Shown here: piece after piece, positions 1 to 64,000 of the stretch | Layout: each line of letters begins with the position of its first letter | Position numbering within the stretch: position 1 is the first letter of the stretch | Source of the DNA: Desulfobacca acetoxidans DSM 11109 | Lineage (GTDB): Bacteria; Desulfobacterota; Desulfobaccia; Desulfobaccales; Desulfobaccaceae | Assembly: GCF_000195295.1 (NCBI RefSeq) | Contig: NC_015388.1 | Span: forward strand, 1,736,001-1,800,000 | Length of the DNA stretch: 64,000 bases | Direction: 5' to 3' | Program-made: the position numbers and the translations under genes | The notes under the pieces: generated by a model | Told to the model about the DNA's origin: nothing | The model's database searches: none | Seen by the model: only the letters and a program-made list of their open reading frames with translations

Positions 1-371
1 CCAGCAAGGATGGGGTAGACTGCTCAGGCTTTGTCATGAAGGTATATGAGCGGGCAGGGATGAAGGTGCCCCGGACTTCAGAACTCCAATTCGAGAGCGG
101 TGAACCGATTCCCAAGGATGCCCTGCAGTATGGCGATCTCGTCTTTTTCAATAAATACTGCCAGAGCAAATATTCCCATGTTAAAGCCAGCATCTTCTCG
201 GGATGGTTCAGCCGCGAGGCGCAACCCTGCCACGTCGGCATCTATATCGGCAACGGGCGCTTCATTCATGCCTCCGCCAGCCAGGGCGGCGTGGCTATCA
301 GTAACCTGAACCAGGATGCCTGGAAACGCTCCCTCATCGGTGTTCGCAGATATCTGCCGGATGACAGTTGA
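1..371 (+). CDS. NlpC/P60 family peptidase, C-terminal part
   Basis: Cell-wall cysteine peptidase domain, cut by the left window edge; the reading frame is open from base 3. The DCSGFV motif at the edge carries the catalytic Cys, and the HVGIYIGNGRFIHAS stretch carries the catalytic His; both are hallmarks of NlpC/P60 enzymes that cleave peptide stems of peptidoglycan. The stop is at 369-371. The N-terminus, with any signal peptide or SH3 domain, lies outside the window, so localisation cannot be judged. The family is well supported; the exact cleaved bond is unknown. Confidence 0.88.
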   Translation, partial: SKDGVDCSGFVMKVYERAGMKVPRTSELQFESGEPIPKDALQYGDLVFFNKYCQSKYSHVKASIFSGWFSREAQPCHVGIYIGNGRFIHASASQGGVAISNLNQDAWKRSLIGVRRYLPDDS

Positions 372-440
372 CCTCAGGGTATAATCGACTTGCTATCCAG
401 GGAAATAGGTTTCAAGTTGATAAGACAATAACCTCTGCAC

Positions 441-486
441 AGTGGCGTAGGGTAGGAAAGCGAAGCGCCTCCCGCCTTCTGGGATG
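441..486 (+). repeat. Dispersed repeat family A, copy 1
   Basis: An intergenic segment containing GCGCCTCCCGCCTTCT preceded by GTAGGGTAGGAAAGCGAA. Closely similar segments occur at 11039-11082 and, inverted, at 31861-31912. The arms around the GCGCC core can fold into an imperfect hairpin. It lies between the NlpC/P60 gene and the MntA/HepT pair. Confidence 0.65.
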
Positions 487-545
487 CTAAAAAATAAGCA
501 ACCTTGGGAGATTACCCGCCTAGATCAACTGCAGAGATGATAACT

Positions 546-938
546 ATGGAAGTTTGCCAGGAACATATCGATTTTTGGCGTTGCCGTCGGGCCGCACAGA
601 AGCTTTATAACCAGCGGTTGGAACAGTCGGCGCGCTCTGAGGTGAAGCAGATTGTCCGACTGCTTATCGCAGAATTCGGGGCAGAGAAAATTATCCTGTT
701 CGGTTCCCTGGCCAAAGGTAGCTTCCGAGTCGGGTCGGATATAGATTTAGCGGTAGAAGGCCTTCCTGCCGACAGGTTATTTTCTGCCCTGGGTGCGGTC
801 AATCGTTTAAGCCGCGCCTGGATTGATTTAAAACCCCTGGAAGATCTGGAGCCTCATTTTAAAAATCGGATATTAAATACCGGGGAGGTGCTATATGCGC
901 GAGATCTCAAGCGATGCCTTACGGGAAATGGCGAATGA
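546..938 (+). CDS. mntA: MntA-type minimal nucleotidyltransferase antitoxin
   Basis: Small nucleotidyltransferase-fold protein with the signature GSLAKGSFRVGSDIDLAVEG, that is GSx(n)GxSDxDL with the two metal-binding Asp residues. In the characterised MNT/HEPN systems such proteins silence the partner HEPN toxin by adding AMP groups to it. The gene overlaps the HEPN gene by 44 bp, so the two are co-transcribed and probably translationally coupled. I chose the ATG at 546; an in-frame ATG at 537 and a TTG at 504 are possible but have no better ribosome-binding site. Function is inferred from family and pairing. Confidence 0.82.
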   Translation: MEVCQEHIDFWRCRRAAQKLYNQRLEQSARSEVKQIVRLLIAEFGAEKIILFGSLAKGSFRVGSDIDLAVEGLPADRLFSALGAVNRLSRAWIDLKPLEDLEPHFKNRILNTGEVLYARDLKRCLTGNGE

Positions 939-1395
939 TCTAGAGGTCGAATTAGACCGCTTGGAGCGTTTGAACAGAGAAATTGTCCGAGTACAGGGTG
1001 AAATCAAGAGTGACTCGGCACGGGCGGACCTTTTCTATGAAAATCTGGCTCTGAAGCTGCACAATTTTTACACCGGCTGCGAGCGGATCTTTCAGATTAT
1101 TGCCTCCGAATTGAACGGCGCTTTACCCTCCGGTTATGACTGGCATAAACGTCTCTTAAGCCGTATGAGTTTAGTCCGGGAGGGGCGTCCGGCCATCCTT
1201 TCGGTGGAAACTGCGCGCCAACTTGATGAATTTCTGGCCTTCCGACACGTGGTACGAAACAATTATGGGTTTGAGTTAAATCCACATCGCCTAGAAGAAC
1301 TTATCAATAAATATCCCGCTGTGTATCATGAATTCGAGGTTCAGGTGCGAAACTTCGTTAAGTGGCTCTTAACCCTGGCGAAGGAAATAGCATAA
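895..1395 (+). CDS. hepT: HepT-like HEPN toxin (DUF86)
   Basis: A 166-residue mainly helical HEPN protein encoded directly after, and overlapping, the MntA-like gene. The canonical HepT active motif is R-x4-H-x-Y. Here the corresponding segment reads RHVVRNNY, so the Arg and the Tyr (the site AMPylated in studied systems) are kept but the His is Asn. This suggests either a subfamily with altered RNase activity or a weakened toxin. The N-terminal third (residues 10-45) looks like an extended helix. Assignment as the toxin partner is strong from context; active RNase function is uncertain. Confidence 0.8.
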   Translation: MREISSDALREMANDLEVELDRLERLNREIVRVQGEIKSDSARADLFYENLALKLHNFYTGCERIFQIIASELNGALPSGYDWHKRLLSRMSLVREGRPAILSVETARQLDEFLAFRHVVRNNYGFELNPHRLEELINKYPAVYHEFEVQVRNFVKWLLTLAKEIA

Positions 1396-1423
1396 CAACC
1401 CCGATGCCTTTTCGTGCATCTGC

Positions 1424-2827
1424 TCAATCTCCCCCGCCACCCAATACTGCATACAGCCGCACCTGATTAGCTAATTTTGCCAGGCGGATGGCGATGAGAC
1501 CCTGCTGTGCGGCATAAAGAGAGCGTTGCGCATCCAGCACGTTTAGATAGATGTCGATCCCCTTTTCATAGCGCGCATTGGAGAGCTGGTAGGTTCTGGC
1601 AGTGGCATCGACCAGAGATTGCTGGGCTGCCATCCGGTCTCCCAGCGTGCCTCGGCTGGCAAGCGCATCAGCGGTTTCCCGAAAAGCGATTTGGATCGAT
1701 CGTTCGTATTGCGCCTGGGCAATCTTCCTTGCTACCTGAGTGGCCTCCAATGCTGGCCGGGTGCGGGCATCGAAGATCGGCAGAACGATTCGAGGAGCGT
1801 AACTCCAGACAAAGGAACCGGTCTCAAACAGTCCCGATAGGTCGCCGCTGGCGGTACCAATCGCCGAGGTAAGTGAAATGCGGGGGAAGAAAGCGGCGCG
1901 GGCCGCGCCGATATTGGCATTGGCGGCCTTGAGGACATGCTCTGCCTGAAGAATATCGGGACGGCGCAGGAGCACCTCCGAAGACGTGCCGGGGGATACA
2001 TCCGGCAAGGGTTTGACCAGGCTCAATTCTCTCGGCAACAGGTCGGCCGGAATGGGTGATCCGGCCAACAGGTGTAAGGCATTTTCATCTTGAGCCGTCA
2101 ATTCAGTATAGCGCGCCACGTCCACTCGGGCTGTATCCACTCTGGTTTGTACCTGACGCAGATCCAGTTCGGGTGCAAAGCCGACTTCAAACCTCCGTCG
2201 GATCAGATTGTAAGCAGCCTGCTGGGTCTCAAGGGTGGATCGAGCCAGTTTGAGGTTTTCCCGATCCGCCGCCAGGGTCAGATAGGCGTTGGCCACTTCT
2301 GATATCAGCAAGATCTCCGCACTGCGGCGACCCTGTTCCGAGGCCAGGTATTCTTCTAGGGCCCGTTTTTTCAAGCTGCGAATCCGGCCGAAGAAATCAA
2401 TTTCCCAGGAACTGATGCCCAGATTGATGCTGTACTCCTCCAGGTTTACCATTCCTTGGGTTCCCGAGATTTTGACGCGTTCCTTCCTGGCGCTGATGCC
2501 GGTTTCCACCGTCGGGAAAAGCTCGGCGCGCTGGACGCGGTACATAGCGCGCGCTTTTTCCACACTCAAGGCGGCTACCTGCAGATCCCGATTGTTTTTC
2601 AGGGCCATGGCAATGATCGTTTGCAGCCGTTGATCAGCGAAGAATGTCCGCCATTGCACCTCGGCCGCGAGCGGCGCGTCCGGTGCAGGGGAAGCGTTTT
2701 TATACGCCGGACCGCTGGGCCAGTCCTGGGGGATCGGCGCCTCGGGGCGTGTATATTCCGGGATCAAGGTGCAGCCGGTGAGGGGAACGGCTATAATAAC
2801 CAACAATGCAAGTATTTTCCTGATCAT
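1424..2827 (-). CDS. RND efflux outer-membrane lipoprotein (NodT/OprM family)
   Basis: Outer-membrane channel of a tripartite efflux pump. The 467-residue product starts with a lipoprotein signal ending in the lipobox LTGC, followed by the typical family start IPEYTRPEAP. The rest is the duplicated helical-barrel architecture of TolC/OprM proteins. It is the last gene of the leftward operon tetR, membrane fusion protein, RND pump, channel; its ATG sits one base after the pump stop codon. Substrate cannot be read from sequence. Confidence 0.93.
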   Translation of the reverse strand: MIRKILALLVIIAVPLTGCTLIPEYTRPEAPIPQDWPSGPAYKNASPAPDAPLAAEVQWRTFFADQRLQTIIAMALKNNRDLQVAALSVEKARAMYRVQRAELFPTVETGISARKERVKISGTQGMVNLEEYSINLGISSWEIDFFGRIRSLKKRALEEYLASEQGRRSAEILLISEVANAYLTLAADRENLKLARSTLETQQAAYNLIRRRFEVGFAPELDLRQVQTRVDTARVDVARYTELTAQDENALHLLAGSPIPADLLPRELSLVKPLPDVSPGTSSEVLLRRPDILQAEHVLKAANANIGAARAAFFPRISLTSAIGTASGDLSGLFETGSFVWSYAPRIVLPIFDARTRPALEATQVARKIAQAQYERSIQIAFRETADALASRGTLGDRMAAQQSLVDATARTYQLSNARYEKGIDIYLNVLDAQRSLYAAQQGLIAIRLAKLANQVRLYAVLGGGGD

Positions 2828-2828
2828 C

Positions 2829-5800
2829 TCAGTGCGTCTCCGAAGGAGTTACTACCTTTGGATCGGGCTCTCCTGTTGGTGCGTGTGTCTTTTTTTTCCC
2901 GAACAGTTGCACTACCCCCACAAAAAAGAGGGGGATAAAGAAAATCGCCAGGAAGGTGGCAGTGATCATCCCGCCCAGGACGCCGGTGCCGATGGCCATT
3001 TGCGCCCCGGCGCCAGCCCCGGTGGCCAGGGCCAGGGGGAGGACGCCGAAGCCGAAGGCCAGAGAGGTCATGACGATCGGTCGCAGCCGCAGTTTGGAGC
3101 CCTCCAGAGTGGCTTCGACCAACCCCATACCTTCTTCTATTTTGGCCATGGCGAACTGCACGATTAAAATGGCGTTCTTGGTGGTAAGCCCCAAAACGGT
3201 GAGCAGCCCGATCTGAAAATAGACGTCATTGGGCAGTCCCCGCAGTGATGACGCCACCACGCCGCCGACAACTCCCAACGGCAAGGCTAGCAGGATAGTG
3301 ATGGGAATGGTCCAACTCTCATACAGGGCGGCCAGGCAGAGAAATATCACGATTATAGAGAAGGTGTAAAGCAGTCCGGTTTGGGCCTTGGCCATACGCT
3401 CCTGGTAGGAGATGCCGGTCCAGTCATAACCGACGCCCTTGGGCAGCTTAGCGACAATCTCTTCCATGGCCTGCATCGCCTCTCCGGAGCTTCTCCCCGG
3501 GGCCGGTTCACCCCAAATATTCAAGGATGGGAAGCTGTTGTAACGCTCCAAAAGCGGCGAGCCTTGGAACCAGTGGCCGGTGGCGAAGGAAGTAAAGGGT
3601 GTCATCGTGCCTGCGGCATTCCGGACATAGAGCCGCTCCAAGTCTTTGGGCAGCATCCGATAGGGCGAGTCGGCCTGGGCATAGACCCGCTTGACCCGTC
3701 CTCCCTGGATGAAGTCGTTCACATAAGCGCTGCCGAAGGCCGCCGAAATAGTGTGGTGGATAGCGCTGATGGGAACTCCCAGGGCTCCGGCTTTTTCCCA
3801 ATCCACATCGATGCGGTATTGGGTTACATCTTCCAGACCACTGGGGCGGACGCGGACCAACCTCGGATCCTGGGCAGCCATGCCGAGCATCTGATTGCGG
3901 GCCTTCATCAGGGCTTCATGGCCCAGTCCGCCTCGATCCTGTAATTGGAAGTCAAAGCCGCCCGCCCGCCCCAGTTCCAGGACGGCCGGCGGAGGGAAGG
4001 CAAACACCAAGGCATTGCGGAATTTGGAAAACTTGGCCATGGCGCGCTTTACCAAGGCATCCACCTTCAAATCCGCCCCGGGGCGCAGCTCCCAGTCCCT
4101 GAGCTTAACAAAAGCCAGCCCCGTGTTCTGGCCAGCTCCGGAAAAGCCCCGACCGGCCACCGTGAAAATGGAGGCCACGGCGTCCTTCTCATCCTCCAGA
4201 AAATGGGTGCGTACCTGATCTTGAATCTGCTGGGTTTGCTCCAGGGTCGAACCCGCCGGTAGCATCGTTTGAACAAACATGACGCCCTGATCCTCATTAG
4301 GGAGATAGGCAGTGGGCATGCGCTGGAACAGGAATCCCAGGGTTGCCACGATGAGCAGGTAAATAACCACGTAGCGGAGCTTCTTGCCGAGAATCTGCCC
4401 CACCATGGCTTGGTACCTATCCCTGGTCCACAGAAACGCCTGGTCAAACCAGCGGAAGAAAGGCCGAAAAAATCGAAAGCCGGTCTCCCCTCCCTGATGT
4501 CCTTTGGCAACCGGTTTGAGGAGGGAGGCGCACAGCACCGGGGTCAAGATCAGGGCCACCACCACTGACAACAGCATGGCGGCAATAACAGTGATAGAAA
4601 ACTGGCGGTAGATAACCCCGGTGGAGCCGCCAAAGAAGGCCATGGGGCCGAAGACCGCGGCGAGCACCAGCCCGATGCCGATCAAGGCGCTGGTGATTTC
4701 TCCCATGGATTTGCGGGTTGCTTCCTTGGGCGGGAGACCCTCTTCGCTCATGACCCGCTCCACGTTTTCGACCACCACAATGGCGTCGTCCACCAGCAGG
4801 CCAATGGCCAGCACCATGGCGAACATGGTCAGCATATTGATGGAAAACCCGAACAATCCCAAGATTGCGAAGGTTCCCAAGATGACTACCGGCACCGCCA
4901 GGGTGGGAATCAGCGTGGCCCGGAGGTTTCCCAGAAAAACATACATTACCAGAAATACCAAGAGGATTGCTTCGAAAAGGGTCCAGACCACCTCGTTGAT
5001 GGCCACCCGTACAAAGGGGGTGGTGTCATAGGGATACATAGCTTTCATGCCGGGGGGAAAGTATTTGGCCAGTTCTGCCATCTTCGCCTTGACGCCATCG
5101 GCGGTTTTCAAGGCGTTGGCCCCGGCGGCCTGCCGTATCGCCAAGGCGGCTCCTGGCTGGCCGTTGTACAACACCTTGCTGCCGTAGCGCTCGGTGCCCA
5201 GTTCGGTCCGCCCCACATCCCGCACCCGCACAATGGAGCCGTCCGGGTTGATGCGCAGGGGGATGGCGGCGAATTCCTCCGGCGTCTTGAGGAGATTCTG
5301 GACAATGATGGAAGCGTTCAACCGCTGGCCCTCCACCGCCGGAATCCCGCCGAACTGGCCGGCGGAAACTTCCACGTTATAGGCCTGGAGTCCTTTGATG
5401 ACATCTTCCATCGTTAACTGATAATCGTTCAATTTATCCGGATTGACCCAGACCCGCATGGCATACTGGGAAGTGAAGGTTTCCACTTCCCCCACCCCCG
5501 GCACCCGGGCCAGCACCTGTTCGATGTTGGCCTGAGCATAGTCGGCCAGGTCAAACTCGTCCATGCTGCCGTCTTCCGAGGTCAAACCGACAATGATAAG
5601 CCAGTTTTTGGTGGATTTACTTACTTTAACACCGCTGCGCTGCACCGTATCGGGCAGGCTGGCCATGGCGAGCTGGAGTTTATTCTGCACCATGGCCCAG
5701 GCCAGGTCCGGGTCAGCCCCCGGGGCAAAGGTCAGTTCGATTCTCCCGGCTCCGGAGGCATCGCTTGTGCCAGACATGTAGAGGAGCTTGTCAAAGCCGG

Positions 5801-6011
5801 TCATCTTCTGTTCGATGATCTGCACTACACTATTCTCTACAGTTTCCGCTGAAGCCCCGGGGTAGAAGGCGTCAATGGCGATGGACGGAGGGGCGATGGG
5901 AGGATACTGGGAAATGGGCATATTGTAAATTGCCAACCCGCCCGCCAGCATCATGATGATGGCGATAACCCAAGCGAAGACCGGGCGATCCAGAAAAAAG
6001 TTCGATAACAT
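2829..6011 (-). CDS. RND multidrug efflux transporter, HAE1 family (AcrB/MexB-like)
   Basis: Inner-membrane proton-driven drug pump of about 1060 residues, full length for AcrB. The N-terminus FFLDRPVFAWVIAI is typical. The TM4 proton-relay pair is present in LLVDDAIVVVENV, and the TM10 Lys in TTKNAILIVQFA. The two large periplasmic loops are in place. I chose the ATG at 6011, which has GGAGG six bases upstream, over the GTG immediately before it. It forms one operon with the fusion protein upstream and the outer-membrane channel downstream. Confidence 0.95.
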   Translation of the reverse strand: MLSNFFLDRPVFAWVIAIIMMLAGGLAIYNMPISQYPPIAPPSIAIDAFYPGASAETVENSVVQIIEQKMTGFDKLLYMSGTSDASGAGRIELTFAPGADPDLAWAMVQNKLQLAMASLPDTVQRSGVKVSKSTKNWLIIVGLTSEDGSMDEFDLADYAQANIEQVLARVPGVGEVETFTSQYAMRVWVNPDKLNDYQLTMEDVIKGLQAYNVEVSAGQFGGIPAVEGQRLNASIIVQNLLKTPEEFAAIPLRINPDGSIVRVRDVGRTELGTERYGSKVLYNGQPGAALAIRQAAGANALKTADGVKAKMAELAKYFPPGMKAMYPYDTTPFVRVAINEVVWTLFEAILLVFLVMYVFLGNLRATLIPTLAVPVVILGTFAILGLFGFSINMLTMFAMVLAIGLLVDDAIVVVENVERVMSEEGLPPKEATRKSMGEITSALIGIGLVLAAVFGPMAFFGGSTGVIYRQFSITVIAAMLLSVVVALILTPVLCASLLKPVAKGHQGGETGFRFFRPFFRWFDQAFLWTRDRYQAMVGQILGKKLRYVVIYLLIVATLGFLFQRMPTAYLPNEDQGVMFVQTMLPAGSTLEQTQQIQDQVRTHFLEDEKDAVASIFTVAGRGFSGAGQNTGLAFVKLRDWELRPGADLKVDALVKRAMAKFSKFRNALVFAFPPPAVLELGRAGGFDFQLQDRGGLGHEALMKARNQMLGMAAQDPRLVRVRPSGLEDVTQYRIDVDWEKAGALGVPISAIHHTISAAFGSAYVNDFIQGGRVKRVYAQADSPYRMLPKDLERLYVRNAAGTMTPFTSFATGHWFQGSPLLERYNSFPSLNIWGEPAPGRSSGEAMQAMEEIVAKLPKGVGYDWTGISYQERMAKAQTGLLYTFSIIVIFLCLAALYESWTIPITILLALPLGVVGGVVASSLRGLPNDVYFQIGLLTVLGLTTKNAILIVQFAMAKIEEGMGLVEATLEGSKLRLRPIVMTSLAFGFGVLPLALATGAGAGAQMAIGTGVLGGMITATFLAIFFIPLFFVGVVQLFGKKKTHAPTGEPDPKVVTPSETH

Positions 6012-6023
6012 CACCTTCCTCCG

Positions 6024-7232
6024 CTAGTTCGATTGTACCGGCGATGTGCTGACATTGGAAACTTTCTGGCCGACCTTGGGGCCTTCCCAGGGGACAACCT
6101 TGACTGAGATGCCAGGCTGCACTTTCATCACGCCTTCAACCACGACGCGTTCCCCTATTTTAAGACCTGAGGCAACAAGCCATTGGTCGCCGATGGCGCG
6201 ATCGAGGGTCAACAGCCGCTGTTGCACTGTATTAGCATCGTCAACTACCAAGGTGATAGGCTGCCCCTTAGGGTTGCGGCTCACACTTTGTTGAGGAATC
6301 AGGAGGGCCTGTTCAGCGATGCCTTCCTGGATCACCGCCCGAACAAACATTCCCGGCAGGAGAAGGTGTTGCGGATTGGGAACGACGATACGCAGGGTGA
6401 AAGAGCCGGTTGTCGGATCTACGGTAACATCGCGAAATTGCAAGGTGCCTTCCAGGGGATACGGTGTGCCGTCTTCCAGGAGGATATGAACTTTTCGGCC
6501 GTTATTGCCATCCTTGCTGAGTCGCCCGGCTTCCAGATGGCGTTTTAAACGCAAAAGCTCGGCCGACGATTGGGTCACATCCACATATATAGGATCGAGC
6601 TGCTGGATAGTAGCTAAAGACATGGGTTGATACGCCGTTACCAAGGCACCGTCCGTAACGCTGGATCTGCCAATGCGTCCGGATATGGGGGCGGTGACGC
6701 GGGTATAGCCCAAATTGATGCGCGCCCCTTCCACTGCGGTTTTCCAATATTCAATCTCGGCCTGGGCCTGTCCCATAGCGGCGGCGGCGTCGTCGCAATC
6801 CTGCCTGCTAACTGCTCTGTCAGTCAGCAACTCCTCGCACCTTTGGGCCTTCAACCGGATCGAAGGCAGATTGGCTTGCGCCTTCCCGAGGGAGGCTTTG
6901 GCAGAGTCAAGGGCCACCTGAAAGGGAGCGGGATCGATCTGGTAGAGCAGTTGCCCGACTTTGACATCAGAGCCTTCCCGGAAAAGGCGTTTCTGGATGA
7001 TACCGTTGACCTGGGGGCGTATCTCTGCTACCAGGTAAGCCGATGTTCTCCCCGGCAACTCGGTGGTCAACTCTACCTGCTGCGGTTTTACCACTACGGC
7101 GGCTACTTCCGGGACCGAGGGCGGCCCGGCCTGCTGCTTGCGCCAGCTATCACAGCCGCCTGGCAAAATGGTCAGAGCCAGCAAAGCTACAATCCATGTT
7201 AGCGTGATACAGCCTTTCTTGTGCCCGTGCAT
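6024..7232 (-). CDS. RND efflux membrane fusion lipoprotein (AcrA/MexA-like)
   Basis: Periplasmic adaptor linking the RND pump to its outer-membrane channel. It has a signal peptide ending in the lipobox LPGGC, a biotinyl-lipoyl-like motif (RTSAYLVAEIRPQVNGII), an alpha-hairpin region (residues about 95-165) and beta-barrel and membrane-proximal domains. The ATG at 7232 is preferred because GGAG lies six bases upstream; an ATG at 7244 is in frame. It lies between tetR and the pump gene in the same leftward operon. Confidence 0.93.
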   Translation of the reverse strand: MHGHKKGCITLTWIVALLALTILPGGCDSWRKQQAGPPSVPEVAAVVVKPQQVELTTELPGRTSAYLVAEIRPQVNGIIQKRLFREGSDVKVGQLLYQIDPAPFQVALDSAKASLGKAQANLPSIRLKAQRCEELLTDRAVSRQDCDDAAAAMGQAQAEIEYWKTAVEGARINLGYTRVTAPISGRIGRSSVTDGALVTAYQPMSLATIQQLDPIYVDVTQSSAELLRLKRHLEAGRLSKDGNNGRKVHILLEDGTPYPLEGTLQFRDVTVDPTTGSFTLRIVVPNPQHLLLPGMFVRAVIQEGIAEQALLIPQQSVSRNPKGQPITLVVDDANTVQQRLLTLDRAIGDQWLVASGLKIGERVVVEGVMKVQPGISVKVVPWEGPKVGQKVSNVSTSPVQSN

Positions 7233-7290
7233 CAGAATCTCCATAAATGTTCAATGATGAATATATTAGGCCGCAAACCCACCCACCGCG

Positions 7291-7917
7291 TTAAGGCTCC
7301 AAAAGTCCTTTGAAAAAAATATCCAAAATGGCGTCCGGGTCTTCTGGGTAAGGATGGCGCTCGGGGGCGTCGAGCCAGAGAAGCAGAAACGCGTCTATGA
7401 CGCTGGAGAGAGTTACCGCCAGGTAATAAGGATCGGCGATGTTTTTAAATCGTTGGTTTTTGATGCCGCTGGCAAAGATGTCAGCAATGCTTTCCAGAGA
7501 ATTGTAATATCTTTTGCGGAGTTCGTCATCCAGACCAGCCTTGAGGTTGAAGCTCGCCCCTCGGCTCTCGGCCAGATACAGGCGAATAAAGGGCAGGTTG
7601 CGGTGAAATACCTCAGTTTTGGCCCGGACATAACTGCGCAGTTTTTCTACTTCGTCCTGTGGCTGTTCAATTGCTCGCATGATTGAGTCTTCAAACTTGT
7701 CACATAGTTCCCGGACCAGTGCCTTGTAGAGGTCTTCCTTATTTTGGAAAAACTTATAAAGTGTCCCAATAGCAAATTCGGATTTTTCGGCAATCTCCTG
7801 TACGGAGACATTGTGGTAGCCCTTCTGGGAGAAAAGATCGAGGGCGGTGGCAAGTATCTCTTGACGTTGCCGCAATTTTTCCCTCTCCCGCCTGGGAAGC
7901 TTATTATCTGCCGCCAT
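7291..7917 (-). CDS. TetR/AcrR family repressor of the efflux operon
   Basis: A typical TetR regulator of about 208 residues. The N-terminal helix-turn-helix is seen in ALDLFSQKGYHNVSVQEIAE followed by GTLYKFFQNKEDLY; the C-terminal half is the ligand-binding helical domain. It is the first gene of the RND operon, so it probably controls itself and the pump. ATG 7917 has AGGA five bases upstream; ATG 7923 is also possible. A good promoter and a palindrome lie just upstream (7942-7993). Confidence 0.9.
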   Translation of the reverse strand: MAADNKLPRREREKLRQRQEILATALDLFSQKGYHNVSVQEIAEKSEFAIGTLYKFFQNKEDLYKALVRELCDKFEDSIMRAIEQPQDEVEKLRSYVRAKTEVFHRNLPFIRLYLAESRGASFNLKAGLDDELRKRYYNSLESIADIFASGIKNQRFKNIADPYYLAVTLSSVIDAFLLLWLDAPERHPYPEDPDAILDIFFKGLLEP

Positions 7918-7941
7918 TGACATCCTAATATGTAATCATCC

Positions 7942-7993
7942 TTCATATAATGAATATGATGTCATAATATAGAACAATTCGACATTCTGTCAA
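7942..7993 (-). promoter_or_regulatory. Sigma-70-type promoter and palindromic operator of the tetR-RND operon
   Basis: On the minus strand TTGACA (7988-7993) is followed after 16 bases by TATATT (7966-7971). Just downstream, covering the expected start point, lies the palindrome TTCAT-ATA-ATGAA (7942-7954), partly overlapped by a second inverted repeat TCATAT/ATATGA. The position fits autoregulation by the TetR protein; binding is inferred. Confidence 0.65.
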
Positions 7994-8201
7994 GAATAAT
8001 TTATCCGTGATGCGCTGAGCTGATTAATTCCTTATAATTGTCATCAAACATAAATCACCCGCAAATCATGAAAGTAGGCTGGCAGCGTTTTGCTGGCTCC
8101 AATGCGTTGAATTTGGAAATCAGCACTCAAGACTTATTTCCATGGTTAATGATATGGCAAGAGAGAAAAAAGAATGCCGATCCGAAGAAAGGAAGCACGC
8201 T

Positions 8202-8894
8202 ATGCCGGGTATCATGGGACACCGGGGGGCTAAGGCCTACGAACCGGAAAATACGCTGCGTTCAATCCGCCGGGCTCTTGAGATGGGCGTTCAGGCAGTG
8301 GAGATCGATGTCCACCTGAGCCGGGACGGCCACTTGGTGGTGATTCATGACGCCACCGTAGACCGGACCACCAACGGCCGCGGCCGAGTGAATGATTTGA
8401 GTTGGGAGGAACTGCGCCGATTGGACGCCGGGAGGGGAGAGCGTCTCCCCAGCTTGGATGAGGTGGTAGCCTTGGTGCGCGGCAGGGCACATCTCTTTGT
8501 GGAACTGAAGGATACCAAGGCTACGGCGGCGGTGGCGTTTTTTTTCCAGGAATGCGACCTGTTCACCGAAGCGCACGTCATTTCGTTCTGGCATCCGGCC
8601 CTCAAAGAACTGCGCCAGATCGAACCCCGCATCCGCACCGGCGTTCTCTTTGTCGGTTGTCCGGTGGACGCCCCGGCGCTGGCGCGGGCCGCCGCCGCCG
8701 AGGCCTTGATGTTAAACTATCAGTACGTGACCCCGGCGCTGGTGCAGTCAGCCCGCCGGGCCGGTCTTGCGATCGGAATCTGGAATATTGACACGGTAGT
8801 TGACCTCGAGCCTGTTCTCTCCCTGGGCCTGGATTATATCGGCAGTAACGCCCCTGATATCCTCATCAGATACTTGCAATCAATAAACGAATGA
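8202..8894 (+). CDS. Glycerophosphodiester phosphodiesterase
   Basis: GDPD-family enzyme that hydrolyses glycerophosphodiesters to glycerol-3-phosphate and an alcohol. The catalytic stretch is clear: GHRGAKAYEPENTL, then EIDVHLSRDGHLVVIHD with the metal-binding Glu, Asp and His, followed by VDRTTNGRG. About 230 residues, normal for the soluble bacterial form, with no signal peptide. The ATG at 8202 is chosen because a GAAAGGAAG ribosome-binding site is eight bases upstream and the protein then begins right at the conserved GHRG segment; ATGs at 8142 and 8154 lie further upstream. Probably single-gene transcription. Confidence 0.92.
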   Translation: MPGIMGHRGAKAYEPENTLRSIRRALEMGVQAVEIDVHLSRDGHLVVIHDATVDRTTNGRGRVNDLSWEELRRLDAGRGERLPSLDEVVALVRGRAHLFVELKDTKATAAVAFFFQECDLFTEAHVISFWHPALKELRQIEPRIRTGVLFVGCPVDAPALARAAAAEALMLNYQYVTPALVQSARRAGLAIGIWNIDTVVDLEPVLSLGLDYIGSNAPDILIRYLQSINE

Positions 8895-8965
8895 TATAGT
8901 GTATGGTTCGTTTCCGACGATGAGCCCCCGGTTCGGGGCGTTCGACTGGAAGTGGACTGACTTCA

Positions 8966-8990
8966 CCTTAAACCTTAAACCTTAAACCTT
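8966..8990 (+). repeat. Heptamer tandem repeat CCTTAAA
   Basis: Three perfect CCTTAAA units and a partial fourth (CCTT) directly upstream of the aconitase start codon. Possible slippage site or regulatory spacer; no function can be assigned. Confidence 0.7.
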
Positions 8991-9002
8991 TGGGAATTTT
9001 GT

Positions 9003-10928
9003 ATGTCAACCGTAACCGAAAGAATTATTAAAGCCCATCTCGTTTCCGGTAAGATGGCTCTGGGCGAGGAGATAGCCATTCGGATTGATCAAACCCTGAC
9101 CCAGGATGCTACCGGCACCATGGCTTGCCTGGAGTTTGAGGCCATGGGTGCGCCCAGCGTGCATACCGAGCTGTCTGTAAGTTACGTGGACCACAACCTG
9201 TTGCAGACGGACTATAAGAATGCTGATGACCATCGCTTTTTGCAATCCTTTGCGGCGGGTCATGGTATTTATTTTTCGCCACCCGGTAATGGTATCTGCC
9301 ATCAGGTGCATCTGGAGGCCTTTGGTGTTCCTGGCAAGACATTGTTGGGTTCCGATAGCCACACTCCTACCGGTGGAGGGTTGGGGATGCTGGCCATAGG
9401 GGCCGGGGGGTTGGATGTTGCCCTGGCCATGGCCGGTCAGCCGTTTTACCTGGTCATGCCTGAAGTTGTCGGCGTGCACCTGATTGGCAGACTGCCGGAC
9501 TGGGTTTCGGCCAAAGATGTCATTCTGGAACTGCTCCGCCGTCTTACGGTTAAAGGCGGGGTGGGTAAGATTCTAGAATATTTCGGACCTGGAGTGCAGA
9601 CCCTGTCCGTCCCTGATCGAGCTACTATTGCCAATATGGGGGCTGAATTGGGGGCTACCACCTCCGTCTTCCCTTCGGACGCCGTAACCAAAAGCTTTTT
9701 GGCCAGCCAGGGGCGGACGGCGGTTTATCGTTCCCTGCGGGCCAGCAACGCCGAGGATTTTAAAGAGATTATCGAAGTGGACCTTGGCTCGCTGACGCCC
9801 AAAATCGCCTGCCCGTCGTCGCCGGACAAGGTTAGAGATGTCAGTGACGTGGAAGGCACTCCGGTGCAGCAGGTTGCCATCGGTTCGTGCAGCAACTCCT
9901 CCTACCGGGATCTGATGATCGTGGCCAAGATCTTGGAAGGTCGAAAGATCCACCCCCAAGTAAGCCTGGAGATCAATCCCGGCTCTCGGCAGGTCTTAGA
10001 AAATGTCACTATTGCAGGGGGACTGCTGTCACTGATCCGGGCGGGGGCACGGATGCACCAATCCGGTTGTCTCGGCTGTATCGGCATGGGTCAGGCTCCG
10101 GCGACCAACACCGTGTCGCTGCGTACCTTCCCCCGCAATTTTCCCGGACGCAGTGGCACGAAAAATGATCAGGTATACCTGGTGAGTCCGGAAACCGCCG
10201 CGGCTGCGGCCATCTATGGTAAAATCACCGATCCCAGACGGCTGGGCGACTATCCGAAGATCAGACAACCTAGACATTTTGTGATAGAAAACCGCCAGTT
10301 ACAGGCCCCTTTAGACCCTGGCCAGTCCTGTGAGATCATCCGGGGACCCAATATCCAACCTTTCCCAAAGTTTACCGCCATTCCTGAGACCTGGGAGGGC
10401 CAGGTATTCCTGAAAGTTGGCGATAACATCACCACAGATCACATCATGCCCGCGGGTAGTCAGATTCTGCCTCTCCGGAGTAATATCCCGGCTATCAGTA
10501 GATTCGTCTATCAAGCCGTAGACCCCGGATTTATTGCCAGAGCCGAACAGAGCGGCGAAGGCGCAGTGGTCGGGGGCGATAACTATGGCCAGGGCTCCAG
10601 CCGGGAGCATGCCGCCCTGGCGCCGCGGTATCTGGGTGTCAGGATTAAATTGGCTAAAAGCTTTGCTCGCATTCACAAGGCGAATCTCATCAATTTCGGC
10701 ATCCTGCCCCTGGTTTTTGAAAACCCTCAAGATTATGATCGGATTCAATCGGGAGACCGCCTGCTGCTGCCTAACCTGCGCCAACGCCTAATGGCCGGAG
10801 ACGAACGATTGCCCTTGTTGGTCAATGGGGAGGAATGCTGGGTCCGGTTGGAACTCTCCCCCCGTCACCGGCAGATTATCGCCGCCGGAGGTTTGCTCAA
10901 CATGCCAGACGGGAACAGCCCAAAATGA
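9003..10928 (+). CDS. Aconitate hydratase, Aquifex type
   Basis: Citrate/isocitrate isomerase of about 641 residues, the short single-chain aconitase form found in Aquifex and many anaerobes. Visible are GSDSHTPTGGGLGMLAIGAGG near residue 120, the cluster cysteines in GSCSNSS and SGCLGCIGMGQAP, and the C-terminal swivel domain with TDHIMPAG and GGDNYGQGSSREHAALAPR. It acts in the citric acid cycle in the cytoplasm, in either direction. Flanking genes are unrelated, so it seems to be transcribed alone. Confidence 0.94.
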   Translation: MSTVTERIIKAHLVSGKMALGEEIAIRIDQTLTQDATGTMACLEFEAMGAPSVHTELSVSYVDHNLLQTDYKNADDHRFLQSFAAGHGIYFSPPGNGICHQVHLEAFGVPGKTLLGSDSHTPTGGGLGMLAIGAGGLDVALAMAGQPFYLVMPEVVGVHLIGRLPDWVSAKDVILELLRRLTVKGGVGKILEYFGPGVQTLSVPDRATIANMGAELGATTSVFPSDAVTKSFLASQGRTAVYRSLRASNAEDFKEIIEVDLGSLTPKIACPSSPDKVRDVSDVEGTPVQQVAIGSCSNSSYRDLMIVAKILEGRKIHPQVSLEINPGSRQVLENVTIAGGLLSLIRAGARMHQSGCLGCIGMGQAPATNTVSLRTFPRNFPGRSGTKNDQVYLVSPETAAAAAIYGKITDPRRLGDYPKIRQPRHFVIENRQLQAPLDPGQSCEIIRGPNIQPFPKFTAIPETWEGQVFLKVGDNITTDHIMPAGSQILPLRSNIPAISRFVYQAVDPGFIARAEQSGEGAVVGGDNYGQGSSREHAALAPRYLGVRIKLAKSFARIHKANLINFGILPLVFENPQDYDRIQSGDRLLLPNLRQRLMAGDERLPLLVNGEECWVRLELSPRHRQIIAAGGLLNMPDGNSPK

Positions 10929-11038
10929 AGCAATGGCAGGTCGGGAAATAAGAGATAATGATCCTTTCCTCATTACCAGGATCTGCCCCAGATTTTATTC
11001 TGATGGTCGGTCTGACGGATGTTCTTTAGGAGTTGATC

Positions 11039-11111
11039 AGTGTTGTAGGGCAGGAAAGCGGAGCGCCTCCCGCCTTCTAAAATGATCTATTCTCTCAGCT
11101 AGCTGAAGTAT
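11039..11111 (+). repeat. Composite dispersed repeat: family A plus family B, copy 2
   Basis: Family A (GTAGGGCAGGAAAGCGGA then GCGCCTCCCGCCTTCT, 11039-11082) is directly followed by family B (CTATTCTCTCAG then TAGCTGAAG, 11087-11111). The same A-B order is found, inverted, at 31764-31912 with about 70 extra bases between the parts, and B alone occurs at 45442-45489. Confidence 0.65.
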
Positions 11112-11120
11112 TACATCTTA

Positions 11121-11723
11121 TTATTGTACCCGAAAGCTCGTTTCCGGAAATCCGGTTGGATCGAATTTGGGATCTAGCACGGCGAGAAAATCGACAAGAA
11201 TATGAGCAGTGGCGCCCCAGATGGTGGTGTCGGGCATCTGGCAGTAAAAAACCGATGAGAGTCTGCCCTCCCACTCATGTGGGCCGGTGCGCCAACGGTG
11301 AGGCTGTAAAAGTTCCTGCACCGGGTATGACAAGAGGCGGGCTACTTCCCGGGTATTGAGTTTAAAATCATAGGGATAGGGGATGAGCCCGACAAAACTG
11401 TGCACCAGGAACCCGGTGGTGGTCAGACTGGTGTTTAAATAACCCAAAACGTCAATCTTCTCCGGCGCCAGTCCGATTTCCTCCTGGGATTCTCGTAAAG
11501 CAGTACTAAGCAGATTATCGTCCTCGGGATCAAAGACGCCTCCAGGATAGGAAATCTGTCCGCGGTGATGCTTCACCAGATAGGTCCTCTGAGTAAAGAG
11601 CATCATCAGTTCCGATCCCCTAAAAAACAGGGGAATGAGGATGGCGGCGGGGACGCCCTTAGTCGTCACCGGATGTGTTAACCGGACATCGGCAAAAAGT
11701 TGGCGCAGACGTTGGGGGGTCAT
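11121..11723 (-). CDS. nudL: Nudix hydrolase, probable CoA pyrophosphatase
   Basis: A 200-residue Nudix enzyme. The UPF0035/CoA-ase signature LFTQRTYLVKHHRGQISYPGG sits directly before the Nudix box, whose RESQEEIGL core carries the metal-binding Glu residues. This combination marks enzymes that split coenzyme A into phosphopantetheine and 3',5'-ADP. The ATG is preceded by CAGGTGA. It has no operon partner. Substrate assignment rests on the signature. Confidence 0.88.
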   Translation of the reverse strand: MTPQRLRQLFADVRLTHPVTTKGVPAAILIPLFFRGSELMMLFTQRTYLVKHHRGQISYPGGVFDPEDDNLLSTALRESQEEIGLAPEKIDVLGYLNTSLTTTGFLVHSFVGLIPYPYDFKLNTREVARLLSYPVQELLQPHRWRTGPHEWEGRLSSVFYCQMPDTTIWGATAHILVDFLAVLDPKFDPTGFPETSFRVQ

Positions 11724-11935
11724 TTGGTCACCTGAAAATTCCTGGCAGGAATTGCACTTCTCAGTTAGATTAACTATATTGTACTATACCTTCATTGGCA
11801 ACCGTACATCTATATTATTTGGTCTTACGCCTTCAGCCTGCAGCAGATACAAACCTTGAAGCTGACTGGGTTAGATAGTATAGGTTAAATGCTGACGCTA
11901 ACTATTTTATCTTCGAGAAATGAGAGGAAAAAACT

Positions 11936-12463
11936 ATGGCGGTGCGTGAATGCCTGATTCTTAAGGATTTACAGATAGCTATCCAGATGGAACAGGATGG
12001 CAAAAAATATTATGACCAGGCTGCTTACAACGCCAAAAGTGAGGGCGTCAGAGCAATATTCAGCCACTTGGCAATAGGTGAAGTCTATCATATCCAGCGC
12101 ATCCAGGAAATTTACGATGCCCTGGAAAAAGATCCTACCTGGACGGAAGATATGTGTGAATTTAATCCGCCCGCGGCGGACGCCAGTTTCTTTGCCGATG
12201 CGATGGCCAAAGCCGAGATGGCGGCCGGCGATGCCGACGACTTGAAGGCCCTGGATATCGGCCTGTCGATGGAACAGAAAAGCATTGAGTTCTATCAAAA
12301 TCTGGCGAAGCAGGCCCAGGACCCCAAAGAGCGGCGATTTCTTCTGAGCCTGGTGAACGAGGAACGGGGACACTATTACTATCTCATGGACTACCGCAAT
12401 TATCTGGCCGACCCGGCGGATTGGTATTTTATCAAAGAGATGGGCCACGTAGACGGGGGTTGA
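11936..12463 (+). CDS. Ferritin-like di-iron protein (rubrerythrin-type, no rubredoxin domain)
   Basis: A 175-residue four-helix protein with two E...ExxH half-sites: QMEQDGKKYY and GEVYH in the first half, MEQKSIEFY and NEERGHYYY in the second, which is the ligand pattern of rubrerythrin-like ferritins. There is no C-terminal rubredoxin domain. Such proteins usually handle peroxide or iron in anaerobes; that role here is inference. A clear GAGAGG ribosome-binding site precedes the ATG. The next gene, an MBL-fold hydrolase, follows after 44 bases. Confidence 0.85.
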   Translation: MAVRECLILKDLQIAIQMEQDGKKYYDQAAYNAKSEGVRAIFSHLAIGEVYHIQRIQEIYDALEKDPTWTEDMCEFNPPAADASFFADAMAKAEMAAGDADDLKALDIGLSMEQKSIEFYQNLAKQAQDPKERRFLLSLVNEERGHYYYLMDYRNYLADPADWYFIKEMGHVDGG

Positions 12464-12507
12464 GAGAGTATTAGTCATTCCCCGCCTGTAAAAATATATA
12501 TGGTGCA

Positions 12508-13269
12508 GTGAGAGTGGAAATTGTCATCATCGGATCCGGGACCGGCGTTCCCTACCGCCGACGGGGAGCGCCAGCGGCGGCGGTGAAAATCCGGGGCTGT
12601 TTGGTTCTCTTCGATCTGGGAGCCGGGACGCTGCGGTCAATGCTGAATTATGATCTAAATTTTAATGATATCGACATTCTCTGTCTCAGCCACCACCATC
12701 CGGATCATGTGGGCGATCTTATCCCCTTTCTCTTTGCCACCCGCTATGCCTTGGGCTATACCCGCCAGCATCCCTTTTGGGTTCTGGCCGCCGATGGGTT
12801 CATGAATTTTTACGGCCGCCTGCAAAACGCCTTTGGCCAATGGCTGGAGCCGCCTCCCGGTCTGATGCAGGTCCGGGAATTCTCTTGCGACCGGGAAGAC
12901 GAGTTTACTTTAGCCGACCTCCGGATCAGAACTGCGCCCGTCAACCACATCGCCACCAGCCTGGCCTATAGGCTGGAGGCGGGCGGTAAGGCAGTGGTTT
13001 ATTCCGGTGATACCGACTGGAGCGACTCTCTCATCAACCTGGCGCAGGGGGCCGATGTCTTGATCCTGGAGGCTGCCAATCCCTTCAAGGTCCCCGGTCA
13101 TTTAACGCCGGTGGAGGCCGGCCGTCTGGCGGCTCAAACCGGAGTTCCCCGGCTGGTGTTGACCCATTTTTATCCCCCTTGTGATGAGATGGATGTGGTG
13201 GCGGCCTGCGCCCAGACGTATGCCGGTGAGATCGTCAGAGCCGAGGATGGACTGTGTCTGCGGGTTTGA
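12508..13269 (+). CDS. MBL-fold metallohydrolase (RNase Z-like)
   Basis: Metallo-beta-lactamase-fold hydrolase of 253 residues. The metal site HHHPDHVGD is near residue 61, NHI near residue 150, SGDTDW near 170 and the final His in THFYPP near residue 225. The layout matches the RNase Z/ElaC-like ribonuclease and phosphodiesterase group, but the exact substrate is not identifiable. Starts with GTG; no in-frame ATG lies nearby. Probably co-transcribed with the ferritin-like gene upstream. Confidence 0.85.
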   Translation: MRVEIVIIGSGTGVPYRRRGAPAAAVKIRGCLVLFDLGAGTLRSMLNYDLNFNDIDILCLSHHHPDHVGDLIPFLFATRYALGYTRQHPFWVLAADGFMNFYGRLQNAFGQWLEPPPGLMQVREFSCDREDEFTLADLRIRTAPVNHIATSLAYRLEAGGKAVVYSGDTDWSDSLINLAQGADVLILEAANPFKVPGHLTPVEAGRLAAQTGVPRLVLTHFYPPCDEMDVVAACAQTYAGEIVRAEDGLCLRV

Positions 13270-13475
13270 GGTTTATTTTCCCCCTGGGGAAAAAGGTCAG
13301 GATGAAAGGTGCATAATATCGTTTCCGGTTTTTGCTTTCTGGTAAAATAATCTAGCAGAATTAAATTATTATGGTCGCAGCGGGTTGCAGAACAGACTGA
13401 GATTGGTATACGACCAAACTTTCTGCCACCACTGGGCACTCGGCACTTTAACCCAGCACTTATTGAGGAGTTCAT

Positions 13476-13805
13476 ATGGAAGAGTTTTGGAAGAAGACTC
13501 TGAGCTTCGGTCTGGGGGTCTTTGATTTTACAAAAGAAAAAGTGGAAAAATTAGTCGATGAGATGATCAAGCGGGGCGAACTGAGTTCCCAAGAAGGTTC
13601 ACGGGCAGTCGAAGAGCTACTGGAGAAGGCGGAAAAGGAGCAGACGGCTTTTTGGATCAAAATAAGGGAGTTTGTGCAGCGAATTGTTTCCGAGATGTCT
13701 CTGGTGCGCCGGAGCGATTTCAAGTCCTTGGAAGAGAGAGTAGCCGATCTGGAAAAAAGACTGCAGGAGTTAAATCTACCACCCCGACCCCCATCCATTG
13801 ACTAG
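13476..13805 (+). CDS. Phasin-like coiled-coil protein
   Basis: A 109-residue charged helical protein of the polyhydroxyalkanoate regulator/phasin family (COG3937 type). Features are the opening FWKKTLSFGLGVFDFTKEKVEKL, a central helix and a C-terminal coiled coil (SLEERVADLEKRLQEL) with a short proline tail. Phasins coat PHA granules or regulate their synthesis. No PHA synthase is in the window, so the role is by family only. A GAGGAG site precedes the ATG. Confidence 0.75.
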   Translation: MEEFWKKTLSFGLGVFDFTKEKVEKLVDEMIKRGELSSQEGSRAVEELLEKAEKEQTAFWIKIREFVQRIVSEMSLVRRSDFKSLEERVADLEKRLQELNLPPRPPSID

Positions 13806-13811
13806 AATAGG

Positions 13812-14789
13812 TCAAAAAGTCCGATTGACCAGGATGTCCGTGACTTCTAAAAAGAGGGATTTTTCCGGGGAGGAGGGAAAAAGGGCCAGGTTTTCTTTTG
13901 CGGCGTTGGTATACTCTTGAGCCAGGCGTCTGGCGTAATCAATTGAGCCATGCCTTTGCATAAGCGGCAGGAGTTCTTGAGCAATCCTGGCCGCGTCGCT
14001 CTCCCGGACCAGATGCCCTAAACTCTGCTGCTCTGTCGGTCCCAACTGGCGCAGAGTATGAATAAAGGGAAGGGTGATCTTGCCTTCTTTTAGGTCATTG
14101 CAGATCGGCTTGCCCATTTCTTTGGCGTTGCCGGTAAAGTCTAAGATGTCGTCTATAAGTTGGAAGGTTATCCCTAGGTTGAGGCCAAAATCCGCCATCG
14201 CAGCCTCCAGCCGACCATCCACCCCGCCTAGAATAGCGCCGATCTGGCAGGCTGCTGACATGAGTTTAGCGGTTTTGCGAGTGATGACGTCAAAGTATTC
14301 CTCCTCCGTCATCTCCAGGCGGCCGGTATTCACCAGTTGTAGCACTTCTCCTTCCGCCATATAGGTGGTGGTTTGAGCCAAAACCTCTATTATCCGTATC
14401 TGTCTGGTCTCCACCGCAATGCTCAGGGCTTTGGAGAGGAGAAAATCACCCACGAGGATAACAGCCTGATTACCCCAGATCGTGTTAGCGGAGGACTGCC
14501 CCCGACGCTCCGTCGCCGCATCCACCACATCATCATGCAGCAGTGTGGCTGCATGCAAATACTCAAAAATGGCGCCAATATCCGGGAGATGATCCCCGCG
14601 GCAGCCGCACATGCGGGCTGCCAGAATAAACAGCAGTGGCCGGATGCGCTTCCCCCCGGAGATCAGGATATGATCCCAGACTTCGGAGATGAGCCGTACA
14701 TGGGTAGCCAAGTTTCCGGACAGGGCCAGATTGATCCGGTCGATATCCGGCTGCAGGCGTTGCAGGATCATTTTATGACGCAATTTCAC
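13812..14789 (-). CDS. ispB: Polyprenyl diphosphate synthase (octaprenyl/IspB-like)
   Basis: All-trans polyprenyl diphosphate synthase, 325 residues. Both aspartate-rich motifs are present: LLHDDVVDAATERRG (first DDxxD) and LIDDILDFTGN (second). It elongates farnesyl or geranylgeranyl diphosphate, here most likely for the menaquinone side chain. GTG at 14789 has GAGGGA six bases upstream; an ATG at 14771 is an alternative. Chain length is not readable from sequence. It is downstream of rimO on the same strand with a 17-base gap. Confidence 0.9.
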   Translation of the reverse strand: MKLRHKMILQRLQPDIDRINLALSGNLATHVRLISEVWDHILISGGKRIRPLLFILAARMCGCRGDHLPDIGAIFEYLHAATLLHDDVVDAATERRGQSSANTIWGNQAVILVGDFLLSKALSIAVETRQIRIIEVLAQTTTYMAEGEVLQLVNTGRLEMTEEEYFDVITRKTAKLMSAACQIGAILGGVDGRLEAAMADFGLNLGITFQLIDDILDFTGNAKEMGKPICNDLKEGKITLPFIHTLRQLGPTEQQSLGHLVRESDAARIAQELLPLMQRHGSIDYARRLAQEYTNAAKENLALFPSSPEKSLFLEVTDILVNRTF

Positions 14790-14806
14790 AAACTTTCCCT
14801 CAATCT

Positions 14807-16228
14807 TTATATACTAACGTGATCGGGCCAGCTTGTCAAATTTTTCTCAATTTCGGAGCATGCGGTCTGGCCACCGACGACTTCTCCTAACAGGTCATAG
14901 GTATAGGTCTTGGTTATGCGAACCGGCGTTAGACGGCCCAACTCAGCCCAGCCGGCATTGATATAGACCTGTCCATCCGCTTCCGGCGCCTGTCCCGCCA
15001 AACGGCCGCGCAGCAACAGCTCGGTTTCTTCGCTATGGCCTTCTATGAGAACCGGCTGGATCGTTCCTTTAAGACGTCTCAGTTTTTTTCTATTTAATCT
15101 AGCCTGCAAAGACCTTAAGCGTCTGGCTCGCCGGTTGGCTTCTCGGGGGGTCACCGATTCCGCCATTTTGGCTGCTGGCGTCCCTTCCTCGGGTTGGTAG
15201 GCAAAGACTCCGAGGTGGTCAAACTCCATCTGGGCGGTTACCTGGCAGAGTTCGGCAAAATCCTGCTCCCTCTCACCCGGAAAGCCGACGATTACCGAGG
15301 TTCGCAGTGTTGCCGCGGGAATTATGGTCCTGATCCGCGCCAGCGTTTCCCAGAGATCTTTTTGGCGGTAACCTCGCCCCATCCGATGCAACAGACGGTC
15401 GCTGACGTGCTGCACCGGCAGATCGAAATATGGGCAGATTTGGGGGTGATCCGCCATCACTCGGAGGAGTTCCGGGGTCACTCGGGCCGGATGACCATAG
15501 AGCAGGCGAATCCACTGCAAGGCAGCGATGCCAGCCAGTTGCCGCAGCAGTTCCGGCAGTAGCAGACGTCCTCCCTGATCGACTCCGTAGGCAGTGGTGT
15601 CCTGGGCCACCAGATTGAGTTCGCGGACCCCTTGCGCCGCCAATTGCTTAGCTTCCGCTACCAGGGTGGAAAGAGGTCGGCTACGGTAAGGGCCCCGAAT
15701 CTGAGGAATAGTGCAATATGTACAGTGGTGGCTACAACCCTCGGCGATTTTGAGGTAAGCGCTGTAGAAGGGGGTCGTCAGATGCCGGGGCCAGATCAGC
15801 TCATAATCCTGCCAACCGTCCTGGCAGTGTAATCGCCCCGTGGTTGACCTCGCTCTTATCACCTCCACAATTCGAGGGAAATCGTTAACCCCTAAAAAAA
15901 TATCCACCTCCGGCAACAGGTCTAGCAGTTCTTGTTGATAGCGCTGTACCAGGCAGCCGGTTACTACCAATTGTTTCTCCGGTTGATCCTGTTTGTATGC
16001 TGCCAGTTCCAGGATGGTATCAATGGCCTCTTGACAGGCTGGGGTGATGAAACCACAGGTGTTTACCAACATCAGGTCGGCCTCCTGGGGCCGGGAAACA
16101 ACCTGGTATCCCGCTGCTTCTAACAGGGCCAACATGATTTCAGTGTCCACCCGATTCTTGGCGCAGCCCAGGCTTACCGGATAGAGCCGTCGCAACGTGT
16201 TCGGGGGCGTTTTTTGGCGGCCACTCAT
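14807..16228 (-). CDS. rimO: Ribosomal protein S12 methylthiotransferase RimO
   Basis: Radical SAM methylthiotransferase that modifies an Asp of ribosomal protein S12. The N-terminal UPF0004 domain starts with VSLGCAKNRVDTE, followed by two further Cys (NTCGF and TGCL). The radical SAM motif is CSHHCTYC, followed by IPQIRG. A C-terminal TRAM domain ends the 473 residues. LGCAKNRVD plus the IPQIRGPYRSR segment is typical of RimO rather than MiaB. Its ATG follows the stop of the upstream membrane-protein gene without any gap. Confidence 0.94.
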   Translation of the reverse strand: MSGRQKTPPNTLRRLYPVSLGCAKNRVDTEIMLALLEAAGYQVVSRPQEADLMLVNTCGFITPACQEAIDTILELAAYKQDQPEKQLVVTGCLVQRYQQELLDLLPEVDIFLGVNDFPRIVEVIRARSTTGRLHCQDGWQDYELIWPRHLTTPFYSAYLKIAEGCSHHCTYCTIPQIRGPYRSRPLSTLVAEAKQLAAQGVRELNLVAQDTTAYGVDQGGRLLLPELLRQLAGIAALQWIRLLYGHPARVTPELLRVMADHPQICPYFDLPVQHVSDRLLHRMGRGYRQKDLWETLARIRTIIPAATLRTSVIVGFPGEREQDFAELCQVTAQMEFDHLGVFAYQPEEGTPAAKMAESVTPREANRRARRLRSLQARLNRKKLRRLKGTIQPVLIEGHSEETELLLRGRLAGQAPEADGQVYINAGWAELGRLTPVRITKTYTYDLLGEVVGGQTACSEIEKNLTSWPDHVSI

Positions 16229-17158
16229 TTAACCTGCTACTCCTGCTAACACCGTCCAATGATCAATGGCAAGAAACATAAGCAACCAAAAGATCATCTG
16301 GCCGAACAGCCATCGTCTTCCCGCCGCTGCCGTTGAGAGATACTGTTCTTCCAACATCCTTATAAAATTATACATCACCACGCATTCCAACGCAAAAGGC
16401 GCAAACCCGAGATAGCCTAAAATCGGCATCTCAAAAATCCTGCCACGGTTAAAAAAAGGCAGGGTATAGATCCACTTGGCCTTGGCCCAATAATTCCAGC
16501 ATTCCCAAAAAAAACCGCAAAGCATTCCGGCGCTCATCCAGAGATAGATGTCCCGCCGTTGGCCTTTAGCCCAGTCGTCCCATAAAGACCTGCCACCTCC
16601 GATAAAACAGAACGGTTCAAGTAAAAAAATGAAGGCCAGCCAGATAAAAGGAAAACCGTATCTCGGCCATTGGAGGGGGAGCATCAACAGGATCACTCCG
16701 AGAATGGCGCAAGGCGCCAGCCAGGAGGTTCCTGTCTGTTTGCCCGTTGTTCTGTCTTGGCCCAACAGCCCTGTCAATCCCAGGAGTTCTTTGGTTTGAA
16801 AGAGGCCCGGAAACACCGTGGCGAAGCCCAACAGGTAACCCAGCCAGCGCAATGGCGCAGGCTCGGGCAGACCGCGGTAATGCCAGTTGCCCAAAATAAG
16901 ATTTGCCGCCTCAAAGATCAGCCAACAGGTGATGGAAGAGACCGCCAGGCGGGGTAGCTCCCGGAAACGATTCATCAATAGGGAACTCCCCTGATATTGA
17001 AAGATGAGTGCGTCCGCCATCATGATATAGGACCACCAGGCAAAAGTGTAAAACCAGGTGGCAAAGGGTTCCAGCCCCCGGATTAATCCTACCAGGGCCG
17101 TCAGAAACAAGCCGGCGCCGGTAATACCCGTCAACCTGGAAAGTATGACCCGTTTCAT
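16229..17158 (-). CDS. Uncharacterised polytopic membrane protein
   Basis: About 309 residues with roughly seven or eight hydrophobic segments, many Trp residues and no recognised catalytic motif. ATG 17158 is chosen because a strong AAGGAGG lies eight bases upstream; an upstream in-frame start at 17179 has none. It is the first gene of a leftward unit with rimO and the polyprenyl synthase. I do not recognise the family; the membrane location is the only safe statement. Confidence 0.75.
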   Translation of the reverse strand: MKRVILSRLTGITGAGLFLTALVGLIRGLEPFATWFYTFAWWSYIMMADALIFQYQGSSLLMNRFRELPRLAVSSITCWLIFEAANLILGNWHYRGLPEPAPLRWLGYLLGFATVFPGLFQTKELLGLTGLLGQDRTTGKQTGTSWLAPCAILGVILLMLPLQWPRYGFPFIWLAFIFLLEPFCFIGGGRSLWDDWAKGQRRDIYLWMSAGMLCGFFWECWNYWAKAKWIYTLPFFNRGRIFEMPILGYLGFAPFALECVVMYNFIRMLEEQYLSTAAAGRRWLFGQMIFWLLMFLAIDHWTVLAGVAG

Positions 17159-17440
17159 TCTCAACCTCCTTGCTGCCAACCACAGTTTTGGTGATAGGAT
17201 AACTATCTGTAATTATAACTAATAAAATTTACGATGTCATTTACTCAGCCTCGTTTATCTATTTTTCCTTGATTTTTCGGATAATTCGTGCTACGTGTAT
17301 TAAGCGGGTTTTTTACATTTCGCATGATGACCTACGATATCAACCTTATGTCCGTCTCGGGGAGGGAGGGGACATAATTTCCTATCCGCAGATATTCTCG
17401 TCTCCAATGGCGCCCTGTAAACCCAAACTGGGGAGAATCT

Positions 17441-19078
17441 ATGAAAAGATTCGGAATCCTTTTTGTGGCCCTTTTATGGCTGCTCTATGGTTGTGGTGGC
17501 AAACGTGAAATAGTCTCTCAGCCTGAACCTCTTGAACCCGCCCAGACGGAAGACCAATACGCTTTCGAAGACGAAAAAGAAGAACCGCTTACCGGCTCTC
17601 TAAGCACTCAACGGTTGGAGGAGCTCTATGGTAAGGCCTCTGTTCCCGGTCTGGATGAGGCCCTGTCCCAGGAAATGAAAAAATGGGAGATGCAAAAGAC
17701 TTTTGATATGCCCATCCAGGTCAATAAACAGGTGCGCAATTATATCTACTATTTTTCTACTGACCGCAAGAAAATCTTTAGCCGCTATCTGGCCCGGTCC
17801 AGCCGCTACCTGCCCATGATCAAAAAAGTCTTTGCCGAATACGGTCTGCCCGAAGACTTGGCTTACCTGGCCATGATTGAGAGTGGTTATAACAACCGAG
17901 CCAAGTCCCACGCCAGCGCCGTGGGGATGTGGCAGTTTATCAAGGGCACGGGTGTCCGTTACGGCCTTAGTATCGACAGTTACCTGGATGAACGTCGGGA
18001 TCCCGAGAAATCTACGCGGGCCGCGGCTTCTTACCTTCTGGATCTCTATAAACAGTTTGGCTCCTGGTATCTGGCCGCTGCCAGTTACAATTGCGGCGAG
18101 GGTCGGGTCCAGAAAGAGATCAAGCGGAACACCCATTTGAAAAATTTTTGGGAGCTTTCGGGAAATTACAGCCTGCCCAGCGAAACCCAGAACTACGTTC
18201 CCCAAATGATCGCCGCCACGATTATCGCTAAGAGTCCGGAAAAATACGGTTTTAAAAATATTCCCTACCAGCCGCCTTTGAAATATGATCTAGTCAAAGT
18301 CACCGAAGCTACCTCGCTACAGGCGGCGGCCATAGCAGTGGCCACGAATTCGGAGGAAATCGATGCCTTGAACCCGGAACTCTTGCGCGGGGTCACGCCG
18401 CCGAGCTATCAGGCCTACCTCCTTAAGGTCCCCCCCGGTAAAAAAGAGGCCTTTACTACAAATATTGCCATGGCCCGCGCCCAGTTTCCGGTCGGCGCCA
18501 CCTATGCTGCACGTCGGGATAGAGGCGAGGACTTTTCTGGCGAGCGGTCTCGGCGCACGGCAAAAACCTCCCGGTCTTACGCCTCTCGAGCTAAAAGGTC
18601 GAAAAGGACCATGGCGGCTGCCAGATCGAGGTATGTGGAAGAGCCCTCTCCTAAAGAAGAGCCAAACCTCTGCTATAGCGTCAAGCAAGGCGATACGTTA
18701 TCTAAGATCGCCAAGAGATACAATACCACCCAGGCGAAGATTGCTGCTCTGAACAACCTCCCCAAAGATGGCACGGTCAAACGTCGACAGGTGCTCCTGG
18801 TAGCTGCTAATGATACGAAGTCAGCTAAAGAACCTGCCCGTTCTTCGTCCAAAGAGGTTGCCCGTTCTGTCGAAAAAAATGACGGCCCCGTGACTGCAAG
18901 CATGTTTCCCAATTTCAACAGTACCAAGAAGTCCAAAGCTAATACCCGAGCTGCTAAGAGCACGGTTCAGGCGTCCAAATCGAAATCAGGCAGCAACAAG
19001 CCGACTCCGACAATAGCCAGAAAAGAATCCGGAAACTCAAAAACCAAAAAGAAAAAGAACGGCTCGGATAAAACGTAA
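17441..19078 (+). CDS. mltD: MltD-like membrane-bound lytic transglycosylase with LysM
   Basis: Peptidoglycan-cleaving lipoprotein of 545 residues. The signal peptide ends in the lipobox LLYGC. An SLT domain covers residues about 115-265, with [19 protein letters not shown] carrying the catalytic Glu and the GMWQF motif. A single LysM repeat ([17 protein letters not shown]) lies near residue 410. The tail (residues 455-545) is a low-complexity Ser/Lys-rich basic region, unusual in MltD. It is transcribed away from the membrane protein gene on the left and ends in a good terminator. Confidence 0.92.
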
Positions 19079-19124
19079 TCTTCGGGCCGGCTAACCGTAT
19101 AATAACCTGCCGCATCCTCTCGCC

Positions 19125-19156
19125 AGGGACATCCTTAGGGAAGTCCCTGTTTTTTT
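19125..19156 (+). terminator. Rho-independent terminator after mltD
   Basis: Stem AGGGAC (19125-19130) with GTCCCT (19143-19148), a 12-base loop, then a run of seven T. Confidence 0.8.
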
Positions 19157-19175
19157 CGTTCTTTTTCGGCTGTCA

Positions 19176-19979
19176 CTAGAGACATCGACTCGCTAAACAG
19201 GGGAGTTCGACCCGCAACCGCTGCAGATGCCGACGGTCCAGATCGGCGTAGATAATGTCCTCCCGATCCGCGGCTTGGGCCAAAACCACTCCCCAGGGGT
19301 CAACAATCAGAGAACGGCCATAGGTTCTTAAACTCTGTGCAGGATGGGGATATTGTGCCGGAGCCAGTATATAAGTCTGATTCTCGATAGCCCGAGCCCG
19401 CAGCAGCACCTCCCAGTGATCTCTGCCGGTAACCTGCGAGAAGGCTGCCGGTGTCAAAATAATCTCCGCCCCCCGGCTTACTAGAGCCCGGAAGAGCTCT
19501 GGGAATCTGAGATCATAGCAGATCGTCAGACCTACGGTGAACTCTTCGCCTGGAAGGGCGGTGGCAATGATCTCCTTACCCGGCAGAATGTGGTCGGATT
19601 CCCGAAACCTGACCCTGCCTGGGATATCAATATCGAAAAGATGAATCTTGCGATAGCAGGCCAAGATCTCGCCACTGGGCTGCAAGAGTACGGCGGTATT
19701 ATAGATCTTTTCCGACTCCGCCGACCTTTCCGGGATACTGCCCAATAGCAAAAACACCCCTTTATCTCGTGCCTGTTGCTGAAATCCCTGGACCAAAGGG
19801 CCATCTAATAATTGGGCGTGAGCTCTAATAGACTCGGGCGGACCCAGACAGGAAAAATACTCCGGCAGGGCAATGAGCTTCGCCCCGCGGCCGGCTGCCG
19901 CCTCGACCAAACGGTGGGCCCGCTCGCAATTATAGTTCAAATCCCCGATGCTCTGCATTTGAATGACTGCCGCCCACAT
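19176..19979 (-). CDS. Carbon-nitrogen hydrolase (nitrilase superfamily, Nit/omega-amidase-like)
   Basis: About 267 residues with the full Glu-Lys-Cys triad: Glu in LIALPEYF, Lys in YRKIHLFDID and Cys in GLTICYDLRFPELFR. The HLFDID and CYDLRFPE forms match the Nit1/Nit2 branch, which includes omega-amidases and deaminated-glutathione amidases; the precise substrate is inferred. I chose ATG 19979, with AGAGAG about ten bases upstream, over the start at 20003. Confidence 0.88.
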   Translation of the reverse strand: MWAAVIQMQSIGDLNYNCERAHRLVEAAAGRGAKLIALPEYFSCLGPPESIRAHAQLLDGPLVQGFQQQARDKGVFLLLGSIPERSAESEKIYNTAVLLQPSGEILACYRKIHLFDIDIPGRVRFRESDHILPGKEIIATALPGEEFTVGLTICYDLRFPELFRALVSRGAEIILTPAAFSQVTGRDHWEVLLRARAIENQTYILAPAQYPHPAQSLRTYGRSLIVDPWGVVLAQAADREDIIYADLDRRHLQRLRVELPCLASRCL

Positions 19980-20232
19980 AATAACCGCTCTCTCTAGTTG
20001 CAAAAAGCTCGAATCGACAGATCCTTACTTGGGTCTCAGGATCAGCGTTTTTTCAAGGCACGGGATTGGGATAACCGGGTCAAATATATTGCACTAGACG
20101 AATGCCAGGTTAAAATCATGGATGAAAGGTACGCCAGAAACCGCCGTCCGGACGGGGTTACCCGATCCGCTAAATACCCGTTTCTGCCTTAATCGAAATT
20201 TAAAGCGAGTTGCTCTCAACAGTTCGAACCTC

Positions 20233-21042
20233 ATGAGGACACAACACCTGTCAATATTGAAAAGGCGGCACCCTTCTACTGCCACGATAAATGACGCTTC
20301 AGCCGCCGGCCTCCTCCATACCAGCCTGGTGTTGTCTGAGGTGGTAGCCCCGGAGCTAAAAGTCTCGCGCCACGGTCCCGTTTCCCTCACCGTGGGGCTG
20401 CAGGAATTTGTCCTGCTGGCCGGCTTGACAGCCCGGGAAGCTGACTATCTCCTGCGATTGGCTGCCACCCTGCGGCCACCAAGCGGCGGCCGGATTTTTC
20501 ATTGGGGTCAAGATCTCTTTTCCTTGCCACGCAACGCCCTCTACCTTTGGCGTGCCAGGCTGGCTTTTGTTTCTCCCTTTCAATCCCTGTTGCCCCGCCT
20601 GACAGTCCTCGAGAACATCACCCTGTCGCAAACCTTGCTCACCGGCAGGTCTCCCGACGAGGTGGCCTCACAACATCAAGTGCTCCTGAACCGGTTAGAC
20701 CTGATGCCGTTTCTCGCCGATCATCCGAGGACTCTTCCGGTCAGGGCCTATCATTTGGCTCTCTGGGCGAGGGAGCTGCTCAAACAGCCGGAACTGATTC
20801 TCGGGTTGCTTCCCAGTTCGGAGGACCTGTATGGAGGTCCTCCTCTGACCCTCTATCTTCTCCCTCTGCTCCAAGAGTTCCATGCCCGCCGCCGGGGGGC
20901 CATCCTCCTGGCCGGGCCGGACCTTGCCTCTTTTTACCATGCCGCCGATCGCCTGGTGAGATGCCGGGAAGATGTCTGGCAGGGAGAACCATTGCCAGGA
21001 CGCGCCAACCAGCCACTCATTGACTACCTCAATCTGCTGTAA
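20233..21042 (+). CDS. Degenerate ABC-ATPase-like protein (pseudo-ATPase)
   Basis: The protein follows an ABC ATPase of the FtsE/LolD/MlaF type along its whole length. Segments such as RPPSGGRIFHWGQDL, LLPRLTVLENITLS and LLNRLDLMPFLADHPR align naturally. Yet each nucleotide-handling motif is lost: the Walker A position reads GLTAREADY, the Q-loop region VSPFQS, the LSGGQ position LPVRAYHL, the Walker B position LILGLLPSS, and the H-loop position LAGPD. The frame is intact, so it is not a recent pseudogene. An in-frame ATG at 20122 would add 37 residues without similarity. It converges on mutL. Function unknown; a structural or regulatory partner role is a guess. Confidence 0.65.
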   Translation: MRTQHLSILKRRHPSTATINDASAAGLLHTSLVLSEVVAPELKVSRHGPVSLTVGLQEFVLLAGLTAREADYLLRLAATLRPPSGGRIFHWGQDLFSLPRNALYLWRARLAFVSPFQSLLPRLTVLENITLSQTLLTGRSPDEVASQHQVLLNRLDLMPFLADHPRTLPVRAYHLALWARELLKQPELILGLLPSSEDLYGGPPLTLYLLPLLQEFHARRRGAILLAGPDLASFYHAADRLVRCREDVWQGEPLPGRANQPLIDYLNLL

Positions 21043-21077
21043 AAGGACTGCGGGAGTCGCCGGGATCATTTCTTGCG

Positions 21078-22838
21078 TCACCGCGGACGGCGGAAGTTCT
21101 GGCGGATTTCCGGCATCGTGAGCAACCTCCAGAGGGGCCGCCCATGAGGGCAATGAGAAGAAACAGTCAGTTGGTCTAATTGCGCCAGCAGGTGGTGCAT
21201 CTCCTCCGGACTCAGGCTCTGGCCGGCTTTTATCGCTCCCCGGCAGGACATGGTCAGCAGCAGTTGGCGGCGGAGGGTCTCGCCGTCTCCGCTGCTTTTG
21301 ATCGGGGACAGTTCGGCAATCATCTCCGGCGCCAATGATTCCAGGTCCTGTCCTGAAAGACAGGTTGGAACAGTTCGCAGCAAAAAAGTATTGCCTCCGA
21401 AAGGCTCCAACTCCATTCCGGCTGCCTGGAGCACCGGCAGATGGTCTATTGACCAGGCGGCGCTGGCGGCGTCCAGCTCTAGTGTCACAGGAAAAAGCAA
21501 GGTCTGCCGGGCGCCTGATTTCCCCCAGGATTGACTTAAGTTCTCGAACAGAATCCGCTCATGGGCGGCATGTTGATCAACAATCAATAGGCCATCCGGT
21601 GCCTGGGCCAAAATATAGGTTTCCTGCAACTGGCCTATAATTTTCAGTTCCGCAAAACGCCAGTTCGCGGATGGTGCTCCTGCTTCCGGAAGCCCTGGCA
21701 TTGGGGGTGGTTCCAAAGGCTGCGGTGCCGTCACTGCGGCGGTGGGCAGTGGTGGCAGGTGTGGGAAGAGCTCCGCCGGTCTGGCCTCTTCTGTCCGGTT
21801 GGGCGCTTGTGGCCGCCAGGAGGAGGCAAACTCCTGCCTCCCCGCAGTCTGGGTCGGCTGTAGCGCCTGCTGCATCGCACTCAACGTCAGGGCGTAGACC
21901 CGGCCACCCTCTTTAAAACGTACCTCGGCCTTGGTCGGGTGAACGTTGATATCCACCTGATCTGGGGCAGCCTCCAGGTTCAAGACAACTACCGGATGCC
22001 TGCCGCGCGGCAGGAGACCCTGATAGGCTTGACGCAGCGCTCCCATTAGCAGGCGGTCGGCCACTATCCGGCGGTTGATTAACAGGAACTGATACCTGCC
22101 GGTGGCTACATGCTGGTCCGGACCGGAGACCAAACCGGTTATCCGCATCCCCTGTCCCGACAGATTCAGGGTCAGCATCTTCTCGGCCCACTCCAGTCCG
22201 AGGAGGGCGGCCAGACGCTCTCTCACATCGGTGTGGGCCGGAGTGTGCAGCAGCGTTTTACCTTGGGCTAGAAGGTGCAGATGGATTTCCGGATACCCGA
22301 GGGCCAGATGGCGTATCAGTTCCACAATCCGCCCCTGTTCCGCCGCCTTGCTGCGTAAAAACTTCCGCCGGGCCGGGGTATTATAGAATAAGTCAGTCAC
22401 CGTTACGTGTGTTCCCGCCGGTCCGGCCCAGGGGACCTGCTCCCGGATCGAACCTCCTTCCACCGTGAGGCGGCAACCCAAGTCTAATTCCCGAGAGCGG
22501 CTGCACATCTCCAGTCGTGAGATGGCGGCGATACTGGGTAGGGCCTCTCCCCGGAAACCCATGGTCTTCAAATGCAGCAGATCGGTGTCCTGCCTGATTT
22601 TACTGGTGGCATGCCGCTGCAGGCTCAAAGGCGCTTCCTGGGGCCACATGCCGCAGCCATTGTCCGTCACCCGGATCTGACGGCAGCCGCCCTCTTCAAT
22701 CTCCACCGTGATGCTCCTGGCGCCAGCGTCCAGGGCGTTTTCCACCAGTTCTTTGACTACCGAAGCCGGTCGGGTGATTACCTCACCCGCCGCGATCTTG
22801 CTGGCCACCTCGGGCGCTAAAATCCCGATCCGGTTCAT
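21078..22838 (-). CDS. mutL: DNA mismatch repair protein MutL
   Basis: GHKL-type ATPase of mismatch repair, 586 residues. The N-terminus shows IAAGEVITRPASVVKELVEN (motif I), DNGCGM (motif II) and TMGFRGEALPSI (motif III). The C-terminal dimerisation domain begins near residue 390 (IIGQLQETYILAQ) and includes VDQHAAHERILFE. I did not see the DQHAx2Ex4E endonuclease motif unambiguously, although QHAAHERILFE resembles its start. It converges with the ABC-like gene. Confidence 0.95.
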   Translation of the reverse strand: MNRIGILAPEVASKIAAGEVITRPASVVKELVENALDAGARSITVEIEEGGCRQIRVTDNGCGMWPQEAPLSLQRHATSKIRQDTDLLHLKTMGFRGEALPSIAAISRLEMCSRSRELDLGCRLTVEGGSIREQVPWAGPAGTHVTVTDLFYNTPARRKFLRSKAAEQGRIVELIRHLALGYPEIHLHLLAQGKTLLHTPAHTDVRERLAALLGLEWAEKMLTLNLSGQGMRITGLVSGPDQHVATGRYQFLLINRRIVADRLLMGALRQAYQGLLPRGRHPVVVLNLEAAPDQVDINVHPTKAEVRFKEGGRVYALTLSAMQQALQPTQTAGRQEFASSWRPQAPNRTEEARPAELFPHLPPLPTAAVTAPQPLEPPPMPGLPEAGAPSANWRFAELKIIGQLQETYILAQAPDGLLIVDQHAAHERILFENLSQSWGKSGARQTLLFPVTLELDAASAAWSIDHLPVLQAAGMELEPFGGNTFLLRTVPTCLSGQDLESLAPEMIAELSPIKSSGDGETLRRQLLLTMSCRGAIKAGQSLSPEEMHHLLAQLDQLTVSSHCPHGRPLWRLLTMPEIRQNFRRPR

Positions 22839-22900
22839 GGCAATACCCTTGCCTTATGCCAAAAAATCTTTTACAATAGGAGCGCAAGGAGGGCTGTGAT

Positions 22901-22956
22901 CCGGTTCTTCTTAACCGGCCCGCCGGTCCTGTTGCGGCCTTCTTCAGACCGGCGGG
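22901..22956 (+). promoter_or_regulatory. Two adjacent hairpins upstream of a small conserved gene
   Basis: CCGGTT/AACCGG (22901-22906 with 22913-22918) is immediately followed by the 10-bp stem CCCGCCGGTC/GACCGGCGGG (22919-22928 with 22947-22956). It lies in the mutL upstream region and about 70 bases before the small gene at 23024. It could be a leader structure or a terminator-like element; only three T follow it. Confidence 0.4.
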
Positions 22957-23023
22957 TTTCATCTCTCAGTACACTCCCGCAAGTGTTTCAATCTTTGATT
23001 ACTATAGCAGATTTCTCAGCAAA

Positions 23024-23212
23024 ATGGGAGGAGACCCTTTGGGAGGAGGAAAATCAAAAGAAGCCGCTCTTTCCGGTCAGGATGAGCTTATCCTCAAGGT
23101 GACCAAAGAGATTATGGTGAAGTTTATCGAAATCGGCCGCATTTCCACTACCAATTTTGTAGAAACGTTTAAGATGGTGAACGAGACGGTCCGACAGTCA
23201 CTCAAACCGTAA
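23024..23212 (+). CDS. Small protein of unknown function
   Basis: A 62-residue product with a glycine-rich start and a helical part, [20 protein letters not shown] then [18 protein letters not shown]. The latter half looks like a conserved small protein I have the impression of seeing in deltaproteobacteria, but I cannot name a family. No strong ribosome-binding site is seen, and it is followed after about 120 bases by rph. Moderate confidence that it is expressed. Confidence 0.5.
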
Positions 23213-23333
23213 GCAACCGAGAACTTCGAAAGGTCTGCAGGTTCGGCCGCGGCTTCAGTGTAGATTGCTTATTTCCCGTGCGGGGTCAGCAGGTTCCTCA
23301 CCGATGGTTGAACGATGTAGAAATACGCACCCG

Positions 23334-24071
23334 ATGATTCGCTCCGAAGGAAGGCGTTTAGATGAGCTGCGGCAGGTCAAGATCACCCCGCGCTACCTTT
23401 CCCAGGCCGAAGGGGCTGTCCTTATCAGCCTCGGCCGCACTTGGGTAATCTGCACTGCCACCGTGGAAGAGCGGGTTCCCGCTTTTCTCCAGGATTCCGG
23501 ACAGGGTTGGGTGACTGCCGAATATGACATGCTGCCCCGCGCCACCCACAGCCGCCACCCGAGATCGGCCAACCTCGGGAAACCGAGCAGCCGCAGCCAG
23601 GAGATACAGCGGCTTATCGGCCGTTCGCTGCGCGCCGTGGTCGATCTCGACGCCCTGGGGGAGCGGACTATCGTCCTGGACTGCGATGTCATCCAGGCCG
23701 ACGGCGGTACCCGCACCGCCGCTATCACCGGCGCCTTCGTGGCCCTTTGCGAAGCCTTGGCCGGCCTCCAGCGTCAGGAGATAATCGCCACTTTACCGGT
23801 CCTTGATCAGGTAGCGGCTGTGAGTGTGGGACTCGCCAATGACCAGATACTCGTCGACCTGGATTATCAGGAAGATTCCCGCGCCGAAGTCGACGCCAAT
23901 TTCGTTGTCACCGGTCGCGGCCAGCTTGTGGAGGTGCAGGCGACCGGAGAGAGAGGTCCATTTCGACCGGCCCTGCTACTGGAAATGTTGGAGCGGGCCC
24001 AGCCGGCATTACAGCGTCTGCGTCAGGCGCAGGAGAAGGCTCTACGCCCATGGATGTCCCTGCCGTGGTGA
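23334..24071 (+). CDS. rph: Ribonuclease PH
   Basis: Phosphorolytic 3' exoribonuclease that trims tRNA precursors. Family segments are [43 protein letters not shown] and [20 protein letters not shown]. Translation from the ATG at 23334 gives about 245 residues, the usual length; the longer reading frame from 23265 adds a non-conserved stretch. It overlaps rdgB by 22 bases, the common rph-rdgB pairing. Confidence 0.95.
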
Positions 24072-24709
24072 TCGCTACCCGCAACGCCGGAAAGATCCGG
24101 GAACTACGCGTCCTGTTAGCCGAGATCAATCTGTCACTCTTGACCTTGGCGGATTTCCCGGAGTGCCCCGAAGTGGTGGAAGATGGCGACACCTTTTTAG
24201 CCAACGCCGCCAAAAAAGCCCAGGCCATAGCCGCCTGCACCGGTCTGCCGGCCCTGGCCGACGACTCGGGTCTTGAGGTAGCAGCTCTCGGTGGCCGCCC
24301 CGGAGTGTTTTCAGCCCGCTACGGCGCCGACCGGACCGCGCCGCAACCGCATACGGATGCCGATAATTACGTCAAACTTCTGGAAGAGATGGCCGACATT
24401 CCCTGGGAACAGCGCCGGGCCCGATTTGTCTGCTGTATCGTAGTGGCCTTCCCCGGCGGGCGGCAGGTCATTACTGAGGGCGTCTGCCAGGGCTTTATTG
24501 ATTTCGAGCCCAAGGGGGCCGGGGGGTTCGGCTACGACCCGGTTTTCTGGCTGCCGCAGTATAACCGTACTATGGCCGAAGTCGGGCTGGAAGTGAAAAA
24601 TCAGATCAGCCACCGGGCCCAGGCCCTCAAAGAGATGCAAGCAATCCTGGCGGACCTCCTCCACCGGGAACCCTCGCTTTTTCAACCCGCCACACCTATC
24701 GGGACGTAG
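24050..24709 (+). CDS. rdgB: Non-canonical purine NTP pyrophosphatase RdgB/HAM1
   Basis: Housecleaning enzyme that hydrolyses dITP and XTP to monophosphates. Signature segments are [42 protein letters not shown] and [11 protein letters not shown]. The length of 219 residues is slightly above the family average because of a C-terminal tail. Its start overlaps the end of rph. The last ten bases, including the TAG stop, lie inside the tRNA-Pro gene that follows. Confidence 0.95.
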
Positions 24710-24777
24710 CGCAGCCTGGTTAGCGCGCCTGCCTTGGGAGCAGGAGGCCGGCGGTTCAAATCCGCCCGTCCCGACCA
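24700..24777 (+). tRNA. tRNA-Pro (anticodon TGG)
   Basis: A full cloverleaf can be drawn. Acceptor stem CGGGACG/CGTCCCG, D-stem GCGC/GCGC, anticodon stem CCTGC/GCAGG with the seven-base loop CTTGGGA giving anticodon TGG, and T-stem GGCGG/CCGCC with loop TTCAAAT. The 3' ACCA is encoded. Its first ten bases overlap the 3' end of rdgB on the same strand. Confidence 0.95.
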
Positions 24778-25040
24778 GCTATTTCAATAAAATAAAACTT
24801 CGTTAAATCATTCCGAAACAGATTGTACGTTTTTCTAGAAATAATTTGCGGATGGTTTCCAGGAGGTTATTGCTGATGATATCAACTAGCTCCTGGATGT
24901 CGCTTTTTTCCAATACCTGGGTTTACGCTTATGATAAGAAAAGATACGGTTTTTTCATGCTGTCACCGCGGATGTACCTGTTATTGATGCCACTATGACA
25001 TTTATTGATCCACTCTCTTCGAATAGTGAGGAGGCCCAGC

Positions 25041-25859
25041 ATGGTTTATAAGGAATATCAGCCCCATCCAAGCTTGACCAATCATATAACATGTTACTGG
25101 ACTCTGACTGAATCAGTGGGCTTACCTCCCGCTGCTACCCGACATTTTCTGACTGAAGGAGGAGGATTTTCGTTCAATCTGGCCGATGCTCCGGAATGCG
25201 GAAACTCTGACCCGCCACTTGCTACTTTGCGCCAGAGTTGCCTCTGCGGACCACTGACCGAGCCGATGCGATTGCAATTAATCGGGAGAATCAGGCTCTT
25301 CGGTGTCCGTTTTCGGCCCGGTGGCTCCTATCCATTTATCCCCTATCCGCCAGCCGATCTAGTTAATTTCCATGGGGAAATCAACGAGTTTGGGGGAGGC
25401 CAGAGCAGGTCTCTTATAAATGAAATCCGATACGGTTGTCGAAGCGTTCAAGACCGCATTGGTTATCTCAATCGTTATCTGTATCAATACCTTGAAAAAA
25501 GCCCCAAAGAAATTCCTGAAATAGCGTTAGCTTTGGATATCATTGATAAAGTTAAAGGCCAGGTGGATATCCATCGGTTGGCCAAGTCTGTCGGACTCAG
25601 CACCAGGCAACTGGAACGCCGATTTAAAGAACGGATTGGTATGTCTCCCAAACAGCTCTGCCGCAATCTGCGGTTTAAAAACATCTTAAAATATCTGGCC
25701 GAATCTGTAGCGGATTCCTGGGTTGACGCAGCCCTGACCTGCGGCTACTACGATCAGGCACATATGATACGGGATTTCAAGCATTATACCGGTGCCAGTC
25801 CTGGGAGATATTTCAGCCAACCAAACCGACTCAAAGTGGCGGCCACCAGTATATTTTGA
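25041..25859 (+). CDS. AraC-family transcriptional regulator
   Basis: About 272 residues. The N-terminal half resembles the DUF6597 sensor region (LTNHITCYWTL and FGVRFRPGGSYPFIPYPPADL). The C-terminal AraC domain has two helix-turn-helix units, with HRLAKSVGLSTRQLERRFKE and the typical ending SWVDAALTCGYYDQAHMIRDF. The ATG at 25041 is preceded by GTGAGGAGG; the upstream start at 25005 lacks this. It is followed on the same strand by an EFR1-type flavoprotein gene, which it may regulate. Confidence 0.87.
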   Translation: MVYKEYQPHPSLTNHITCYWTLTESVGLPPAATRHFLTEGGGFSFNLADAPECGNSDPPLATLRQSCLCGPLTEPMRLQLIGRIRLFGVRFRPGGSYPFIPYPPADLVNFHGEINEFGGGQSRSLINEIRYGCRSVQDRIGYLNRYLYQYLEKSPKEIPEIALALDIIDKVKGQVDIHRLAKSVGLSTRQLERRFKERIGMSPKQLCRNLRFKNILKYLAESVADSWVDAALTCGYYDQAHMIRDFKHYTGASPGRYFSQPNRLKVAATSIF

Positions 25860-26040
25860 AATTCTCCCAGAGGGTTTATAGCTTATCATCATAGCGTAAT
25901 ATTACCGATGTCACCTCGATGAATTTTTATAAATAATATGTATCACTTCACTCTTCTGAGAACAGGATCAGTGACTATCCTGTCCGGCTGTATTTGTTTG
26001 GCTGAAATATTACATTAACATCAAAGGAGGTTGAGATATT

Positions 26041-26943
26041 ATGAAAACGTTACTTGTATATTTTTCGCAAACCGGGAATACCCGTACCATTGCAGAAAGT
26101 ATACGCCGCGGAATTCTGGATGTAACCAACCACTGCGATATCAGAACCATAGACAATATCGAGGCAAAATCGTTATTCGGCTATGATCTTATCGGCATCG
26201 GTTCTCCGGTTTTTTTCTATAAAGAACCATTTAATGTAAGAGATTTTTTAGAAGCTCTGCCAGAACAAGATGGCCGACATTGGTTTATTTTTTGCACTCA
26301 TGGCAACATCGTAGGCAATTTTTTTCCCTCCATGATCCAATTATTGGAAGAAAAGGGAGCTACCGTCATTGCCTGTCACAATTCTTATGCCAATATCACA
26401 GTCCCTTTTTATCCACGGCCGAGTTATACCTCCGGCCACCCGGATGCCTATGACCTGGAACAAGCCCAGGCCTTTGGCAAAAACATTGCGATGCTTAGCT
26501 CCGAGATCAGAAATCAGGGCAACCTGCCAATTTCGCTTACGTATCCCGTATCTTCGGAAGAATGGCTGGAAGAAGGCAAAAGATTAACCAGAGAAGTTCT
26601 GAAAGAGATGTTGCCGAAACACCATTTTAATGCCGAGACCTGCATACAGTGCTATGAGTGCGAAGATCATTGTCCCGTTCAAGGCATTGATATTAAAATT
26701 GATCCTCCCCGCCTACAAGAGCCCTGTATTTACTGCTGGCGGTGTATAAACATCTGTCCGACACTTTCCATCACGGCTGATTGGGGTCCTCTGCTTGCTA
26801 TGGCACCGACAAATTATGTTCGCTATAAGAAGGAATTGGATAAAGTGGCAAAAAATGGCAAATTCCGGTGGTTGGTTGACCCGGAAACTATTGATTGTAC
26901 CGATCCTCTTTATAAGCAGCGCGAACGAGACATCGACTCCTAA
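26041..26943 (+). CDS. EFR1 family flavodoxin-ferredoxin
   Basis: Two-part electron carrier of 300 residues. The flavodoxin-like domain (residues 1-180) starts with LLVYFSQTGNTRTIAESI, the phosphate-binding loop for FMN. Two 4Fe-4S motifs follow: CIQCYECEDHCP at about residue 201 and CIYCWRCINICP at about residue 230. EFR1 proteins are common in anaerobes, with largely unknown partners. A strong AAAGGAGG precedes the ATG. It follows the AraC gene and lies at the edge of a decayed mobile region. Confidence 0.88.
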   Translation: MKTLLVYFSQTGNTRTIAESIRRGILDVTNHCDIRTIDNIEAKSLFGYDLIGIGSPVFFYKEPFNVRDFLEALPEQDGRHWFIFCTHGNIVGNFFPSMIQLLEEKGATVIACHNSYANITVPFYPRPSYTSGHPDAYDLEQAQAFGKNIAMLSSEIRNQGNLPISLTYPVSSEEWLEEGKRLTREVLKEMLPKHHFNAETCIQCYECEDHCPVQGIDIKIDPPRLQEPCIYCWRCINICPTLSITADWGPLLAMAPTNYVRYKKELDKVAKNGKFRWLVDPETIDCTDPLYKQRERDIDS

Positions 26944-27274
26944 ACTTCCACTGATATTTCAAGGCCGAACCAGGCCGCGGGGGCGACCTCCTGTACCTGC
27001 ATTTTCGGGGCGGTGGGATACCGGTGACAGGATGACCCCCCCGGTCGGCCAGGAGGGAGGCTACGTAGTGGCGGATGGCATGATAGCCGAAATGCCTGAC
27101 CCCGGCCCGTTTGCAGATAGTGCGCATGATCCGCCGGCGGTCATAATAGCGGTCCCCGGTTTTGGCATTCGGGAAGACCCACTCCGGGTGGAGTCGCTTT
27201 TTCCAGAGCGGCCAGAGGACTTTGGGGAAGGTGTTATTTAAAGGTTGCAATTTCTTCCACGGGGAGGAGATCAC
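26940..27274 (-). pseudogene. Remnant of a tyrosine recombinase (phage integrase)
   Basis: On the minus strand WVFPNAKTGDRYYDRRR and later FGYHAIRHYVASLLADRG match the C-terminal catalytic domain of tyrosine recombinases, including the H-x-x-R segment. After ADRG the similarity is lost in this frame and weak traces appear in another, which suggests a frameshift. The N-terminal core-binding domain and a convincing catalytic Tyr segment are absent. I read this as a decayed integrase fragment. Confidence 0.6.
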
Positions 27275-27436
27275 GCAAAATCGGGGGACATCCGATTCTT
27301 CTTTAATTTCTTGATGGATATTATAGAGGCCATTATGTCCTCTTTGTCAAATGAAAAGAGGGGATTCGTTCTTTCTAAAAGGAACTGTTCATAACTTAGG
27401 GCAGATCCTTTATGATCAAATCAGCAGAGAGTAAAA

Positions 27437-27472
27437 TGTATGGTAAAACCATTCAATTGTATGGTATAACCA
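27437..27472 (+). promoter_or_regulatory. Direct-repeat operator candidate before the HTH-nucleotidyltransferase gene
   Basis: TGTATGGTAAAACCA (27437-27451) and TGTATGGTATAACCA (27458-27472) differ at one base and are exactly 21 bp apart, two helical turns. Each unit is also an internal inverted repeat (TGGT...ACCA). They end seven bases before the start codon of a winged-helix protein, which suggests autorepression. Confidence 0.6.
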
Positions 27473-27479
27473 AACAATT

Positions 27480-28064
27480 ATGGGGACACTGAGCGATATA
27501 TTATCTTCCCGGGTGAGGGCGGAAATCTTTCGCCTGCTCTTCGGCTTGGATGAAAAAGAATTGCACCTGCGGGAGATAGAGAGGCAATCCGGTCTCTCCC
27601 TGGGCACCATCCGGCAAGACCTGCAAAAACTGGTGAAGCTTGATTTGGTGTCGACACACCGGGACGGCAACCGTCTTTATTATCGAGCGAACACGGATCA
27701 TCCCTTATATCCGGAAATCCGTAAGCTGGTGCTGAAGACTGCCGGTTTGGTGGAAATTTTTAGAAGCGTCTTGGGCCGAGAAGGTGTTGAATTAGCCTTT
27801 ATTTTCGGCTCCCTGGCTAGCAATAAAGAAAGAGCGGCAAGCGACGTGGACTTGATGGTAATCGGCGCCGTTGGCCTTCGCACTTTATCTGGCTGGCTGG
27901 CCGAAGTTTCGGATCAGATCGGTCGGGAGATCAATCCCCACACCCTGACCGCGGAAGAATTCCGGCGCCGCAAGAAAAAGAGTAATCATTTCCTGTCGAA
28001 TGTTCTGGAATCGCCCAAGCTTTTTATCATAGGGAACGAAAATGACCTTGCAGCAATGGGCTGA
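27480..28064 (+). CDS. Winged-helix DNA-binding protein fused to a nucleotidyltransferase domain
   Basis: A 194-residue two-domain protein. Residues 1-80 form an ArsR-like winged helix (HLREIERQSGLSLGTIRQDL, then LVSTHRDGNRLYYRAN). Residues 95-180 form a minimal nucleotidyltransferase with FIFGSLASNKERAASDVDL, the GS...SDxDL pattern. The next gene, overlapping by 23 bases, encodes a HEPN-like protein, so this is a probable antitoxin with its own DNA-binding domain. Two 15-bp direct repeats lie just upstream. The start is the ATG at 27480; no Shine-Dalgarno sequence is evident, so translation may be leaderless. Confidence 0.8.
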   Translation: MGTLSDILSSRVRAEIFRLLFGLDEKELHLREIERQSGLSLGTIRQDLQKLVKLDLVSTHRDGNRLYYRANTDHPLYPEIRKLVLKTAGLVEIFRSVLGREGVELAFIFGSLASNKERAASDVDLMVIGAVGLRTLSGWLAEVSDQIGREINPHTLTAEEFRRRKKKSNHFLSNVLESPKLFIIGNENDLAAMG

Positions 28065-28491
28065 TAACGGCTGGCTGGAATCTCATATCACCTCGGCAGA
28101 AGAAATCGCCAACTTGCTGGCCATTGTGGACCGTGATCTATCTGACGCCGGCGAGGAGATTTCTGCGGATTGGCGGTTCGGCATCGCCGATAACGCAGCC
28201 CTGAAACTCTGCACGATTCTGCTCTATGCCGGAGGCTACCGGGCTGCTCGGACGCTTCAACATTACCGCACCATCCAGGCCTTACCGCTGATCCTCGGCC
28301 CCAAGCATCGACCCGATGCTACTTACCTGGATGCCTGCCGGAAAAAGAGAAACAACGTGGAATATGATTACGTGGGGGGCGCCACCGACGATGAGGCGTC
28401 AGAACTGGCAGCATTTGTTGTGGAATTGAGAGAAAAGGTTTTGGATTGGCTCAAGCAATACCATCATCACTTAACCAAATCACCAGGTTGA
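28042..28491 (+). CDS. HEPN-domain protein, probable toxin partner
   Basis: A 149-residue helical protein. The conserved C-terminal segment ACRKKRNNVEYDY sits where HEPN proteins carry R-x4-6-H; here RNNVEY keeps the Arg-Asn pair but has Tyr in place of His, as in some HEPN subfamilies. The gene overlaps the nucleotidyltransferase gene by 23 bases, so they form one unit. It is not close in sequence to the HepT-like protein at 895-1395. Toxin function is inferred from pairing alone. Confidence 0.72.
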   Translation: MTLQQWADNGWLESHITSAEEIANLLAIVDRDLSDAGEEISADWRFGIADNAALKLCTILLYAGGYRAARTLQHYRTIQALPLILGPKHRPDATYLDACRKKRNNVEYDYVGGATDDEASELAAFVVELREKVLDWLKQYHHHLTKSPG

Positions 28492-28789
28492 TCTTTTTAA
28501 TTCAGTAATATTTATCTACTTGGTCTAATCGAGGGTAGGGACCACGTAACAGTTCAGTCTTCTGAGGGTTTAGGTATGTCACTACGTTTACCCCCCTTAT
28601 CCCCCCGTAAACGGGGGGAAAGTTACCTCCCCGTTCACAGGGAGGGTTATGGTGAGGGTGTTTTTCACCTTTTCCTCAACACGCCGAACTGTTACATGAT
28701 TTCTAATTCATTAAGACGGGTTACTGAGGACTCAGTGAGGGATCGACGAGTGCTCAAGGTGGATATGTTTGCTTACGGAGACTCTTTGT
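28492..28789. other. Intergenic stretch with GC-rich inverted repeats
   Basis: About 300 bases without a gene. It holds a perfect inverted repeat CCCCCCGTAAACGGGGGG (28604-28621) followed by CCTCCCCGTTCACAGGGAGG, the kind of G/C-run palindrome often dispersed in genomes. I see no promoter of note apart from the ribosome-binding site ACGGAG ahead of the next frame. Confidence 0.5.
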
Positions 28790-29089
28790 ATGGCTGAGGG
28801 GCGCATGCTCAAGAAAAAGATAAGCCTGAACGAAGCACTGGCCGACCTGGCCAATGACAGCCACCGGCTCCTCTTTACCTGGGGTATTGCTCACCTGGAC
28901 GTTGAGGGGAGGATCACCGGCAGCCTGAAAGGGTTCAAGGGGTTGGTGGCTCCCTTACTGGATCACATCACCCTGGAAACGGTGTCGTCTTTTTTCCAGG
29001 ATGCCAAATTTCTGGGGTTGATCCAGTGGTACAAGGTTCCCTTCATGTCAATAAAGATGAGACACCCTCCCTGTGATGAATTACTGTAG
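28790..29089 (+). pseudogene. Truncated phage replication-type protein
   Basis: A 99-residue frame with ACGGAG ten bases upstream of its ATG. The part RLLFTWGIAHLDVEGRITGS and VAPLLDHITLETVSSFFQDA resembles the N-terminal winged-helix region of phage or plasmid replisome-organizer proteins. The similarity stops at GLIQWYK and the frame ends in an unrelated tail, so it is probably the 5' fragment of a longer gene. It and the integrase remnant flank the nucleotidyltransferase/HEPN pair. Confidence 0.45.
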
Positions 29090-29225
29090 GGCATAGAGGG
29101 AAAAGAATGTAAGAAACCCGATGACCAAAGGCCTTGCATATTTCCACCGGGTATAGTAGGAATAGGGGGAGCGATAAAGCTGAATATGACGCCGACGCAG
29201 TGTATTACCATTTGGAGGATATGTT

Positions 29226-29825
29226 ATGACACCCATCAGCCGGGCCATAATGAGCGTTACCGATAAATCGGGTCTGGTGGAGTTTGCCAAAGAGTTGACC
29301 GCTTTCCCTATCGAAGTCCTCTCTACCGGCGGCACCGCCAAGGTGCTGCGGCAGGCCGGACTTGCGGTGCGGGAAGTCTCCGATTTTACCGGCTTCCCCG
29401 AGATGCTGGACGGACGGGTGAAGACCTTGCATCCCAAGATTCATGGCGGCATCTTAGGACGGCGCGACCTGCCGGACCACGTGGCCCAAATGCAGGCGCA
29501 TCAGATTCTTCCCATCGACCTAGTGGTAGTGAATCTCTACCAATTTGAGCAGGCAGTGGCCAAACCCGGCTGTACCCTGGCAGAGGCCATCGAGAACATC
29601 GATATCGGCGGACCGGCCATGCTGCGGTCGTCGGCCAAGAATTTTCAGGACGTCACGGTAGTAGTTGACCCAGCGGATTATTCTTTGATTATTCAAGAGA
29701 TGAAAGCCAATCAGGGGGCCACCACCTTGTCCACCCGCTTTATGTTGGCCCGCAAGGTCTTTGCCCTGACCAATGCCTATGACCGGGCTATTTATAATTA
29801 CCTCATGAAAGCGACTATCGGCTAA
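29226..29825 (+). CDS. purH: Stand-alone IMP cyclohydrolase domain of PurH
   Basis: Last step of purine synthesis, ring closure of FAICAR to IMP. The protein corresponds to the N-terminal MGS-like domain of Pur[29 protein letters not shown] and [20 protein letters not shown]. At 199 residues it ends where the AICAR transformylase domain would start, so that activity must be encoded elsewhere. Split PurH is known in some deltaproteobacteria. The stop overlaps by one base the start of the next gene. A GAGGATATGTT leader precedes the ATG. Confidence 0.92.
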
Positions 29826-30199
29826 TGGCTTCCATCGATCCTCCCAAGACCGTAACGCTGAGCCGCGGACGCCAGATTGACCTGTCAGCACCCAATTATT
29901 ACCGTGACCTGCTCACCGGCATCGCCACTGAAATATTGAGCGAATTATCAGAGATCGAGAAGGTCAATTTGGAAAAACTCGATGACGAGGACCTTCAACA
30001 GGTCATTGGAATAACGCAAATCCGGTTGCTCAATGAGCTCTACTTCAGCCTGGGGCAGCTTAAATCCCGGGGATTGGAGCTTAACGTCAAGCAGGCGATA
30101 GAAGACCTCAGGGATATCTGGAATAGCTATATCGACAAGACCAACCGTCCGGAAGCATTAAAATTTTACGTCGAACCGACGGATGTGACGAAGCAATAG
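29825..30199 (+). CDS. Small protein of unknown function within the purine operon
   Basis: 124 residues, predicted mainly helical (ATEILSELSEIEKVNLEKLDD and similar), with no signal peptide or metal motif. Its ATG overlaps the stop of the IMP cyclohydrolase gene (TAATG) and it ends three bases before the purD-like gene, so the three are tightly coupled. I do not recognise the family. A role tied to purine synthesis is a context inference only. Confidence 0.7.
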   Translation: MASIDPPKTVTLSRGRQIDLSAPNYYRDLLTGIATEILSELSEIEKVNLEKLDDEDLQQVIGITQIRLLNELYFSLGQLKSRGLELNVKQAIEDLRDIWNSYIDKTNRPEALKFYVEPTDVTKQ

Positions 30200-30202
30200 G
30201 CC

Positions 30203-31705
30203 ATGGCGATCAAGATCGGTTATGTCGGCACCGACGGCCGGAGTTTTTTGGCGGCCCTGGAAACCGGCCGCTCCTTGAGTGAACTGTATCCCGGTGATTA
30301 TGAGGGGCTGGTAGTACGGGGCACCCCGGCCATGCCACCTTTTGCCAATCGGCAGCACTGGCCCATCGGTTTCATCCCCACAGCAGACAACTCCCCGGAG
30401 GCATATGCCGCTGCCCTCATCCGGTCATTTGACCGGGGTGAGTTGGATATCGCACTGGTCATGCCGGAGGCGCTTCTATTCCACGGTCTGGTGGATCAGG
30501 TGACGGCCGCCGGATATGGCGACAAGATCATCGGCCTGGACCGGCAAGGCGCCTTTCTGGAGGCGGACAAGATTGCCGGCAAGGAACTCTGCCAGGCGGC
30601 CGGGATTCCGGTAGCGCCGCAATGGACCACGGTGAATGCCAAAGATTACCAGGCCGTGCTCAATATCTGCCTCGAGTATTTGCATGAGTACGGGGGTGTA
30701 GTCTTAAAGTATCCCTACAGCGCTGGCGGTAAGGGAGCCCGCATCATTCTCCAGACCTGGGAGATCCGGGAAGTGTACGATCTCCTCATACATGATTATA
30801 AAGAAGATTATACCGGACTTTTCGGCAGGAAAGGACCCTGGCCGCTGCTCGTTGAAGCCCGGATGGCAGGGGTCGAGATCAGTTTTACCATTCTGGCGGA
30901 TAAAAACGGCAACTTTCACATCCTTCCTACGGCTATGGACTATCCGGAGCGGTTCGAAGGTCCGCCCGGTCTCAATAATCCGATCACGGGCGGTATGGGT
31001 GCCATCTCTCCCCATCCCCTCGAGTCGACTGAGTTGCTGGAACTGGCGGCCCAAGCCATCGCCCGACCGCTGATCAAAACCCTGCAGGAGCGCAGCCTCC
31101 TGAGACCCACGGTACTCTATCCCGGCTGTTTTGTCTCTTTCACTGACAATTTCCAGCCGAAGGCCATCCGGGTTTGTGAGATTAACATCCGGCCGGGAGA
31201 ACCGGAATTCCAGCCGGTGGTCAAGAGGCTGCGTAATCTGGGAGCGCTGCTGCAGGCAATGGTGGCCGGGCGGCTAAACGAAGTTGAGCCCGAGGTGCGG
31301 CGCGATCAGATCTCCCTCTGTCTGGCCCTGGTGACCGGTCCCGGTGGCCCCAAACAACAGAAGGGCTATCCCTGGTCCCTGACCAAGGGAGAACCCCTCG
31401 AAATTGATTTTGACTATTGCGCCAAAAAGAATATTACCGTTATCCCTTCGGCCATGGAGTGGGAAGATGGAGTCGGATTTAAGTCTGACGGCTCCCGGGT
31501 GGCTTATCTGGTGGCCAATACTACGGTCAAGGCGGGGCAGAAACCCGGCACCGCGGTGGAAATCCTGCGCCAGAGGCTTCTCACCGCCTTTGATCGGGCC
31601 AAGATTCGAGTGGTTCCGCGGGAGGATTCACAAGGCAACCGCCTGGCCCTGCGGCGGGATATCGGCCATCACTACGCCTTGGCGGAATCCCTGCGGGCCA
31701 GATAA
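30203..31705 (+). CDS. purD: Phosphoribosylamine-glycine ligase (PurD-like)
   Basis: ATP-grasp ligase joining phosphoribosylamine and glycine. The ATP-grasp core is visible in VVLKYPYSAGGKGARI and EISFTILADKNGNFHILP, and the GARS signature in NPITGGMGAISPHP; RVCEINIRPGEPEFQ fits the late metal-binding region. At 500 residues it is longer than classical PurD (about 430), with divergent N- and C-terminal parts. It completes a three-gene purine unit. PurD is the most likely assignment. Confidence 0.82.
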   Translation: MAIKIGYVGTDGRSFLAALETGRSLSELYPGDYEGLVVRGTPAMPPFANRQHWPIGFIPTADNSPEAYAAALIRSFDRGELDIALVMPEALLFHGLVDQVTAAGYGDKIIGLDRQGAFLEADKIAGKELCQAAGIPVAPQWTTVNAKDYQAVLNICLEYLHEYGGVVLKYPYSAGGKGARIILQTWEIREVYDLLIHDYKEDYTGLFGRKGPWPLLVEARMAGVEISFTILADKNGNFHILPTAMDYPERFEGPPGLNNPITGGMGAISPHPLESTELLELAAQAIARPLIKTLQERSLLRPTVLYPGCFVSFTDNFQPKAIRVCEINIRPGEPEFQPVVKRLRNLGALLQAMVAGRLNEVEPEVRRDQISLCLALVTGPGGPKQQKGYPWSLTKGEPLEIDFDYCAKKNITVIPSAMEWEDGVGFKSDGSRVAYLVANTTVKAGQKPGTAVEILRQRLLTAFDRAKIRVVPREDSQGNRLALRRDIGHHYALAESLRAR

Positions 31706-31763
31706 AACCAGAAGAACTGCTTCGACACTTTTTTTCTGTTCGCCGACCTTCTTGACTCGTAAC

Positions 31764-31912
31764 TCTTCAGCTGCCTGAGAGAATAGGGCAATGCATGGTG
31801 GGCGGTGCGCAACCTACCTTTAACAACTTCAGTTTCTCTATAATTGCCATTATCGGAGCATTCCAGAAAGCGGGAGGCGCTTCGCCTTGCCCCCCTACAA
31901 CACTACAACACT
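31764..31912 (-). repeat. Composite dispersed repeat A-B, inverted copy 3
   Basis: Read on the minus strand, the family A part (GTAGGGGGGCAAGGCGAA then GCGCCTCCCGC, 31861-31912) precedes the family B part (GGTGGGCGG/CCGCCCACC segment and CTATTCTCTCAGGCAGCTGAAG region, 31764-31811). The order is the same as at 11039-11111, but about 50-70 bases are inserted between A and B. Confidence 0.6.
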
Positions 31913-31951
31913 GACTCACACCGATTCGCCGTCAAAGGTAGATTGCCCTGC

Positions 31952-31976
31952 GGGGGCGAATCTGGTATTCGCCCCC
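31952..31976. repeat. Palindromic dispersed repeat family C, copy 1
   Basis: Perfect 10-bp inverted repeat GGGGGCGAAT/ATTCGCCCCC around five bases. Related palindromes lie at 45414-45430 and 49224-49246. Confidence 0.65.
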
Positions 31977-32043
31977 GGATGTGAGTCCTACATCAAATAC
32001 CTTTTAATTGCACATTGGTAACACAATATCGCAGGGCCATGAT

Positions 32044-33081
32044 CTACTTGCCGCTCATGATCTTGTGAGTCATGGCGTCAACGGTGCGTTGCGGTTTGCG
32101 ATGATCCTTGGGCTGATGGGTCGGATCCGGAATCGTGGTTCTAGTTGTCGGCAAGGCGCCGTATTTATCACCATAATTCAATTCCTGCCAGCGGGATTTG
32201 ATGCGGTCCAACTTCTCCTGCTCAATTTTTAGCTGACGTTCGGCATTTTCCCGGGCAACTCTCTCATGTTCCGGAACTTCCAGGAAGATAGCCGATTCAC
32301 GGGTAATCCTCAAGGTAGTGGCGGCCCGCTCTTGCGCTCTTTTGACCGTTTCTAACTGAGCGGTATAGGTGTTATAGAGATTAAGGGCGCGCTGCTGGTC
32401 CGGGCTCTGAGGTGGAAAGGTAGGTGAGGTGACATCCGGACTGGGCGGGGTCATTCCCCTGCTTTCGTAGGCCTTCCGCATTGAATCGATATGGCTCTTG
32501 GCGTCTGCCATATTTCTCAGGCACTGATCCAGAGGAGCTACCCGGTCATTTTCCCAGGATTGATAAAAATCCTGCCAGAAGGTCCATTTTTTGTCCAAAA
32601 TCTCCTGATCAGTCAGCGGCTTAGGTTTAGCCGGGGGTGGGGGCGGCGTCTCGGTTTTCGGGGCCTGAGCTTCTGGTGCCTTGGGCGCCGGGGCCTGAGG
32701 AGCTGCTGCGACTGCCGCCGGTGGTGCCGGAGGTTCTTTGGGTTCGGAGACGGTGCCAAAATTGATGCCACCGGAGGGGTCATTTACATCCGGATAATCC
32801 CGAAACGGATCATCTTTGCTGCCGGTGCCCCAATACGGGCGGCCATCGGACAGAGTGCCGGTTGGTACGGGTTGCGCCGGAGAAAGTTTGGAGGGTATTT
32901 CACAACCGGGACAACCCAAAGGACCCAGGTCGATGGGTGGTCTGGTCTCCGGTCCCGGAACCTTTTTATCCTGCAAGATAACCGGCAATTCCCGGTTGAC
33001 GGTGGCAAATAGTTGAGGAATGATGGCAGTAAAATAAATGAACAGCATGATCGACAAGAGACGAACGATAAATCTGCCCAT
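32044..33081 (-). CDS. Proline-rich envelope protein of unknown function
   Basis: 345 residues. A hydrophobic N-terminal segment (FIVRLLSIMLFIYFTAIIPQ) is a signal or anchor. A Pro/Ala-rich linker occupies residues about 110-155 (QAPAPKAPEAQAPKTE). A charged helical or coiled-coil region follows (residues 160-300), and the tail is basic. A CPGC pair occurs near residue 57. No catalytic motif seen. It sits 224 bases downstream of an outer-membrane beta-barrel gene on the same strand, so both may serve the cell envelope. Confidence 0.65.
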   Translation of the reverse strand: MGRFIVRLLSIMLFIYFTAIIPQLFATVNRELPVILQDKKVPGPETRPPIDLGPLGCPGCEIPSKLSPAQPVPTGTLSDGRPYWGTGSKDDPFRDYPDVNDPSGGINFGTVSEPKEPPAPPAAVAAAPQAPAPKAPEAQAPKTETPPPPPAKPKPLTDQEILDKKWTFWQDFYQSWENDRVAPLDQCLRNMADAKSHIDSMRKAYESRGMTPPSPDVTSPTFPPQSPDQQRALNLYNTYTAQLETVKRAQERAATTLRITRESAIFLEVPEHERVARENAERQLKIEQEKLDRIKSRWQELNYGDKYGALPTTRTTIPDPTHQPKDHRKPQRTVDAMTHKIMSGK

Positions 33082-33305
33082 AATATGATCTCCCTTAGTG
33101 CGGTTAGTCAGCTTTGTTAGGTAAGTGTTGTCGTATGAAACCGACTTTCCCTCAAAGGCGCCTGCAAGGTTCTCTTGTCCAAAGAGGTTGGTGTCGAACT
33201 CCTGAAAAATCTAAGGAAAATGACAGATCAAAAATATTATGCGCCTTTCAGGGATGCCGTAAAAAATCTTTCAAAACAGGTGCACTATTTTTTCGGTTGC
33301 CTGAT

Positions 33306-34301
33306 TTAATAATGGTAGTTCAGGAACAGGCTGAAGACATATCGATCATAGGCATACCAAAAGATGTTCGAGCTGTCGCGTACGACATCCATATTGGCCT
33401 GCAAGGCGAGATCCTTACGTATGTCATAAAAAAATTGAGCACCAGCGGCGACAATTTCGTCCTGGCGTTTTGGAAAAGGCGGGTGGGTGGCGACGTAGAT
33501 GGGGTTGGCGCTCTTGTGGGCATCAAACCAATTGGCGCTAAACCACTGATACGTCAGATCCAGGTAAAGCCGCGCCCGGAGTTTTTGGACGATCGGGAAG
33601 GCGGCTGCGGTCAGCAGGCGAAAGGCTTGATAATCCCAATTGTTGCCGAAGGCGGCATTACCCTCGTAACCGAAGCGCATCTGTAGATAAGCAGTCCGCT
33701 CGGGGTTGGTAAAATAATAGACGCCGATACCGGCAGTGTAATTGTGTGCGCTGGCGTCGTCATGACAGGTCTGTATCGGGGCGTAGTAGTATCGGCGTTC
33801 ATACCCGAGGGAGGTTTCCAACATCAACTTTTCGGTTAGCATCTGGAAGTATGTCGGAATAAAAGTAAAAAACGTCCTATACTTATCTGATCCGATATCA
33901 AGATAATTGAAATTGCACAGTCCTACCAGTTCGCCGCTGTTGTTGAAGAGCCGTAACTTTGGAATTAGGCTGATATTATGACTAAGGATATCAAACCTTG
34001 TCAGGCGAAAATGAAAATTTTGGTTGACAAAATACTGTGCTTTGACGCCAAAATCAGATGTTACCGGCAGGGTATAGCCGATATTGGCGTTATGCTCATA
34101 GAAAAAATCACCGGTACCGTATTTTAATTGAGCAGATTCATCGTTTATCTGCATCGGATTGGAAGATACGTTGGAATCAAAACCCAGCCCGGCACTGAAA
34201 CCCATCTCAATCGGCAATGTTTTCGCCTGCTCGGCAGCCATTGCCTGGTTGAGAATGAGACACCATGAGAATAGAACTCCCCAGAACCATCTCATTTTCA
34301 T
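33306..34301 (-). CDS. Outer-membrane beta-barrel protein
   Basis: 331 residues with a signal peptide cleaved near QAMAA. The mature part alternates short aromatic-rich beta strands (for example FGVKAQYFVNQNFHF and YLQMRFGYEGNAAF) and ends in FLNYHY, the aromatic C-terminus typical of outer-membrane barrels recognised by the BAM complex. Cargo or function is unknown; no porin family is clear. Confidence 0.72.
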   Translation of the reverse strand: MKMRWFWGVLFSWCLILNQAMAAEQAKTLPIEMGFSAGLGFDSNVSSNPMQINDESAQLKYGTGDFFYEHNANIGYTLPVTSDFGVKAQYFVNQNFHFRLTRFDILSHNISLIPKLRLFNNSGELVGLCNFNYLDIGSDKYRTFFTFIPTYFQMLTEKLMLETSLGYERRYYYAPIQTCHDDASAHNYTAGIGVYYFTNPERTAYLQMRFGYEGNAAFGNNWDYQAFRLLTAAAFPIVQKLRARLYLDLTYQWFSANWFDAHKSANPIYVATHPPFPKRQDEIVAAGAQFFYDIRKDLALQANMDVVRDSSNIFWYAYDRYVFSLFLNYHY

Positions 34302-34853
34302 CTTTTCTCCCCCTGTAATTAATCAGTTAAGATCAGTTTAAGATTTCTCCAGATTTAACACCTACCTCTCCCCTTAATCCTCACCGATCAATGCTAAAAT
34401 AAGATAAGTTATTATTGGAATTGAGATTAACTCGAAATGATCATAAGGGATAGCACCGCATTAAGTCAAGAATAAAAACTCTCTGATGGTAAATATCCCC
34501 CGCCGGGCAGTTAGGATAGGATAAAGCGTCGGACTGGTAATATTTTCCATCGACAAAAGCCGACATATTAGATAGCATATTTCATTTAGGATTCATCCGG
34601 AAACTGCGGCGGTGTTGCTTGCAGCACAAAGGGATAAACGGAAATCTTGTTTGTAGAGGTCGGGTTAGCCCGCCGCTGCAAGGGATAACCCCGGAAATAA
34701 AGGACTTTCCGGATGCAGACTATTTAAGCGATTTGATGATTTAATGGGTGTTATACAAGCGTGGTGCACCATGTCCCGATGGCAGAGGTCGAATACGGTG
34801 TCGGGAGTCGCCTGCACCTGCCAATAATACCTCAGGACGAAAGAAGGTTTGAA
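34302..34853. other. Long intergenic region before hpnJ
   Basis: About 550 bases between divergent genes. The left part (34302-34590) is AT-rich and shows no gene. The right part contains a highly structured element at 34594-34715, described separately, then 138 bases leading to hpnJ with the ribosome-binding site GAAAGAAGG. Confidence 0.6.
34594..34715 (+). ncRNA. Candidate structured leader RNA upstream of hpnJ
   Basis: Ends pair perfectly over ten bases: CATCCGGAAA (34594-34603) with TTTCCGGATG (34706-34715). Inside, GCGGCGG (34606-34612) pairs with CCGCCGC (34670-34676). The latter arm overlaps an alternative hairpin CGGG-TTAG-CCCG (34661-34672), so two states are possible. A short internal duplication (AAGGGATAA...CGGAAAT at about 34628 and 34680) is also present. 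It matches no riboswitch consensus I know. A small inverted-repeat element is an alternative reading. Confidence 0.45.
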
Positions 34854-36284
34854 ATGCGCACCCTTTTAATGAATCCACCGTCATTCAAAAGTTTTGACGG
34901 TGGAGCCGGCTCCCGCTACCAGGCGACCCGGGAAGTGACGTCTTTCTGGTATCCCACCTGGCTCTGTTATCCGGCCGGTATGATCCCGAGGAGCAAGGTG
35001 CTCGACGCCGCACCGCTTAATCTGGAAGTGGCCGAGGTGATTGCGATGGCCAGGGATTATGAACTTGCTGTGCTTTTTACCACTACGCCATCTCTGACCT
35101 ATGATTTGCATACGGTCCGACGTCTGAAAGAGGCCAACCCGAATCTATCGGTCGGTCTGGTCGGACCCCACGTCAGCGTCCGGCCTGAAGACGCCCTCAA
35201 TGATGAATCAATGGTGGATTTTGTCGCCCGCCGGGAGTTCGATTATACCATTCAAGAGGTAGCTGCCGGGCGACCGTGGAAGGATATTTTAGGTTTGACA
35301 TATCGTGAAAGTGGTGATGTCTGCCACAATCCGGATCGCCCTTTCATTGAGGACCTGGATGCCTTGCCTTGGGTGAGCGAGATTTATCATCGAGATCTCC
35401 AGATTGAGCGCTACCACATCCCGTATCTGAGAGATCCGTATGTCTCCATTTATACCGGACGGGGCTGCCCCAGTCGCTGCAGCTATTGTCTCTGGCCCCA
35501 GACTTTCACCGGTCGGCGTTATCGGGTACGCTCGGTTGCCGATGTGACGGCGGAAGTGCGCCGCATTCTGGAGTTGTTTCCCCAGGCGCAGGAAGTCTTT
35601 TTCGACGATGATACCTTCACCGCCCATGGCGAGCGAGCCCAACACCTGGCCCGAGAACTGCGCCCTCTCAAGTGTGTCTGGTCCGCCACCGCTCGGGTGA
35701 CCACGAGTTATGAGACCTTGAAGGCCTTGAAAGAAGGCGGTCTGCGGCTGCTGGTAGTAGGATACGAAAGCGGCAATGCCCAGATTCTGAAAAATATCCA
35801 TAAAGGGGCTACTCCGGAACTGGCCCGGCGATTCACCCGCTGGTGCAAGGAGCTGGGCATCCAGATTCATGGTACCTTTATGGTAGGTTTGCCGGGAGAG
35901 ACCCCGGCGACTTTGAAGGAGTCCATGCGTTTTGCCTGCGAGTTGGAGCCGGATACGATCCAGGTATCGCTGGCTACCCCCTATCCAGGGACGGAATTTT
36001 TTGACCTTTGTACCCGCCAGGGCTACTTTCGACCTGGTGCCATGGTGGATGGCGACACCGGTTATCAAAAGTGTGTCATCGATTATCCGGGACTGCAAGC
36101 CGAGGAGATCTTTGCGGCAGTCCCCCGATTTTATCGCTATTTCTATTTCCGGCCCAGTTATATGTTACGAGCGGCCCACACCATGATCGTGGATCCGATG
36201 GAACGTCATCGTTTGCTCAAAGAAGCGAAGGAATTCTTCCAATTCATATTTCGCCGTCAGCAAGATTCCACCTGTAAGACCTGA
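34854..36284 (+). CDS. hpnJ: Hopanoid biosynthesis B12-binding radical SAM protein HpnJ
   Basis: About 476 residues. The N-terminus MRTLLMNPPSFKSFDGGAGS is distinctive for HpnJ, followed by a B12-binding-like domain (residues 60-180) and the radical SAM motif CPSRCSYC (GRGCPSRCSYCLWPQTF). HpnJ is linked to formation of the cyclitol ether head group of bacteriohopanepolyols. The ATG at 34854 is chosen because GAAAGAAGG lies just upstream and it matches the family start; the frame is open further upstream. It leads a cluster with hpnK. Confidence 0.92.
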   Translation: MRTLLMNPPSFKSFDGGAGSRYQATREVTSFWYPTWLCYPAGMIPRSKVLDAAPLNLEVAEVIAMARDYELAVLFTTTPSLTYDLHTVRRLKEANPNLSVGLVGPHVSVRPEDALNDESMVDFVARREFDYTIQEVAAGRPWKDILGLTYRESGDVCHNPDRPFIEDLDALPWVSEIYHRDLQIERYHIPYLRDPYVSIYTGRGCPSRCSYCLWPQTFTGRRYRVRSVADVTAEVRRILELFPQAQEVFFDDDTFTAHGERAQHLARELRPLKCVWSATARVTTSYETLKALKEGGLRLLVVGYESGNAQILKNIHKGATPELARRFTRWCKELGIQIHGTFMVGLPGETPATLKESMRFACELEPDTIQVSLATPYPGTEFFDLCTRQGYFRPGAMVDGDTGYQKCVIDYPGLQAEEIFAAVPRFYRYFYFRPSYMLRAAHTMIVDPMERHRLLKEAKEFFQFIFRRQQDSTCKT

Positions 36285-36311
36285 TGTCTGTTCAATGCTT
36301 GGCGCTTCTTG

Positions 36312-37391
36312 ATGAAAGTAAAAGATATTTTTCAATTATTATCCCAGGGTGGGCCGGGGTTTGTTCAGATCGCCGTTACCAATGCCTGTAATGCCCGTTG
36401 TGAATTCTGTGGTTTCTCCCGATTGAAGCCGCAGCAATGGGTCATGGCTGATCCCGATCGGCTCTGCCGTGGTTTGAAGGTCTTGGCTCGGGCCGGAGTC
36501 CGATATATTGTATTTACCGGTGGCGAACCGTTACTCTATCCACACCTGCCCGACGTTCTCAGTGAGGCCCGCAACCTGGGGATTCATAACCTCTTATGTA
36601 CCAACGCGGCGTTGCTCAACGAAAGACTGATTAAGGTTTTGGGACGAAGCGGTGTCAATCAGCTTATCATTTCCATAGATGCTGCTACTGAGTCAGACCA
36701 TGACAACCACCGCGGCTTCGCGGGACTCAGCCGGTCGATTCGGGCTCTCTTGCCGGTCATCAGGCGCGCGGGCATCACTCCCATCGCCTCGGTGACCATC
36801 AGCCGATTAGCTCCGGACTTCACGGTACTGGGGAATTTTTTGAATTACCTGGGATTTGACCGGGCGACCTTTTCTTATCCCCTGACGACCTTGAACTCCT
36901 CGTACCTGAGTTACGCTGCGCATCATTGTGTTACTTTCACTCCGGCCGAGATGGTGGCTATTTTTGATCGGTTGCGGACCTGGAAATCGCAGGCCCCGAT
37001 TACTGTCCTCAATCCCGGTTTAGGTATGCAAGAGTTGCAGCGTCAGCTAACCGGCCGTCGGCTGCGATTTCCCTGTCTTGCCGGGTATAAATATTTTTAC
37101 GTGGATTGGGAGCTGAATGTCTACCGCTGCCATTATCTTCCCGACATTTTGGGACCGCTGGAGGATTTTGCCACTCTCCCGCGTCAGAGGGATAACTGCC
37201 ATGCCTGTCTCATCGATTGTTACCGGGACGCCAGCGTCCAACAATACTTCGCAGTGTCACTGGCCGATGCCTGGTCGAGCCTGCGTGGTGGCCAGTGGTG
37301 GCGAGGTCTGGGACAACTTTTGCATCCAGACAACCTGCTCTCCCTGACTGCCGCCTTCGAGAGCCGGCATTGGATGCAGCGTGGCAGGTGA
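36312..37391 (+). CDS. Radical SAM protein in the hopanoid cluster, function unknown
   Basis: About 359 residues. The radical SAM motif is CNARCEFC near residue 27, followed by FTGGEPLLYPHL. The C-terminus has a cysteine group typical of SPASM/twitch domains (FPCLAGYKYF, YRCHY, CHACLIDC), suggesting extra Fe-S binding. It is not HpnH, whose opening is different. It sits 27 bases after hpnJ, and its 3' end overlaps hpnK by 11 bases, so it is in the same operon. A role in hopanoid side-chain modification is inferred from context. ATG 36312 is preferred to the TTG just before it. Confidence 0.8.
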   Translation: MKVKDIFQLLSQGGPGFVQIAVTNACNARCEFCGFSRLKPQQWVMADPDRLCRGLKVLARAGVRYIVFTGGEPLLYPHLPDVLSEARNLGIHNLLCTNAALLNERLIKVLGRSGVNQLIISIDAATESDHDNHRGFAGLSRSIRALLPVIRRAGITPIASVTISRLAPDFTVLGNFLNYLGFDRATFSYPLTTLNSSYLSYAAHHCVTFTPAEMVAIFDRLRTWKSQAPITVLNPGLGMQELQRQLTGRRLRFPCLAGYKYFYVDWELNVYRCHYLPDILGPLEDFATLPRQRDNCHACLIDCYRDASVQQYFAVSLADAWSSLRGGQWWRGLGQLLHPDNLLSLTAAFESRHWMQRGR

Positions 37392-38256
37392 GGTGATTAG
37401 AACCAGGTCGCACCGCCGGGTGATCATCACTGGAGATGATTTTGGCCTGGCCCCAGCCATGAACACCGCCGTTATCGAGGCCCATGAGCAGGGTATTTTA
37501 ACCTGCGCCTCATTAATGATCAATGGCCCTGCCTGGCAGGAGGCGGTGAATCTGGCCAGGGCCCGACCAAGGTTGTGCCCGGGACTACACCTGACGCTCA
37601 TCCAGGGCCGAGCGGTCTTACCCCCGCCGCACGTTCCCCATTTGGTAGATTCTCAAGGGAATTTTCGTCAACAACCGGTCGGTGCCGGTTTCTACTATTT
37701 TTTTTCTCGCCCGGTGAAGCAGGAGATATACGCCGAACTTCAGGCCCAGATCGAAAAAATGCTGGATGCCGGTCTGCGGCCCTGGTTTCTCAACGGGCAC
37801 CTGAATATCCATCTGCATCCGGCGGTATGGCCTCTAGTGCTGGATTTGGCGGGGCAGTATAACATTCCGGCCGTACGGTTGGCCAGGGAAAACCTGAGGG
37901 TGACACTGTCCTTAAACCCGCGGCGGCCGACCTACAAGACGGTACATGCCCTCATTTTTGCCTGGCTCTCCCGACGGGCCAGCCAAACCCTCGGGGGATT
38001 GAAAACCAATGACCACCTTTTTGGGTTGCTCAATGACGGCTGGATGGATGAACCTTTTCTTTTGGGTCTGCTTCCCCGATTGGCTCCGGGAGTGACAGAA
38101 ATCTATTTTCACCCGGCGGTCGGACCGGATCGAGAACTGCAGCGCTGGATGCCGCACTATCGACATCAGGAGGAACTGGCGGCCCTTACCAGCCCAAAAA
38201 TTGCGGAAACTCTTAGAAAACATGAGCTCGAACTAATCTCCTTTTACGATGTTTAA
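37381..38256 (+). CDS. hpnK: Hopanoid biosynthesis protein HpnK (YdjC/ChbG deacetylase fold)
   Basis: YdjC-family carbohydrate deacetylase-like protein of about 291 residues, the type called HpnK in hopanoid loci. VIITGDDFGLAPAMNTAVIE holds the metal-binding Asp pair, GLHLTLIQGRAV follows, then NGHLNIHLHP and FHPAVG carry His ligands. Likely removes an acyl group during head-group maturation; this is inferred. Starts with GTG at 37381 (a second GTG is at 37393). It lies between the radical SAM gene and a small transporter gene. Confidence 0.9.
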   Translation: MAGEVIRTRSHRRVIITGDDFGLAPAMNTAVIEAHEQGILTCASLMINGPAWQEAVNLARARPRLCPGLHLTLIQGRAVLPPPHVPHLVDSQGNFRQQPVGAGFYYFFSRPVKQEIYAELQAQIEKMLDAGLRPWFLNGHLNIHLHPAVWPLVLDLAGQYNIPAVRLARENLRVTLSLNPRRPTYKTVHALIFAWLSRRASQTLGGLKTNDHLFGLLNDGWMDEPFLLGLLPRLAPGVTEIYFHPAVGPDRELQRWMPHYRHQEELAALTSPKIAETLRKHELELISFYDV

Positions 38257-38269
38257 GGATGGCAGGTGT

Positions 38270-38647
38270 ATGACCAAGACCTTATCAGCCCTTTTAGTTG
38301 CCGTTATTCTGGTTTCAATCGGTGATGTGATGTTGGCCCAAGGCATGAAAAAGATCGGCGCCATTTCGTCGTACACCCCCGTGGCGCTCTTCCGGGTGGG
38401 GGTTCAGATCTTCTCAAGTCTTACCATCATCACCGGGATCTGCTGTCTGGCAGGGTTTTTCTTTCTGTGGTTGGCTATCCTCTCCTGGTCCGAACTCAGT
38501 TTTGTCCTGCCCCTGACGGCTATGAGCTATGTGGTGACGGCCCTGTTGGCGATTGTCTTTTTGGGAGAGACCATCTCTCCCCTCCGTTGGGCCGGTACTA
38601 TCCTGATCTGCATCGGGGTGGCCCTGGTGACGAAGAGCGGGGTCTGA
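38270..38647 (+). CDS. Small EamA/SMR-like membrane transporter
   Basis: About 125 residues with four transmembrane helices, the half-size drug/metabolite transporter architecture (ArnE/ArnF- or EmrE-like). SIGDVMLAQGMKKIGAI and LTAMSYVVTALLAIVFLGE are typical. Such halves often flip lipid-linked sugars or work as dimers. Its place right after hpnK suggests a function in hopanoid or lipid transport, which is inference. An in-frame ATG at 38249 overlaps hpnK; I prefer 38270. Confidence 0.78.
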   Translation: MTKTLSALLVAVILVSIGDVMLAQGMKKIGAISSYTPVALFRVGVQIFSSLTIITGICCLAGFFFLWLAILSWSELSFVLPLTAMSYVVTALLAIVFLGETISPLRWAGTILICIGVALVTKSGV

Positions 38648-38667
38648 CGTCTCAAGAAGGTCATTTG

Positions 38668-40059
38668 ATGAACGCGCACGACCTGCAGAGGGCCCGTGTC
38701 CTTAATCAAGGCTCTTACGGGGGTGGGCCGGTGGTTTGCTGGCTCAGCCGTGATCAACGGGCGGATGACAACTGGGCGCTGCTCTATGCTCAACACCTGG
38801 CCCTGAGCCGCCAGGCGGCGTTGGCGGTGGTTTTCAATCTGGTCCCACACTTCCTCCAGGCCACATATCGGCAATACGATTTTATGCTCAAAGGCCTCGA
38901 GGAGCTGACCCAGAATCTTGGGCAGAAGAATATTCCTTTCTTCCTGCTCCAGGGAGAGCCGGCCGCAACGATCCCGATGTTTCTCGCTCAGAGTCGGGCC
39001 GGAGCGGTAGTAAGCGATTTCGATCCGCTGCGGATCAAACGCCAGTGGAAGGACCAGGTTCTGCCGCGTCTCAGTATCCCGTTCTACGAAGTGGATGCCC
39101 ATAACATCATCCCGTGCTGGCTGGCCTCTGCCAAACAGGAGTTTGGCGCCTATACCCTGAGGCCGAGGATTCATCGTTTATTGTCAGATTTTTTGACGGA
39201 GCCCCGGTCGATAGAAATCCACCCATTTCGATGGCCCGATTCAGTCCCACAAATTGATTGGCGTTCGGTGTTGGCCAGTGCGGCCATGGACCGGAGCGTC
39301 CCGCCTGTTTCCTGGTGCCAGCCGGGGGAAAGTGCCGGTCGGGCAAGACTGACGTCATTCATTCAGCTGGGTCTGCCGCGATACCATCTGTCTCGTAATG
39401 ATCCGATCCGGGAGGGCCAGTCGGACCTTTCTCCCTATCTCCATTTTGGCCAGATTGCCGCTCAACGGGTGGCCTGGGAAGTGCAGCGGGCCGTGGCGCC
39501 AACTGAAGCCAGACAGGCCTTCCTGGAAGAACTCATCGTCCGGCGGGAGCTGGCAGACAATTTCTGTTGGCATAACCCCGACTACGACAGGTTTTCCGGT
39601 TTTCCGGCCTGGGCCCAGGAGACCCTCAATAAGCACCGGACTGACAGGCGGGATTATCTCTACTCGCTTCGAGAATTTGAGTCGGCCCGGACGCATGATC
39701 CCCTGTGGAATGCGGCCCAGCTAGAGATGCTACATCGCGGCAAGATGCACGGATATCTCAGGATGTATTGGGCCAAAAAGATTCTGGAGTGGACCGCCTC
39801 GCCGGAGGAGGCGTTGGAAATTGCCTTATATCTCAATAACCGCTATGAGTTGGATGGGCGCGACCCTAATGGCTACGCCGGGGTGGCCTGGTCCATCGGC
39901 GGGTTGCACGACCGGCCCTGGGGCGAACGACCGGTGTTTGGCAAGATTCGCTTTATGAGCTTTTCGGGATGTAAAAGAAAATTCGAGGTCAAGACCTATA
40001 TTGCCAGGATGGAATTGTGGGCTCAGATGCGGGACACAGAAGGGCTGGACGTTAATTAA
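38668..40059 (+). CDS. phr: Class II deoxyribodipyrimidine (CPD) photolyase
   Basis: Light-driven repair of cyclobutane pyrimidine dimers, FAD-dependent. 463 residues from ATG 38668, which has AGAAGG upstream. VVCWLSRDQRADDNWALLYA opens the photolyase N-terminal domain; the FAD domain includes RRELADNFCWHNPDYD and the class II ending GYAGVAWSIGGLHDRPWG. It follows the hopanoid cluster on the same strand with a 20-base gap and converges by four bases on a CorC-like gene. Confidence 0.93.
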   Translation: MNAHDLQRARVLNQGSYGGGPVVCWLSRDQRADDNWALLYAQHLALSRQAALAVVFNLVPHFLQATYRQYDFMLKGLEELTQNLGQKNIPFFLLQGEPAATIPMFLAQSRAGAVVSDFDPLRIKRQWKDQVLPRLSIPFYEVDAHNIIPCWLASAKQEFGAYTLRPRIHRLLSDFLTEPRSIEIHPFRWPDSVPQIDWRSVLASAAMDRSVPPVSWCQPGESAGRARLTSFIQLGLPRYHLSRNDPIREGQSDLSPYLHFGQIAAQRVAWEVQRAVAPTEARQAFLEELIVRRELADNFCWHNPDYDRFSGFPAWAQETLNKHRTDRRDYLYSLREFESARTHDPLWNAAQLEMLHRGKMHGYLRMYWAKKILEWTASPEEALEIALYLNNRYELDGRDPNGYAGVAWSIGGLHDRPWGERPVFGKIRFMSFSGCKRKFEVKTYIARMELWAQMRDTEGLDVN

Positions 40060-40931
40060 CTGCCGGCGGCCGAACTCTCGGGTATCGGGGAAGGAAGGGC
40101 TCGTACCCGGATTTTTTTCACCCGGCGTTCATCCGCCGCGATGGCGGTAAATTCCAGGTCTTGGGTAACCACGGTGTCATTGACCTGGGGGACCTTCCCC
40201 AAATGATGGATCATCAGACCGCCCACAGATTCAAATTCCCCCTCCGGTACCTCGACGCCGAAGTGTTCCGTCAGATGTTCGATATCCAGCCGGGCGTCTA
40301 CGATGACGGATTGATCGTCCTGCGGGAGCAGGCGTGGCTCCTGAGTATCATATTCATCGTAGATCTCGCCGACGATTTCTTCGAGGATATCCTCGATAGT
40401 GATCAGACCGGAAGTGCCGCCGTATTCATCAATAACAATGGCGATCTGAATCTTTTTCTCCACAAAATCCCGAAACAGATCGATGATCTTTTTCGCTTCG
40501 GGAATAAAGAAGGCCGGCCGCAGGACGGTAGTAAGTTCAATGTCAGATTCCGGCTTATTCCAAAAGACCAACAGGTCCTTGGCCAGTAGGATGCCCTTGA
40601 TGTTGTCGATATTGTTTTGATATACCGGCAACCGGGAATGGCCCCGCTTCAGAATCACTGCGATGATCTGGTGAATAGGATCATCTTGGGAAATGCAGGT
40701 GATATCTACCCGCGGGACCATGATCTCCCGGGCCAGGGTATCTTTGAATTCAAAGATACTTTCAATCATTTCACCTTCTTGGCGAGTAATGAAACCGCGT
40801 TCCTCCCCGGCCTCGAGGATGCTTTGGATCTCTTTCTCAATGGCTTCGGGGTGAGATAAATCTCGCCGGCGAAACCACCTCCGCCAGAGACGCCTCAATA
40901 GGTCGGGCCTGGTACTGTCGGGTTCGTCCAT
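40056..40931 (-). CDS. CorC/HlyC-type CBS-domain protein
   Basis: 291 residues without the DUF21 membrane domain: two CBS domains (REIMVPRVDITCISQDDPI and VIDEYGGTSGLITIEDILEEIVGEI) and a C-terminal CorC_HlyC transporter-associated domain (VIVDARLDIEHLTEHFGVEVP). Soluble CorC forms assist Mg/Co efflux or bind adenosyl ligands. It is the last gene of the leftward unit xre, speD, corC-like; the gap to speD is one base. Confidence 0.87.
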   Translation of the reverse strand: MDEPDSTRPDLLRRLWRRWFRRRDLSHPEAIEKEIQSILEAGEERGFITRQEGEMIESIFEFKDTLAREIMVPRVDITCISQDDPIHQIIAVILKRGHSRLPVYQNNIDNIKGILLAKDLLVFWNKPESDIELTTVLRPAFFIPEAKKIIDLFRDFVEKKIQIAIVIDEYGGTSGLITIEDILEEIVGEIYDEYDTQEPRLLPQDDQSVIVDARLDIEHLTEHFGVEVPEGEFESVGGLMIHHLGKVPQVNDTVVTQDLEFTAIAADERRVKKIRVRALPSPIPESSAAGS

Positions 40932-40932
40932 A

Positions 40933-41370
40933 CTAAATCCTCATGTTTTTGCGTTCGTCAGTCAGAAATCGGGTCACCACGCCGATGTTCCGGGGAAATT
41001 CCAAACCCCGGTCAACCAGTTGTATTTCTCGGGTGGCGATCCGAAACACTTTTTCTGAGTAATCAATTGCTTTATCGGCATCGAAGCTCTTGCAGGAGAA
41101 GATGTCGATGCTCAGGTAACCTTTTTCAGGAAAGGTGTGCACGCTGATGTGACTTTCGGCAATCAGCACGAAACCGGAAAGACCCCAATCCTGGGGGACC
41201 TTGCCGGAATATTTAAAGGCGTAGGGGGGCATGATCTTCGTCATGTGGATTACATCAGGACATTGATTCAAAAATTCGTAGATGCGGTCCAAATCCGTCA
41301 GATAATCATACGGACACCCATAACCATCCAGCATCAGGTGCTGGCCAAAGCCAACCTCAGGTTTTTCCAA
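40933..41370 (-). CDS. speD: S-adenosylmethionine decarboxylase proenzyme
   Basis: Pyruvoyl enzyme that provides decarboxylated SAM for spermidine synthesis. The self-cleavage and active-site region ESHISVHTFPE is clear, with LSIDIFSC after it. I place the start at the TTG 41370 because GGGAGG is nine bases upstream and the protein then begins at the conserved region EKPEVGFGQHLMLDGYGCP. The frame stays open up to 41469, through a hairpin and a short overlapping reading frame. It follows an XRE-cupin regulator gene. Confidence 0.9.
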   Translation of the reverse strand: MEKPEVGFGQHLMLDGYGCPYDYLTDLDRIYEFLNQCPDVIHMTKIMPPYAFKYSGKVPQDWGLSGFVLIAESHISVHTFPEKGYLSIDIFSCKSFDADKAIDYSEKVFRIATREIQLVDRGLEFPRNIGVVTRFLTDERKNMRI

Positions 41371-41406
41371 TTCACGGCCCCTCCCTTTAGACGAACTGTA
41401 ATACAG

Positions 41407-41463
41407 GCCTGCCCCATTTGGGGCAGCCTTTTGCTTCAGGTGCAATGTGCCATAAACCTCCTT
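41407..41463 (-). promoter_or_regulatory. speD leader with short reading frame and hairpin
   Basis: Read on the minus strand: AAGGAGG (41457-41463), then ATG GCA CAT TGC ACC TGA (41436-41453), a five-codon frame different from that of speD. It is followed by the perfect hairpin CTGCCCC-AAAT-GGGGCAG near 41407-41428, and then by the speD ribosome-binding site. It could be a leader peptide or uORF controlling speD; no proof. Confidence 0.4.
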
Positions 41464-42004
41464 AACCAAAAATCGGTGGTGTGACCACCCATAAAATTCT
41501 CACTTCCTGTTTGCCTAAATTCACCACGGCATGCTCCCGGTCAGACCGGAAATAAAAACATTCGCTCTGTTTCACTCTAAAGGTGCTGTTATCCAACCTG
41601 AGGCTGACGGCACCTTTGAGTACGATACCGAATTCCTCGCCTTCATGGGGTTCCTGGGGCGGTAAAGCCGCACCGCCGGCCAAAGTCACCAGTACCGGGT
41701 CCATCATCCGGTTCTGGGCGTCCGGGACCAGAACCTCAACCCGACATGCAGTAGTGGAATTCGAGGTGGTAATCCGGGCACTCTGTGGATAAACTACCCG
41801 GTCTTGGGGCAGATCTCGGAAAAAATCAGCCAGGGACACCCCCAACACGTCCAGGATGTCTTTTAACGTGGCTATGGAAGGGGAGGTCTGATCCCGCTCC
41901 AATTGGGAAATAAACCCCTTGGTGAGATATGCCCGGTTGGCCAGTTCTTCCTGGGTTAGAGAATTGGCCTGGCGCAATCTTTTGAGTTTTTCACCAATCT
42001 TCAT
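41462..42004 (-). CDS. XRE-family regulator with C-terminal cupin
   Basis: 180 residues: an N-terminal XRE helix-turn-helix (KRLRQANSLTQEELANRAYLTKG in parts, FISQLERDQTSPSIATL) followed by a cupin (residues 100-178, EPHEGEEFGIVLKGAVSL). The layout is that of PuuR-like regulators of polyamine metabolism. The stop lies in the leader of speD, so it probably controls polyamine genes, including its own operon. Ligand is inferred. Confidence 0.88.
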   Translation of the reverse strand: MKIGEKLKRLRQANSLTQEELANRAYLTKGFISQLERDQTSPSIATLKDILDVLGVSLADFFRDLPQDRVVYPQSARITTSNSTTACRVEVLVPDAQNRMMDPVLVTLAGGAALPPQEPHEGEEFGIVLKGAVSLRLDNSTFRVKQSECFYFRSDREHAVVNLGKQEVRILWVVTPPIFG

Positions 42005-42388
42005 GGCTTATTCAGTTTAATGATAATAAACAAATTGTTTAGTAATAGAATTTTATTTATAATGCCTTTTGGCCGCGCCGTCAAGAAATTTTTATGGTAT
42101 TTGCGAGAATAATTTTAGAGTTATTCAGACCGGGCGCCCTTGAGAAGCCATTGCCGGCGAAAACGCTACCCTTGAATGATTCGGTCCTGGGGACATAATC
42201 GACTATTTGGCGCCTGGATAGCGAAACCTGCCCGGGAAGTTGGCAACCGCCATGAGCCTCGCTAACCTAAAAGACGGCGTGCACCGCACGCCCTATGAAA
42301 AGGATCGGGAAGGTGTCAACTGTTATGAGCTTCATTGACCGCAGGTAAAAACACACAATGTGAGTATGTTCGGAGGACCGGGAAGGTG
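42005..42388. other. Intergenic region with three 73-bp spaced repeats
   Basis: The motif CGGGAAGGTGTCAAC followed by TGAGCTTCRTTRAC occurs at 42233, 42306 and 42379, that is exactly every 73 bases; the third copy runs into the 3' end of the neighbouring gene. On the minus strand each copy carries TTGACA or TTGCCA. A perfect hairpin GGCGTGC-ACC-GCACGCC (42277-42293) lies between copies 1 and 2. No gene is seen. Confidence 0.6.
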
Positions 42389-42868
42389 TCAACCGCTCTG
42401 AGCTTCGTTAACTTTGGACCACGCCTCCCAAAAACTATATCGGGGAAAATAAATGTAAAACAACGCTATCGACAGGACCATAAGCAGATAGTAATCGCGG
42501 GAGATGCCGCTCAATAAGAACAGCAGGAGTCCAAAGACAGCTGGCAGTTCTGCCAGGGCCAGAGAAATAAGGTGAGCCATCGATAACTTCCGGATGAGAA
42601 CTTCTGGGGTGTCTTCCAACTGTTTTACCAGGATTCTTTTCCTGAAAAAGTTGATCATAAAATAAACGGCGAAGGAGAGAAAGACAAACACCAGGCGAAG
42701 GTTCTCTAAAAGAGATGGCATTGAAAAAGGAGGGGTGACATGGCGATATCGGAAGACTTCGACAATGACGGCGTAGAGGAATAGGGATCCGAGCATGGCG
42801 CCGCTGATAATGGCATTGATCCTGAAGGCTTTAATTAATGGTGTGGCAGAATTCATAGTATTATCCAT
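42389..42868 (-). CDS. Small four-helix membrane protein, unknown function
   Basis: 159 residues with about four hydrophobic helices (AIISGAMLGSLFLYAVIVEV, LVFVFLSFAVYFMINFF, ALAELPAVFGLLLFLLSG, YYLLMVLSIALFYIYF). No known motif. Its 3' end contains the third copy of a 73-bp repeat, so the last residues come from repeat sequence. No operon partner is obvious. Confidence 0.6.
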   Translation of the reverse strand: MDNTMNSATPLIKAFRINAIISGAMLGSLFLYAVIVEVFRYRHVTPPFSMPSLLENLRLVFVFLSFAVYFMINFFRKRILVKQLEDTPEVLIRKLSMAHLISLALAELPAVFGLLLFLLSGISRDYYLLMVLSIALFYIYFPRYSFWEAWSKVNEAQSG

Positions 42869-43046
42869 GATCTGTAAGTCACGCGCCAGCCGGGTAAACA
42901 GACTGTCATCGATTTGCTGTTCTTGATCGACTCACCTCGGAATTTGGAACTCAAAACTTTTTTCATGGTTGTTGATCCTTTCAAAAAACGATTGGGGGAT
43001 TTCCATTGTTAGCTGTCCGGGGTATAGTTAAATAATATAAGATACC

Positions 43047-43349
43047 CTACGCTCGCAAGGATAAAAGAAAGCGGGGGCGAGAGATCGATTCTTGACGGCA
43101 GCGGGGACATCGGGAAGGAGTCCGAAGCCGTTCTCGTTTTTTAAAGACAAAACCGCAATGTCGGCAGACCGCCGGGATAATGACAAAATGATAATCCGGG
43201 CCAGGAGCTTGGGCAATATGCTCAAGGTTATCGAGTACCTCTTTTTCTGACAATGACATTATCTGGGACAGCTCCCGGATGGAATAATCCTGTTTCTGCA
43301 GCAGAGCTTTAATGGCCTGGCGGGGGGTCAATTGTTTTTCAGGTTCCAC
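43047..43349 (-). CDS. HTH and zinc-ribbon transcriptional regulator (COG3357 type)
   Basis: 100 residues. N-terminal helix-turn-helix (QDYSIRELSQIMSLSEKEVLDNL, seen in parts) and a C-terminal zinc ribbon with CRHCGFVFKKRE and CPRCRQE. The arrangement fits the small predicted archaeal-type regulator family COG3357. It diverges from panE with only eight bases between start codons, so they may share a control region. Confidence 0.8.
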   Translation of the reverse strand: MEPEKQLTPRQAIKALLQKQDYSIRELSQIMSLSEKEVLDNLEHIAQAPGPDYHFVIIPAVCRHCGFVFKKRERLRTPSRCPRCRQESISRPRFLLSLRA

Positions 43350-43357
43350 GGAGCACC

Positions 43358-44308
43358 ATGCGCTACTTGATTATGGGGGTCGGCGCCTTAGGGACGGTCT
43401 TCGGCGGGTTTCTCCGCCGGGCTGGCCACGCCGTTGATTTTATCGGTCGGGGAAGGCACTTTGAGGTCCTGTGTCGCCAGGGACTGGCCATTGACGGCAT
43501 CTGGGGAGAGCACCGGTGGGGGCCGATAGAAGGCATCCCGGTTGATCTCGCCAATATCCAACCCTATGATGTTATACTGCTCTGTGTCAAATCCTTCGAC
43601 ACCGAGGCGGCCTGTCAACGGGTACGCGATCTGTTGGTCCCGCGAGGGCTGATTATCTCCATCCAAAACGGCTTGGGTAATCTGGAGACCATTGCCCAGA
43701 TCTGCGGACCTAACGCTACTATCGGCGCCCGGGTGATATTTGGGGCTCAAATCCGCCAACCTGGCATTGCCACCGTAACTGTTTATGCCGATAAGGTCCT
43801 GTTGGGGGCGTTGCTTCCGGACAACAACCGCAACCGGCGGCTGCGCCAGGCTGTAGCTGACCTCAATAAGGCAGGCATCCCGACGCGCCTAGAAGATAAT
43901 ATTATAACCCCCATCTGGGAAAAAGTCCTGTATAATTGTGCCCTCAATCCCCTGGGGGCCATCCTCGGCGTGACGTACGGCGACCTGGCCGCCAGCTCCG
44001 ATACCCGGGGACTGATGTTCTCACTGATTGAAGAGATTTATCAGGTAGCCGCCGTCAAACAGATTCCCTTGAGCCATACCACGGCCCAGAGTTATTTTCA
44101 GCATTTTCTGGAGCGACTGGTGCCGCCCACCGCCGCGCATTATCCTTCCATGCTTCAGGATTTACAACAAGGGCGGCGGACCGAAATCGAGGCCCTCAAC
44201 GGCGCCATCTGCCGCTATGGCAAACAACACCGCATCAGAACCCCTTACAATGAAAGTATTACCCAACTCATCCGATTTCGCCAGACCTTGGCAGGGGTAT
44301 CCAAATAA
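43358..44308 (+). CDS. panE: 2-dehydropantoate 2-reductase
   Basis: NADPH-dependent reduction of ketopantoate to pantoate in pantothenate synthesis. The N-terminal Rossmann motif is IMGVGALGTVFGGFLRRAGH; the C-terminal helical domain has WEKVLYNCALNPLGAILG with the catalytic Lys, and later the family segment PSMLQDLQQGRRTEIEALNG. The length of 316 residues fits. It is transcribed away from the HTH/zinc gene. A sigma-54 promoter and small RNA follow downstream. Confidence 0.93.
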   Translation: MRYLIMGVGALGTVFGGFLRRAGHAVDFIGRGRHFEVLCRQGLAIDGIWGEHRWGPIEGIPVDLANIQPYDVILLCVKSFDTEAACQRVRDLLVPRGLIISIQNGLGNLETIAQICGPNATIGARVIFGAQIRQPGIATVTVYADKVLLGALLPDNNRNRRLRQAVADLNKAGIPTRLEDNIITPIWEKVLYNCALNPLGAILGVTYGDLAASSDTRGLMFSLIEEIYQVAAVKQIPLSHTTAQSYFQHFLERLVPPTAAHYPSMLQDLQQGRRTEIEALNGAICRYGKQHRIRTPYNESITQLIRFRQTLAGVSK

Positions 44309-44560
44309 TCGGTGACATAAAAGTTTATGTCTGGACTTTGAGCCTTCTTAGCCCGGCAGGAAAGTTTTTCACACTTTGCAGTAAAATTTCTTATACCAAT
44401 ATATAATCATAAATATAAATAAGATAGAGTTTTAAAGAATGAATTCAAGGGATAATGGTTCAATATTTTGGTTTATGGGCATTCCTGCAACCAATAGCCG
44501 CATGACTTATAACTATTTAATATTACAGTGGTAATAAATAATACCGACGACATTTAAATA

Positions 44561-44577
44561 TTGGCATGGACCCTGCA
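44561..44577 (+). promoter_or_regulatory. Sigma-54 promoter
   Basis: TTGGCATGGACCCTGCA: the -24 GG (44563-44564) and -12 GC (44575-44576) are spaced exactly as sigma-54 requires, and the flanking bases fit TTGGCAY-N5-YTGCW. Transcription would start near G44588. No protein gene lies behind it before the terminator at 44662-44698. Confidence 0.8.
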
Positions 44578-44587
44578 TATAATAAAA

Positions 44588-44698
44588 GGCAAATATGAAC
44601 AATTAAGGTCTCCAATTCCCCCCTTAATCAAAGTTCATATACCATTTTCTCCCCATACCCGCTGACCGGATGCCTCCCCCGTCCGGTCAGTTTTTTTT
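44588..44698 (+). ncRNA. Candidate sigma-54-dependent small RNA with C-rich loops
   Basis: From the predicted start at 44588 to the terminator end is 111 nt without a coding frame. Hairpin 1 pairs ATATGAAC (44593-44600) with GTTCATAT (44633-44640) and ATTAAGG (44602-44608) with CCTTAAT (44622-44628), exposing a loop with UCUCC and UUCCCC. The linker has UCUCCCC (44648-44654). Hairpin 2 is the terminator with CCUCCCCC in its loop. Such C-rich motifs often pair with Shine-Dalgarno sequences. Expression and targets are inference. Confidence 0.7.
44662..44698 (+). terminator. Rho-independent terminator of the small RNA
   Basis: Perfect nine-bp stem CTGACCGGA (44662-44670) with TCCGGTCAG (44682-44690), an 11-base loop and eight T. 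Confidence 0.92.
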
Positions 44699-44780
44699 GG
44701 TAGAACGGCGATAAATTGATCGAGGAGGAAAGGATTACGCTCACCCGATTAATTTATCTGATCAGGTGGGGGGAGTTTGG

Positions 44781-45149
44781 TTACGGGTTAGTCCGATCAG
44801 CGGGTTTTTTCATTTCGGTCAAGCGGTCAAAGCAACCCTCGGCGTCTAGTTGATCCTCTAAAAATCTGGTAATTGTCACCAAGGCAGGGTGTTCTTTAAA
44901 GAGTCGCTGTAGTCCCACCCGATCTCCCCAATTTGGAAAAGGCACGTCAAGCTGAAACTCATCGATAATGACGTGATAGAGTTCGATCTGCTCCATTTCG
45001 GCCTGCCGCATCTGGCCCTCCACCTGGAATAAGAGTTTACGCAGTCGATTCAGGTAGAGTTCCCGTTCCTGAAACTCTCGCCGTTTGTGATCTAAAAGAT
45101 GCAATTTATGCTGGCGGCTCAGTTCACTAAAGGGAATAACGTTGCTCAT
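44781..45149 (-). CDS. Small coiled-coil protein of unknown function
   Basis: 122 residues, mainly charged helices with a probable coiled coil over residues 15-65 (KRREFQERELYLNRLRKLLF and onward), followed by a more structured part (FPNWGDRVGLQRLFKEHPAL). No signal peptide, no known domain. A GAGAGG site precedes the ATG. A questionable small frame lies directly upstream on the same strand. Confidence 0.6.
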   Translation of the reverse strand: MSNVIPFSELSRQHKLHLLDHKRREFQERELYLNRLRKLLFQVEGQMRQAEMEQIELYHVIIDEFQLDVPFPNWGDRVGLQRLFKEHPALVTITRFLEDQLDAEGCFDRLTEMKKPADRTNP

Positions 45150-45177
45150 GGACCTCTCACCTCAGCTCCGAGCAGGT

Positions 45178-45399
45178 TTAACGGGATGGTGCCCGGCGGT
45201 GTTCTGATTGAAAGCGGACCCTAAGTTTGCGTCTTGTTATGGGTGGGGATAATTCAACTATCTTGCCCTTATGTTTCAGATCGATTGAAAATCGGTAAAA
45301 GTTGTCTTTTCCATATCTGAAAAGAGTCCCTCTGCTGCGGTTACATGGTATATATTCTGCCAGCAGCGGAGGATCTCGCTCCTTTGAGCAAGGTAACAT
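45178..45399 (-). CDS. Doubtful small open reading frame
   Basis: 73 residues from the ATG at 45399, basic (ending in SEHRRAPSR), with no known motif and no clear ribosome-binding site. It lies 28 bases before the coiled-coil gene on the same strand, which is the only support. It may be non-coding. Confidence 0.25.
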   Translation of the reverse strand: MLPCSKERDPPLLAEYIPCNRSRGTLFRYGKDNFYRFSIDLKHKGKIVELSPPITRRKLRVRFQSEHRRAPSR

Positions 45400-45403
45400 T
45401 TCA

Positions 45404-45489
45404 GTTGTTTGGGGCGAATACAAGATTCGCTTCTATCGGATGGGCACCGCCCACCATTCCTTGAGCTATTCTCTCAGGTAGCTGAAGTA
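45404..45489 (+). repeat. Dispersed repeats: family C palindrome and family B copy
   Basis: GTTGTTTGGGGCGAA (45404-45418), also found unchanged at 49217-49231, introduces the palindrome GCGAATACAAGATTCGC (family C). It is followed by family B (GGGCACCGCCCACCAT then CTATTCTCTCAGGTAGCTGAAG segments, 45442-45489). The rest up to hisI (45490-45604) shows no gene. Confidence 0.6.
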
Positions 45490-45604
45490 TACTGAGCAAG
45501 TCAAGGTACGTTTCTAATGTATCATTCCGGGTTGCAGATTCAAGGTAAAAAGAGTATTTTGCTATAATAATCAGAAATTGTGCTTGATGCCGAAGGGGTA
45601 GAGT

Positions 45605-45982
45605 ATGAACCTAAATTTTGAGAAACTTGATGGCCTGCTTCCCGCCATCATCCAGGACGCCGCTACCGGAGAGGTGTTGATGCTGGGGTTTATGAATCCC
45701 GAGGCCTGGGAAAAGACCCTGGCCACCGGCCGGGTCCACTATTTTAGCCGCACCCGTCAAAAACTATGGTGTAAGGGGGAGACCTCGGGCCATATCCAGT
45801 TGGTAAAGGAAATTTATCTCGACTGCGATGATGACACGGTTCTGATCAAAGTTGAACAGGTGGGGGGCGCCGCCTGCCACACGGGTTATCGCAGTTGTTT
45901 TTATCGTTGTTTGGAAAAAGGCGCCGTCAAAACCGTCGGCGTTCGGGTCTTTGATCCACAGGAGGTGTATGGGCGTGAATAA
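45605..45982 (+). CDS. hisI: Phosphoribosyl-AMP cyclohydrolase
   Basis: Third step of histidine synthesis. The 125-residue stand-alone form has [21 protein letters not shown] in parts, [12 protein letters not shown] with metal-binding Asp residues, and [11 protein letters not shown] with metal-binding Cys residues. No fused phosphoribosyl-ATP pyrophosphohydrolase domain. GGGGTAGAG upstream serves as ribosome-binding site. It overlaps hisG by 14 bases. Confidence 0.95.
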
Positions 45983-46850
45983 CTTGAAGTTGGGGATACC
46001 CAAAGGGAGCCTGGAAAAGGCCACCATCGAGCTGTTTGGCAAATCTGGCTGGAAGATCAGCGTCAACGGCCGCAGTTATTTTCCTGATATTGATGATCCG
46101 GAGATAAGCTGCTCCATGTGCCGAGCCCAGGAGATGTCCCGCTATGTGGAAAACGGCACACTTGACTGCGGTCTGACCGGAAAAGACTGGATTATGGAGA
46201 ACGATTCGCAGGTGACGGTGGCCGCCGATCTCGTGTACTCCAAGGTTAGTAAGAACCCGGCCCGCTGGGTGCTGGCGGTTCCCAAGGAGTCGCCTTATCA
46301 ACGGCCCGAGGACTTGGCCGGCAGGAAGATCGCCACCGAATTGGTCAATTTTACCAAGAGGTATTTTGCTGAGCGCCATATTCCCGTTAAAGTGGAATTT
46401 TCCTGGGGGGCCACCGAAGCCAAGGTAGGAGCCGGGCTGGCTGATGCCATCGTCGAAGTCACTGAAACCGGTAGCACTATCCGTGCCCATGGTCTCAAGA
46501 TCATCCACGAGCTTTTACAGACCAATACCCAGTTTATCGTTAACAACGACGTCTGGGAAAAGGACTCCTGGAAGAGGGAGAAAATCGAGAATCTCATTCT
46601 GCTGCTGAAAGGAGCGCTGCGGGCTGATAGGATGGTGGGTCTGAAAATGAACGTGCCGGAGGCAAATATGGAAAAGATGGTGAGTATCCTTCCCTGCCTG
46701 CAGGCGCCGACAATTGCCTCACTCTATCATACCGACTGGTACTCTGTGGAAGTTATCGTGGAACAGGCCAAGGTCCGCAATCTTATCCCGCAGTTGATCA
46801 AATTCGGGGCCACCGGCATCATCGAATACCCCCTGTATAAGGTGATCTAG
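45969..46850 (+). CDS. hisG: ATP phosphoribosyltransferase, long form
   Basis: First and feedback-controlled step of histidine synthesis. The frame starts [27 protein letters not shown] and [12 protein letters not shown] follow; the C-terminal part (residues 215-293, ending in [14 protein letters not shown]) is the histidine-binding domain of the long HisG form. ATG 45969 is chosen because ACAGGAGGTGT lies directly upstream; the frame is open further 5' inside hisI. Operon with hisI. Confidence 0.95.
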
Positions 46851-47289
46851 CGTTTTTCCGGTTCCCGACCTGAAGTCCATCAGTTCTGACTGCTTTCCCT
46901 GATAGTCGCCAGGGGATTGCCCGAGGTCTGGCCGTCCTTGAGTTGTTGTCCATATAAATTAGTATATTCTGGTGATCACAACGAAGCATGAAAACAGAAC
47001 CGTGGCAGCTGCTCACAATAATGTTTTTGCTGCTCACGGCTCACGGCTCACCGCTCACTGTTTTTATACAAGTGCTCATGTTCTGCCGAACACAACGAAG
47101 CATGAAAACAGAATCGTGGCGGCTGCTCACAATAATGTTTTTGCTGCTCACGGCTCACGGCTCACGGCTCACGGCTCACTGTTTTTATATAAGTTCACAT
47201 GTTCTGCCGAACACAACGAAGCATGAAAACAGAATCGTGGCGGCTGCTCACAATAATGTTTTTGCTGCTCACGGCTTACGGCTCACGGC
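46851..47289. other. Intergenic region dominated by a tandem repeat
   Basis: No gene is supported. The first 125 bases are unremarkable; from 46978 onward a roughly 114-121-bp repeat extends into the end of the TPR lipoprotein gene. The open frames here exist only because the repeat lacks stops in those frames. Confidence 0.6.
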
Positions 47290-47315
47290 TCACGGCTCAC
47301 TGTTTTTATACAAGT
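46978..47315 (+). repeat. Tandem repeat, about three copies of 114-121 bp
   Basis: Unit starts ACAACGAAGCATGAAAACAG at 46978, 47092 and 47213. Each unit contains CTCACAATAATGTTTTTGCTG followed by a variable number of CGGCTCA heptamers and CACTGTTTTTATA. Copy length differs by the heptamer count, so it probably varies by slippage. The third copy forms the last codons and stop of the TPR gene on the other strand. Confidence 0.85.
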
Positions 47316-48183
47316 GCAGGGAGCGGCCCAGATTCCCGACGGCGTTGACCCGCCGGAGTCCGGTCAGACAAGTCTGGACCTTGGCGAGGTTACCCAAGGC
47401 TGCATATACTTCCGAAGAGCGGGCGTAGTACTGAAACGACTGCGCCGGGTCTCCTCGTAGCTCCCAGGCTTCCGCCAGTCCTAAAAGGTCGGCCGCCATG
47501 GCCGACTTCTGGAGCAGTTTGCGATCAGCGGCCAGGGCCTGGCTGAAAAAAGCTACGGCGCCCTCGGCGTTGCCCTGGCTGAGAGCCAACCTGCCGTGCT
47601 GGTAGTTCCAAGCTCCCTGTACTGCAGGATCCTGGGCCATACCACGGGCCTGTTCCAAAAAGCCGGCGGCGGTTGCGGTGTCCTGCTGGTCCAGGGCCAG
47701 TCCGGCCGCCTGGCACAGCACCTGGCCTTGCACCCTGGCGGCCCTGGCCTGCTGGGCCATCTGCAGGGCCATTGTGAGATACTGTTCGGCTTTTGGCAGA
47801 TCGCCGACTTTTTGCGCCACGGTGGCCAGGTTGGCGAGGTTTGTTGCTGCCCCGGATCGATTTCCCAGGTCCTGGTTCATATCAAGCGCCCGCTGGAAAA
47901 GGTCTCGGGCGGCGGCAGCATCGCCCCGTGCCAGGGCCAGGGCCCCCAGGTTATTCAATTGGATGGCTGTACCGGAGGGATTATCGATACTCCGATTGAT
48001 GCCCAGCGATTTCTGGAAGGCTTTCTCCGCCCGTTGCAGCTCCCCCTGGGAGAAGCATTCCTCCCCCTGGATGCTGGCATCCAAAGCTCGATTGACCTGG
48101 CGTCCGAAGGGATCATAGCGCCCGCCGCAGCCGGCAGCCAGGAAAGCTAACAGGCAGAGCGTGGCGCAATAGTCAAGGCGCAT
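47290..48183 (-). CDS. TPR-repeat lipoprotein
   Basis: 297 residues. A lipoprotein signal ends in the lipobox LAAGC. Several TPR units follow (for example QLNNLGALALARGDAAAARDLF, seen in parts, and ATNLANLATVAQKVGDLPKAE), a scaffold for protein binding. It overlaps the MlaD-like gene upstream by 11 bases, so it may serve the same envelope system. The last five residues (KNSEP) and the stop codon come from the adjacent tandem repeat, which suggests the original C-terminus was replaced. Confidence 0.8.
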   Translation of the reverse strand: MRLDYCATLCLLAFLAAGCGGRYDPFGRQVNRALDASIQGEECFSQGELQRAEKAFQKSLGINRSIDNPSGTAIQLNNLGALALARGDAAAARDLFQRALDMNQDLGNRSGAATNLANLATVAQKVGDLPKAEQYLTMALQMAQQARAARVQGQVLCQAAGLALDQQDTATAAGFLEQARGMAQDPAVQGAWNYQHGRLALSQGNAEGAVAFFSQALAADRKLLQKSAMAADLLGLAEAWELRGDPAQSFQYYARSSEVYAALGNLAKVQTCLTGLRRVNAVGNLGRSLHLYKNSEP

Positions 48184-49126
48184 GGCGCGGCTCCACGTGG
48201 ATCGGTTGGCTAGGAGGTGTCTCGGGCAGGGTCATCTTAACGATTGGGTTGGCTTTCACGGCGTCCAGGACCTCTTTGCCGGTACGGGCCGCCTCATCGG
48301 TCGTTTCCAGCAGCCCCGGTAGTTTCCGGGCGGCGTCCTGAAGCTCTGTGAGGAGGTTTTTAACCTGGTCAAGCTGTTGCCCGACGTTGTGAACCAGTCC
48401 GGGCACGTTCTCCGATGCCGCCTTGAGGTTTTTGGTAAGTTCTTCTGAGTTTTTCAAGATGGCCTCCACCCGACTCAGGGCCAATTCCAGACGGCCGTAA
48501 AAATCCTTCTGCATCAGCAGTTGCCCCAAGGTTCCCTTGGCCTCTAAGATGCTCACCAATACAGCATCGAAGTTATTGAGGGTAGTCAAAAGCTTCTGCT
48601 CATGGCTCTTGAGCTGCTCGCTTAGGAAGGCCATATTGGAAACAAACTGCTTGGCTTTCCGGAGGCTCTCCTCGGGTTGAAACTCTTCCAGATAATCGGC
48701 CAGGGTCTTCTGTACCCGGGAGGGGATGGTCCCATAAGCTTCGATGGGCGGATAGCCATAGGTACCAGGGCTGATGCTAAGAAACTCGCTGCCAAGAATA
48801 GTTGGACTTTCCACTTCGGCAATGGAGTCCAATCGGATCAAGTCACTGTATTCGGCGTCGACTCTGATGGTGATGACTACCTGATTTTCATCGCGCAACC
48901 GGCTGATGCGCAGACGGGTCACCTTGCCGATTTCGGTGTTAAACATTTTGACTGCCGATCCGGGTTGGAGATTGTAGCTCTGCGGAAATTTCACCTGATA
49001 CGTCTGCTGTCGCTGAAACCAGCCCTTGCCCAGGCCGATGAGCAGAACCAGACTCACCCCCACAATCAGGGTCAGGAACAGGAATAGACCGGCCAATTTT
49101 TCACTGCGGGTATAGGTTTTTATCAT
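48173..49126 (-). CDS. MlaD/MCE-family lipid transport protein
   Basis: About 317 residues. One N-terminal transmembrane helix (LAGLFLFLTLIVGVSLVLLI in parts) is followed by an MCE domain (residues about 40-115, with SYNLQPGSAVKMFNTEIGKV) and a long helical C-terminal part (residues 150-290). MCE proteins form rings binding lipids in the periplasm; here the companion permease and ATPase are absent from the neighbourhood. ATG 49126 is preferred to a TTG at 49144. Operon with the TPR lipoprotein. Confidence 0.86.
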   Translation of the reverse strand: MIKTYTRSEKLAGLFLFLTLIVGVSLVLLIGLGKGWFQRQQTYQVKFPQSYNLQPGSAVKMFNTEIGKVTRLRISRLRDENQVVITIRVDAEYSDLIRLDSIAEVESPTILGSEFLSISPGTYGYPPIEAYGTIPSRVQKTLADYLEEFQPEESLRKAKQFVSNMAFLSEQLKSHEQKLLTTLNNFDAVLVSILEAKGTLGQLLMQKDFYGRLELALSRVEAILKNSEELTKNLKAASENVPGLVHNVGQQLDQVKNLLTELQDAARKLPGLLETTDEAARTGKEVLDAVKANPIVKMTLPETPPSQPIHVEPRHAP

Positions 49127-49216
49127 GCCGGCAAATGTCCTCAACAGGTTTCGGCAAGTGGGGTCGGTGCTTCAGGTGTTTCAAACGAAAACTTTAAAAT
49201 AAAACGTAACACTTAA

Positions 49217-49246
49217 GTTGTTTGGGGCGAACACCGGATTTGCCCC
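49217..49246. repeat. Dispersed repeat family C, copy 3
   Basis: GTTGTTTGGGGCGAA leading into an imperfect palindrome GGGGCGAA...TTTGCCCC (49224-49246). The first 15 bases match the copy at 45404-45418 exactly. Confidence 0.55.
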
Positions 49247-49276
49247 TACGGATGGGCCTGTTAGTTCGGACCAGAT

Positions 49277-50125
49277 TTAATAATCGGCCAGGCGGCGGAT
49301 GATGCCGGGTATAGTGGCGGTGGCCAACTCGGCTAAAGAGCCCCCGCCCAAAACCACCTGTAGCGGAATCTTTAAAGCCTCAGCAGTGTCGAGCATAACC
49401 TGGCAGATCTGGAAAAAGGCCTTTTCGGTTAAGCCGATGGAGCCGTAATCGTATTTATGGGTATCGAAACCGTAGTACCAGACTAACAGTTCAGGCTTGA
49501 AGTCCAGGACAAGTGGAATGTGGCTTTGCACCGCCGCGAGATATTCCTGATCAGGATCTTGGCGCCAAGAATACTGATAGACGTCAACGTCGATCTTAGT
49601 GCCGTCCTCGGACCGGTAATCTTCGTCGCAAAAGCACAGATGTAAAACCTCCGGGTCATGCTGCACCAATTGTCGGGTGCCATCCCCGTGATGGGCATCG
49701 GTGTCGACTATGGCAAAACGCCGCAATGACGTGACTTCCCGAACCTGGGTCAGGGCGATGACCACGTCGTTAAAGCAGCAGGCCCCCCAAAAACTCCGGT
49801 AACCGGCATGATGTCCGCCGGCGCCGATAAAGCAGAAAGCCCGGTCCAATTCTCCTTTGGCCAGCGCCTCCATAGCTGCCACGACGCCGCCCACCGATTC
49901 GTAGGCAGTGGAACACATCCGGTCCCGGGCTACTCCTTGGAGCATTTCCGGGGCGTGCACTTTGAGAATCAATTCCTTTGAGGCGCGTGGGCATTCAAAT
50001 AAGCTGATTTCCGGTCGCTGCAGTAATTCCTCCAAGGCCTCGGGAAAATCACGCAGACGGTTGCCTACTGTGAGGTAGCTTTTACGACTGAATGATGGAT
50101 GGTAAAAGATGCCGATCCGCGCCAT
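49277..50125 (-). CDS. Histone-deacetylase-family protein
   Basis: About 282 residues of the arginase/deacetylase fold. Zinc and catalytic motifs are in place: GAGGHHAGYRSFWGACCFND, VDTDAHHGDG and GFDTH. Bacterial members deacetylate polyamines, acetoin-related or small acyl substrates; the target here is unknown. The ATG at 50125 has GGAGGGGGG upstream, while the frame extends to 50248 without conserved residues. Confidence 0.9.
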   Translation of the reverse strand: MARIGIFYHPSFSRKSYLTVGNRLRDFPEALEELLQRPEISLFECPRASKELILKVHAPEMLQGVARDRMCSTAYESVGGVVAAMEALAKGELDRAFCFIGAGGHHAGYRSFWGACCFNDVVIALTQVREVTSLRRFAIVDTDAHHGDGTRQLVQHDPEVLHLCFCDEDYRSEDGTKIDVDVYQYSWRQDPDQEYLAAVQSHIPLVLDFKPELLVWYYGFDTHKYDYGSIGLTEKAFFQICQVMLDTAEALKIPLQVVLGGGSLAELATATIPGIIRRLADY

Positions 50126-50417
50126 ATATCCCCCCTCCCTCAAGGCTGATCGCTGAACTTTTAATATAATAATTCGTTTCTCTTGAAATTCATAGCTGAT
50201 GGCTGAATGCTTAAAGATATGATATGCTATTTTCCTTTCTAATAGCAATAAAATCTGTGGTTTTCAAGGGTGTCGCTCTGAGGAAACGGGTGATCGGCTT
50301 TTGCAATTGACAGTCATAAAAATATTTTGATAAACTCACCACTTAGGTTAAATAGCGTCATGAGATGCACGTATTTGGCGTTTCCAGTCCCTGCGATGGC
50401 AATCATGAGGGAAATCG

Positions 50418-51050
50418 ATGTCAGTGTTCAGGTGGATCTTAGTACTTGCTTTGGTTGGAATTGTAGGGATCTTGGGATGGAGCACGTCTTTGCATGCGGG
50501 GAAGGAGCAGCAGATGCAGTTGAGCGAACAGGATAAAAAGACCCTGCACGAGATTGCCCGCCAGAGTATTGGCGCCGTTTTGCAGAACCAATCACCCCCG
50601 GCTCTGACGATCAGGTCGCCGATTCTGAAAGAAAGACGGGGTGCCTTTGTTACCCTGCATCTTCAGGGGCAGTTGCGCGGCTGTATCGGTCTGATCCAAG
50701 CCGTCAAGCCTCTGGCTCAGGCTATCCAGGAGATGGCCCGGGCGGCGGCCTTTCAGGACCCGCGCTTTCCACCATTGACCCCCCGGGAATTCAAGGATGT
50801 TGATATCGAGATTTCGGTATTGACGCCACTGCGCTTAATCGGGAGCGTCGATGAAATTCAGGTCGGTGTCCACGGACTGTATATTGAGAAAGGATTTCAC
50901 CGCGGGTTGTTGCTGCCCCAGGTGGCCACAGAGCATCATTGGGATAGGGATACTTTTCTGCAACACACCTGTCTAAAAGCTGGCCTTTCTCCCGAGGCCT
51001 GGCGGGATCCGGAAGCCAAAATCTACGCTTTCAGTGCTGACATTTTTTAA
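50418..51050 (+). CDS. AMMECR1-domain protein with N-terminal membrane segment
   Basis: 210 residues: a hydrophobic N-terminal segment (WILVLALVGIVGILGWS) then an AMMECR1 domain with the family motif GQLRGCIG (residues about 80-90) and FQDPRFPPLT. AMMECR1 proteins usually accompany Memo and a radical SAM enzyme; neither is next to it. The exported or anchored form is less common. GAGGGA precedes the ATG. The DUF2333 gene follows after 59 bases. Confidence 0.85.
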   Translation: MSVFRWILVLALVGIVGILGWSTSLHAGKEQQMQLSEQDKKTLHEIARQSIGAVLQNQSPPALTIRSPILKERRGAFVTLHLQGQLRGCIGLIQAVKPLAQAIQEMARAAAFQDPRFPPLTPREFKDVDIEISVLTPLRLIGSVDEIQVGVHGLYIEKGFHRGLLLPQVATEHHWDRDTFLQHTCLKAGLSPEAWRDPEAKIYAFSADIF

Positions 51051-51109
51051 CCAAAAAGCCGGACGGAGATTCCGGGCTGGCACCGTCAAACTTTCCATTG
51101 AGGTTGATA

Positions 51110-52306
51110 ATGACCATTCCCAATACTTCGCCTGAAGAGACACTGCCGACGCCGTCTCCACCCTCCCCGCCGCCAAGCGGGTGGCGTCGCTATCGCCTCA
51201 TCATTATCTGTTTGGTGATACTGGTTTTTCTCGTTTATATCTTCGCCGCTTCGGAATCCAAGAGGGTTCAACAGACTATTCCACCGGAAGAGATTGTTGC
51301 CAAAAGCACGGAGCCGACGATTGGATTAGAGACCGAGGTTCCGGAGAGATTGCCGGAGCCTGAGCCAGCCCCGGTCAGACCTGCTCCGAGCATTGTTCCC
51401 GAGGCGGGCAAACCATCTGAGCGGCCTGAACCAAAGATCGGCGGCTTACCGGGGAAACCGGGGGAACCGACCGAGGAGAAGACCACGACGTTGCCGCCGC
51501 TGCCCCTGCCCAGCCCGGTCGTAGAGGCGAGCGGCAGAAAGGTGAAAGGTGAGGCCTTCACCCGCTCCTTAATCAAGATTATGGATGATGAGGTGAATAA
51601 GTCCTTCTTCGGATGGCGGCCCAATACCATTATCTTCGGCATCTTCGGCCTGACGGACGATAAAAATAACCTCCAGCTCGGGGTTCTGGAAGTGGCCCGG
51701 CGGACCGCGGTCGTGCTCAATGAAAATATGAGCCGGTTCGCCATGACCGAAGCCCAAAACCCCTATCTGAATGAGGCCATGAATTTCTTTATGGTCAGTG
51801 CCGACAAGTATTGGTTTCCTTCTGCTTCCGGCAAATATCGGGAGGCAATGTCGGATTTGGAGAGATACATCGACGATCTAAAGAACAATCGCAGCCGGTT
51901 TTATACCCGGGTGGATAATCTCATTGCCCTGATGAACCATTTCCGCGATCTCCTGGGGAGCGCCTTTCATAATCTTATCAAAGATACCGAGGCGGATGGC
52001 AAGTCCATTTCCTGGTTTGTCTGCGATGATTATTTTTATTTTTCCCAGGGCGTGGCCCTGGGAATGGCGGAGGTGTTAGAGGGGGTCAAGGAGGATTTCG
52101 CCGACCAGCTCCAGAAGAAGAACTCTTTTAAATTAGTGGAAGATGCCATCCACGCCCTGCACACCGGAGCCCATTTAAGTCCCTGGATTGTCACCAATGC
52201 CGCCAAAGATGGCATCCTGGCCAATCATCGGGCTAATATGGCCACCTATATCGGGGAGGCCGAGCATGTTATCTCTACCCTGGTGACGGTGTTGGCTACG
52301 AACTGA
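51110..52306 (+). CDS. DUF2333 family membrane-anchored protein
   Basis: About 398 residues: an N-terminal Pro-rich tail, one transmembrane helix (LIIICLVILVFLVYIFA), a Pro/Glu-rich linker (residues 60-140) and a C-terminal DUF2333 region (NKSFFGWRPNTIIFGIFGL then ADKYWFPSASGKYREAM). The family has no known biochemical function. ATG 51110 has TTGAGG eight bases upstream. Transcribed after the AMMECR1 gene. Confidence 0.85.
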   Translation: MTIPNTSPEETLPTPSPPSPPPSGWRRYRLIIICLVILVFLVYIFAASESKRVQQTIPPEEIVAKSTEPTIGLETEVPERLPEPEPAPVRPAPSIVPEAGKPSERPEPKIGGLPGKPGEPTEEKTTTLPPLPLPSPVVEASGRKVKGEAFTRSLIKIMDDEVNKSFFGWRPNTIIFGIFGLTDDKNNLQLGVLEVARRTAVVLNENMSRFAMTEAQNPYLNEAMNFFMVSADKYWFPSASGKYREAMSDLERYIDDLKNNRSRFYTRVDNLIALMNHFRDLLGSAFHNLIKDTEADGKSISWFVCDDYFYFSQGVALGMAEVLEGVKEDFADQLQKKNSFKLVEDAIHALHTGAHLSPWIVTNAAKDGILANHRANMATYIGEAEHVISTLVTVLATN

Positions 52307-52362
52307 AACGGGTTTCTCCGGTTGCTGGCTTCCGGTTATCGCACAAGGTCGGCTGGAGAGAA

Positions 52363-52393
52363 GCCAAAGGCGGGGTCGAACCCCGCCTTTGGC
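52363..52393. terminator. Bidirectional hairpin between convergent genes
   Basis: Perfect 14-bp stem GCCAAAGGCGGGGT (52363-52376) with ACCCCGCCTTTGGC (52380-52393) and a three-base loop. There is no long T run on either side, so it is a strong hairpin with likely terminator function for one or both converging genes. Confidence 0.65.
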
Positions 52394-52420
52394 GTTGGAA
52401 TATTACCGGTTAGTCATGGT

Positions 52421-53125
52421 TTAGTCTTTGCGCCTCCGGAGACAGGCCGCCAGACGGGCCAGGCCGGTGCCCAAGAGGAGCATGGCACCTGGGAGGGGGA
52501 CGGTGTTGACCAGTTCCGAACTTTCAGGAAGTCCCTGTATTTTAATAGCCACCGCCAAGCCGTTTTCAGGGAAGGAATCTTCAGTGGTATAAGGGCCAGG
52601 GTATAGCACGGCTGCCTTATATAATCCATCGAAGACAGCCTGGGTATTGAATCCTGTTTTAGGGTTAAAATAGAGGGATAACGATTCTCCGAAGCCGATA
52701 CCTTTCTCGACGGGTTCTGTTTTGTTGAATTCTAAACCCATGAGAAAATCACCATCTTTTTTAAAATAGGATTTGAATTCCGGTACGGCTTCAGTAAGCG
52801 GGATCAAATCAATATTTCCCGACCATGCCATAGCATAATTGGTGTCCAGGATACCATCATAGAAGGCGATTTTAGTGATCGCACTGTCATTTGGTGGGTT
52901 TGAATAATTGTAGCTGAATTTAAAGAGCAGCGAATAGCCGGAGATCAAATCGCCAGGCTCATCGCTAACGTACATTTCGGAAGCCAAACCGGCCTTCGCC
53001 CCTTCTATCAGGTCACCACCAAAGGGGTAAAAGAAGTAGGTTGCAGTAGTTGCAGCGGCTTGACCTACGGATAATACGATAACGAGACCCAGCGCCAACA
53101 CGAGTATTTTACTAGTTCTTTTCAC
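52421..53125 (-). CDS. Secreted protein with VPLPG/PEP-CTERM-type sorting signal
   Basis: About 234 residues: signal peptide (ILVLALGLVIVLSVGQAAA), a beta-rich middle, and a C-terminal VPLPGAMLLLGTGL helix followed by RLAACLRRRK. This is a tripartite PEP-CTERM/VPLPA-type sorting signal processed by exosortase-like enzymes. The start is a GTG at 53125 preceded by GGAGG; the upstream ATG at 53127 is followed by a stop. A sigma-54 promoter lies 240 bases upstream. No exosortase gene is in the window. Confidence 0.8.
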   Translation of the reverse strand: MKRTSKILVLALGLVIVLSVGQAAATTATYFFYPFGGDLIEGAKAGLASEMYVSDEPGDLISGYSLLFKFSYNYSNPPNDSAITKIAFYDGILDTNYAMAWSGNIDLIPLTEAVPEFKSYFKKDGDFLMGLEFNKTEPVEKGIGFGESLSLYFNPKTGFNTQAVFDGLYKAAVLYPGPYTTEDSFPENGLAVAIKIQGLPESSELVNTVPLPGAMLLLGTGLARLAACLRRRKD

Positions 53126-53158
53126 ATCTTCTTCCTCCGTATTCCCTTTCGGGAGCAA

Positions 53159-53915
53159 TCATTCATACCATCCCAATTGCTTCCCCTACCACCTCCCTCC
53201 TTTTTGTCTCTGCCCACTTGCCCCGATATATCCTCCTCCTCTCATAAGGTAGCAGCAGGCAGAAGATATTAAGGCCAGAATACCTTTACTGCAAAACCGG
53301 AGTTACAATAATGTTTCAATCTTTAGACAGATTTTTCTACATTACCAGGGACTGGCAATTTTAGAATGTCTAGGTGCAAATCATATGCCAAATATTTTTT
53401 AATAATAATTATTCAATATTATAGGAAGTAATTATGTAACACTGTTTTAACCGCAGAGGTTTCTGCCAAAAAAGCTAAACATCTGGTTCAAAATATTTTA
53501 CCTTAACTTAAGTCTCCTCATAGCTTCTAGCGCAGCAGGGGTCAATTCAAAGGATAAGCCTGGCTTATGAGAAGTAATATATATGGAAAATCAAACGGTT
53601 ATAGTATAGTAATGGGGCGCTGTCGGGAGTCACATGCTATCCGGCCCCGTAGCGCCCAAGCGGGCGCTGGAGATCTTCTAACAGATTAAATCCAATTATG
53701 TTTTAGGGACTTTGGAACTGTTTGTCCGGATAACGTTCAGGGAATTTCCCGACGTTCTCTAGTTCGAAAGGTTGAACATCGGGAAATATTCAATGCGAAT
53801 CCGGGGGAGGGTGATGTCTGAGCCACGGCACATTGTCTCAACAAGGTTTTTTTTCTTGAGTTGCCAAACAGGTTGTTCTACAGTAGGATCAGAATCTGTT
53901 GAAGGGGGATCGGCT
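53159..53915. other. Long intergenic region between the PEP-CTERM-like and AcuB-like genes
   Basis: About 760 bases, no gene. Besides the sigma-54 promoter (53375-53391) it has AGCGCCC (53651-53657) which can pair either with GGGCGCT at 53615-53621 or with GGGCGCT at 53662-53668. This gives two mutually exclusive hairpins about 250 bases before the CBS gene. GAAGGGGGAT is the ribosome-binding site for that gene. Confidence 0.5.
53375..53391 (-). promoter_or_regulatory. Sigma-54 promoter of the PEP-CTERM-like gene
   Basis: On the minus strand TTGGCATATGATTTGCA, with -24 GG and -12 GC correctly spaced. Predicted start near 53364, giving a 5' leader of about 240 bases before the GTG start. It is the best match to the sigma-54 consensus in this region. 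Confidence 0.78.
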
Positions 53916-54521
53916 ATGCGCGTCGGCAAGATCATGATTCGAGATGCTATCACGGTATCTCCGGAGACCAGCGTCCTGGAGGCCATCAAGATCATGCAGG
54001 AGCTGGACATCCGGCATCTTCCGGTAGTGCGCCAAGGTAACTTCGCCGGCTGGCTCTCCTCCCGGGACCTCTATCAGGTGATGTTGGCAGCGATGCTGGA
54101 AGAAATTACCGTGGGGGAGATTATGAATACCAATCCCATCAGCGTCACCCCCGAGACCGGTTTAGAGGAAGCAGCGCATCTCATCCGGGAACATAAAATC
54201 GGCGGTGTCCCTGTCCTCAGTGGTCGCAAGCTGGTGGGCGTTTTAACTGTCATCGATCTGTTGTCGGCCTTTCTCTTCATGCTCGAGGCCTTGCAGAGCA
54301 GCTCTCGCCTGGATGTAGCCCTGCCCGAGGACCCGCTGGCCTATGAAGAGGCCTGTCGGCTCATCCGGGAGGCCGGGGGCGAGATTATTAACGTCGGTTT
54401 GGGGGCAGCCCAGGCTGGCAAGGAGCGGATCTACGCCTTCCGCCTGGCCAGGATAGACCTGAAACCGATTATTGCCAGCCTCAAAGACCATGGGGTGAAA
54501 GTAGTGGAACTGGTAGAATGA
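53916..54521 (+). CDS. AcuB-like CBS-pair protein with ACT-like C-terminus
   Basis: About 201 residues. Two CBS domains (IMIRDAITVSPETSVLEAI and IMNTNPISVTPETGLEEAA) are followed by an ACT-like region (residues about 140-200). This is the AcuB layout, proposed to sense adenosyl or acetate-related ligands. ATG 53916 has GAAGGGGGAT upstream; the frame is open further 5' without conserved residues. It converges with nadB. Confidence 0.83.
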   Translation: MRVGKIMIRDAITVSPETSVLEAIKIMQELDIRHLPVVRQGNFAGWLSSRDLYQVMLAAMLEEITVGEIMNTNPISVTPETGLEEAAHLIREHKIGGVPVLSGRKLVGVLTVIDLLSAFLFMLEALQSSSRLDVALPEDPLAYEEACRLIREAGGEIINVGLGAAQAGKERIYAFRLARIDLKPIIASLKDHGVKVVELVE

Positions 54522-54644
54522 GGCGGTGGTCAGTGGTTGATAAGTTTTTTTCTGGAAAGTTATCAGTCCCCCCCGCTGGCGGGAGGGACAGAGTAAGGGG
54601 TATTAATTTACCAACTGCGCGGGTTAAGTTACGGTTAAGGGTAG

Positions 54645-56261
54645 TCAACCGGCAGCGATGATGGTGTCATGGAGCCAGTTAAGGTTGTCTTTTTCGGGGT
54701 AATCCAGGTTAAAGTGTAGCCCCCGGCTTTCTTTGCGCTGAAGGGCGCAGGTGATAATCAGGTCGGCGACGGTAGCGATATTGCGCAGTTCTACGAGGTC
54801 GCTGGTGATTAAAAAGTTCCAATAGTATTCATTGATCTCCTGCTGTATCATGTCAATCCGCTTTCGGGCCCGCATTAACCGCTTGTCCGTCCGCACGATG
54901 CCGACATAATTCCACATAAAACGGCGAATTTCATCCCAGTTCTGGGAGACCACCACGTTTTCATCGCTGTCGGTGGCGCCCGAGGGGTCCCAGGGCGGCG
55001 CTTCGGAAAACTTTGGTTTGGGGATGCCGGGGAGCATCTTTTGGGAGTGGCTTGCTGCCACATGGGCAAAAACCAGGGCCTCCAGGAGGGAGTTGCTGGC
55101 TAGGCGGTTGGCGCCGTGCAATCCGGTCATGGCTACTTCGCCCACGGCGTACAGGTTGGTGATGTTCGTGCGGCCAATATCGTCGGTAGCCACCCCGCCG
55201 CAGGTATAGTGGGCCGCCGGTACCACCGGAATGGGCTCCTTGGTGATGTCGATCCCGTATTCAAGACATTGCTGATAAATGCCAGGGAAACGGGCTTTGA
55301 CAAAATCCTTGGATTTGTGGCTGATATCAAGGAAGACACAATCATCGCCGGTCTTCTTCAGTTCAGTATCGATTGCCCGAGCCACGACGTCCCGGCAGGC
55401 CAGATCCTTGAGCGGGTGGTATTTGGCCATAAAGGGGGTGCCGTGTTTATTTACCAATATGCCGCCCTCGCCCCGCACTGCCTCGGAAATAAGGAAGTTT
55501 TTGGCTGCTGGGTGGTATAGGCAGGTAGGATGGAACTGGATGAATTCCATGTTGCCGATCTCGGCCCCGGCTCGGTAAGCAATAGCCAGGCCGTCGCCGG
55601 TAGCGATATCGGGATTGCTGGTATAGAGGTAGACCTTGCCGGCCCCGCCGGTAGCTAACAGAATAATCGAGGCAATGAAGGTGTGTACCTCGCCTGTAGG
55701 TCCGTTGAGCACGTAGGCACCGACACAGGATTCTTCGGCATTGGCAACCACGGTCCCGCGGCGCACCAGTTTGTGTCGGGTGATAAGGTCGACGGCAATG
55801 TGGTTTTCGAAGACGCTGATGTTAGGCTGCTCCAACACTCGGGCCACCAGGATGCTTTCGACTTCCTGACCGGTCATATCGTGGGCATGAATGATCCGCC
55901 GGCAGGAATGCCCGCCCTCGCGGGTCAGGTCAAACTCCACCTCGCTGTTGCAGGCCAGATCAAAGTGGGCGCCTAAATTCACTAATTCCCGGATGCGTTC
56001 CGGTCCCTGACGTACTACTAATTCCACGACATCCTGGTGGCACAAGCCGTCGCCAGCGGCCAGGGTATCTTTGATATGCAGGTCAAAGCTATCCTGCGGA
56101 CTGAGCACCGCAGCGATCCCACCCTGGGCCTGGCGGGTGCTGGTCTCCATGATGCCGCGCTTGGTAATCACATTTACCGATCCATAAGGGGCCACCTTTA
56201 AAGCGTAACTCAGTCCTGCCAATCCGGAGCCGATAACCAAAAAATCGGAGGCATATTCCAT
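54645..56261 (-). CDS. nadB: L-aspartate oxidase
   Basis: FAD enzyme oxidising L-aspartate to iminoaspartate, first step of NAD synthesis. The FAD-binding motif is DFLVIGSGLAGLSYAL, then STRQAQGGIAAVL, and later HYTCGGV and GLHGANRLASNSLLEALVFA, all typical. The 538 residues include the three-helix C-terminal bundle. It probably uses fumarate rather than oxygen as acceptor in an anaerobe. No other nad genes are adjacent. Confidence 0.94.
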   Translation of the reverse strand: MEYASDFLVIGSGLAGLSYALKVAPYGSVNVITKRGIMETSTRQAQGGIAAVLSPQDSFDLHIKDTLAAGDGLCHQDVVELVVRQGPERIRELVNLGAHFDLACNSEVEFDLTREGGHSCRRIIHAHDMTGQEVESILVARVLEQPNISVFENHIAVDLITRHKLVRRGTVVANAEESCVGAYVLNGPTGEVHTFIASIILLATGGAGKVYLYTSNPDIATGDGLAIAYRAGAEIGNMEFIQFHPTCLYHPAAKNFLISEAVRGEGGILVNKHGTPFMAKYHPLKDLACRDVVARAIDTELKKTGDDCVFLDISHKSKDFVKARFPGIYQQCLEYGIDITKEPIPVVPAAHYTCGGVATDDIGRTNITNLYAVGEVAMTGLHGANRLASNSLLEALVFAHVAASHSQKMLPGIPKPKFSEAPPWDPSGATDSDENVVVSQNWDEIRRFMWNYVGIVRTDKRLMRARKRIDMIQQEINEYYWNFLITSDLVELRNIATVADLIITCALQRKESRGLHFNLDYPEKDNLNWLHDTIIAAG

Positions 56262-56638
56262 ATCCCGTCACCTAACCAGAATATAATAAACAACTCACAA
56301 TTAAAAGGAGCATCGCGCCAACCTGGCGAAAAAACAAGTCTGGCATGAACACCTGTCCGGTTTCCGGTTGTCAGTCAGAAATTATGTTCTGGAGAGGCGA
56401 GAAAATCATATCATCATGCCATGCAGCAGTCATGAGGAGCCCCTGATGAGCACCGACGTGAAGGTTCCTGCCTTTCAATAGTATTTCGAATAATCTACAT
56501 GGAATAAGTTCTGCGCAGGCTAAAAAGCCTGTGCTGCCGTTAGATGATTTTTATGGTTCGTCGGTGGCCGCTGAGGAATGAACATTTATCTTGTATTAGA
56601 ATATCTTGTTATCTTAACGGTAATGGTCCGAGAGGCAC
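56262..56638. other. Intergenic region upstream of the glycine-rich protein gene
   Basis: Nothing identifiable as a gene between nadB and the promoter at 56639. Several frames are shorter than about 60 codons and lack ribosome-binding sites. Confidence 0.5.
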
Positions 56639-56667
56639 TTGACAGAGGCCCGATCATGCTTTAATAT
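56639..56667 (+). promoter_or_regulatory. Sigma-70-type promoter of the glycine-rich/DUF5320 pair
   Basis: TTGACA (56639-56644), a 17-base spacer and TAATAT (56662-56667), 85 bases before the start codon of the glycine-rich protein gene. Confidence 0.55.
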
Positions 56668-56751
56668 TAACATAAGTTCATAACAAGAACCAATCCGAAC
56701 GAGACATGGGAAACTATGTTAAATAAAATCGGCTCGGTCAGGAGGATAGAG

Positions 56752-57054
56752 ATGATGTATGCAAAGGGCCGCGGAGGCGGCGGAAGCGGATCTGGCGGAG
56801 GCGGCGGTAGAGGCCGCGGCGGAGGCGGCGGCAGGTGCGGCGGTGGCGCCGGTAGAGGTGCTGGAGGGGGCGCCGGTAGAGGCGGTGGAGGTGGATTTGG
56901 TCAAGGTGGAGGCCGGGGCGGTGGTGTTGCTGCCGGGGCTTTAGGCAACTGCATCTGTCCCTCGTGCGGCTATAAAGAGCCGCATCAACAGGGGATGCCG
57001 TGTTTTCAGAAACAATGTCCCCAATGCGGGGCAACGATGACGCGGGAAGCTTAA
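56752..57054 (+). CDS. Glycine-rich protein with C-terminal zinc ribbon
   Basis: 100 residues. Residues 5-60 are nearly all Gly with some Arg, Ala and Ser; the end is a compact zinc ribbon, NCICPSCGYKEPHQQGMPC then CPQCGATMTRE. This resembles small zinc-ribbon proteins next to NifB-like and DUF5320 genes in anaerobes. AGGAGG precedes the ATG. The next gene follows after 60 bases. Confidence 0.78.
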   Translation: MMYAKGRGGGGSGSGGGGGRGRGGGGGRCGGGAGRGAGGGAGRGGGGGFGQGGGRGGGVAAGALGNCICPSCGYKEPHQQGMPCFQKQCPQCGATMTREA

Positions 57055-57114
57055 AATCCTTCCCATAAATCAACCACTTAAACAAGGCAATATATTGCAA
57101 GGAGGTATATCATC

Positions 57115-57408
57115 ATGCCAGGTTTCGACGGTACTGGACCGAGAGGTCAGGGACCGGGGACCGGTTGGGGTATGGGGCCCTGTGGCACCGGTTTCCGAAG
57201 AGGCTATGGCGGCGGTTTCGGCCGCGGTTTTCGAGGTTCTCGCTCCCGTTGGGGCGGTTGGGGCCGTCCTCGTTGGGGTTGGGGTGCCTGGGAAGGCGGC
57301 TACGCCACTCCTGAGAGTGAGGCCCAGGCCTTGAAACAGGAGGAATCCTATCTCCAGAGCGAGCTGGAGGCTATCAAGCGGCGCCTGAGCGAAATTGAAG
57401 GTGCTTGA
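57115..57408 (+). CDS. DUF5320 family glycine-rich protein
   Basis: 97 residues. The opening MPGFDGTGPRGQGPGTG is the hallmark of DUF5320. The middle is rich in Gly, Arg and Trp, and the end is a coiled-coil helix (AQALKQEESYLQSELEAIKR). DUF5320 proteins accompany iron-molybdenum-cofactor-like and Mrp genes in anaerobes; neither is adjacent here. GGAGG lies upstream. Unit with the zinc-ribbon gene. Confidence 0.85.
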   Translation: MPGFDGTGPRGQGPGTGWGMGPCGTGFRRGYGGGFGRGFRGSRSRWGGWGRPRWGWGAWEGGYATPESEAQALKQEESYLQSELEAIKRRLSEIEGA

Positions 57409-57508
57409 ACGGAGCTGCTCAGCACGGCCCGGGTGAAAACCTGGGCCGTTGTGCTTGAAAGGCATGACGGCGCCATATTTTGGTAAGGTAAAAATCAGGC
57501 CGCCCAAG

Positions 57509-57547
57509 GCCCCCGGTTCTTCTGAAAAATAAACCGGGGGCTTTTTT
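57509..57547 (+). terminator. Rho-independent terminator
   Basis: Ten-bp stem GCCCCCGGTT (57509-57518) with AACCGGGGGC (57532-57541), a 13-base loop and six T. It ends the zinc-ribbon/DUF5320 unit; a second hairpin lies at 57421-57455 without a T run. Confidence 0.85.
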
Positions 57548-57887
57548 ATTCCCTCCTTTCTGTGATAAGGTACATAGAAAATAGGTTTCAAGTTGAACAG
57601 ATTGGAGCCATCAGATTGCTGACAACTTGTTTGCCAGGTTTTGCGGGTGAATCATGGCAATGGGCCGTAGTCTGGGGGTTCGTATGCCGTCTGGCGGAAA
57701 AGAATCGTGGTGTCCGTATCTATCGGATAACTTAGAAATATCTCTTCTCCCAGCCCAATCTCGGAACTCGGAACTTGAAACTTGAAACTCAAAACTATAC
57801 CCTATAACCCAAGAACCACGTCGTTTGTATTGTTCCTGTAAAAATTAAGAGATGCGTGCTTCAACCGGAGCGAAAGAGGAGGGTGCC
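57548..57887. other. Intergenic region before the ECH-like gene
   Basis: About 340 bases without a gene. It contains GAAAATAGGTTTCAAGTTGA near 57580, similar to GAAATAGGTTTCAAGTTGA near 400, and repeated AACTTGAAACTTGAAACTC words around 57768. Confidence 0.45.
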
Positions 57888-58664
57888 ATGGAATTTTCCA
57901 CCATTCTTGTGGAGCAGCGGGATCAGTTGGGGTTTATTACCTTAAACCGGCCGGAGAAAATGAATACCTTCAGCAGTCAATTGGCGAGAGAGCTCAATGA
58001 CGGACTGCGTCTTTTGGATCAGGACGAGGCTGTGCGAGTGATCATCGTCAAGGGAGCGGGCAAGGCGTTCTCCACCGGCATCGATATAGCGGAATTCCAC
58101 GGCAAGAGTACCACGGAATACCAGGAGTGGATCGAACTCATGGATGAGATGCATCTGACCGTCGCCTCACTGGCCAAACCGGTTATCGCTATGGTGCACG
58201 GTTATGCGGTAGCCAATGGGGCGGGACTGCTGTTTGCGGCGGACTTCGCCTTTGTGGCCGAGGGTACGAAGATCGGCACCACGGCCATTAACGTCGGTCT
58301 GCTCTGTACCGGTCCGGTGATTCCGATCAGCTATGGTCTAGGCAAGAAAAAAGTTCTGGAAATGCTATTGAGTGGTGAGATGATCGACGCGGCGGAAGCC
58401 GAGAGGTTGGGAATGGTGAACAAGGTTGTGCCCCTGGACCGGCTCGAGGCAGAAACCTTGAAATTTGCCCAAAAACTTCTGGCCAAAAGCCCGCTGGCGG
58501 TCAAGATGGGCAAACACTTTTACTATCAGATGGTGGATATGCCTTTTAATCAGCGGTTCAATTATAGCAGCGAGGTATTTGCCCGGCTGTGCACCTCGGA
58601 GGATGCCAAAGAAGGGGTGGATGCCTTTTTGAACAAACGCAAACCGGTCTGGCGTGGAAAGTAA
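57888..58664 (+). CDS. Enoyl-CoA hydratase/isomerase-family protein lacking catalytic Glu residues
   Basis: Crotonase-fold protein of 258 residues. KMNTFSSQLARELNDGL, FSTGIDIAEF and VHGYAVANGAGLLFAADF show the fold and acyl-CoA site. At the positions of the two hydratase glutamates the sequence has Gly113 and Ala133 (KIGTTAINVGLLC), similar to the ECHDC3 branch. Thus hydratase activity is unlikely; another acyl-CoA activity or regulatory role is possible. ATG 57888 has GAGGAGG upstream. Confidence 0.86.
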   Translation: MEFSTILVEQRDQLGFITLNRPEKMNTFSSQLARELNDGLRLLDQDEAVRVIIVKGAGKAFSTGIDIAEFHGKSTTEYQEWIELMDEMHLTVASLAKPVIAMVHGYAVANGAGLLFAADFAFVAEGTKIGTTAINVGLLCTGPVIPISYGLGKKKVLEMLLSGEMIDAAEAERLGMVNKVVPLDRLEAETLKFAQKLLAKSPLAVKMGKHFYYQMVDMPFNQRFNYSSEVFARLCTSEDAKEGVDAFLNKRKPVWRGK

Positions 58665-58737
58665 GTTCAGGTAGGATCACCTCCTGGCCGCAAACGTCAA
58701 AGAATTGAACCGACCCCGGAGGGCGAAGGGACATTCC

Positions 58738-59811
58738 ATGGAAAAGAAGCTATTGCCCTTAGGGCTGTCTGACTGGTCGCATTTCATTATCCAGAGTATA
58801 GCTGATGGGGTTATCACGGTGAACGGAGAGATGCGGATTACCGATCTCAACCGGGCTGGAGAAAAAATTACCGGATACTCTCGGGCCGAGGCCCTCGGGA
58901 AGTATTGCGGCGATATCTTGCGGAGCAGCATGTGCGGCCGGGATTGCCCTTTAAAACAGGCGATGATCAGTGGTGAGGCAGTATCGCGGGAGGCGGTGCT
59001 GCACAATCGCCTGGATCAAAAAATTGAGGTGATGCTGACTGCTTCGGCTTTGCGGGACGACCATGGAAACCTTTTGGGAGGAGTAGAGACCTTTCGCGAT
59101 AATGCTCCATTCAAACTTATGGAGAAAGAACGCCGCCAACTGGCGGGGATGTTTGCCCATGACCTTAAGGGTCCGGTGGTGGGAGTGGCAGGACTGTTGA
59201 ATCGCCTCCGCCAGGGAAAGGTAGGGGAACTCAACGAACAACAGCAGGCTTTTCTGGAGACCATCTACCAGGAGATCCTGCGGTTGGAGAAGCTGATCAG
59301 CAATTTCCTGGATTTTGTCAGACTCGACCTGCATATTTTGAAGCCCCTGGCAAGCGCCATTCAGGTAGAAGCAGAGTGTCTGGCGGTGATCAACCGGTCC
59401 CGTCCCATGGCGGAAGCCAAAGGAGTCGATCTGCAGTTGGCATTTCCCCAGGAAGTCATTATCTTGAATGCCGATGCCGTTCTGCTGCAGCGGGCCTTGG
59501 GGAACCTGGTGGAAAATGCCATCAAATACTCCCCGCCACAGAGCCAGGTCATCTTAAAGGTGCAGGATTTGGGTAAGGAGATCCAATTTGTTGTCCAAGA
59601 CCAGGGGCCGGGCATTGACCCCGATGACCTGCCGCACCTCTTTGACCTCCTCTACCGCGGCAAAGACTCGGGACAGGAGAGCGGCCTCGGTCTCGGTCTG
59701 GCCATTGTCAAGCGCATTATTGAAGCGCACAACGGCCGGTTATGGGTGAAAAGTGAATTAGGCCAAGGGGCCTCTTTCTTTTTTAATCTTCCCAAAGCCA
59801 ACTTTGTCTAA
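58738..59811 (+). CDS. PAS-domain sensor histidine kinase
   Basis: About 357 residues, no transmembrane helix, so cytosolic. A PAS domain (residues 15-130, with SIADGVITVNGEMRITDLN) contains SSMCGRDCPLKQAM, whose two Cys could bind metal or sense redox state. The kinase core follows: HDLKGP (phosphorylated His), NLVENAIKYS (N box), DQGPGID and GLGLGLAIVK. A receiver-only regulator gene lies 900 bases downstream and may be its partner. Confidence 0.9.
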   Translation: MEKKLLPLGLSDWSHFIIQSIADGVITVNGEMRITDLNRAGEKITGYSRAEALGKYCGDILRSSMCGRDCPLKQAMISGEAVSREAVLHNRLDQKIEVMLTASALRDDHGNLLGGVETFRDNAPFKLMEKERRQLAGMFAHDLKGPVVGVAGLLNRLRQGKVGELNEQQQAFLETIYQEILRLEKLISNFLDFVRLDLHILKPLASAIQVEAECLAVINRSRPMAEAKGVDLQLAFPQEVIILNADAVLLQRALGNLVENAIKYSPPQSQVILKVQDLGKEIQFVVQDQGPGIDPDDLPHLFDLLYRGKDSGQESGLGLGLAIVKRIIEAHNGRLWVKSELGQGASFFFNLPKANFV

Positions 59812-59992
59812 GTCCGGATGTAAGTATTGATTGAGGGGTGGAGCGGTGCCGTACTAAGAAATAAGGTATTGGCTTGCGGCGGATGCCCGATTTATTTGTT
59901 TATTGACCTTGAATATTGAACTCTGGCGCAATACCAGGGGAGATGAGGGTAGGGTTGCGCCAGGACCCTGCCGGTATGAAAAGGAGAAGCTT

Positions 59993-60622
59993 ATGCCCCC
60001 GGCTGATCTCTATCTGTTGCGACTGCAGTGGCTGCCCTATCTGAGTCTGGATGAATGCCAGGCCGCCGGTGCCGATGGTTGTGAAGATTTTCTGGTCCGT
60101 TTGCAAAACCAGGACCTGGATTTGGGAAATTGTCCCGGTTTAACTGCCCAGAAACGCTATGCTCTGCAAATAGCCCTGAAGGGGGCGGAACTGGCGCCGC
60201 CAGTGGAGGCCATGCAACTGCCGCAGCCCACGAACCCCGGGTTGTTTGAAATTAACGAGCCCGGGCCGCAGGCGCCGGTGTTAGTAAGCGGTAATAGTGA
60301 GATTACCCTGACGGTGTTGACGGCAGTGTTAGCCCTGACGGTCAGCCCTTTTTACCTGTTGTTGTTAGACTGCCGGGGGGATACGGTGGACATGGCGATG
60401 ATCTTTGAGACGTTCACCCCGGCCAAACTAGCCGCGGCGTTGCAGGAGGAACAGGTAAGCGAAAAAGTCGAGCATCGGCGGCTGGTGATTCCCGGACTGG
60501 CCGCCTCCCTGGAAAAGCCTATGACGGAGGCAACGGGTTGGGAGATACAGGTGGGGCCGATCTGCGCCCTGGAGTTGCCGCTCTATTTTGGCGACTACTG
60601 GCTGCCGCCAACAGGAAGCTGA
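59993..60622 (+). CDS. Miniature corrinoid Fe-S protein large-subunit-like protein (AcsC/CdhD-like)
   Basis: 209 residues. Residues 14-50 match the N-terminal Fe-S domain of AcsC/CdhD with exact spacing: Cys22, Ala25 (second Cys lost), Cys30 and Cys47, ending NCPGLT. Residues 95-205 match the C-terminal cobalamin-binding part (PVLVSGN, LLLLDCRGDTVDMA, RRLVIPGLAASL, TGWEIQVGP). The large TIM barrel between the two parts is absent. Starts at ATG 59993 behind AAAGGAGAAG. It lies between a histidine kinase and a response regulator gene. Function unknown. Confidence 0.75.
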   Translation: MPPADLYLLRLQWLPYLSLDECQAAGADGCEDFLVRLQNQDLDLGNCPGLTAQKRYALQIALKGAELAPPVEAMQLPQPTNPGLFEINEPGPQAPVLVSGNSEITLTVLTAVLALTVSPFYLLLLDCRGDTVDMAMIFETFTPAKLAAALQEEQVSEKVEHRRLVIPGLAASLEKPMTEATGWEIQVGPICALELPLYFGDYWLPPTGS

Positions 60623-60712
60623 CAGAAAGCTCATCGATAGCAGGTGTCTTCCCCTTGTCACACCGTTCTGCAGGGCTTATAATGGCGGTATACCTCAGTC
60701 GGGAGATGCAGC

Positions 60713-61063
60713 ATGAAAAGAATTCTGGTGGTGGATGACGAGGAGCCTATCCGCAGTTATCTTAAGGAAGAACTAACCGAAGCGGGTTATGAGGTGCTTG
60801 TGGCTGCCAGTGCTCCGGAGGCCTTGAAAATCATTGAGCACCAGGATCTCAACCTGGTGATTCTGGATATCCGGATGCCGGGGATGACCGGAGTGGAGGC
60901 GCTCCCGCGTATTCTGGGACTGAAGGAGCATTTGCCGGTGATTCTCAACACTGCTTATTCCCAGTATCAACAGGATTTTATGGCCTGGGCGGCCAACGCC
61001 TATGTCATCAAATCCTTTGATCTGACCGAATTAAAGGAGAAGATTCGGGAACTCATTACCTAA
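60713..61063 (+). CDS. Single-domain response regulator (CheY-like)
   Basis: 116 residues, receiver domain only. Visible are VVDDEEP (acidic pocket), LVILDIRMPG with the phosphoacceptor Asp, NTAYS with the conserved Thr, and YVIKSFDL with the Lys. No output domain, so it acts by protein contacts or relays phosphate. GGGAGATGC precedes the ATG. Its most likely donor is the PAS kinase at 58738. Confidence 0.9.
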   Translation: MKRILVVDDEEPIRSYLKEELTEAGYEVLVAASAPEALKIIEHQDLNLVILDIRMPGMTGVEALPRILGLKEHLPVILNTAYSQYQQDFMAWAANAYVIKSFDLTELKEKIRELIT

Positions 61064-61075
61064 AAGGCTTGTACC

Positions 61076-62314
61076 ATGGATAGACTACGCAAACTGACAA
61101 CGTTGATTATGGCAGGAGGACGGGGAGAGCGTCTCTTTCCGCTGACCCGAGAGAAGGCCAAACCGGCGGTGACGTTCGGCGGCATCTATAAAATCATCGA
61201 CTTTACCCTGTCCAACTGCATCAACTCCGGTATCCGGCAGATTTATGTCCTGACCCAATACGGCAGTTTTTCGCTGGACCATCACCTGCGTATGGCCTGG
61301 GAGGTGGTGAATCCGGAGATGGGAGAATATATCTACAGCATCCCACCTCAACAGGTGACGGTAAATCGGTGGTATCGGGGCACGGCCGACTCTATCTATC
61401 AAAATATCAGCATCCTGCAAAGCGAGCGGCCGGACTACGTCCTGATCCTCTCCGGGGATCATGTCTACAAGATGAACTATATGGAGATGTTGAATTACCA
61501 CATCGACAAGCGGGCGGATATGACGGCGGCCAGCGTAGAATTTCCGCGGCTTGAATCCACCGGATTCGGCATCTTGCACGTAGACGAGGACAACCGCATC
61601 ATCAACTTTTTGGAAAAGCCCAAAGATCCACCGGGCCTTCCCGGCAATCCGGATGTCTCTCTGGCCAACATGGGGATTTATATCTTTAAGACGGAAGTGT
61701 TGGTGCAGGAGGTTATTAGAGACGCTCGGCTGCCCGAAAGTGACCATGATTTCGGCAAGAACATCATTCCTTCCATGGTTCAGCGCGCCATGCGGGTTTA
61801 CTCTTATAGTTTCCGGGACGAAAATAAAAAAGAGGTACACTATTGGCGTGATATCGGCCGCATCGATGCCTTTTATGATGCCAATATGGACCTGGTAACG
61901 ATCGATCCGGTGTTTAATCTGTACGACCCGGATTGGCCTATTCGCACCTATCAACGCCAGTGCCCGCCGGCCAAGACCATCTTTGGAGGCGACCCCGGCC
62001 ACATTCAGGCGGGATTGGCGGAGGACACCCTCATCTCAAACGGCTGTATTATCAGTGGCGCTACAGTGAAGCGCAGCATCCTGTCTCCTAATGTCAGGGT
62101 CGATTACTATGCCGAGGTGTGCGACAGCATCCTTTTTGATGACGTCCATATCGGGGCACGGGCCAGGGTGCGGCGGGCGATCATCGAAGAAGGGGTCACA
62201 GTTCCGCCAGGTTTCAGTATCGGCTATGACCGGGAGGCGGATGTCCGCCGCTTTCCGGTCAGCGAAAGCGGGGTGGTCATCGTGCCCAACAATATCGATC
62301 TGAGGGTCGAATAA
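61076..62314 (+). CDS. glgC: Glucose-1-phosphate adenylyltransferase
   Basis: ADP-glucose pyrophosphorylase for glycogen synthesis, 412 residues. TTLIMAGGRGERLFPLTREK is the nucleotide-binding start, IDFTLSNCINSGI follows, and FLEKPKDPP carries the sugar-phosphate-binding Lys. The C-terminal left-handed helix domain begins near residue 300. It is 12 bases after the response regulator and overlaps the following phosphatase gene by one base. Confidence 0.95.
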   Translation: MDRLRKLTTLIMAGGRGERLFPLTREKAKPAVTFGGIYKIIDFTLSNCINSGIRQIYVLTQYGSFSLDHHLRMAWEVVNPEMGEYIYSIPPQQVTVNRWYRGTADSIYQNISILQSERPDYVLILSGDHVYKMNYMEMLNYHIDKRADMTAASVEFPRLESTGFGILHVDEDNRIINFLEKPKDPPGLPGNPDVSLANMGIYIFKTEVLVQEVIRDARLPESDHDFGKNIIPSMVQRAMRVYSYSFRDENKKEVHYWRDIGRIDAFYDANMDLVTIDPVFNLYDPDWPIRTYQRQCPPAKTIFGGDPGHIQAGLAEDTLISNGCIISGATVKRSILSPNVRVDYYAEVCDSILFDDVHIGARARVRRAIIEEGVTVPPGFSIGYDREADVRRFPVSESGVVIVPNNIDLRVE

Positions 62315-62961
62315 TGCGGTTGCGGGCCTTGGCCGCCAAAGGGTTGCTTACCGCTACCCGGCTCTATCTGGTCCGGCATGGCCAGGTAGCGGATGGCTGT
62401 ACGGATGTCTATAATGGCCACAATGATGTCGATCTGAGTCTTGCCGGTGTCAGACAGTGTCAGGCCCTGGCAGAATATCTACAAGACGTTCAGCTTGCCG
62501 GAATCTATAGCTCGGACCTGACCCGCACCCGGAGGGGAGCGGAAATGATCTGCCGGGGGCGGAACCTCGAAGTGGAGGTTTGTCCCGAGTTTCGGGAGCT
62601 GAACTTCGGCATTTGGGAGGGGTTAAGTTTTCAGGAGATCATGGAACGCCATCCCAGCGAGTTACGGCAACGTTTTAACGATCTGGCCAACTTCCGTATT
62701 GCAGGCGGCGAGAGCCTGACTGATATGCAGACTCGGGTGATACCCCGGCTGGAAGAGCTGCTTGCCCGTCATGCCGGGCAGGCCCTTCTCATCGTGGCCC
62801 ATGCCGGCGTCAATCGGGTGATACTGAGTCAAGCCATGGGGTTGAGCCTACACCGGGTCTTTCATCTGGATCAGGCCTACGCCGGGCTGAATATTATTGA
62901 TTACTATCCTGACCTGGCTGTGGTCCGGCTCCTGAACGGCATTTTCTATCCATCCTCCTGA
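62314..62961 (+). CDS. Histidine phosphatase family protein (CobC/GpmB-like)
   Basis: 215 residues. The RHG motif (YLVRHGQVADG), SSDLTRTRRGAEM and the second catalytic His region (LLIVAHAGVNRVIL) mark the phosphoglycerate-mutase-like phosphatases. YNGHNDVDLSLAGVRQ is like alpha-ribazole phosphatases and fructose-2,6-bisphosphatases. The ATG shares one base with the glgC stop (TAATG), so translation is coupled. Substrate uncertain. Confidence 0.88.
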   Translation: MRLRALAAKGLLTATRLYLVRHGQVADGCTDVYNGHNDVDLSLAGVRQCQALAEYLQDVQLAGIYSSDLTRTRRGAEMICRGRNLEVEVCPEFRELNFGIWEGLSFQEIMERHPSELRQRFNDLANFRIAGGESLTDMQTRVIPRLEELLARHAGQALLIVAHAGVNRVILSQAMGLSLHRVFHLDQAYAGLNIIDYYPDLAVVRLLNGIFYPSS

Positions 62962-63002
62962 GAGCGATGTCTGACGTGCTGAGAAGTTTGTGGAATTATT
63001 GT

Positions 63003-63461
63003 TTAAGATGTTTTTTTCAGCCCGTCATGGCGCTCCGTTCCGCTTTCCAGTAGTTCTTTCCTCAGCAGAGGCACCATCTGTTGGCGGATGGCATCTCGTA
63101 CCCTTCTAAACTCGGTCATAATTTCCGCTTCCGGGCCGGTGGCTTGAGCCGGATCGGGAAAGCCCACGTGGATGAGACGGTCGGCGGCGAGAAATATAGG
63201 ACACTCTTTTTGGGCCTGATCGCAGAGGGTGACGGCCAGATCAAACCGGTCGTCCCGAAACTCATCCAAGGATTTTGAGCGCTGGTTGCTGATATTAATG
63301 CCGATTTCAGCCATCACCTGAATGGCCCGGGGATTTACCCGGCTGGCTCGCACCCCGGCCGAAAAGGCCTGGATTTCTCCGCTGAGATAGTAATTGATTA
63401 TTCCCTCTGCCATCTGGCTGCGGCAGGAATTTTCCGTGCACAGGAATAGGACTTTTTTCAT
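63003..63461 (-). CDS. arsC: Arsenate reductase, LMW-phosphatase type
   Basis: 152 residues. FLCTENSCRSQMAEG is the phosphate-binding loop with nucleophilic Cys, and TLCDQAQKECP contains the two other redox Cys of thioredoxin-dependent ArsC; FPDPAQATG matches the catalytic Asp segment. It reduces arsenate to arsenite. Downstream of a small thioredoxin-like gene and a CcdA-like gene on the same strand, which could supply reducing power. Confidence 0.9.
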   Translation of the reverse strand: MKKVLFLCTENSCRSQMAEGIINYYLSGEIQAFSAGVRASRVNPRAIQVMAEIGINISNQRSKSLDEFRDDRFDLAVTLCDQAQKECPIFLAADRLIHVGFPDPAQATGPEAEIMTEFRRVRDAIRQQMVPLLRKELLESGTERHDGLKKTS

Positions 63462-63547
63462 CGGTCCTCACTGTTAGCCTGAAGGTGTCGTGATTGCGAA
63501 ACGCAAGGCATTCATATCGGGTTATTGTGGGAGATGCCCCCCGGGTT

Positions 63548-63778
63548 TCAGGTAATTATCTTCTTGATTGCCGCTACGCTGGGGACCTTCCCGACGACCT
63601 TGAGCTCGCCGTCCACCACCAGGGCCGGAGTGATCATAACTCCATAAGAGGCAATGGTTTTAAAGTCTTTGACTTTGTTGACTTCGATATTTAATTCTAG
63701 TTCTCTTACAGCTTGCTGGACATTTTCCGCCAGTTGTTCACACTTGGGGCAACCCGGCCCCAAAACTTCGATTTTCAT
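63548..63778 (-). CDS. Small thioredoxin-like protein
   Basis: 76 residues with the redox motif CPKC in VLGPGCPKCEQLAENV and a cis-Pro in ITPALVVDG. This is the small archaeal/anaerobe-type redox-active thioredoxin. It sits between a CcdA-like gene and arsC, so it may pass electrons to ArsC or to other envelope proteins. Confidence 0.9.
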   Translation of the reverse strand: MKIEVLGPGCPKCEQLAENVQQAVRELELNIEVNKVKDFKTIASYGVMITPALVVDGELKVVGKVPSVAAIKKIIT

Positions 63779-63822
63779 ATTTTTCCCCTTAATTATGGTT
63801 TTTGGGTTGTCTTTGGCCGAAT

Positions 63823-64000
63823 CTAGAGCCAGATTCTAATTCCTTGGTAGAACACATACATGCCGGCTAGAAAAAGGAGGCCGCCAGCAGTACGCTGTAT
63901 GGAAACGCCAAGATTCGAGCCTTTCGAGGCCAGGAAGCTTTCCAATACTCCTGTGAAGGTCCCGGCCAGGATAATGAGAGTCCCCTGTCCCAGGGCATAG
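63823..64000 (-). CDS. CcdA/DsbD-type transmembrane protein, C-terminal part
   Basis: Cut by the right window edge. On the minus strand YALGQGTLIILAGTFTGVLE followed by GGLLFLAGMYVFYQGIRIWL and a TAG stop (63823-63825) match the last helices of cytochrome c biogenesis/thiol transport proteins. It would move electrons across the membrane to the adjacent thioredoxin. No start is in the window. Confidence 0.75.
   Translation of the reverse strand, partial: YALGQGTLIILAGTFTGVLESFLASKGSNLGVSIQRTAGGLLFLAGMYVFYQGIRIWL

Follow-up and report, generated by a model that had tools for sequence, protein, structure and literature searches.

A conserved family of C-rich small RNAs with sigma-54 promoters in Desulfobaccia, and a candidate response regulator

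The locus in Desulfobacca acetoxidans

The window, by which we mean the whole stretch of 64,000 nucleotides analysed here (G000:C1:1736001-1800000), belongs to the genome of Desulfobacca acetoxidans DSM 11109, a single contig of 3,282,536 bases. The organism belongs to the class Desulfobaccia, in the phylum Thermodesulfobacteriota. The gene upstream of the predicted RNA, panE/apbA, encodes 2-dehydropantoate 2-reductase at 43358..44308 on the plus strand (TIGR00745, 239 bits). The downstream gene, at 44781..45149 on the minus strand, encodes a hypothetical protein without a match in NCBIfam or Pfam; hisI lies beyond it, and the next open reading frame seems to be hisG, as inferred from its sequence alone. 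Homologs of the hypothetical protein adjoin RNAs of the type described here (type 1) in many genomes of the class. As an upstream neighbour, panE is found in part of the class only, and most relatives have a hydantoinase/oxoprolinase-like gene at this place.

A pattern search located a sigma-54 promoter of the -24/-12 kind, TTGGCATGGACCCTGCA, at 44561..44577 on the plus strand. The element has the correct GG-N10-GC spacing and is the sole exact match to TTGGCAYG-N5-TGCW within the 64 kb window; three matches appear when one mismatch is tolerated, against 1.06 expected. Counting 12 from C(-12) at 44576 places the predicted +1 at G44588. Among 44 aligned homologous copies, 43 keep TGGCAY-N6-TGCA, while the surrounding upstream DNA cannot be aligned. 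A conserved -24/-12 promoter directly 5' of the RNA is one criterion for a sigma-54-dependent small RNA, and sequence comparison shows that it is met, in the absence of transcript data.

From this predicted start, the type-1 RNA extends for 111 nt on the plus strand (44588..44698). Its folding energy is -32.7 kcal/mol, with z = -7.2 relative to 200 dinucleotide shuffles, and the fold consists of a first hairpin, an unpaired linker and a 12-bp terminator followed by U8. In the single-sequence fold, hairpin 1 (44588..44643) is built of an 8-bp outer helix (44593-44600/44633-44640) and a 7-bp inner helix (44602-44608/44622-44628), separated by a 1x4 internal loop and closed by a loop at 44609-44621. 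The two helices are paired in 89.6% and 93.4% of the cells of an alignment of 39 copies. When these copies are folded separately, hairpin 1 is present and its inner part is variable. The intrinsic terminator occupies 44661..44698; its hairpin (44661-44691, then T8) has the most stem pairs among 15 terminator-like sites surveyed between 40 and 50 kb, and compensatory changes support it.

Three C-rich motifs are exposed in this fold, all on the plus strand. The first, UCUCCAAUUCCCC (CCCACAUCCCCCC in most relatives), fills loop 1 at 44609..44621 and presents UCUCC unpaired; several of its Cs are invariant among the 39 copies. Motif 2, ACCAUUUUCUCCCC (ACCAUUUUCUCCUUUC in most relatives), lies around the single-stranded linker at 44641..44654. 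Here the window RNA exposes UUUUCUCCCC, the core UUUUCUCC is unpaired in single-sequence folds, and UUCUCC or UUUCUC occurs in 38 of the 39 copies. Motif 3 is the terminator loop, CCUCCCC. An unpaired C-rich motif complementary to the Shine-Dalgarno sequence is the criterion for an anti-Shine-Dalgarno small RNA, and the predicted folds together with the alignment show that it is fulfilled.

An earlier sequence-only reading had described a well-spaced -24/-12 element, two perfect hairpins of which the second is a strong terminator with eight T, three C-rich motifs exposed in the loops and linker, and no coding frame. These claims held with one exception: hairpin 1 is imperfect, owing to its internal loop. 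The longest complete open reading frame in any of the 39 homologous RNAs is 13 aa long, and often the longest is only 3-5 aa.

Conservation in the class and related RNAs

A DNA search found homologs of the RNA in almost every genome of the order, and many of these genomes have two tandem copies 300-500 nt apart. The covariance model of the 111-nt RNA (R2) matched in 29 of 29 class genomes, which rules out a chance occurrence. Type-1 matches score from about 1e-11 to 1e-24 and are present in every class genome except the incomplete assembly G028, where only the type-2 relative described below was matched. In the alignment of 39 RNAs, the loop, linker and terminator-loop segments are nearly invariant, and the stems are more variable. 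The proposed structure is paired in 94.4% of cells, and pairs changed on both sides number 11 against a shuffle mean of 4.8. The covariation score is 0.196, compared with 0.121 for shuffled and at most 0.062 for slid controls. Most of this signal comes from the terminator helix, with compensatory changes in 6 of 11 pairs, and covariation in stem 1 is weaker. Folded one by one, the copies share a common overall architecture.

The RNA family, its structure and its sigma-54 promoter are shown by sequence and comparative evidence. We consider it very likely that this is a genuine RNA gene family under sigma-54 control, although no transcript data are at hand. The earlier reading had named a lack of conservation of the promoter and stems in relatives as an outcome that would refute it. 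This test was passed class-wide by the promoter, both hairpins and the C-rich motifs; the accompanying suggestion that the RNA sits at panE 3' ends fails as a general rule, given the different upstream gene in most relatives. An Rfam scan of the window RNA at the gathering threshold matched no family, and relaxed thresholds gave sub-threshold matches only, such as LhrC at 22 bits.

Model R2 also matched a second, shorter sigma-54 RNA (type 2) in most class genomes, which shares the UUCUCCUUU core with type 1. In the window's genome it lies on the minus strand at G000:C1:340703-340811 (about 4003-4112 of locus L136). A separate -24/-12 promoter precedes the type-2 RNA. Most copies show GGUUACCCCC close to the 5' end; the linker contains UUCUCCUUUCUCC, and the terminator loop reads CCCCCUCC. 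In most genomes it is found between nagZ and a GT9-like glycosyltransferase gene, the latter identified by inspection. In many class genomes (L137, L142, L146, L150, L151, L156, L157 and others), the neighbourhood of the type-2 RNA and nagZ also includes another NtrC-type response regulator gene, whose product is 67% identical to L306 of the window's genome. This regulator (cluster c6) was rejected as the activator, since its similarity to L306, a bEBP of the own genome, exceeds its similarity to the regulators linked with small RNAs. Separately, one genus has a third RNA with CCCCCCC and a CUCCCCC terminator loop (L158, L159, L160; G009, G013, G008), which is preceded by a sigma-70-like promoter (TTGACA ... 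TATAAT) without a -24/-12 element.

Elsewhere in the phylum, several weak model matches combine a sigma-54 promoter, the anti-Shine-Dalgarno core and a terminator; others lack these and are regarded as noise. The promoter joined to the pattern TTYCTCCTT occurs in 19 of 297 phylum genomes, five of them in the class, whereas the reversed control pattern occurs in two genomes. A similar control with the wrong sigma-54 spacing (N5 instead of N6) had no match in the 297 genomes. A named scan of 84,980 species found the palindrome described below together with a terminator in class members, in Desulfarculus/Desulfocarbo-type bacteria and in a few unnamed bins; a Desulfobulbaceae bin and a Desulfobacterales bin have the terminator and a weaker palindrome score. 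AT-rich matches in Clostridia and Bacteroidetes were treated as chance, for they have no palindrome and, save one weak exception (L259), no terminator.

The RNAs examined have in common a CUCC-type segment exposed just 5' of the terminator, with flanks and stems that vary from family to family. The linker segment of L128/L168 reads as the reverse complement of AAAGGAGGAAAAAGATG, which comprises an entire ribosome-binding site together with a start codon. We observe the same relation to a complete ribosome-binding site with start codon in the linkers of L127/L167, L187 and L189. An extended stretch common to the f90 and f51 RNAs is antisense to approximately ATGAARAAATTATYAGG; a pattern search for an extended mRNA target of the f51 RNA matched only the RNA locus itself.

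The upstream palindrome and a candidate regulator

A palindrome with the consensus CGGTAcAAAaatTTGAACCG lies upstream of both type-1 and type-2 RNAs. Its correlation with its own reverse complement is 0.90, and it scores above the 99th percentile of shuffles in 67 of the 72 upstream regions from which the matrix was learned. Most centres fall near -97, -107, -119 or -131, roughly one helical turn apart; given the relatedness of the copies, this phasing is no more than suggestive. The strict pattern GGTWCAA-N4-TTGWACC proved too strict, covering 12 of 29 genomes. Among all loci fetched up to that point, strong palindrome matches without a nearby sigma-54 promoter numbered only two.

The window contains two putative upstream activator sites on the plus strand. 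The distal site, CAGTAAAATTTCTTATACCA, is centred about -199 (44379..44398) and scores 17.9 bits, above the 99.9% level of shuffles. The proximal site, TGGTTCAATATTTTGGTTTA, is centred about -122 (44456..44475), is half degenerate and, at 7.9 bits, weak alone. They are 77 bp apart, and the paired sites in relatives linked to a response regulator are 76-79 bp apart. Such a shared palindrome is the signature expected of an NtrC-type activator, an inference from sequence for which binding data are lacking. A conserved upstream activator site is a further criterion for a sigma-54-dependent small RNA; we regard it as met, with the reservations that the proximal site of the window is degenerate and that binding has not been demonstrated.

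In several genomes outside the class, an NtrC-family response-regulator gene is located directly upstream of the RNA. The promoters of such linked RNAs carry the palindrome above the 99.9% null in 20 of 23 scored cases, often as two sites at about -130 and -208. Nearly all training sequences of the matrix came from the class, which makes this result a largely independent check. Reading the sequences of 59 non-class relatives of the regulator, we counted 24 that are followed about 120-300 nt downstream by a sigma-54 promoter and by an RNA with CUCC and a terminator. Because some of the 59 are more distant paralogs, true orthologs are linked in a higher proportion. Another four cases came to light from the RNA side, so that the linkage of regulator and small RNA extends to 28 genomes in 12 families. 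The shared palindrome and this linkage of one orthologous group of response regulators across the phylum are shown by sequence and comparison. One non-class locus (L340) has two tandem small-RNA units, at +200 and +652 after the regulator stop.

The best own-genome match to the linked regulators, at 55-59% identity, is encoded at G000:C1:404157-405524, and a histidine kinase gene precedes it. We therefore name this AtoC/ZraR-like response regulator, with its AtoS/ZraS-like kinase, as the best candidate for the activator; its signal is unknown. The gene lies at 404 kb and the RNA at 1.78 Mb. The arrangement seen for Pxr and in D. vulgaris, with the RNA directly downstream of an NtrC-type regulator gene, is not met in this genome, and none of the 15 bEBP genes parsed from it has an adjacent small-RNA unit according to a uniform detector, which missed a minority of the cases on which it was run. 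Action in trans is inferred because regulator and RNA are unlinked in the class. That the named regulator activates the RNA in trans is likely in our judgement, but it rests on the shared palindrome and not on binding data. When an autoregulated activator was sought by applying the palindrome matrix to the bEBP loci of the own genome, nothing strong was found.

On the other hand, the sigma-54 contact loop of the candidate raises an objection. All 10 class regulators examined (L319-L328) read GAFTHA in this loop, and the non-class orthologs read GAFTGA or GSFTGA. The class change is unexplained and counts against the named regulator as the activator. A GAFTHA activator, DVU2894, is listed with targets in D. 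vulgaris (PMC4641369).

Proposed mechanism, alternatives and known systems

We propose that the kinase would phosphorylate the NtrC-family response regulator. Once bound to the palindrome pair, centred about -122 and -199, the regulator would activate RNA polymerase carrying sigma-54 at the -24/-12 promoter. In the predicted fold of the transcript, which is about 111 nt long, a single-stranded linker joins the 5' hairpin to the terminator hairpin. The three C-rich single-stranded segments of the RNA may pair with Shine-Dalgarno sequences in several mRNAs and so prevent translation from being initiated, with no need for Hfq. A search for PF17209 gave no match in the own genome and detected Hfq in the E. 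coli and B. subtilis controls. Since the exposed CUCC segment is conserved and Hfq is absent, direct Shine-Dalgarno pairing is the simplest reading. Anti-Shine-Dalgarno action in trans is likely, an inference without target or pairing data. The whole explanation, a regulator-driven, sigma-54-dependent and Hfq-independent RNA that represses translation in trans by Shine-Dalgarno pairing, also appears probable, with expression, targets and signal untested. Its inferred parts are activation by the regulator in trans, the pairing, and which targets and which signal are involved.

Three further claims of the sequence-only reading bear on this proposal. Sigma-54 control is reinforced by the shared upstream palindrome. 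A nitrogen or envelope signal finds no support, the candidate being an AtoC/ZraR-like regulator of unknown signal. Pairing of the C-rich motifs with Shine-Dalgarno sequences remains an inference; the anti-Shine-Dalgarno core is common to related RNAs in 12 further families.

A bolder reading, which is slightly less likely than not, is a module spread through the phylum Desulfobacterota/Thermodesulfobacteriota, in which one orthologous kinase-regulator pair, sigma-54 and a fixed palindrome would drive fast-evolving RNAs that share only the exposed anti-Shine-Dalgarno segment. If true, the module turns a two-component signal directly into repression of many mRNAs with strong Shine-Dalgarno sequences, without Hfq.

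We considered four alternatives. First, a genuine sigma-54 transcript might bind a protein instead of mRNA, acting as a CsrA sponge or with a C-rich-binding chaperone. A sequence similar to a CsrA site, ACCGGAUG, is present in the window terminator stem, and multiple repeated single-stranded motifs are typical of sponges, as discussed for LhrC. However, just 12 of the 39 homologs have GGA in the terminator region and just 21 have it at any position, it is paired within the window terminator, the conserved part is the CUCC core and not GGA, and Hfq is absent by the Pfam search. We consider this reading unlikely.

Second, the RNA might be a broad decoy that imitates the 3' tail of 16S rRNA and lowers the translation of strong Shine-Dalgarno mRNAs in bulk. 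In most relatives, the core UUCUCCUUUC is similar to the textbook 16S tail CCUCCUUUCU, and the anti-Shine-Dalgarno core alone is common across families, with variable flanks. Within the class, however, the flanks are strongly conserved (AUACCAUUUUCUCCUUUCACC), which suggests defined targets. We consider a decoy unlikely. A search for the 16S tail pattern in the own genome had no match, perhaps because of masking.

Third, a cis element of a neighbouring gene (terminator, leader or attenuator) would fit an intergenic position downstream of panE with a terminator at the end. The RNA is not a leader of the hypothetical protein gene, because that gene is on the opposite strand; since panE, on the RNA's own strand, lies upstream, the RNA is unlikely to be a cis leader. 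The RNA also has its own conserved -24/-12 promoter, its copies are tandemly duplicated and its upstream neighbours differ, so we hold a cis element to be very unlikely. Last, a short leader peptide or small protein gene, to which an AUG near the 5' end of most copies might point, is all but excluded by the short reading frames noted above, a frame that is not kept and the loss of the AUG in some copies.

The preferred reading, a trans-acting anti-Shine-Dalgarno RNA, has its closest functional parallel in LhrC1-5 of Listeria monocytogenes (RF00616). LhrC is also about 110 nt, with two hairpins and a single-stranded linker. In both RNAs a CU-rich motif occurs redundantly three times, once each in loop A, in the linker and in the terminator loop; both have several sibling copies and two-component control, the last inferred for the window RNA. 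LhrC acts on lapB without Hfq, and each of its three motifs was shown to bind target mRNA (PMC4132741). It is the best plus-strand Rfam alignment by bit score, at 22 bits and E = 0.72 against a gathering score of 110. In contrast to the RNA here, LhrC belongs to an unrelated phylum and is activated by LisR, not by a sigma-54 activator, and the stems show no similarity beyond the motifs. By analogy, the window RNA may work like LhrC without being a member of that family.

The Qrr RNAs of Vibrio are sigma-54-dependent, are controlled by an NtrC-type activator (LuxO) and have several sibling copies of about 110 nt, features that resemble those found or inferred here. Unlike the window RNA, whose genome lacks Hfq, they depend on Hfq, and they are not known to carry the C-rich triple motif; Rfam scans gave no Qrr match to the window RNA. 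The design proposed here joins two others, known separately, in a genome without Hfq, namely Qrr-like sigma-54/NtrC control with siblings and LhrC-like triple C-rich anti-Shine-Dalgarno motifs. Pxr of Myxococcus xanthus is a small RNA with a predicted sigma-54 promoter and an upstream enhancer region, directly downstream of pxrR (nla19), in an organism with no hfq (PMC5684412). The pxrR gene is NtrC-like. Pxr differs in having three stem-loops, no described C-rich anti-Shine-Dalgarno motif (PMC5684412) and a host in a different phylum.

Neither Rfam nor the open-access literature that we searched contained the RNA family, the anti-Shine-Dalgarno design, the palindrome or the phylum-wide linkage, though an earlier report may have been missed. 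The earlier reading knew of no such RNA for the group. Sigma-54 ncRNAs are known in D. vulgaris, and a sigma-54-dependent RNA beside an NtrC-type regulator is of a kind already known. Little is known of control by small RNAs in sulfate reducers and their relatives, and mechanistic studies mostly presuppose Hfq. What is gained is an RNA family supported by covariation, with a promoter, a putative activator site and a named candidate regulator.

A system from the same phylum is the sigma-54 regulome of D. vulgaris, which includes four ncRNAs of unknown function (PMC4641369, PMC3333781). Two are directly downstream of the response regulators DVU0653 and DVU0679, and the others are upstream of DVU3282 and DVU2357 (PMC3333781, PMC4641369). 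There, response regulators or other EBPs target ncRNAs, as we propose here. Orthologs of DVU0653 and DVU0679 are described as limited to few species, unlike the regulator group in this study. The family reported here offers a lead on these sigma-54-dependent ncRNAs mapped in Desulfovibrio vulgaris.

Follow-up and report, generated by a model that had tools for sequence, protein, structure and literature searches.

A short, barrel-less relative of the corrinoid Fe-S protein large subunit in Desulfobacca acetoxidans and its predicted cobalamin pocket

What might a protein do that resembles both ends of the large subunit (AcsC/CdhD) of the corrinoid Fe-S protein (CFeSP) and has no TIM barrel between them? 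The question is raised by a gene in a 64,000-nucleotide stretch (hereafter the window) of the complete 3,282,536-base genome of Desulfobacca acetoxidans. An initial annotation, made from the letters alone, had described its product as a miniature AcsC/CdhD-like protein in which a cysteine pattern with one replacement runs directly into a cobalamin-binding segment. The frame is intact, as had been stated, extending from an ATG at 59993 to a stop at 60620-60622 and encoding 209 residues from a start Met common to the homologues, and the good ribosome-binding site that had been claimed is present six bases 5' of the ATG. Likewise, the cysteines at residues 22, 30 and 47 and the alanine at residue 25 lie where they had been placed. 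The features of the gene are as follows.

59981..59986, + strand: ribosome-binding site AAGGAG, read directly
59993..60622, + strand: mini-CFeSP gene, 209 aa (intact ORF, same-length homologues, dN/dS)
59993..60214, + strand: residues 1-74, degenerate CFeSP-type [4Fe-4S] domain (gapless alignment with four-cysteine relatives, PF04060 in relatives)
60056-60058, + strand: Cys22, cluster cysteine position
60065-60067, + strand: Ala25, replaced cluster cysteine position
60080-60082, + strand: Cys30, cluster cysteine position
60131-60133, + strand: Cys47, cluster cysteine position
60215..60619, + strand: residues 75-209, CFeSP/HgcA-type cobalamin-binding domain (PF03599, PDB sequence match, AlphaFold model)
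60287..60307, + strand: S99-G-N-S-E-I-T105, predicted contacts to the B12 nucleotide tail, equivalent to CFeSP Thr339/Thr345 and HgcA Thr60/Thr66
60392..60394, + strand: Met134, predicted to lie under the cobalt (gapless structural offset of +240 to 2ycl; literature)
60563..60568, + strand: Cys191-Ala192 of the GPIC-A-ELP motif, with A192 the equivalent of HgcA Ala153, a predicted backbone contact to B12

The profile search and structure prediction that the annotation had proposed as checks both agree with its C-terminal cobalamin segment. PF03599 (CdhD) matches residues 75-190 at profile positions 263-378 of 387 with an E-value of 1.6e-16 and 60.5 bits, above the gathering cut-off of 24.8 bits, and by sequence search the CFeSP large subunit in the PDB (2h9a/4c1n) matches the same residues at E about 1e-18. 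The AlphaFold model is confident (pLDDT 87) and aligns with the CFeSP structure 2ycl at a Z score of 21.0 over 127 residues and 1.8 A, without a net gap; against a model of HgcA the Z score is 13.3. The reported absence of the barrel is borne out by the length of the protein, by a match limited to the last third of PF03599, and by the model, which contains no barrel.

A cobalamin-binding role, as the annotation had supposed, appears plausible because the residues of the predicted pocket are kept. In HgcA, B12 is contacted by Thr60, Thr66, Val91 N and Ala153 N, which are said to be conserved in CFeSP (PMC7305189), and these map to S99, T105, V132 and A192 in a residue register set by hand via the CFeSP alignment. 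Ser or Thr occupies both position 99 and position 105 in 46/46 aligned members, and the wider set of S/T99, N101, T/S105 and GP188-189 is kept in all 46 as well. The residue nearest the cobalt in CFeSP is a Thr (PMC13331322); in the legend of Fig. 6 of that paper, the numbers Thr378 (Moorella) and Thr375 (C. autoethanogenum) seem to have been swapped, to judge from the structural offsets. The position is taken here by Met134, which is invariant (46/46) and equivalent to Thr374 in CFeSP and Cys93 in HgcA. As modelled, Met134 may be a cobalt ligand or a mere filler of the lower face, and neither is favoured. Cys191, which adjoins the predicted A192 contact, is also invariant in the sub-family, and together D133, M134, C191 and E194 are new invariant residues that are absent from AcsC. 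Furthermore, the AAGK of the CFeSP cap helix has become AMIFET, a change that could mean that corrinoid binding is weak or lost. On balance, we consider it likely that the protein binds a corrinoid.

The N-terminal part has diverged further. It gives no match to the PF04060 profile at E 1, and its sequence match to the CFeSP large subunit in the PDB is 0.4-4.5 bits. Modelled alone, it yields a low-confidence structure (pLDDT 71) without any significant match to a known fold, and with a single second-look hit to residues 3-66 of CFeSP 4c1n at Z 4.2. Same-length relatives that carry C-x2-C-x4-C-x16-C do match PF04060 (L073, E 1.6e-10; range over relatives 1.6e-10 to 2.8e-13), and for this reason we regard the segment as the remnant of a real Fe-S domain. 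The full motif is kept in 16 of the 20 distinct members of the Desulfobacca-type sub-family outside class Desulfobaccia, and in a distinct lineage (L069-L071) only the third cluster cysteine has gone. Within the class, Cys25 is present in 0/26 aligned members, the other three cysteines are kept in 9/26, and 3/26 have none of the four. Thus Ala25 is no peculiarity of one protein: it marks the first step, common to the whole class, in the loss of the cluster, and since the cluster cysteines are lost across the class, Fe-S binding by the Desulfobacca protein seems unlikely. As these cysteines disappear, conservation remains higher in the C-terminal than in the N-terminal domain (mean column entropy in the class 0.84 vs 1.45 bits), so the conserved core is the cobalamin domain.

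Could such a protein simply be the decaying remnant of an acsC gene after an internal deletion, without function? The missing barrel and cysteine fit such an origin, which the remaining evidence already contradicts and to which we assign next to no probability. As the annotation had anticipated, similar short proteins exist in relatives: full- or near-full-length homologues occur in 27 of the 29 class genomes and, among 395 sampled genomes of the phylum, in several further families. These genome-tool searches covered Desulfobacterota, and an exact short-peptide scan of named genomes, which reaches close relatives only, also found homologues in metagenome-assembled genomes. Codon comparison of close relatives gives a dN/dS of about 0.1-0.2 over the whole gene, indicating purifying selection, in keeping with the annotation's view that the gene is no product of random decay. 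An intact AcsC is encoded elsewhere in the genome. When only the cobalamin domain is used for a maximum-likelihood tree, the short proteins (support 96/85), AcsC (99/99) and HgcA (100/99) form three separate groups; long branches meet in this tree, so the order of the groups and the joining of two short sub-families are less sure than their separateness. On this phylogeny, the short proteins make up a third clade, distinct from those of AcsC and HgcA. One genome (L127, G233) encodes a divergent second AcsC of 468 aa that forms a very long branch; the cap region of its cobalamin domain is altered and rich in Cys (DVMCWCHYCL). A limited literature search found no papers that name PF03599 together with PF04060.

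By the features we tested, the protein is a member of the PF03599 fold family and is neither AcsC nor HgcA. With AcsC it shares the order of an Fe-S domain followed by a cobalamin domain, the cobalamin fold and the tail-binding residues, but it has 209 rather than about 450 residues, lacks the barrel and Cys25, has Met where CFeSP has Thr under the cobalt, and lies in its own clade and outside a CODH/ACS locus. Like HgcA, it has this type of cobalamin domain and no barrel; however, it has Met134 in place of the cap-helix Cys93, ends at residue 209 after the cobalamin domain where HgcA continues into a domain of five transmembrane helices, bears an N-terminal Fe-S-type domain, and falls in a separate clade. 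Correspondingly, its scores are below the cut-offs of the NCBIfam AcsC equivalog NF003195 (95.9 bits vs 306) and HgcA model NF040863 (56.7 bits vs 275), and an HgcAB-like fusion model also matches far below its cut-off. MtaC-type proteins (B12-binding_2 plus B12-binding) are likewise small corrinoid carriers of methyl systems that serve barrel methyltransferases, but they have a MetH-like fold. The Class 2 cobalamin radical SAM enzymes (Mmp10, DUF512) contain a smaller CFeSP-like cobalamin domain (Z 5-6; PMC13331322), which is distant and fused to radical SAM domains.

The clearest functional clue comes from a sister sub-family of distant short relatives, which are about 26-28% identical to the Desulfobacca-type protein and have an intact Fe-S domain (PF04060 E 1e-12). 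In 6/6 loci of one order (L085/L096, L107-L111), the sister short protein heads an mta operon, with the gene order kinase, NtrC-type regulator, short protein, MtaA-like methyltransferase, MtaC-like corrinoid protein and MtaB, followed 3' by a CobW-like protein and a RamA-like activase; the view ends early at L110, where the contig stops after mtaA, and at L107, where it stops within mtaB. The sister protein of L109 is encoded at 6726-7457 on the minus strand. Both kinds of small corrinoid protein, the CFeSP-like and the MtaC-type, are thus encoded side by side. Two genomes from a second order encode the short protein apart from the mta cluster, which is on another contig and shares that contig with a second CFeSP. 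There, a second MeTr-AcsD-AcsC-like set sits a few kb downstream of the methanol cluster (L136:14132-17376, L137:12780-15918), which suggests a dedicated CFeSP for methanol-derived methyl groups. Across the two orders (57 genomes), MtaB is present in 7 of the 8 genomes with the sister short protein vs 0/49 without it (Fisher p 3e-8, a test that ignores relatedness, with presence varying within genera), the eighth being the one whose contig ends early (L110). Given this distribution, the sister sub-family is tied to corrinoid methyl transfer of the methanol type; no other functional association that we found was strong. MtaB was in no tested genome with a Desulfobacca-type protein, D. acetoxidans itself having none, and the association would extend to that sub-family by analogy only. 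A search for plasmid-borne sister homologues returned one weak match, in a 2.6 Mb Acetoanaerobium record. In one of the two second-order genomes (L097:93-3557), the short CFeSP-like protein is encoded between arsenate-reductase-like and rhodanese-like genes; an ArsM-like methyltransferase and an arsenite-exporter-like gene are nearby (including 10026-11686), as is another small protein in which a CFeSP-like four-cysteine motif can be seen by eye.

The neighbours of the Desulfobacca gene itself are less informative. The annotation had proposed a search for same-length homologues next to two-component genes, and directly downstream lie the following features.

60655..60683, + strand: sigma-70-like promoter TTGTCA-17-TATAAT, near-consensus, 5' of the response regulator gene
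60713..61063, + strand: single-domain response regulator, a neighbour kept only within the class

Because the promoter-like site lies between the two genes, the response regulator is probably a separate transcription unit. Same-length homologues do lie beside the regulator within the class, where it is found 3' together with GlgC-like and phosphatase genes in nearly all loci with enough flank; these three genes are not at the class locus L041 or outside the class, and the upstream kinase is not conserved next to the gene in relatives. The two-component link therefore appears weak, a matter of class-level synteny, and an operon with these genes is unsupported. No cobalamin riboswitch or other Rfam element except a tRNA scored above threshold near the gene at 26 loci, and we found no conserved neighbour tying the Desulfobacca-type protein to CODH/ACS or cobamide genes. 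D. acetoxidans ASRB2T oxidises acetate via the CODH pathway (PMC3156406), and the genome contains a full AcsC at 2208975, AcsD at 2203195 and an AcsV-like activase at 493150. No HgcA was found in this genome, where the PF03599 matches are AcsC, AcsD and the mini-CFeSP gene only. AcsC is found in nearly every genome with a short protein, a co-occurrence that is uninformative where AcsC is nearly universal.

The explanation we prefer, which we hold with belief and doubt in about equal measure, is that the protein is a stand-alone corrinoid-binding accessory that, in Desulfobacca, would most likely act as a corrinoid holder or donor (loading, storage, repair) for CFeSP; both this partner and this role we infer. 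A cobamide would be held base-off, with its nucleotide tail buried by S99, T105, V132 and A192, Met134 on the lower side of the cobalt and the upper side free. The cobalt would then be presented to a separate barrel-containing partner, since the protein has no barrel of its own. For the sister sub-family the partner system would most likely be MtaA/MtaC/MtaB with the RamA activase, and there the cobalt could receive electrons from the intact cluster. In Desulfobacca the job of holder or donor would need no cluster, and it is favoured for the acetyl-CoA pathway because the cluster has been lost while the pocket is kept.

The protein might instead be a true methyl carrier that works as CFeSP does, taking and giving a methyl group on cobalt with a barrel methyltransferase such as AcsE, with an external activase replacing its own cluster. 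Its cobalamin domain is the same as that of CFeSP, the sister sub-family occurs in mta operons with RamA, and the AcsV-like protein could be such an activase; yet the cluster cysteines are lost across the class, a full CFeSP already exists in the genome and no methyltransferase gene adjoins, so that we find this reading rather unlikely. The annotation had suggested that the protein might be a sensor or an assembly factor. A corrinoid or redox sensor, which would bind the cofactor and signal via a partner, perhaps the response regulator that follows, strikes us as distinctly unlikely: the regulator's persistence within the class and the NtrC-type regulator and kinase 5' in the sister operons speak for it, but the regulator has its own promoter-like site and is absent outside the class and near L041, and the kinase is not conserved. 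Corrinoid binding may also have been lost and the fold kept for protein-protein contact, for example in a CFeSP-mimicking regulator of CODH/ACS. The altered cap helix and the four invariant residues that AcsC lacks would suit such a mimic, which we nonetheless judge decidedly improbable, as the pocket residues kept in 46/46 members are hard to explain without a ligand.

The preferred accessory role fits into a broader discussion of the CFeSP-type cobalamin domain, which has been called the oldest B12 fold (PMC13331322) and had been recognised in CFeSP, in HgcA and in one group of radical SAM enzymes. Tentatively, and with more doubt than belief, we propose that the short proteins may be a third functional branch of the CFeSP/HgcA fold, free-standing modules that lend their cobalt centre to the barrel enzymes of other systems, namely methanol methyltransferases in the sister sub-family and the acetyl-CoA pathway in Desulfobaccia, with Met as lower axial residue in the Desulfobacca-type proteins and a gradual loss of the electron-donating cluster. 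If so, this soluble, barrel-less branch would offer a small, testable system for studying how cobalt is tuned by residues at its lower face and by a neighbouring cluster, and it would point to a component still missing from the anaerobic metabolism of methanol and acetate by sulfate reducers. Its value lies in the Met that never varies beneath the cobalt, in naturally occurring stages of the loss of the cluster, and in a sub-family whose distribution follows that of a methanol methyltransferase.

Elsewhere in the window, two small ORFs rich in Gly lie within 56716-57408. The first (56716-57054) encodes a Gly/Arg-rich stretch followed by a zinc-ribbon-like end with Cys-x2-Cys, and the other (57115-57408) resembles MPGFDGTGPRGQGP proteins of many anaerobes.
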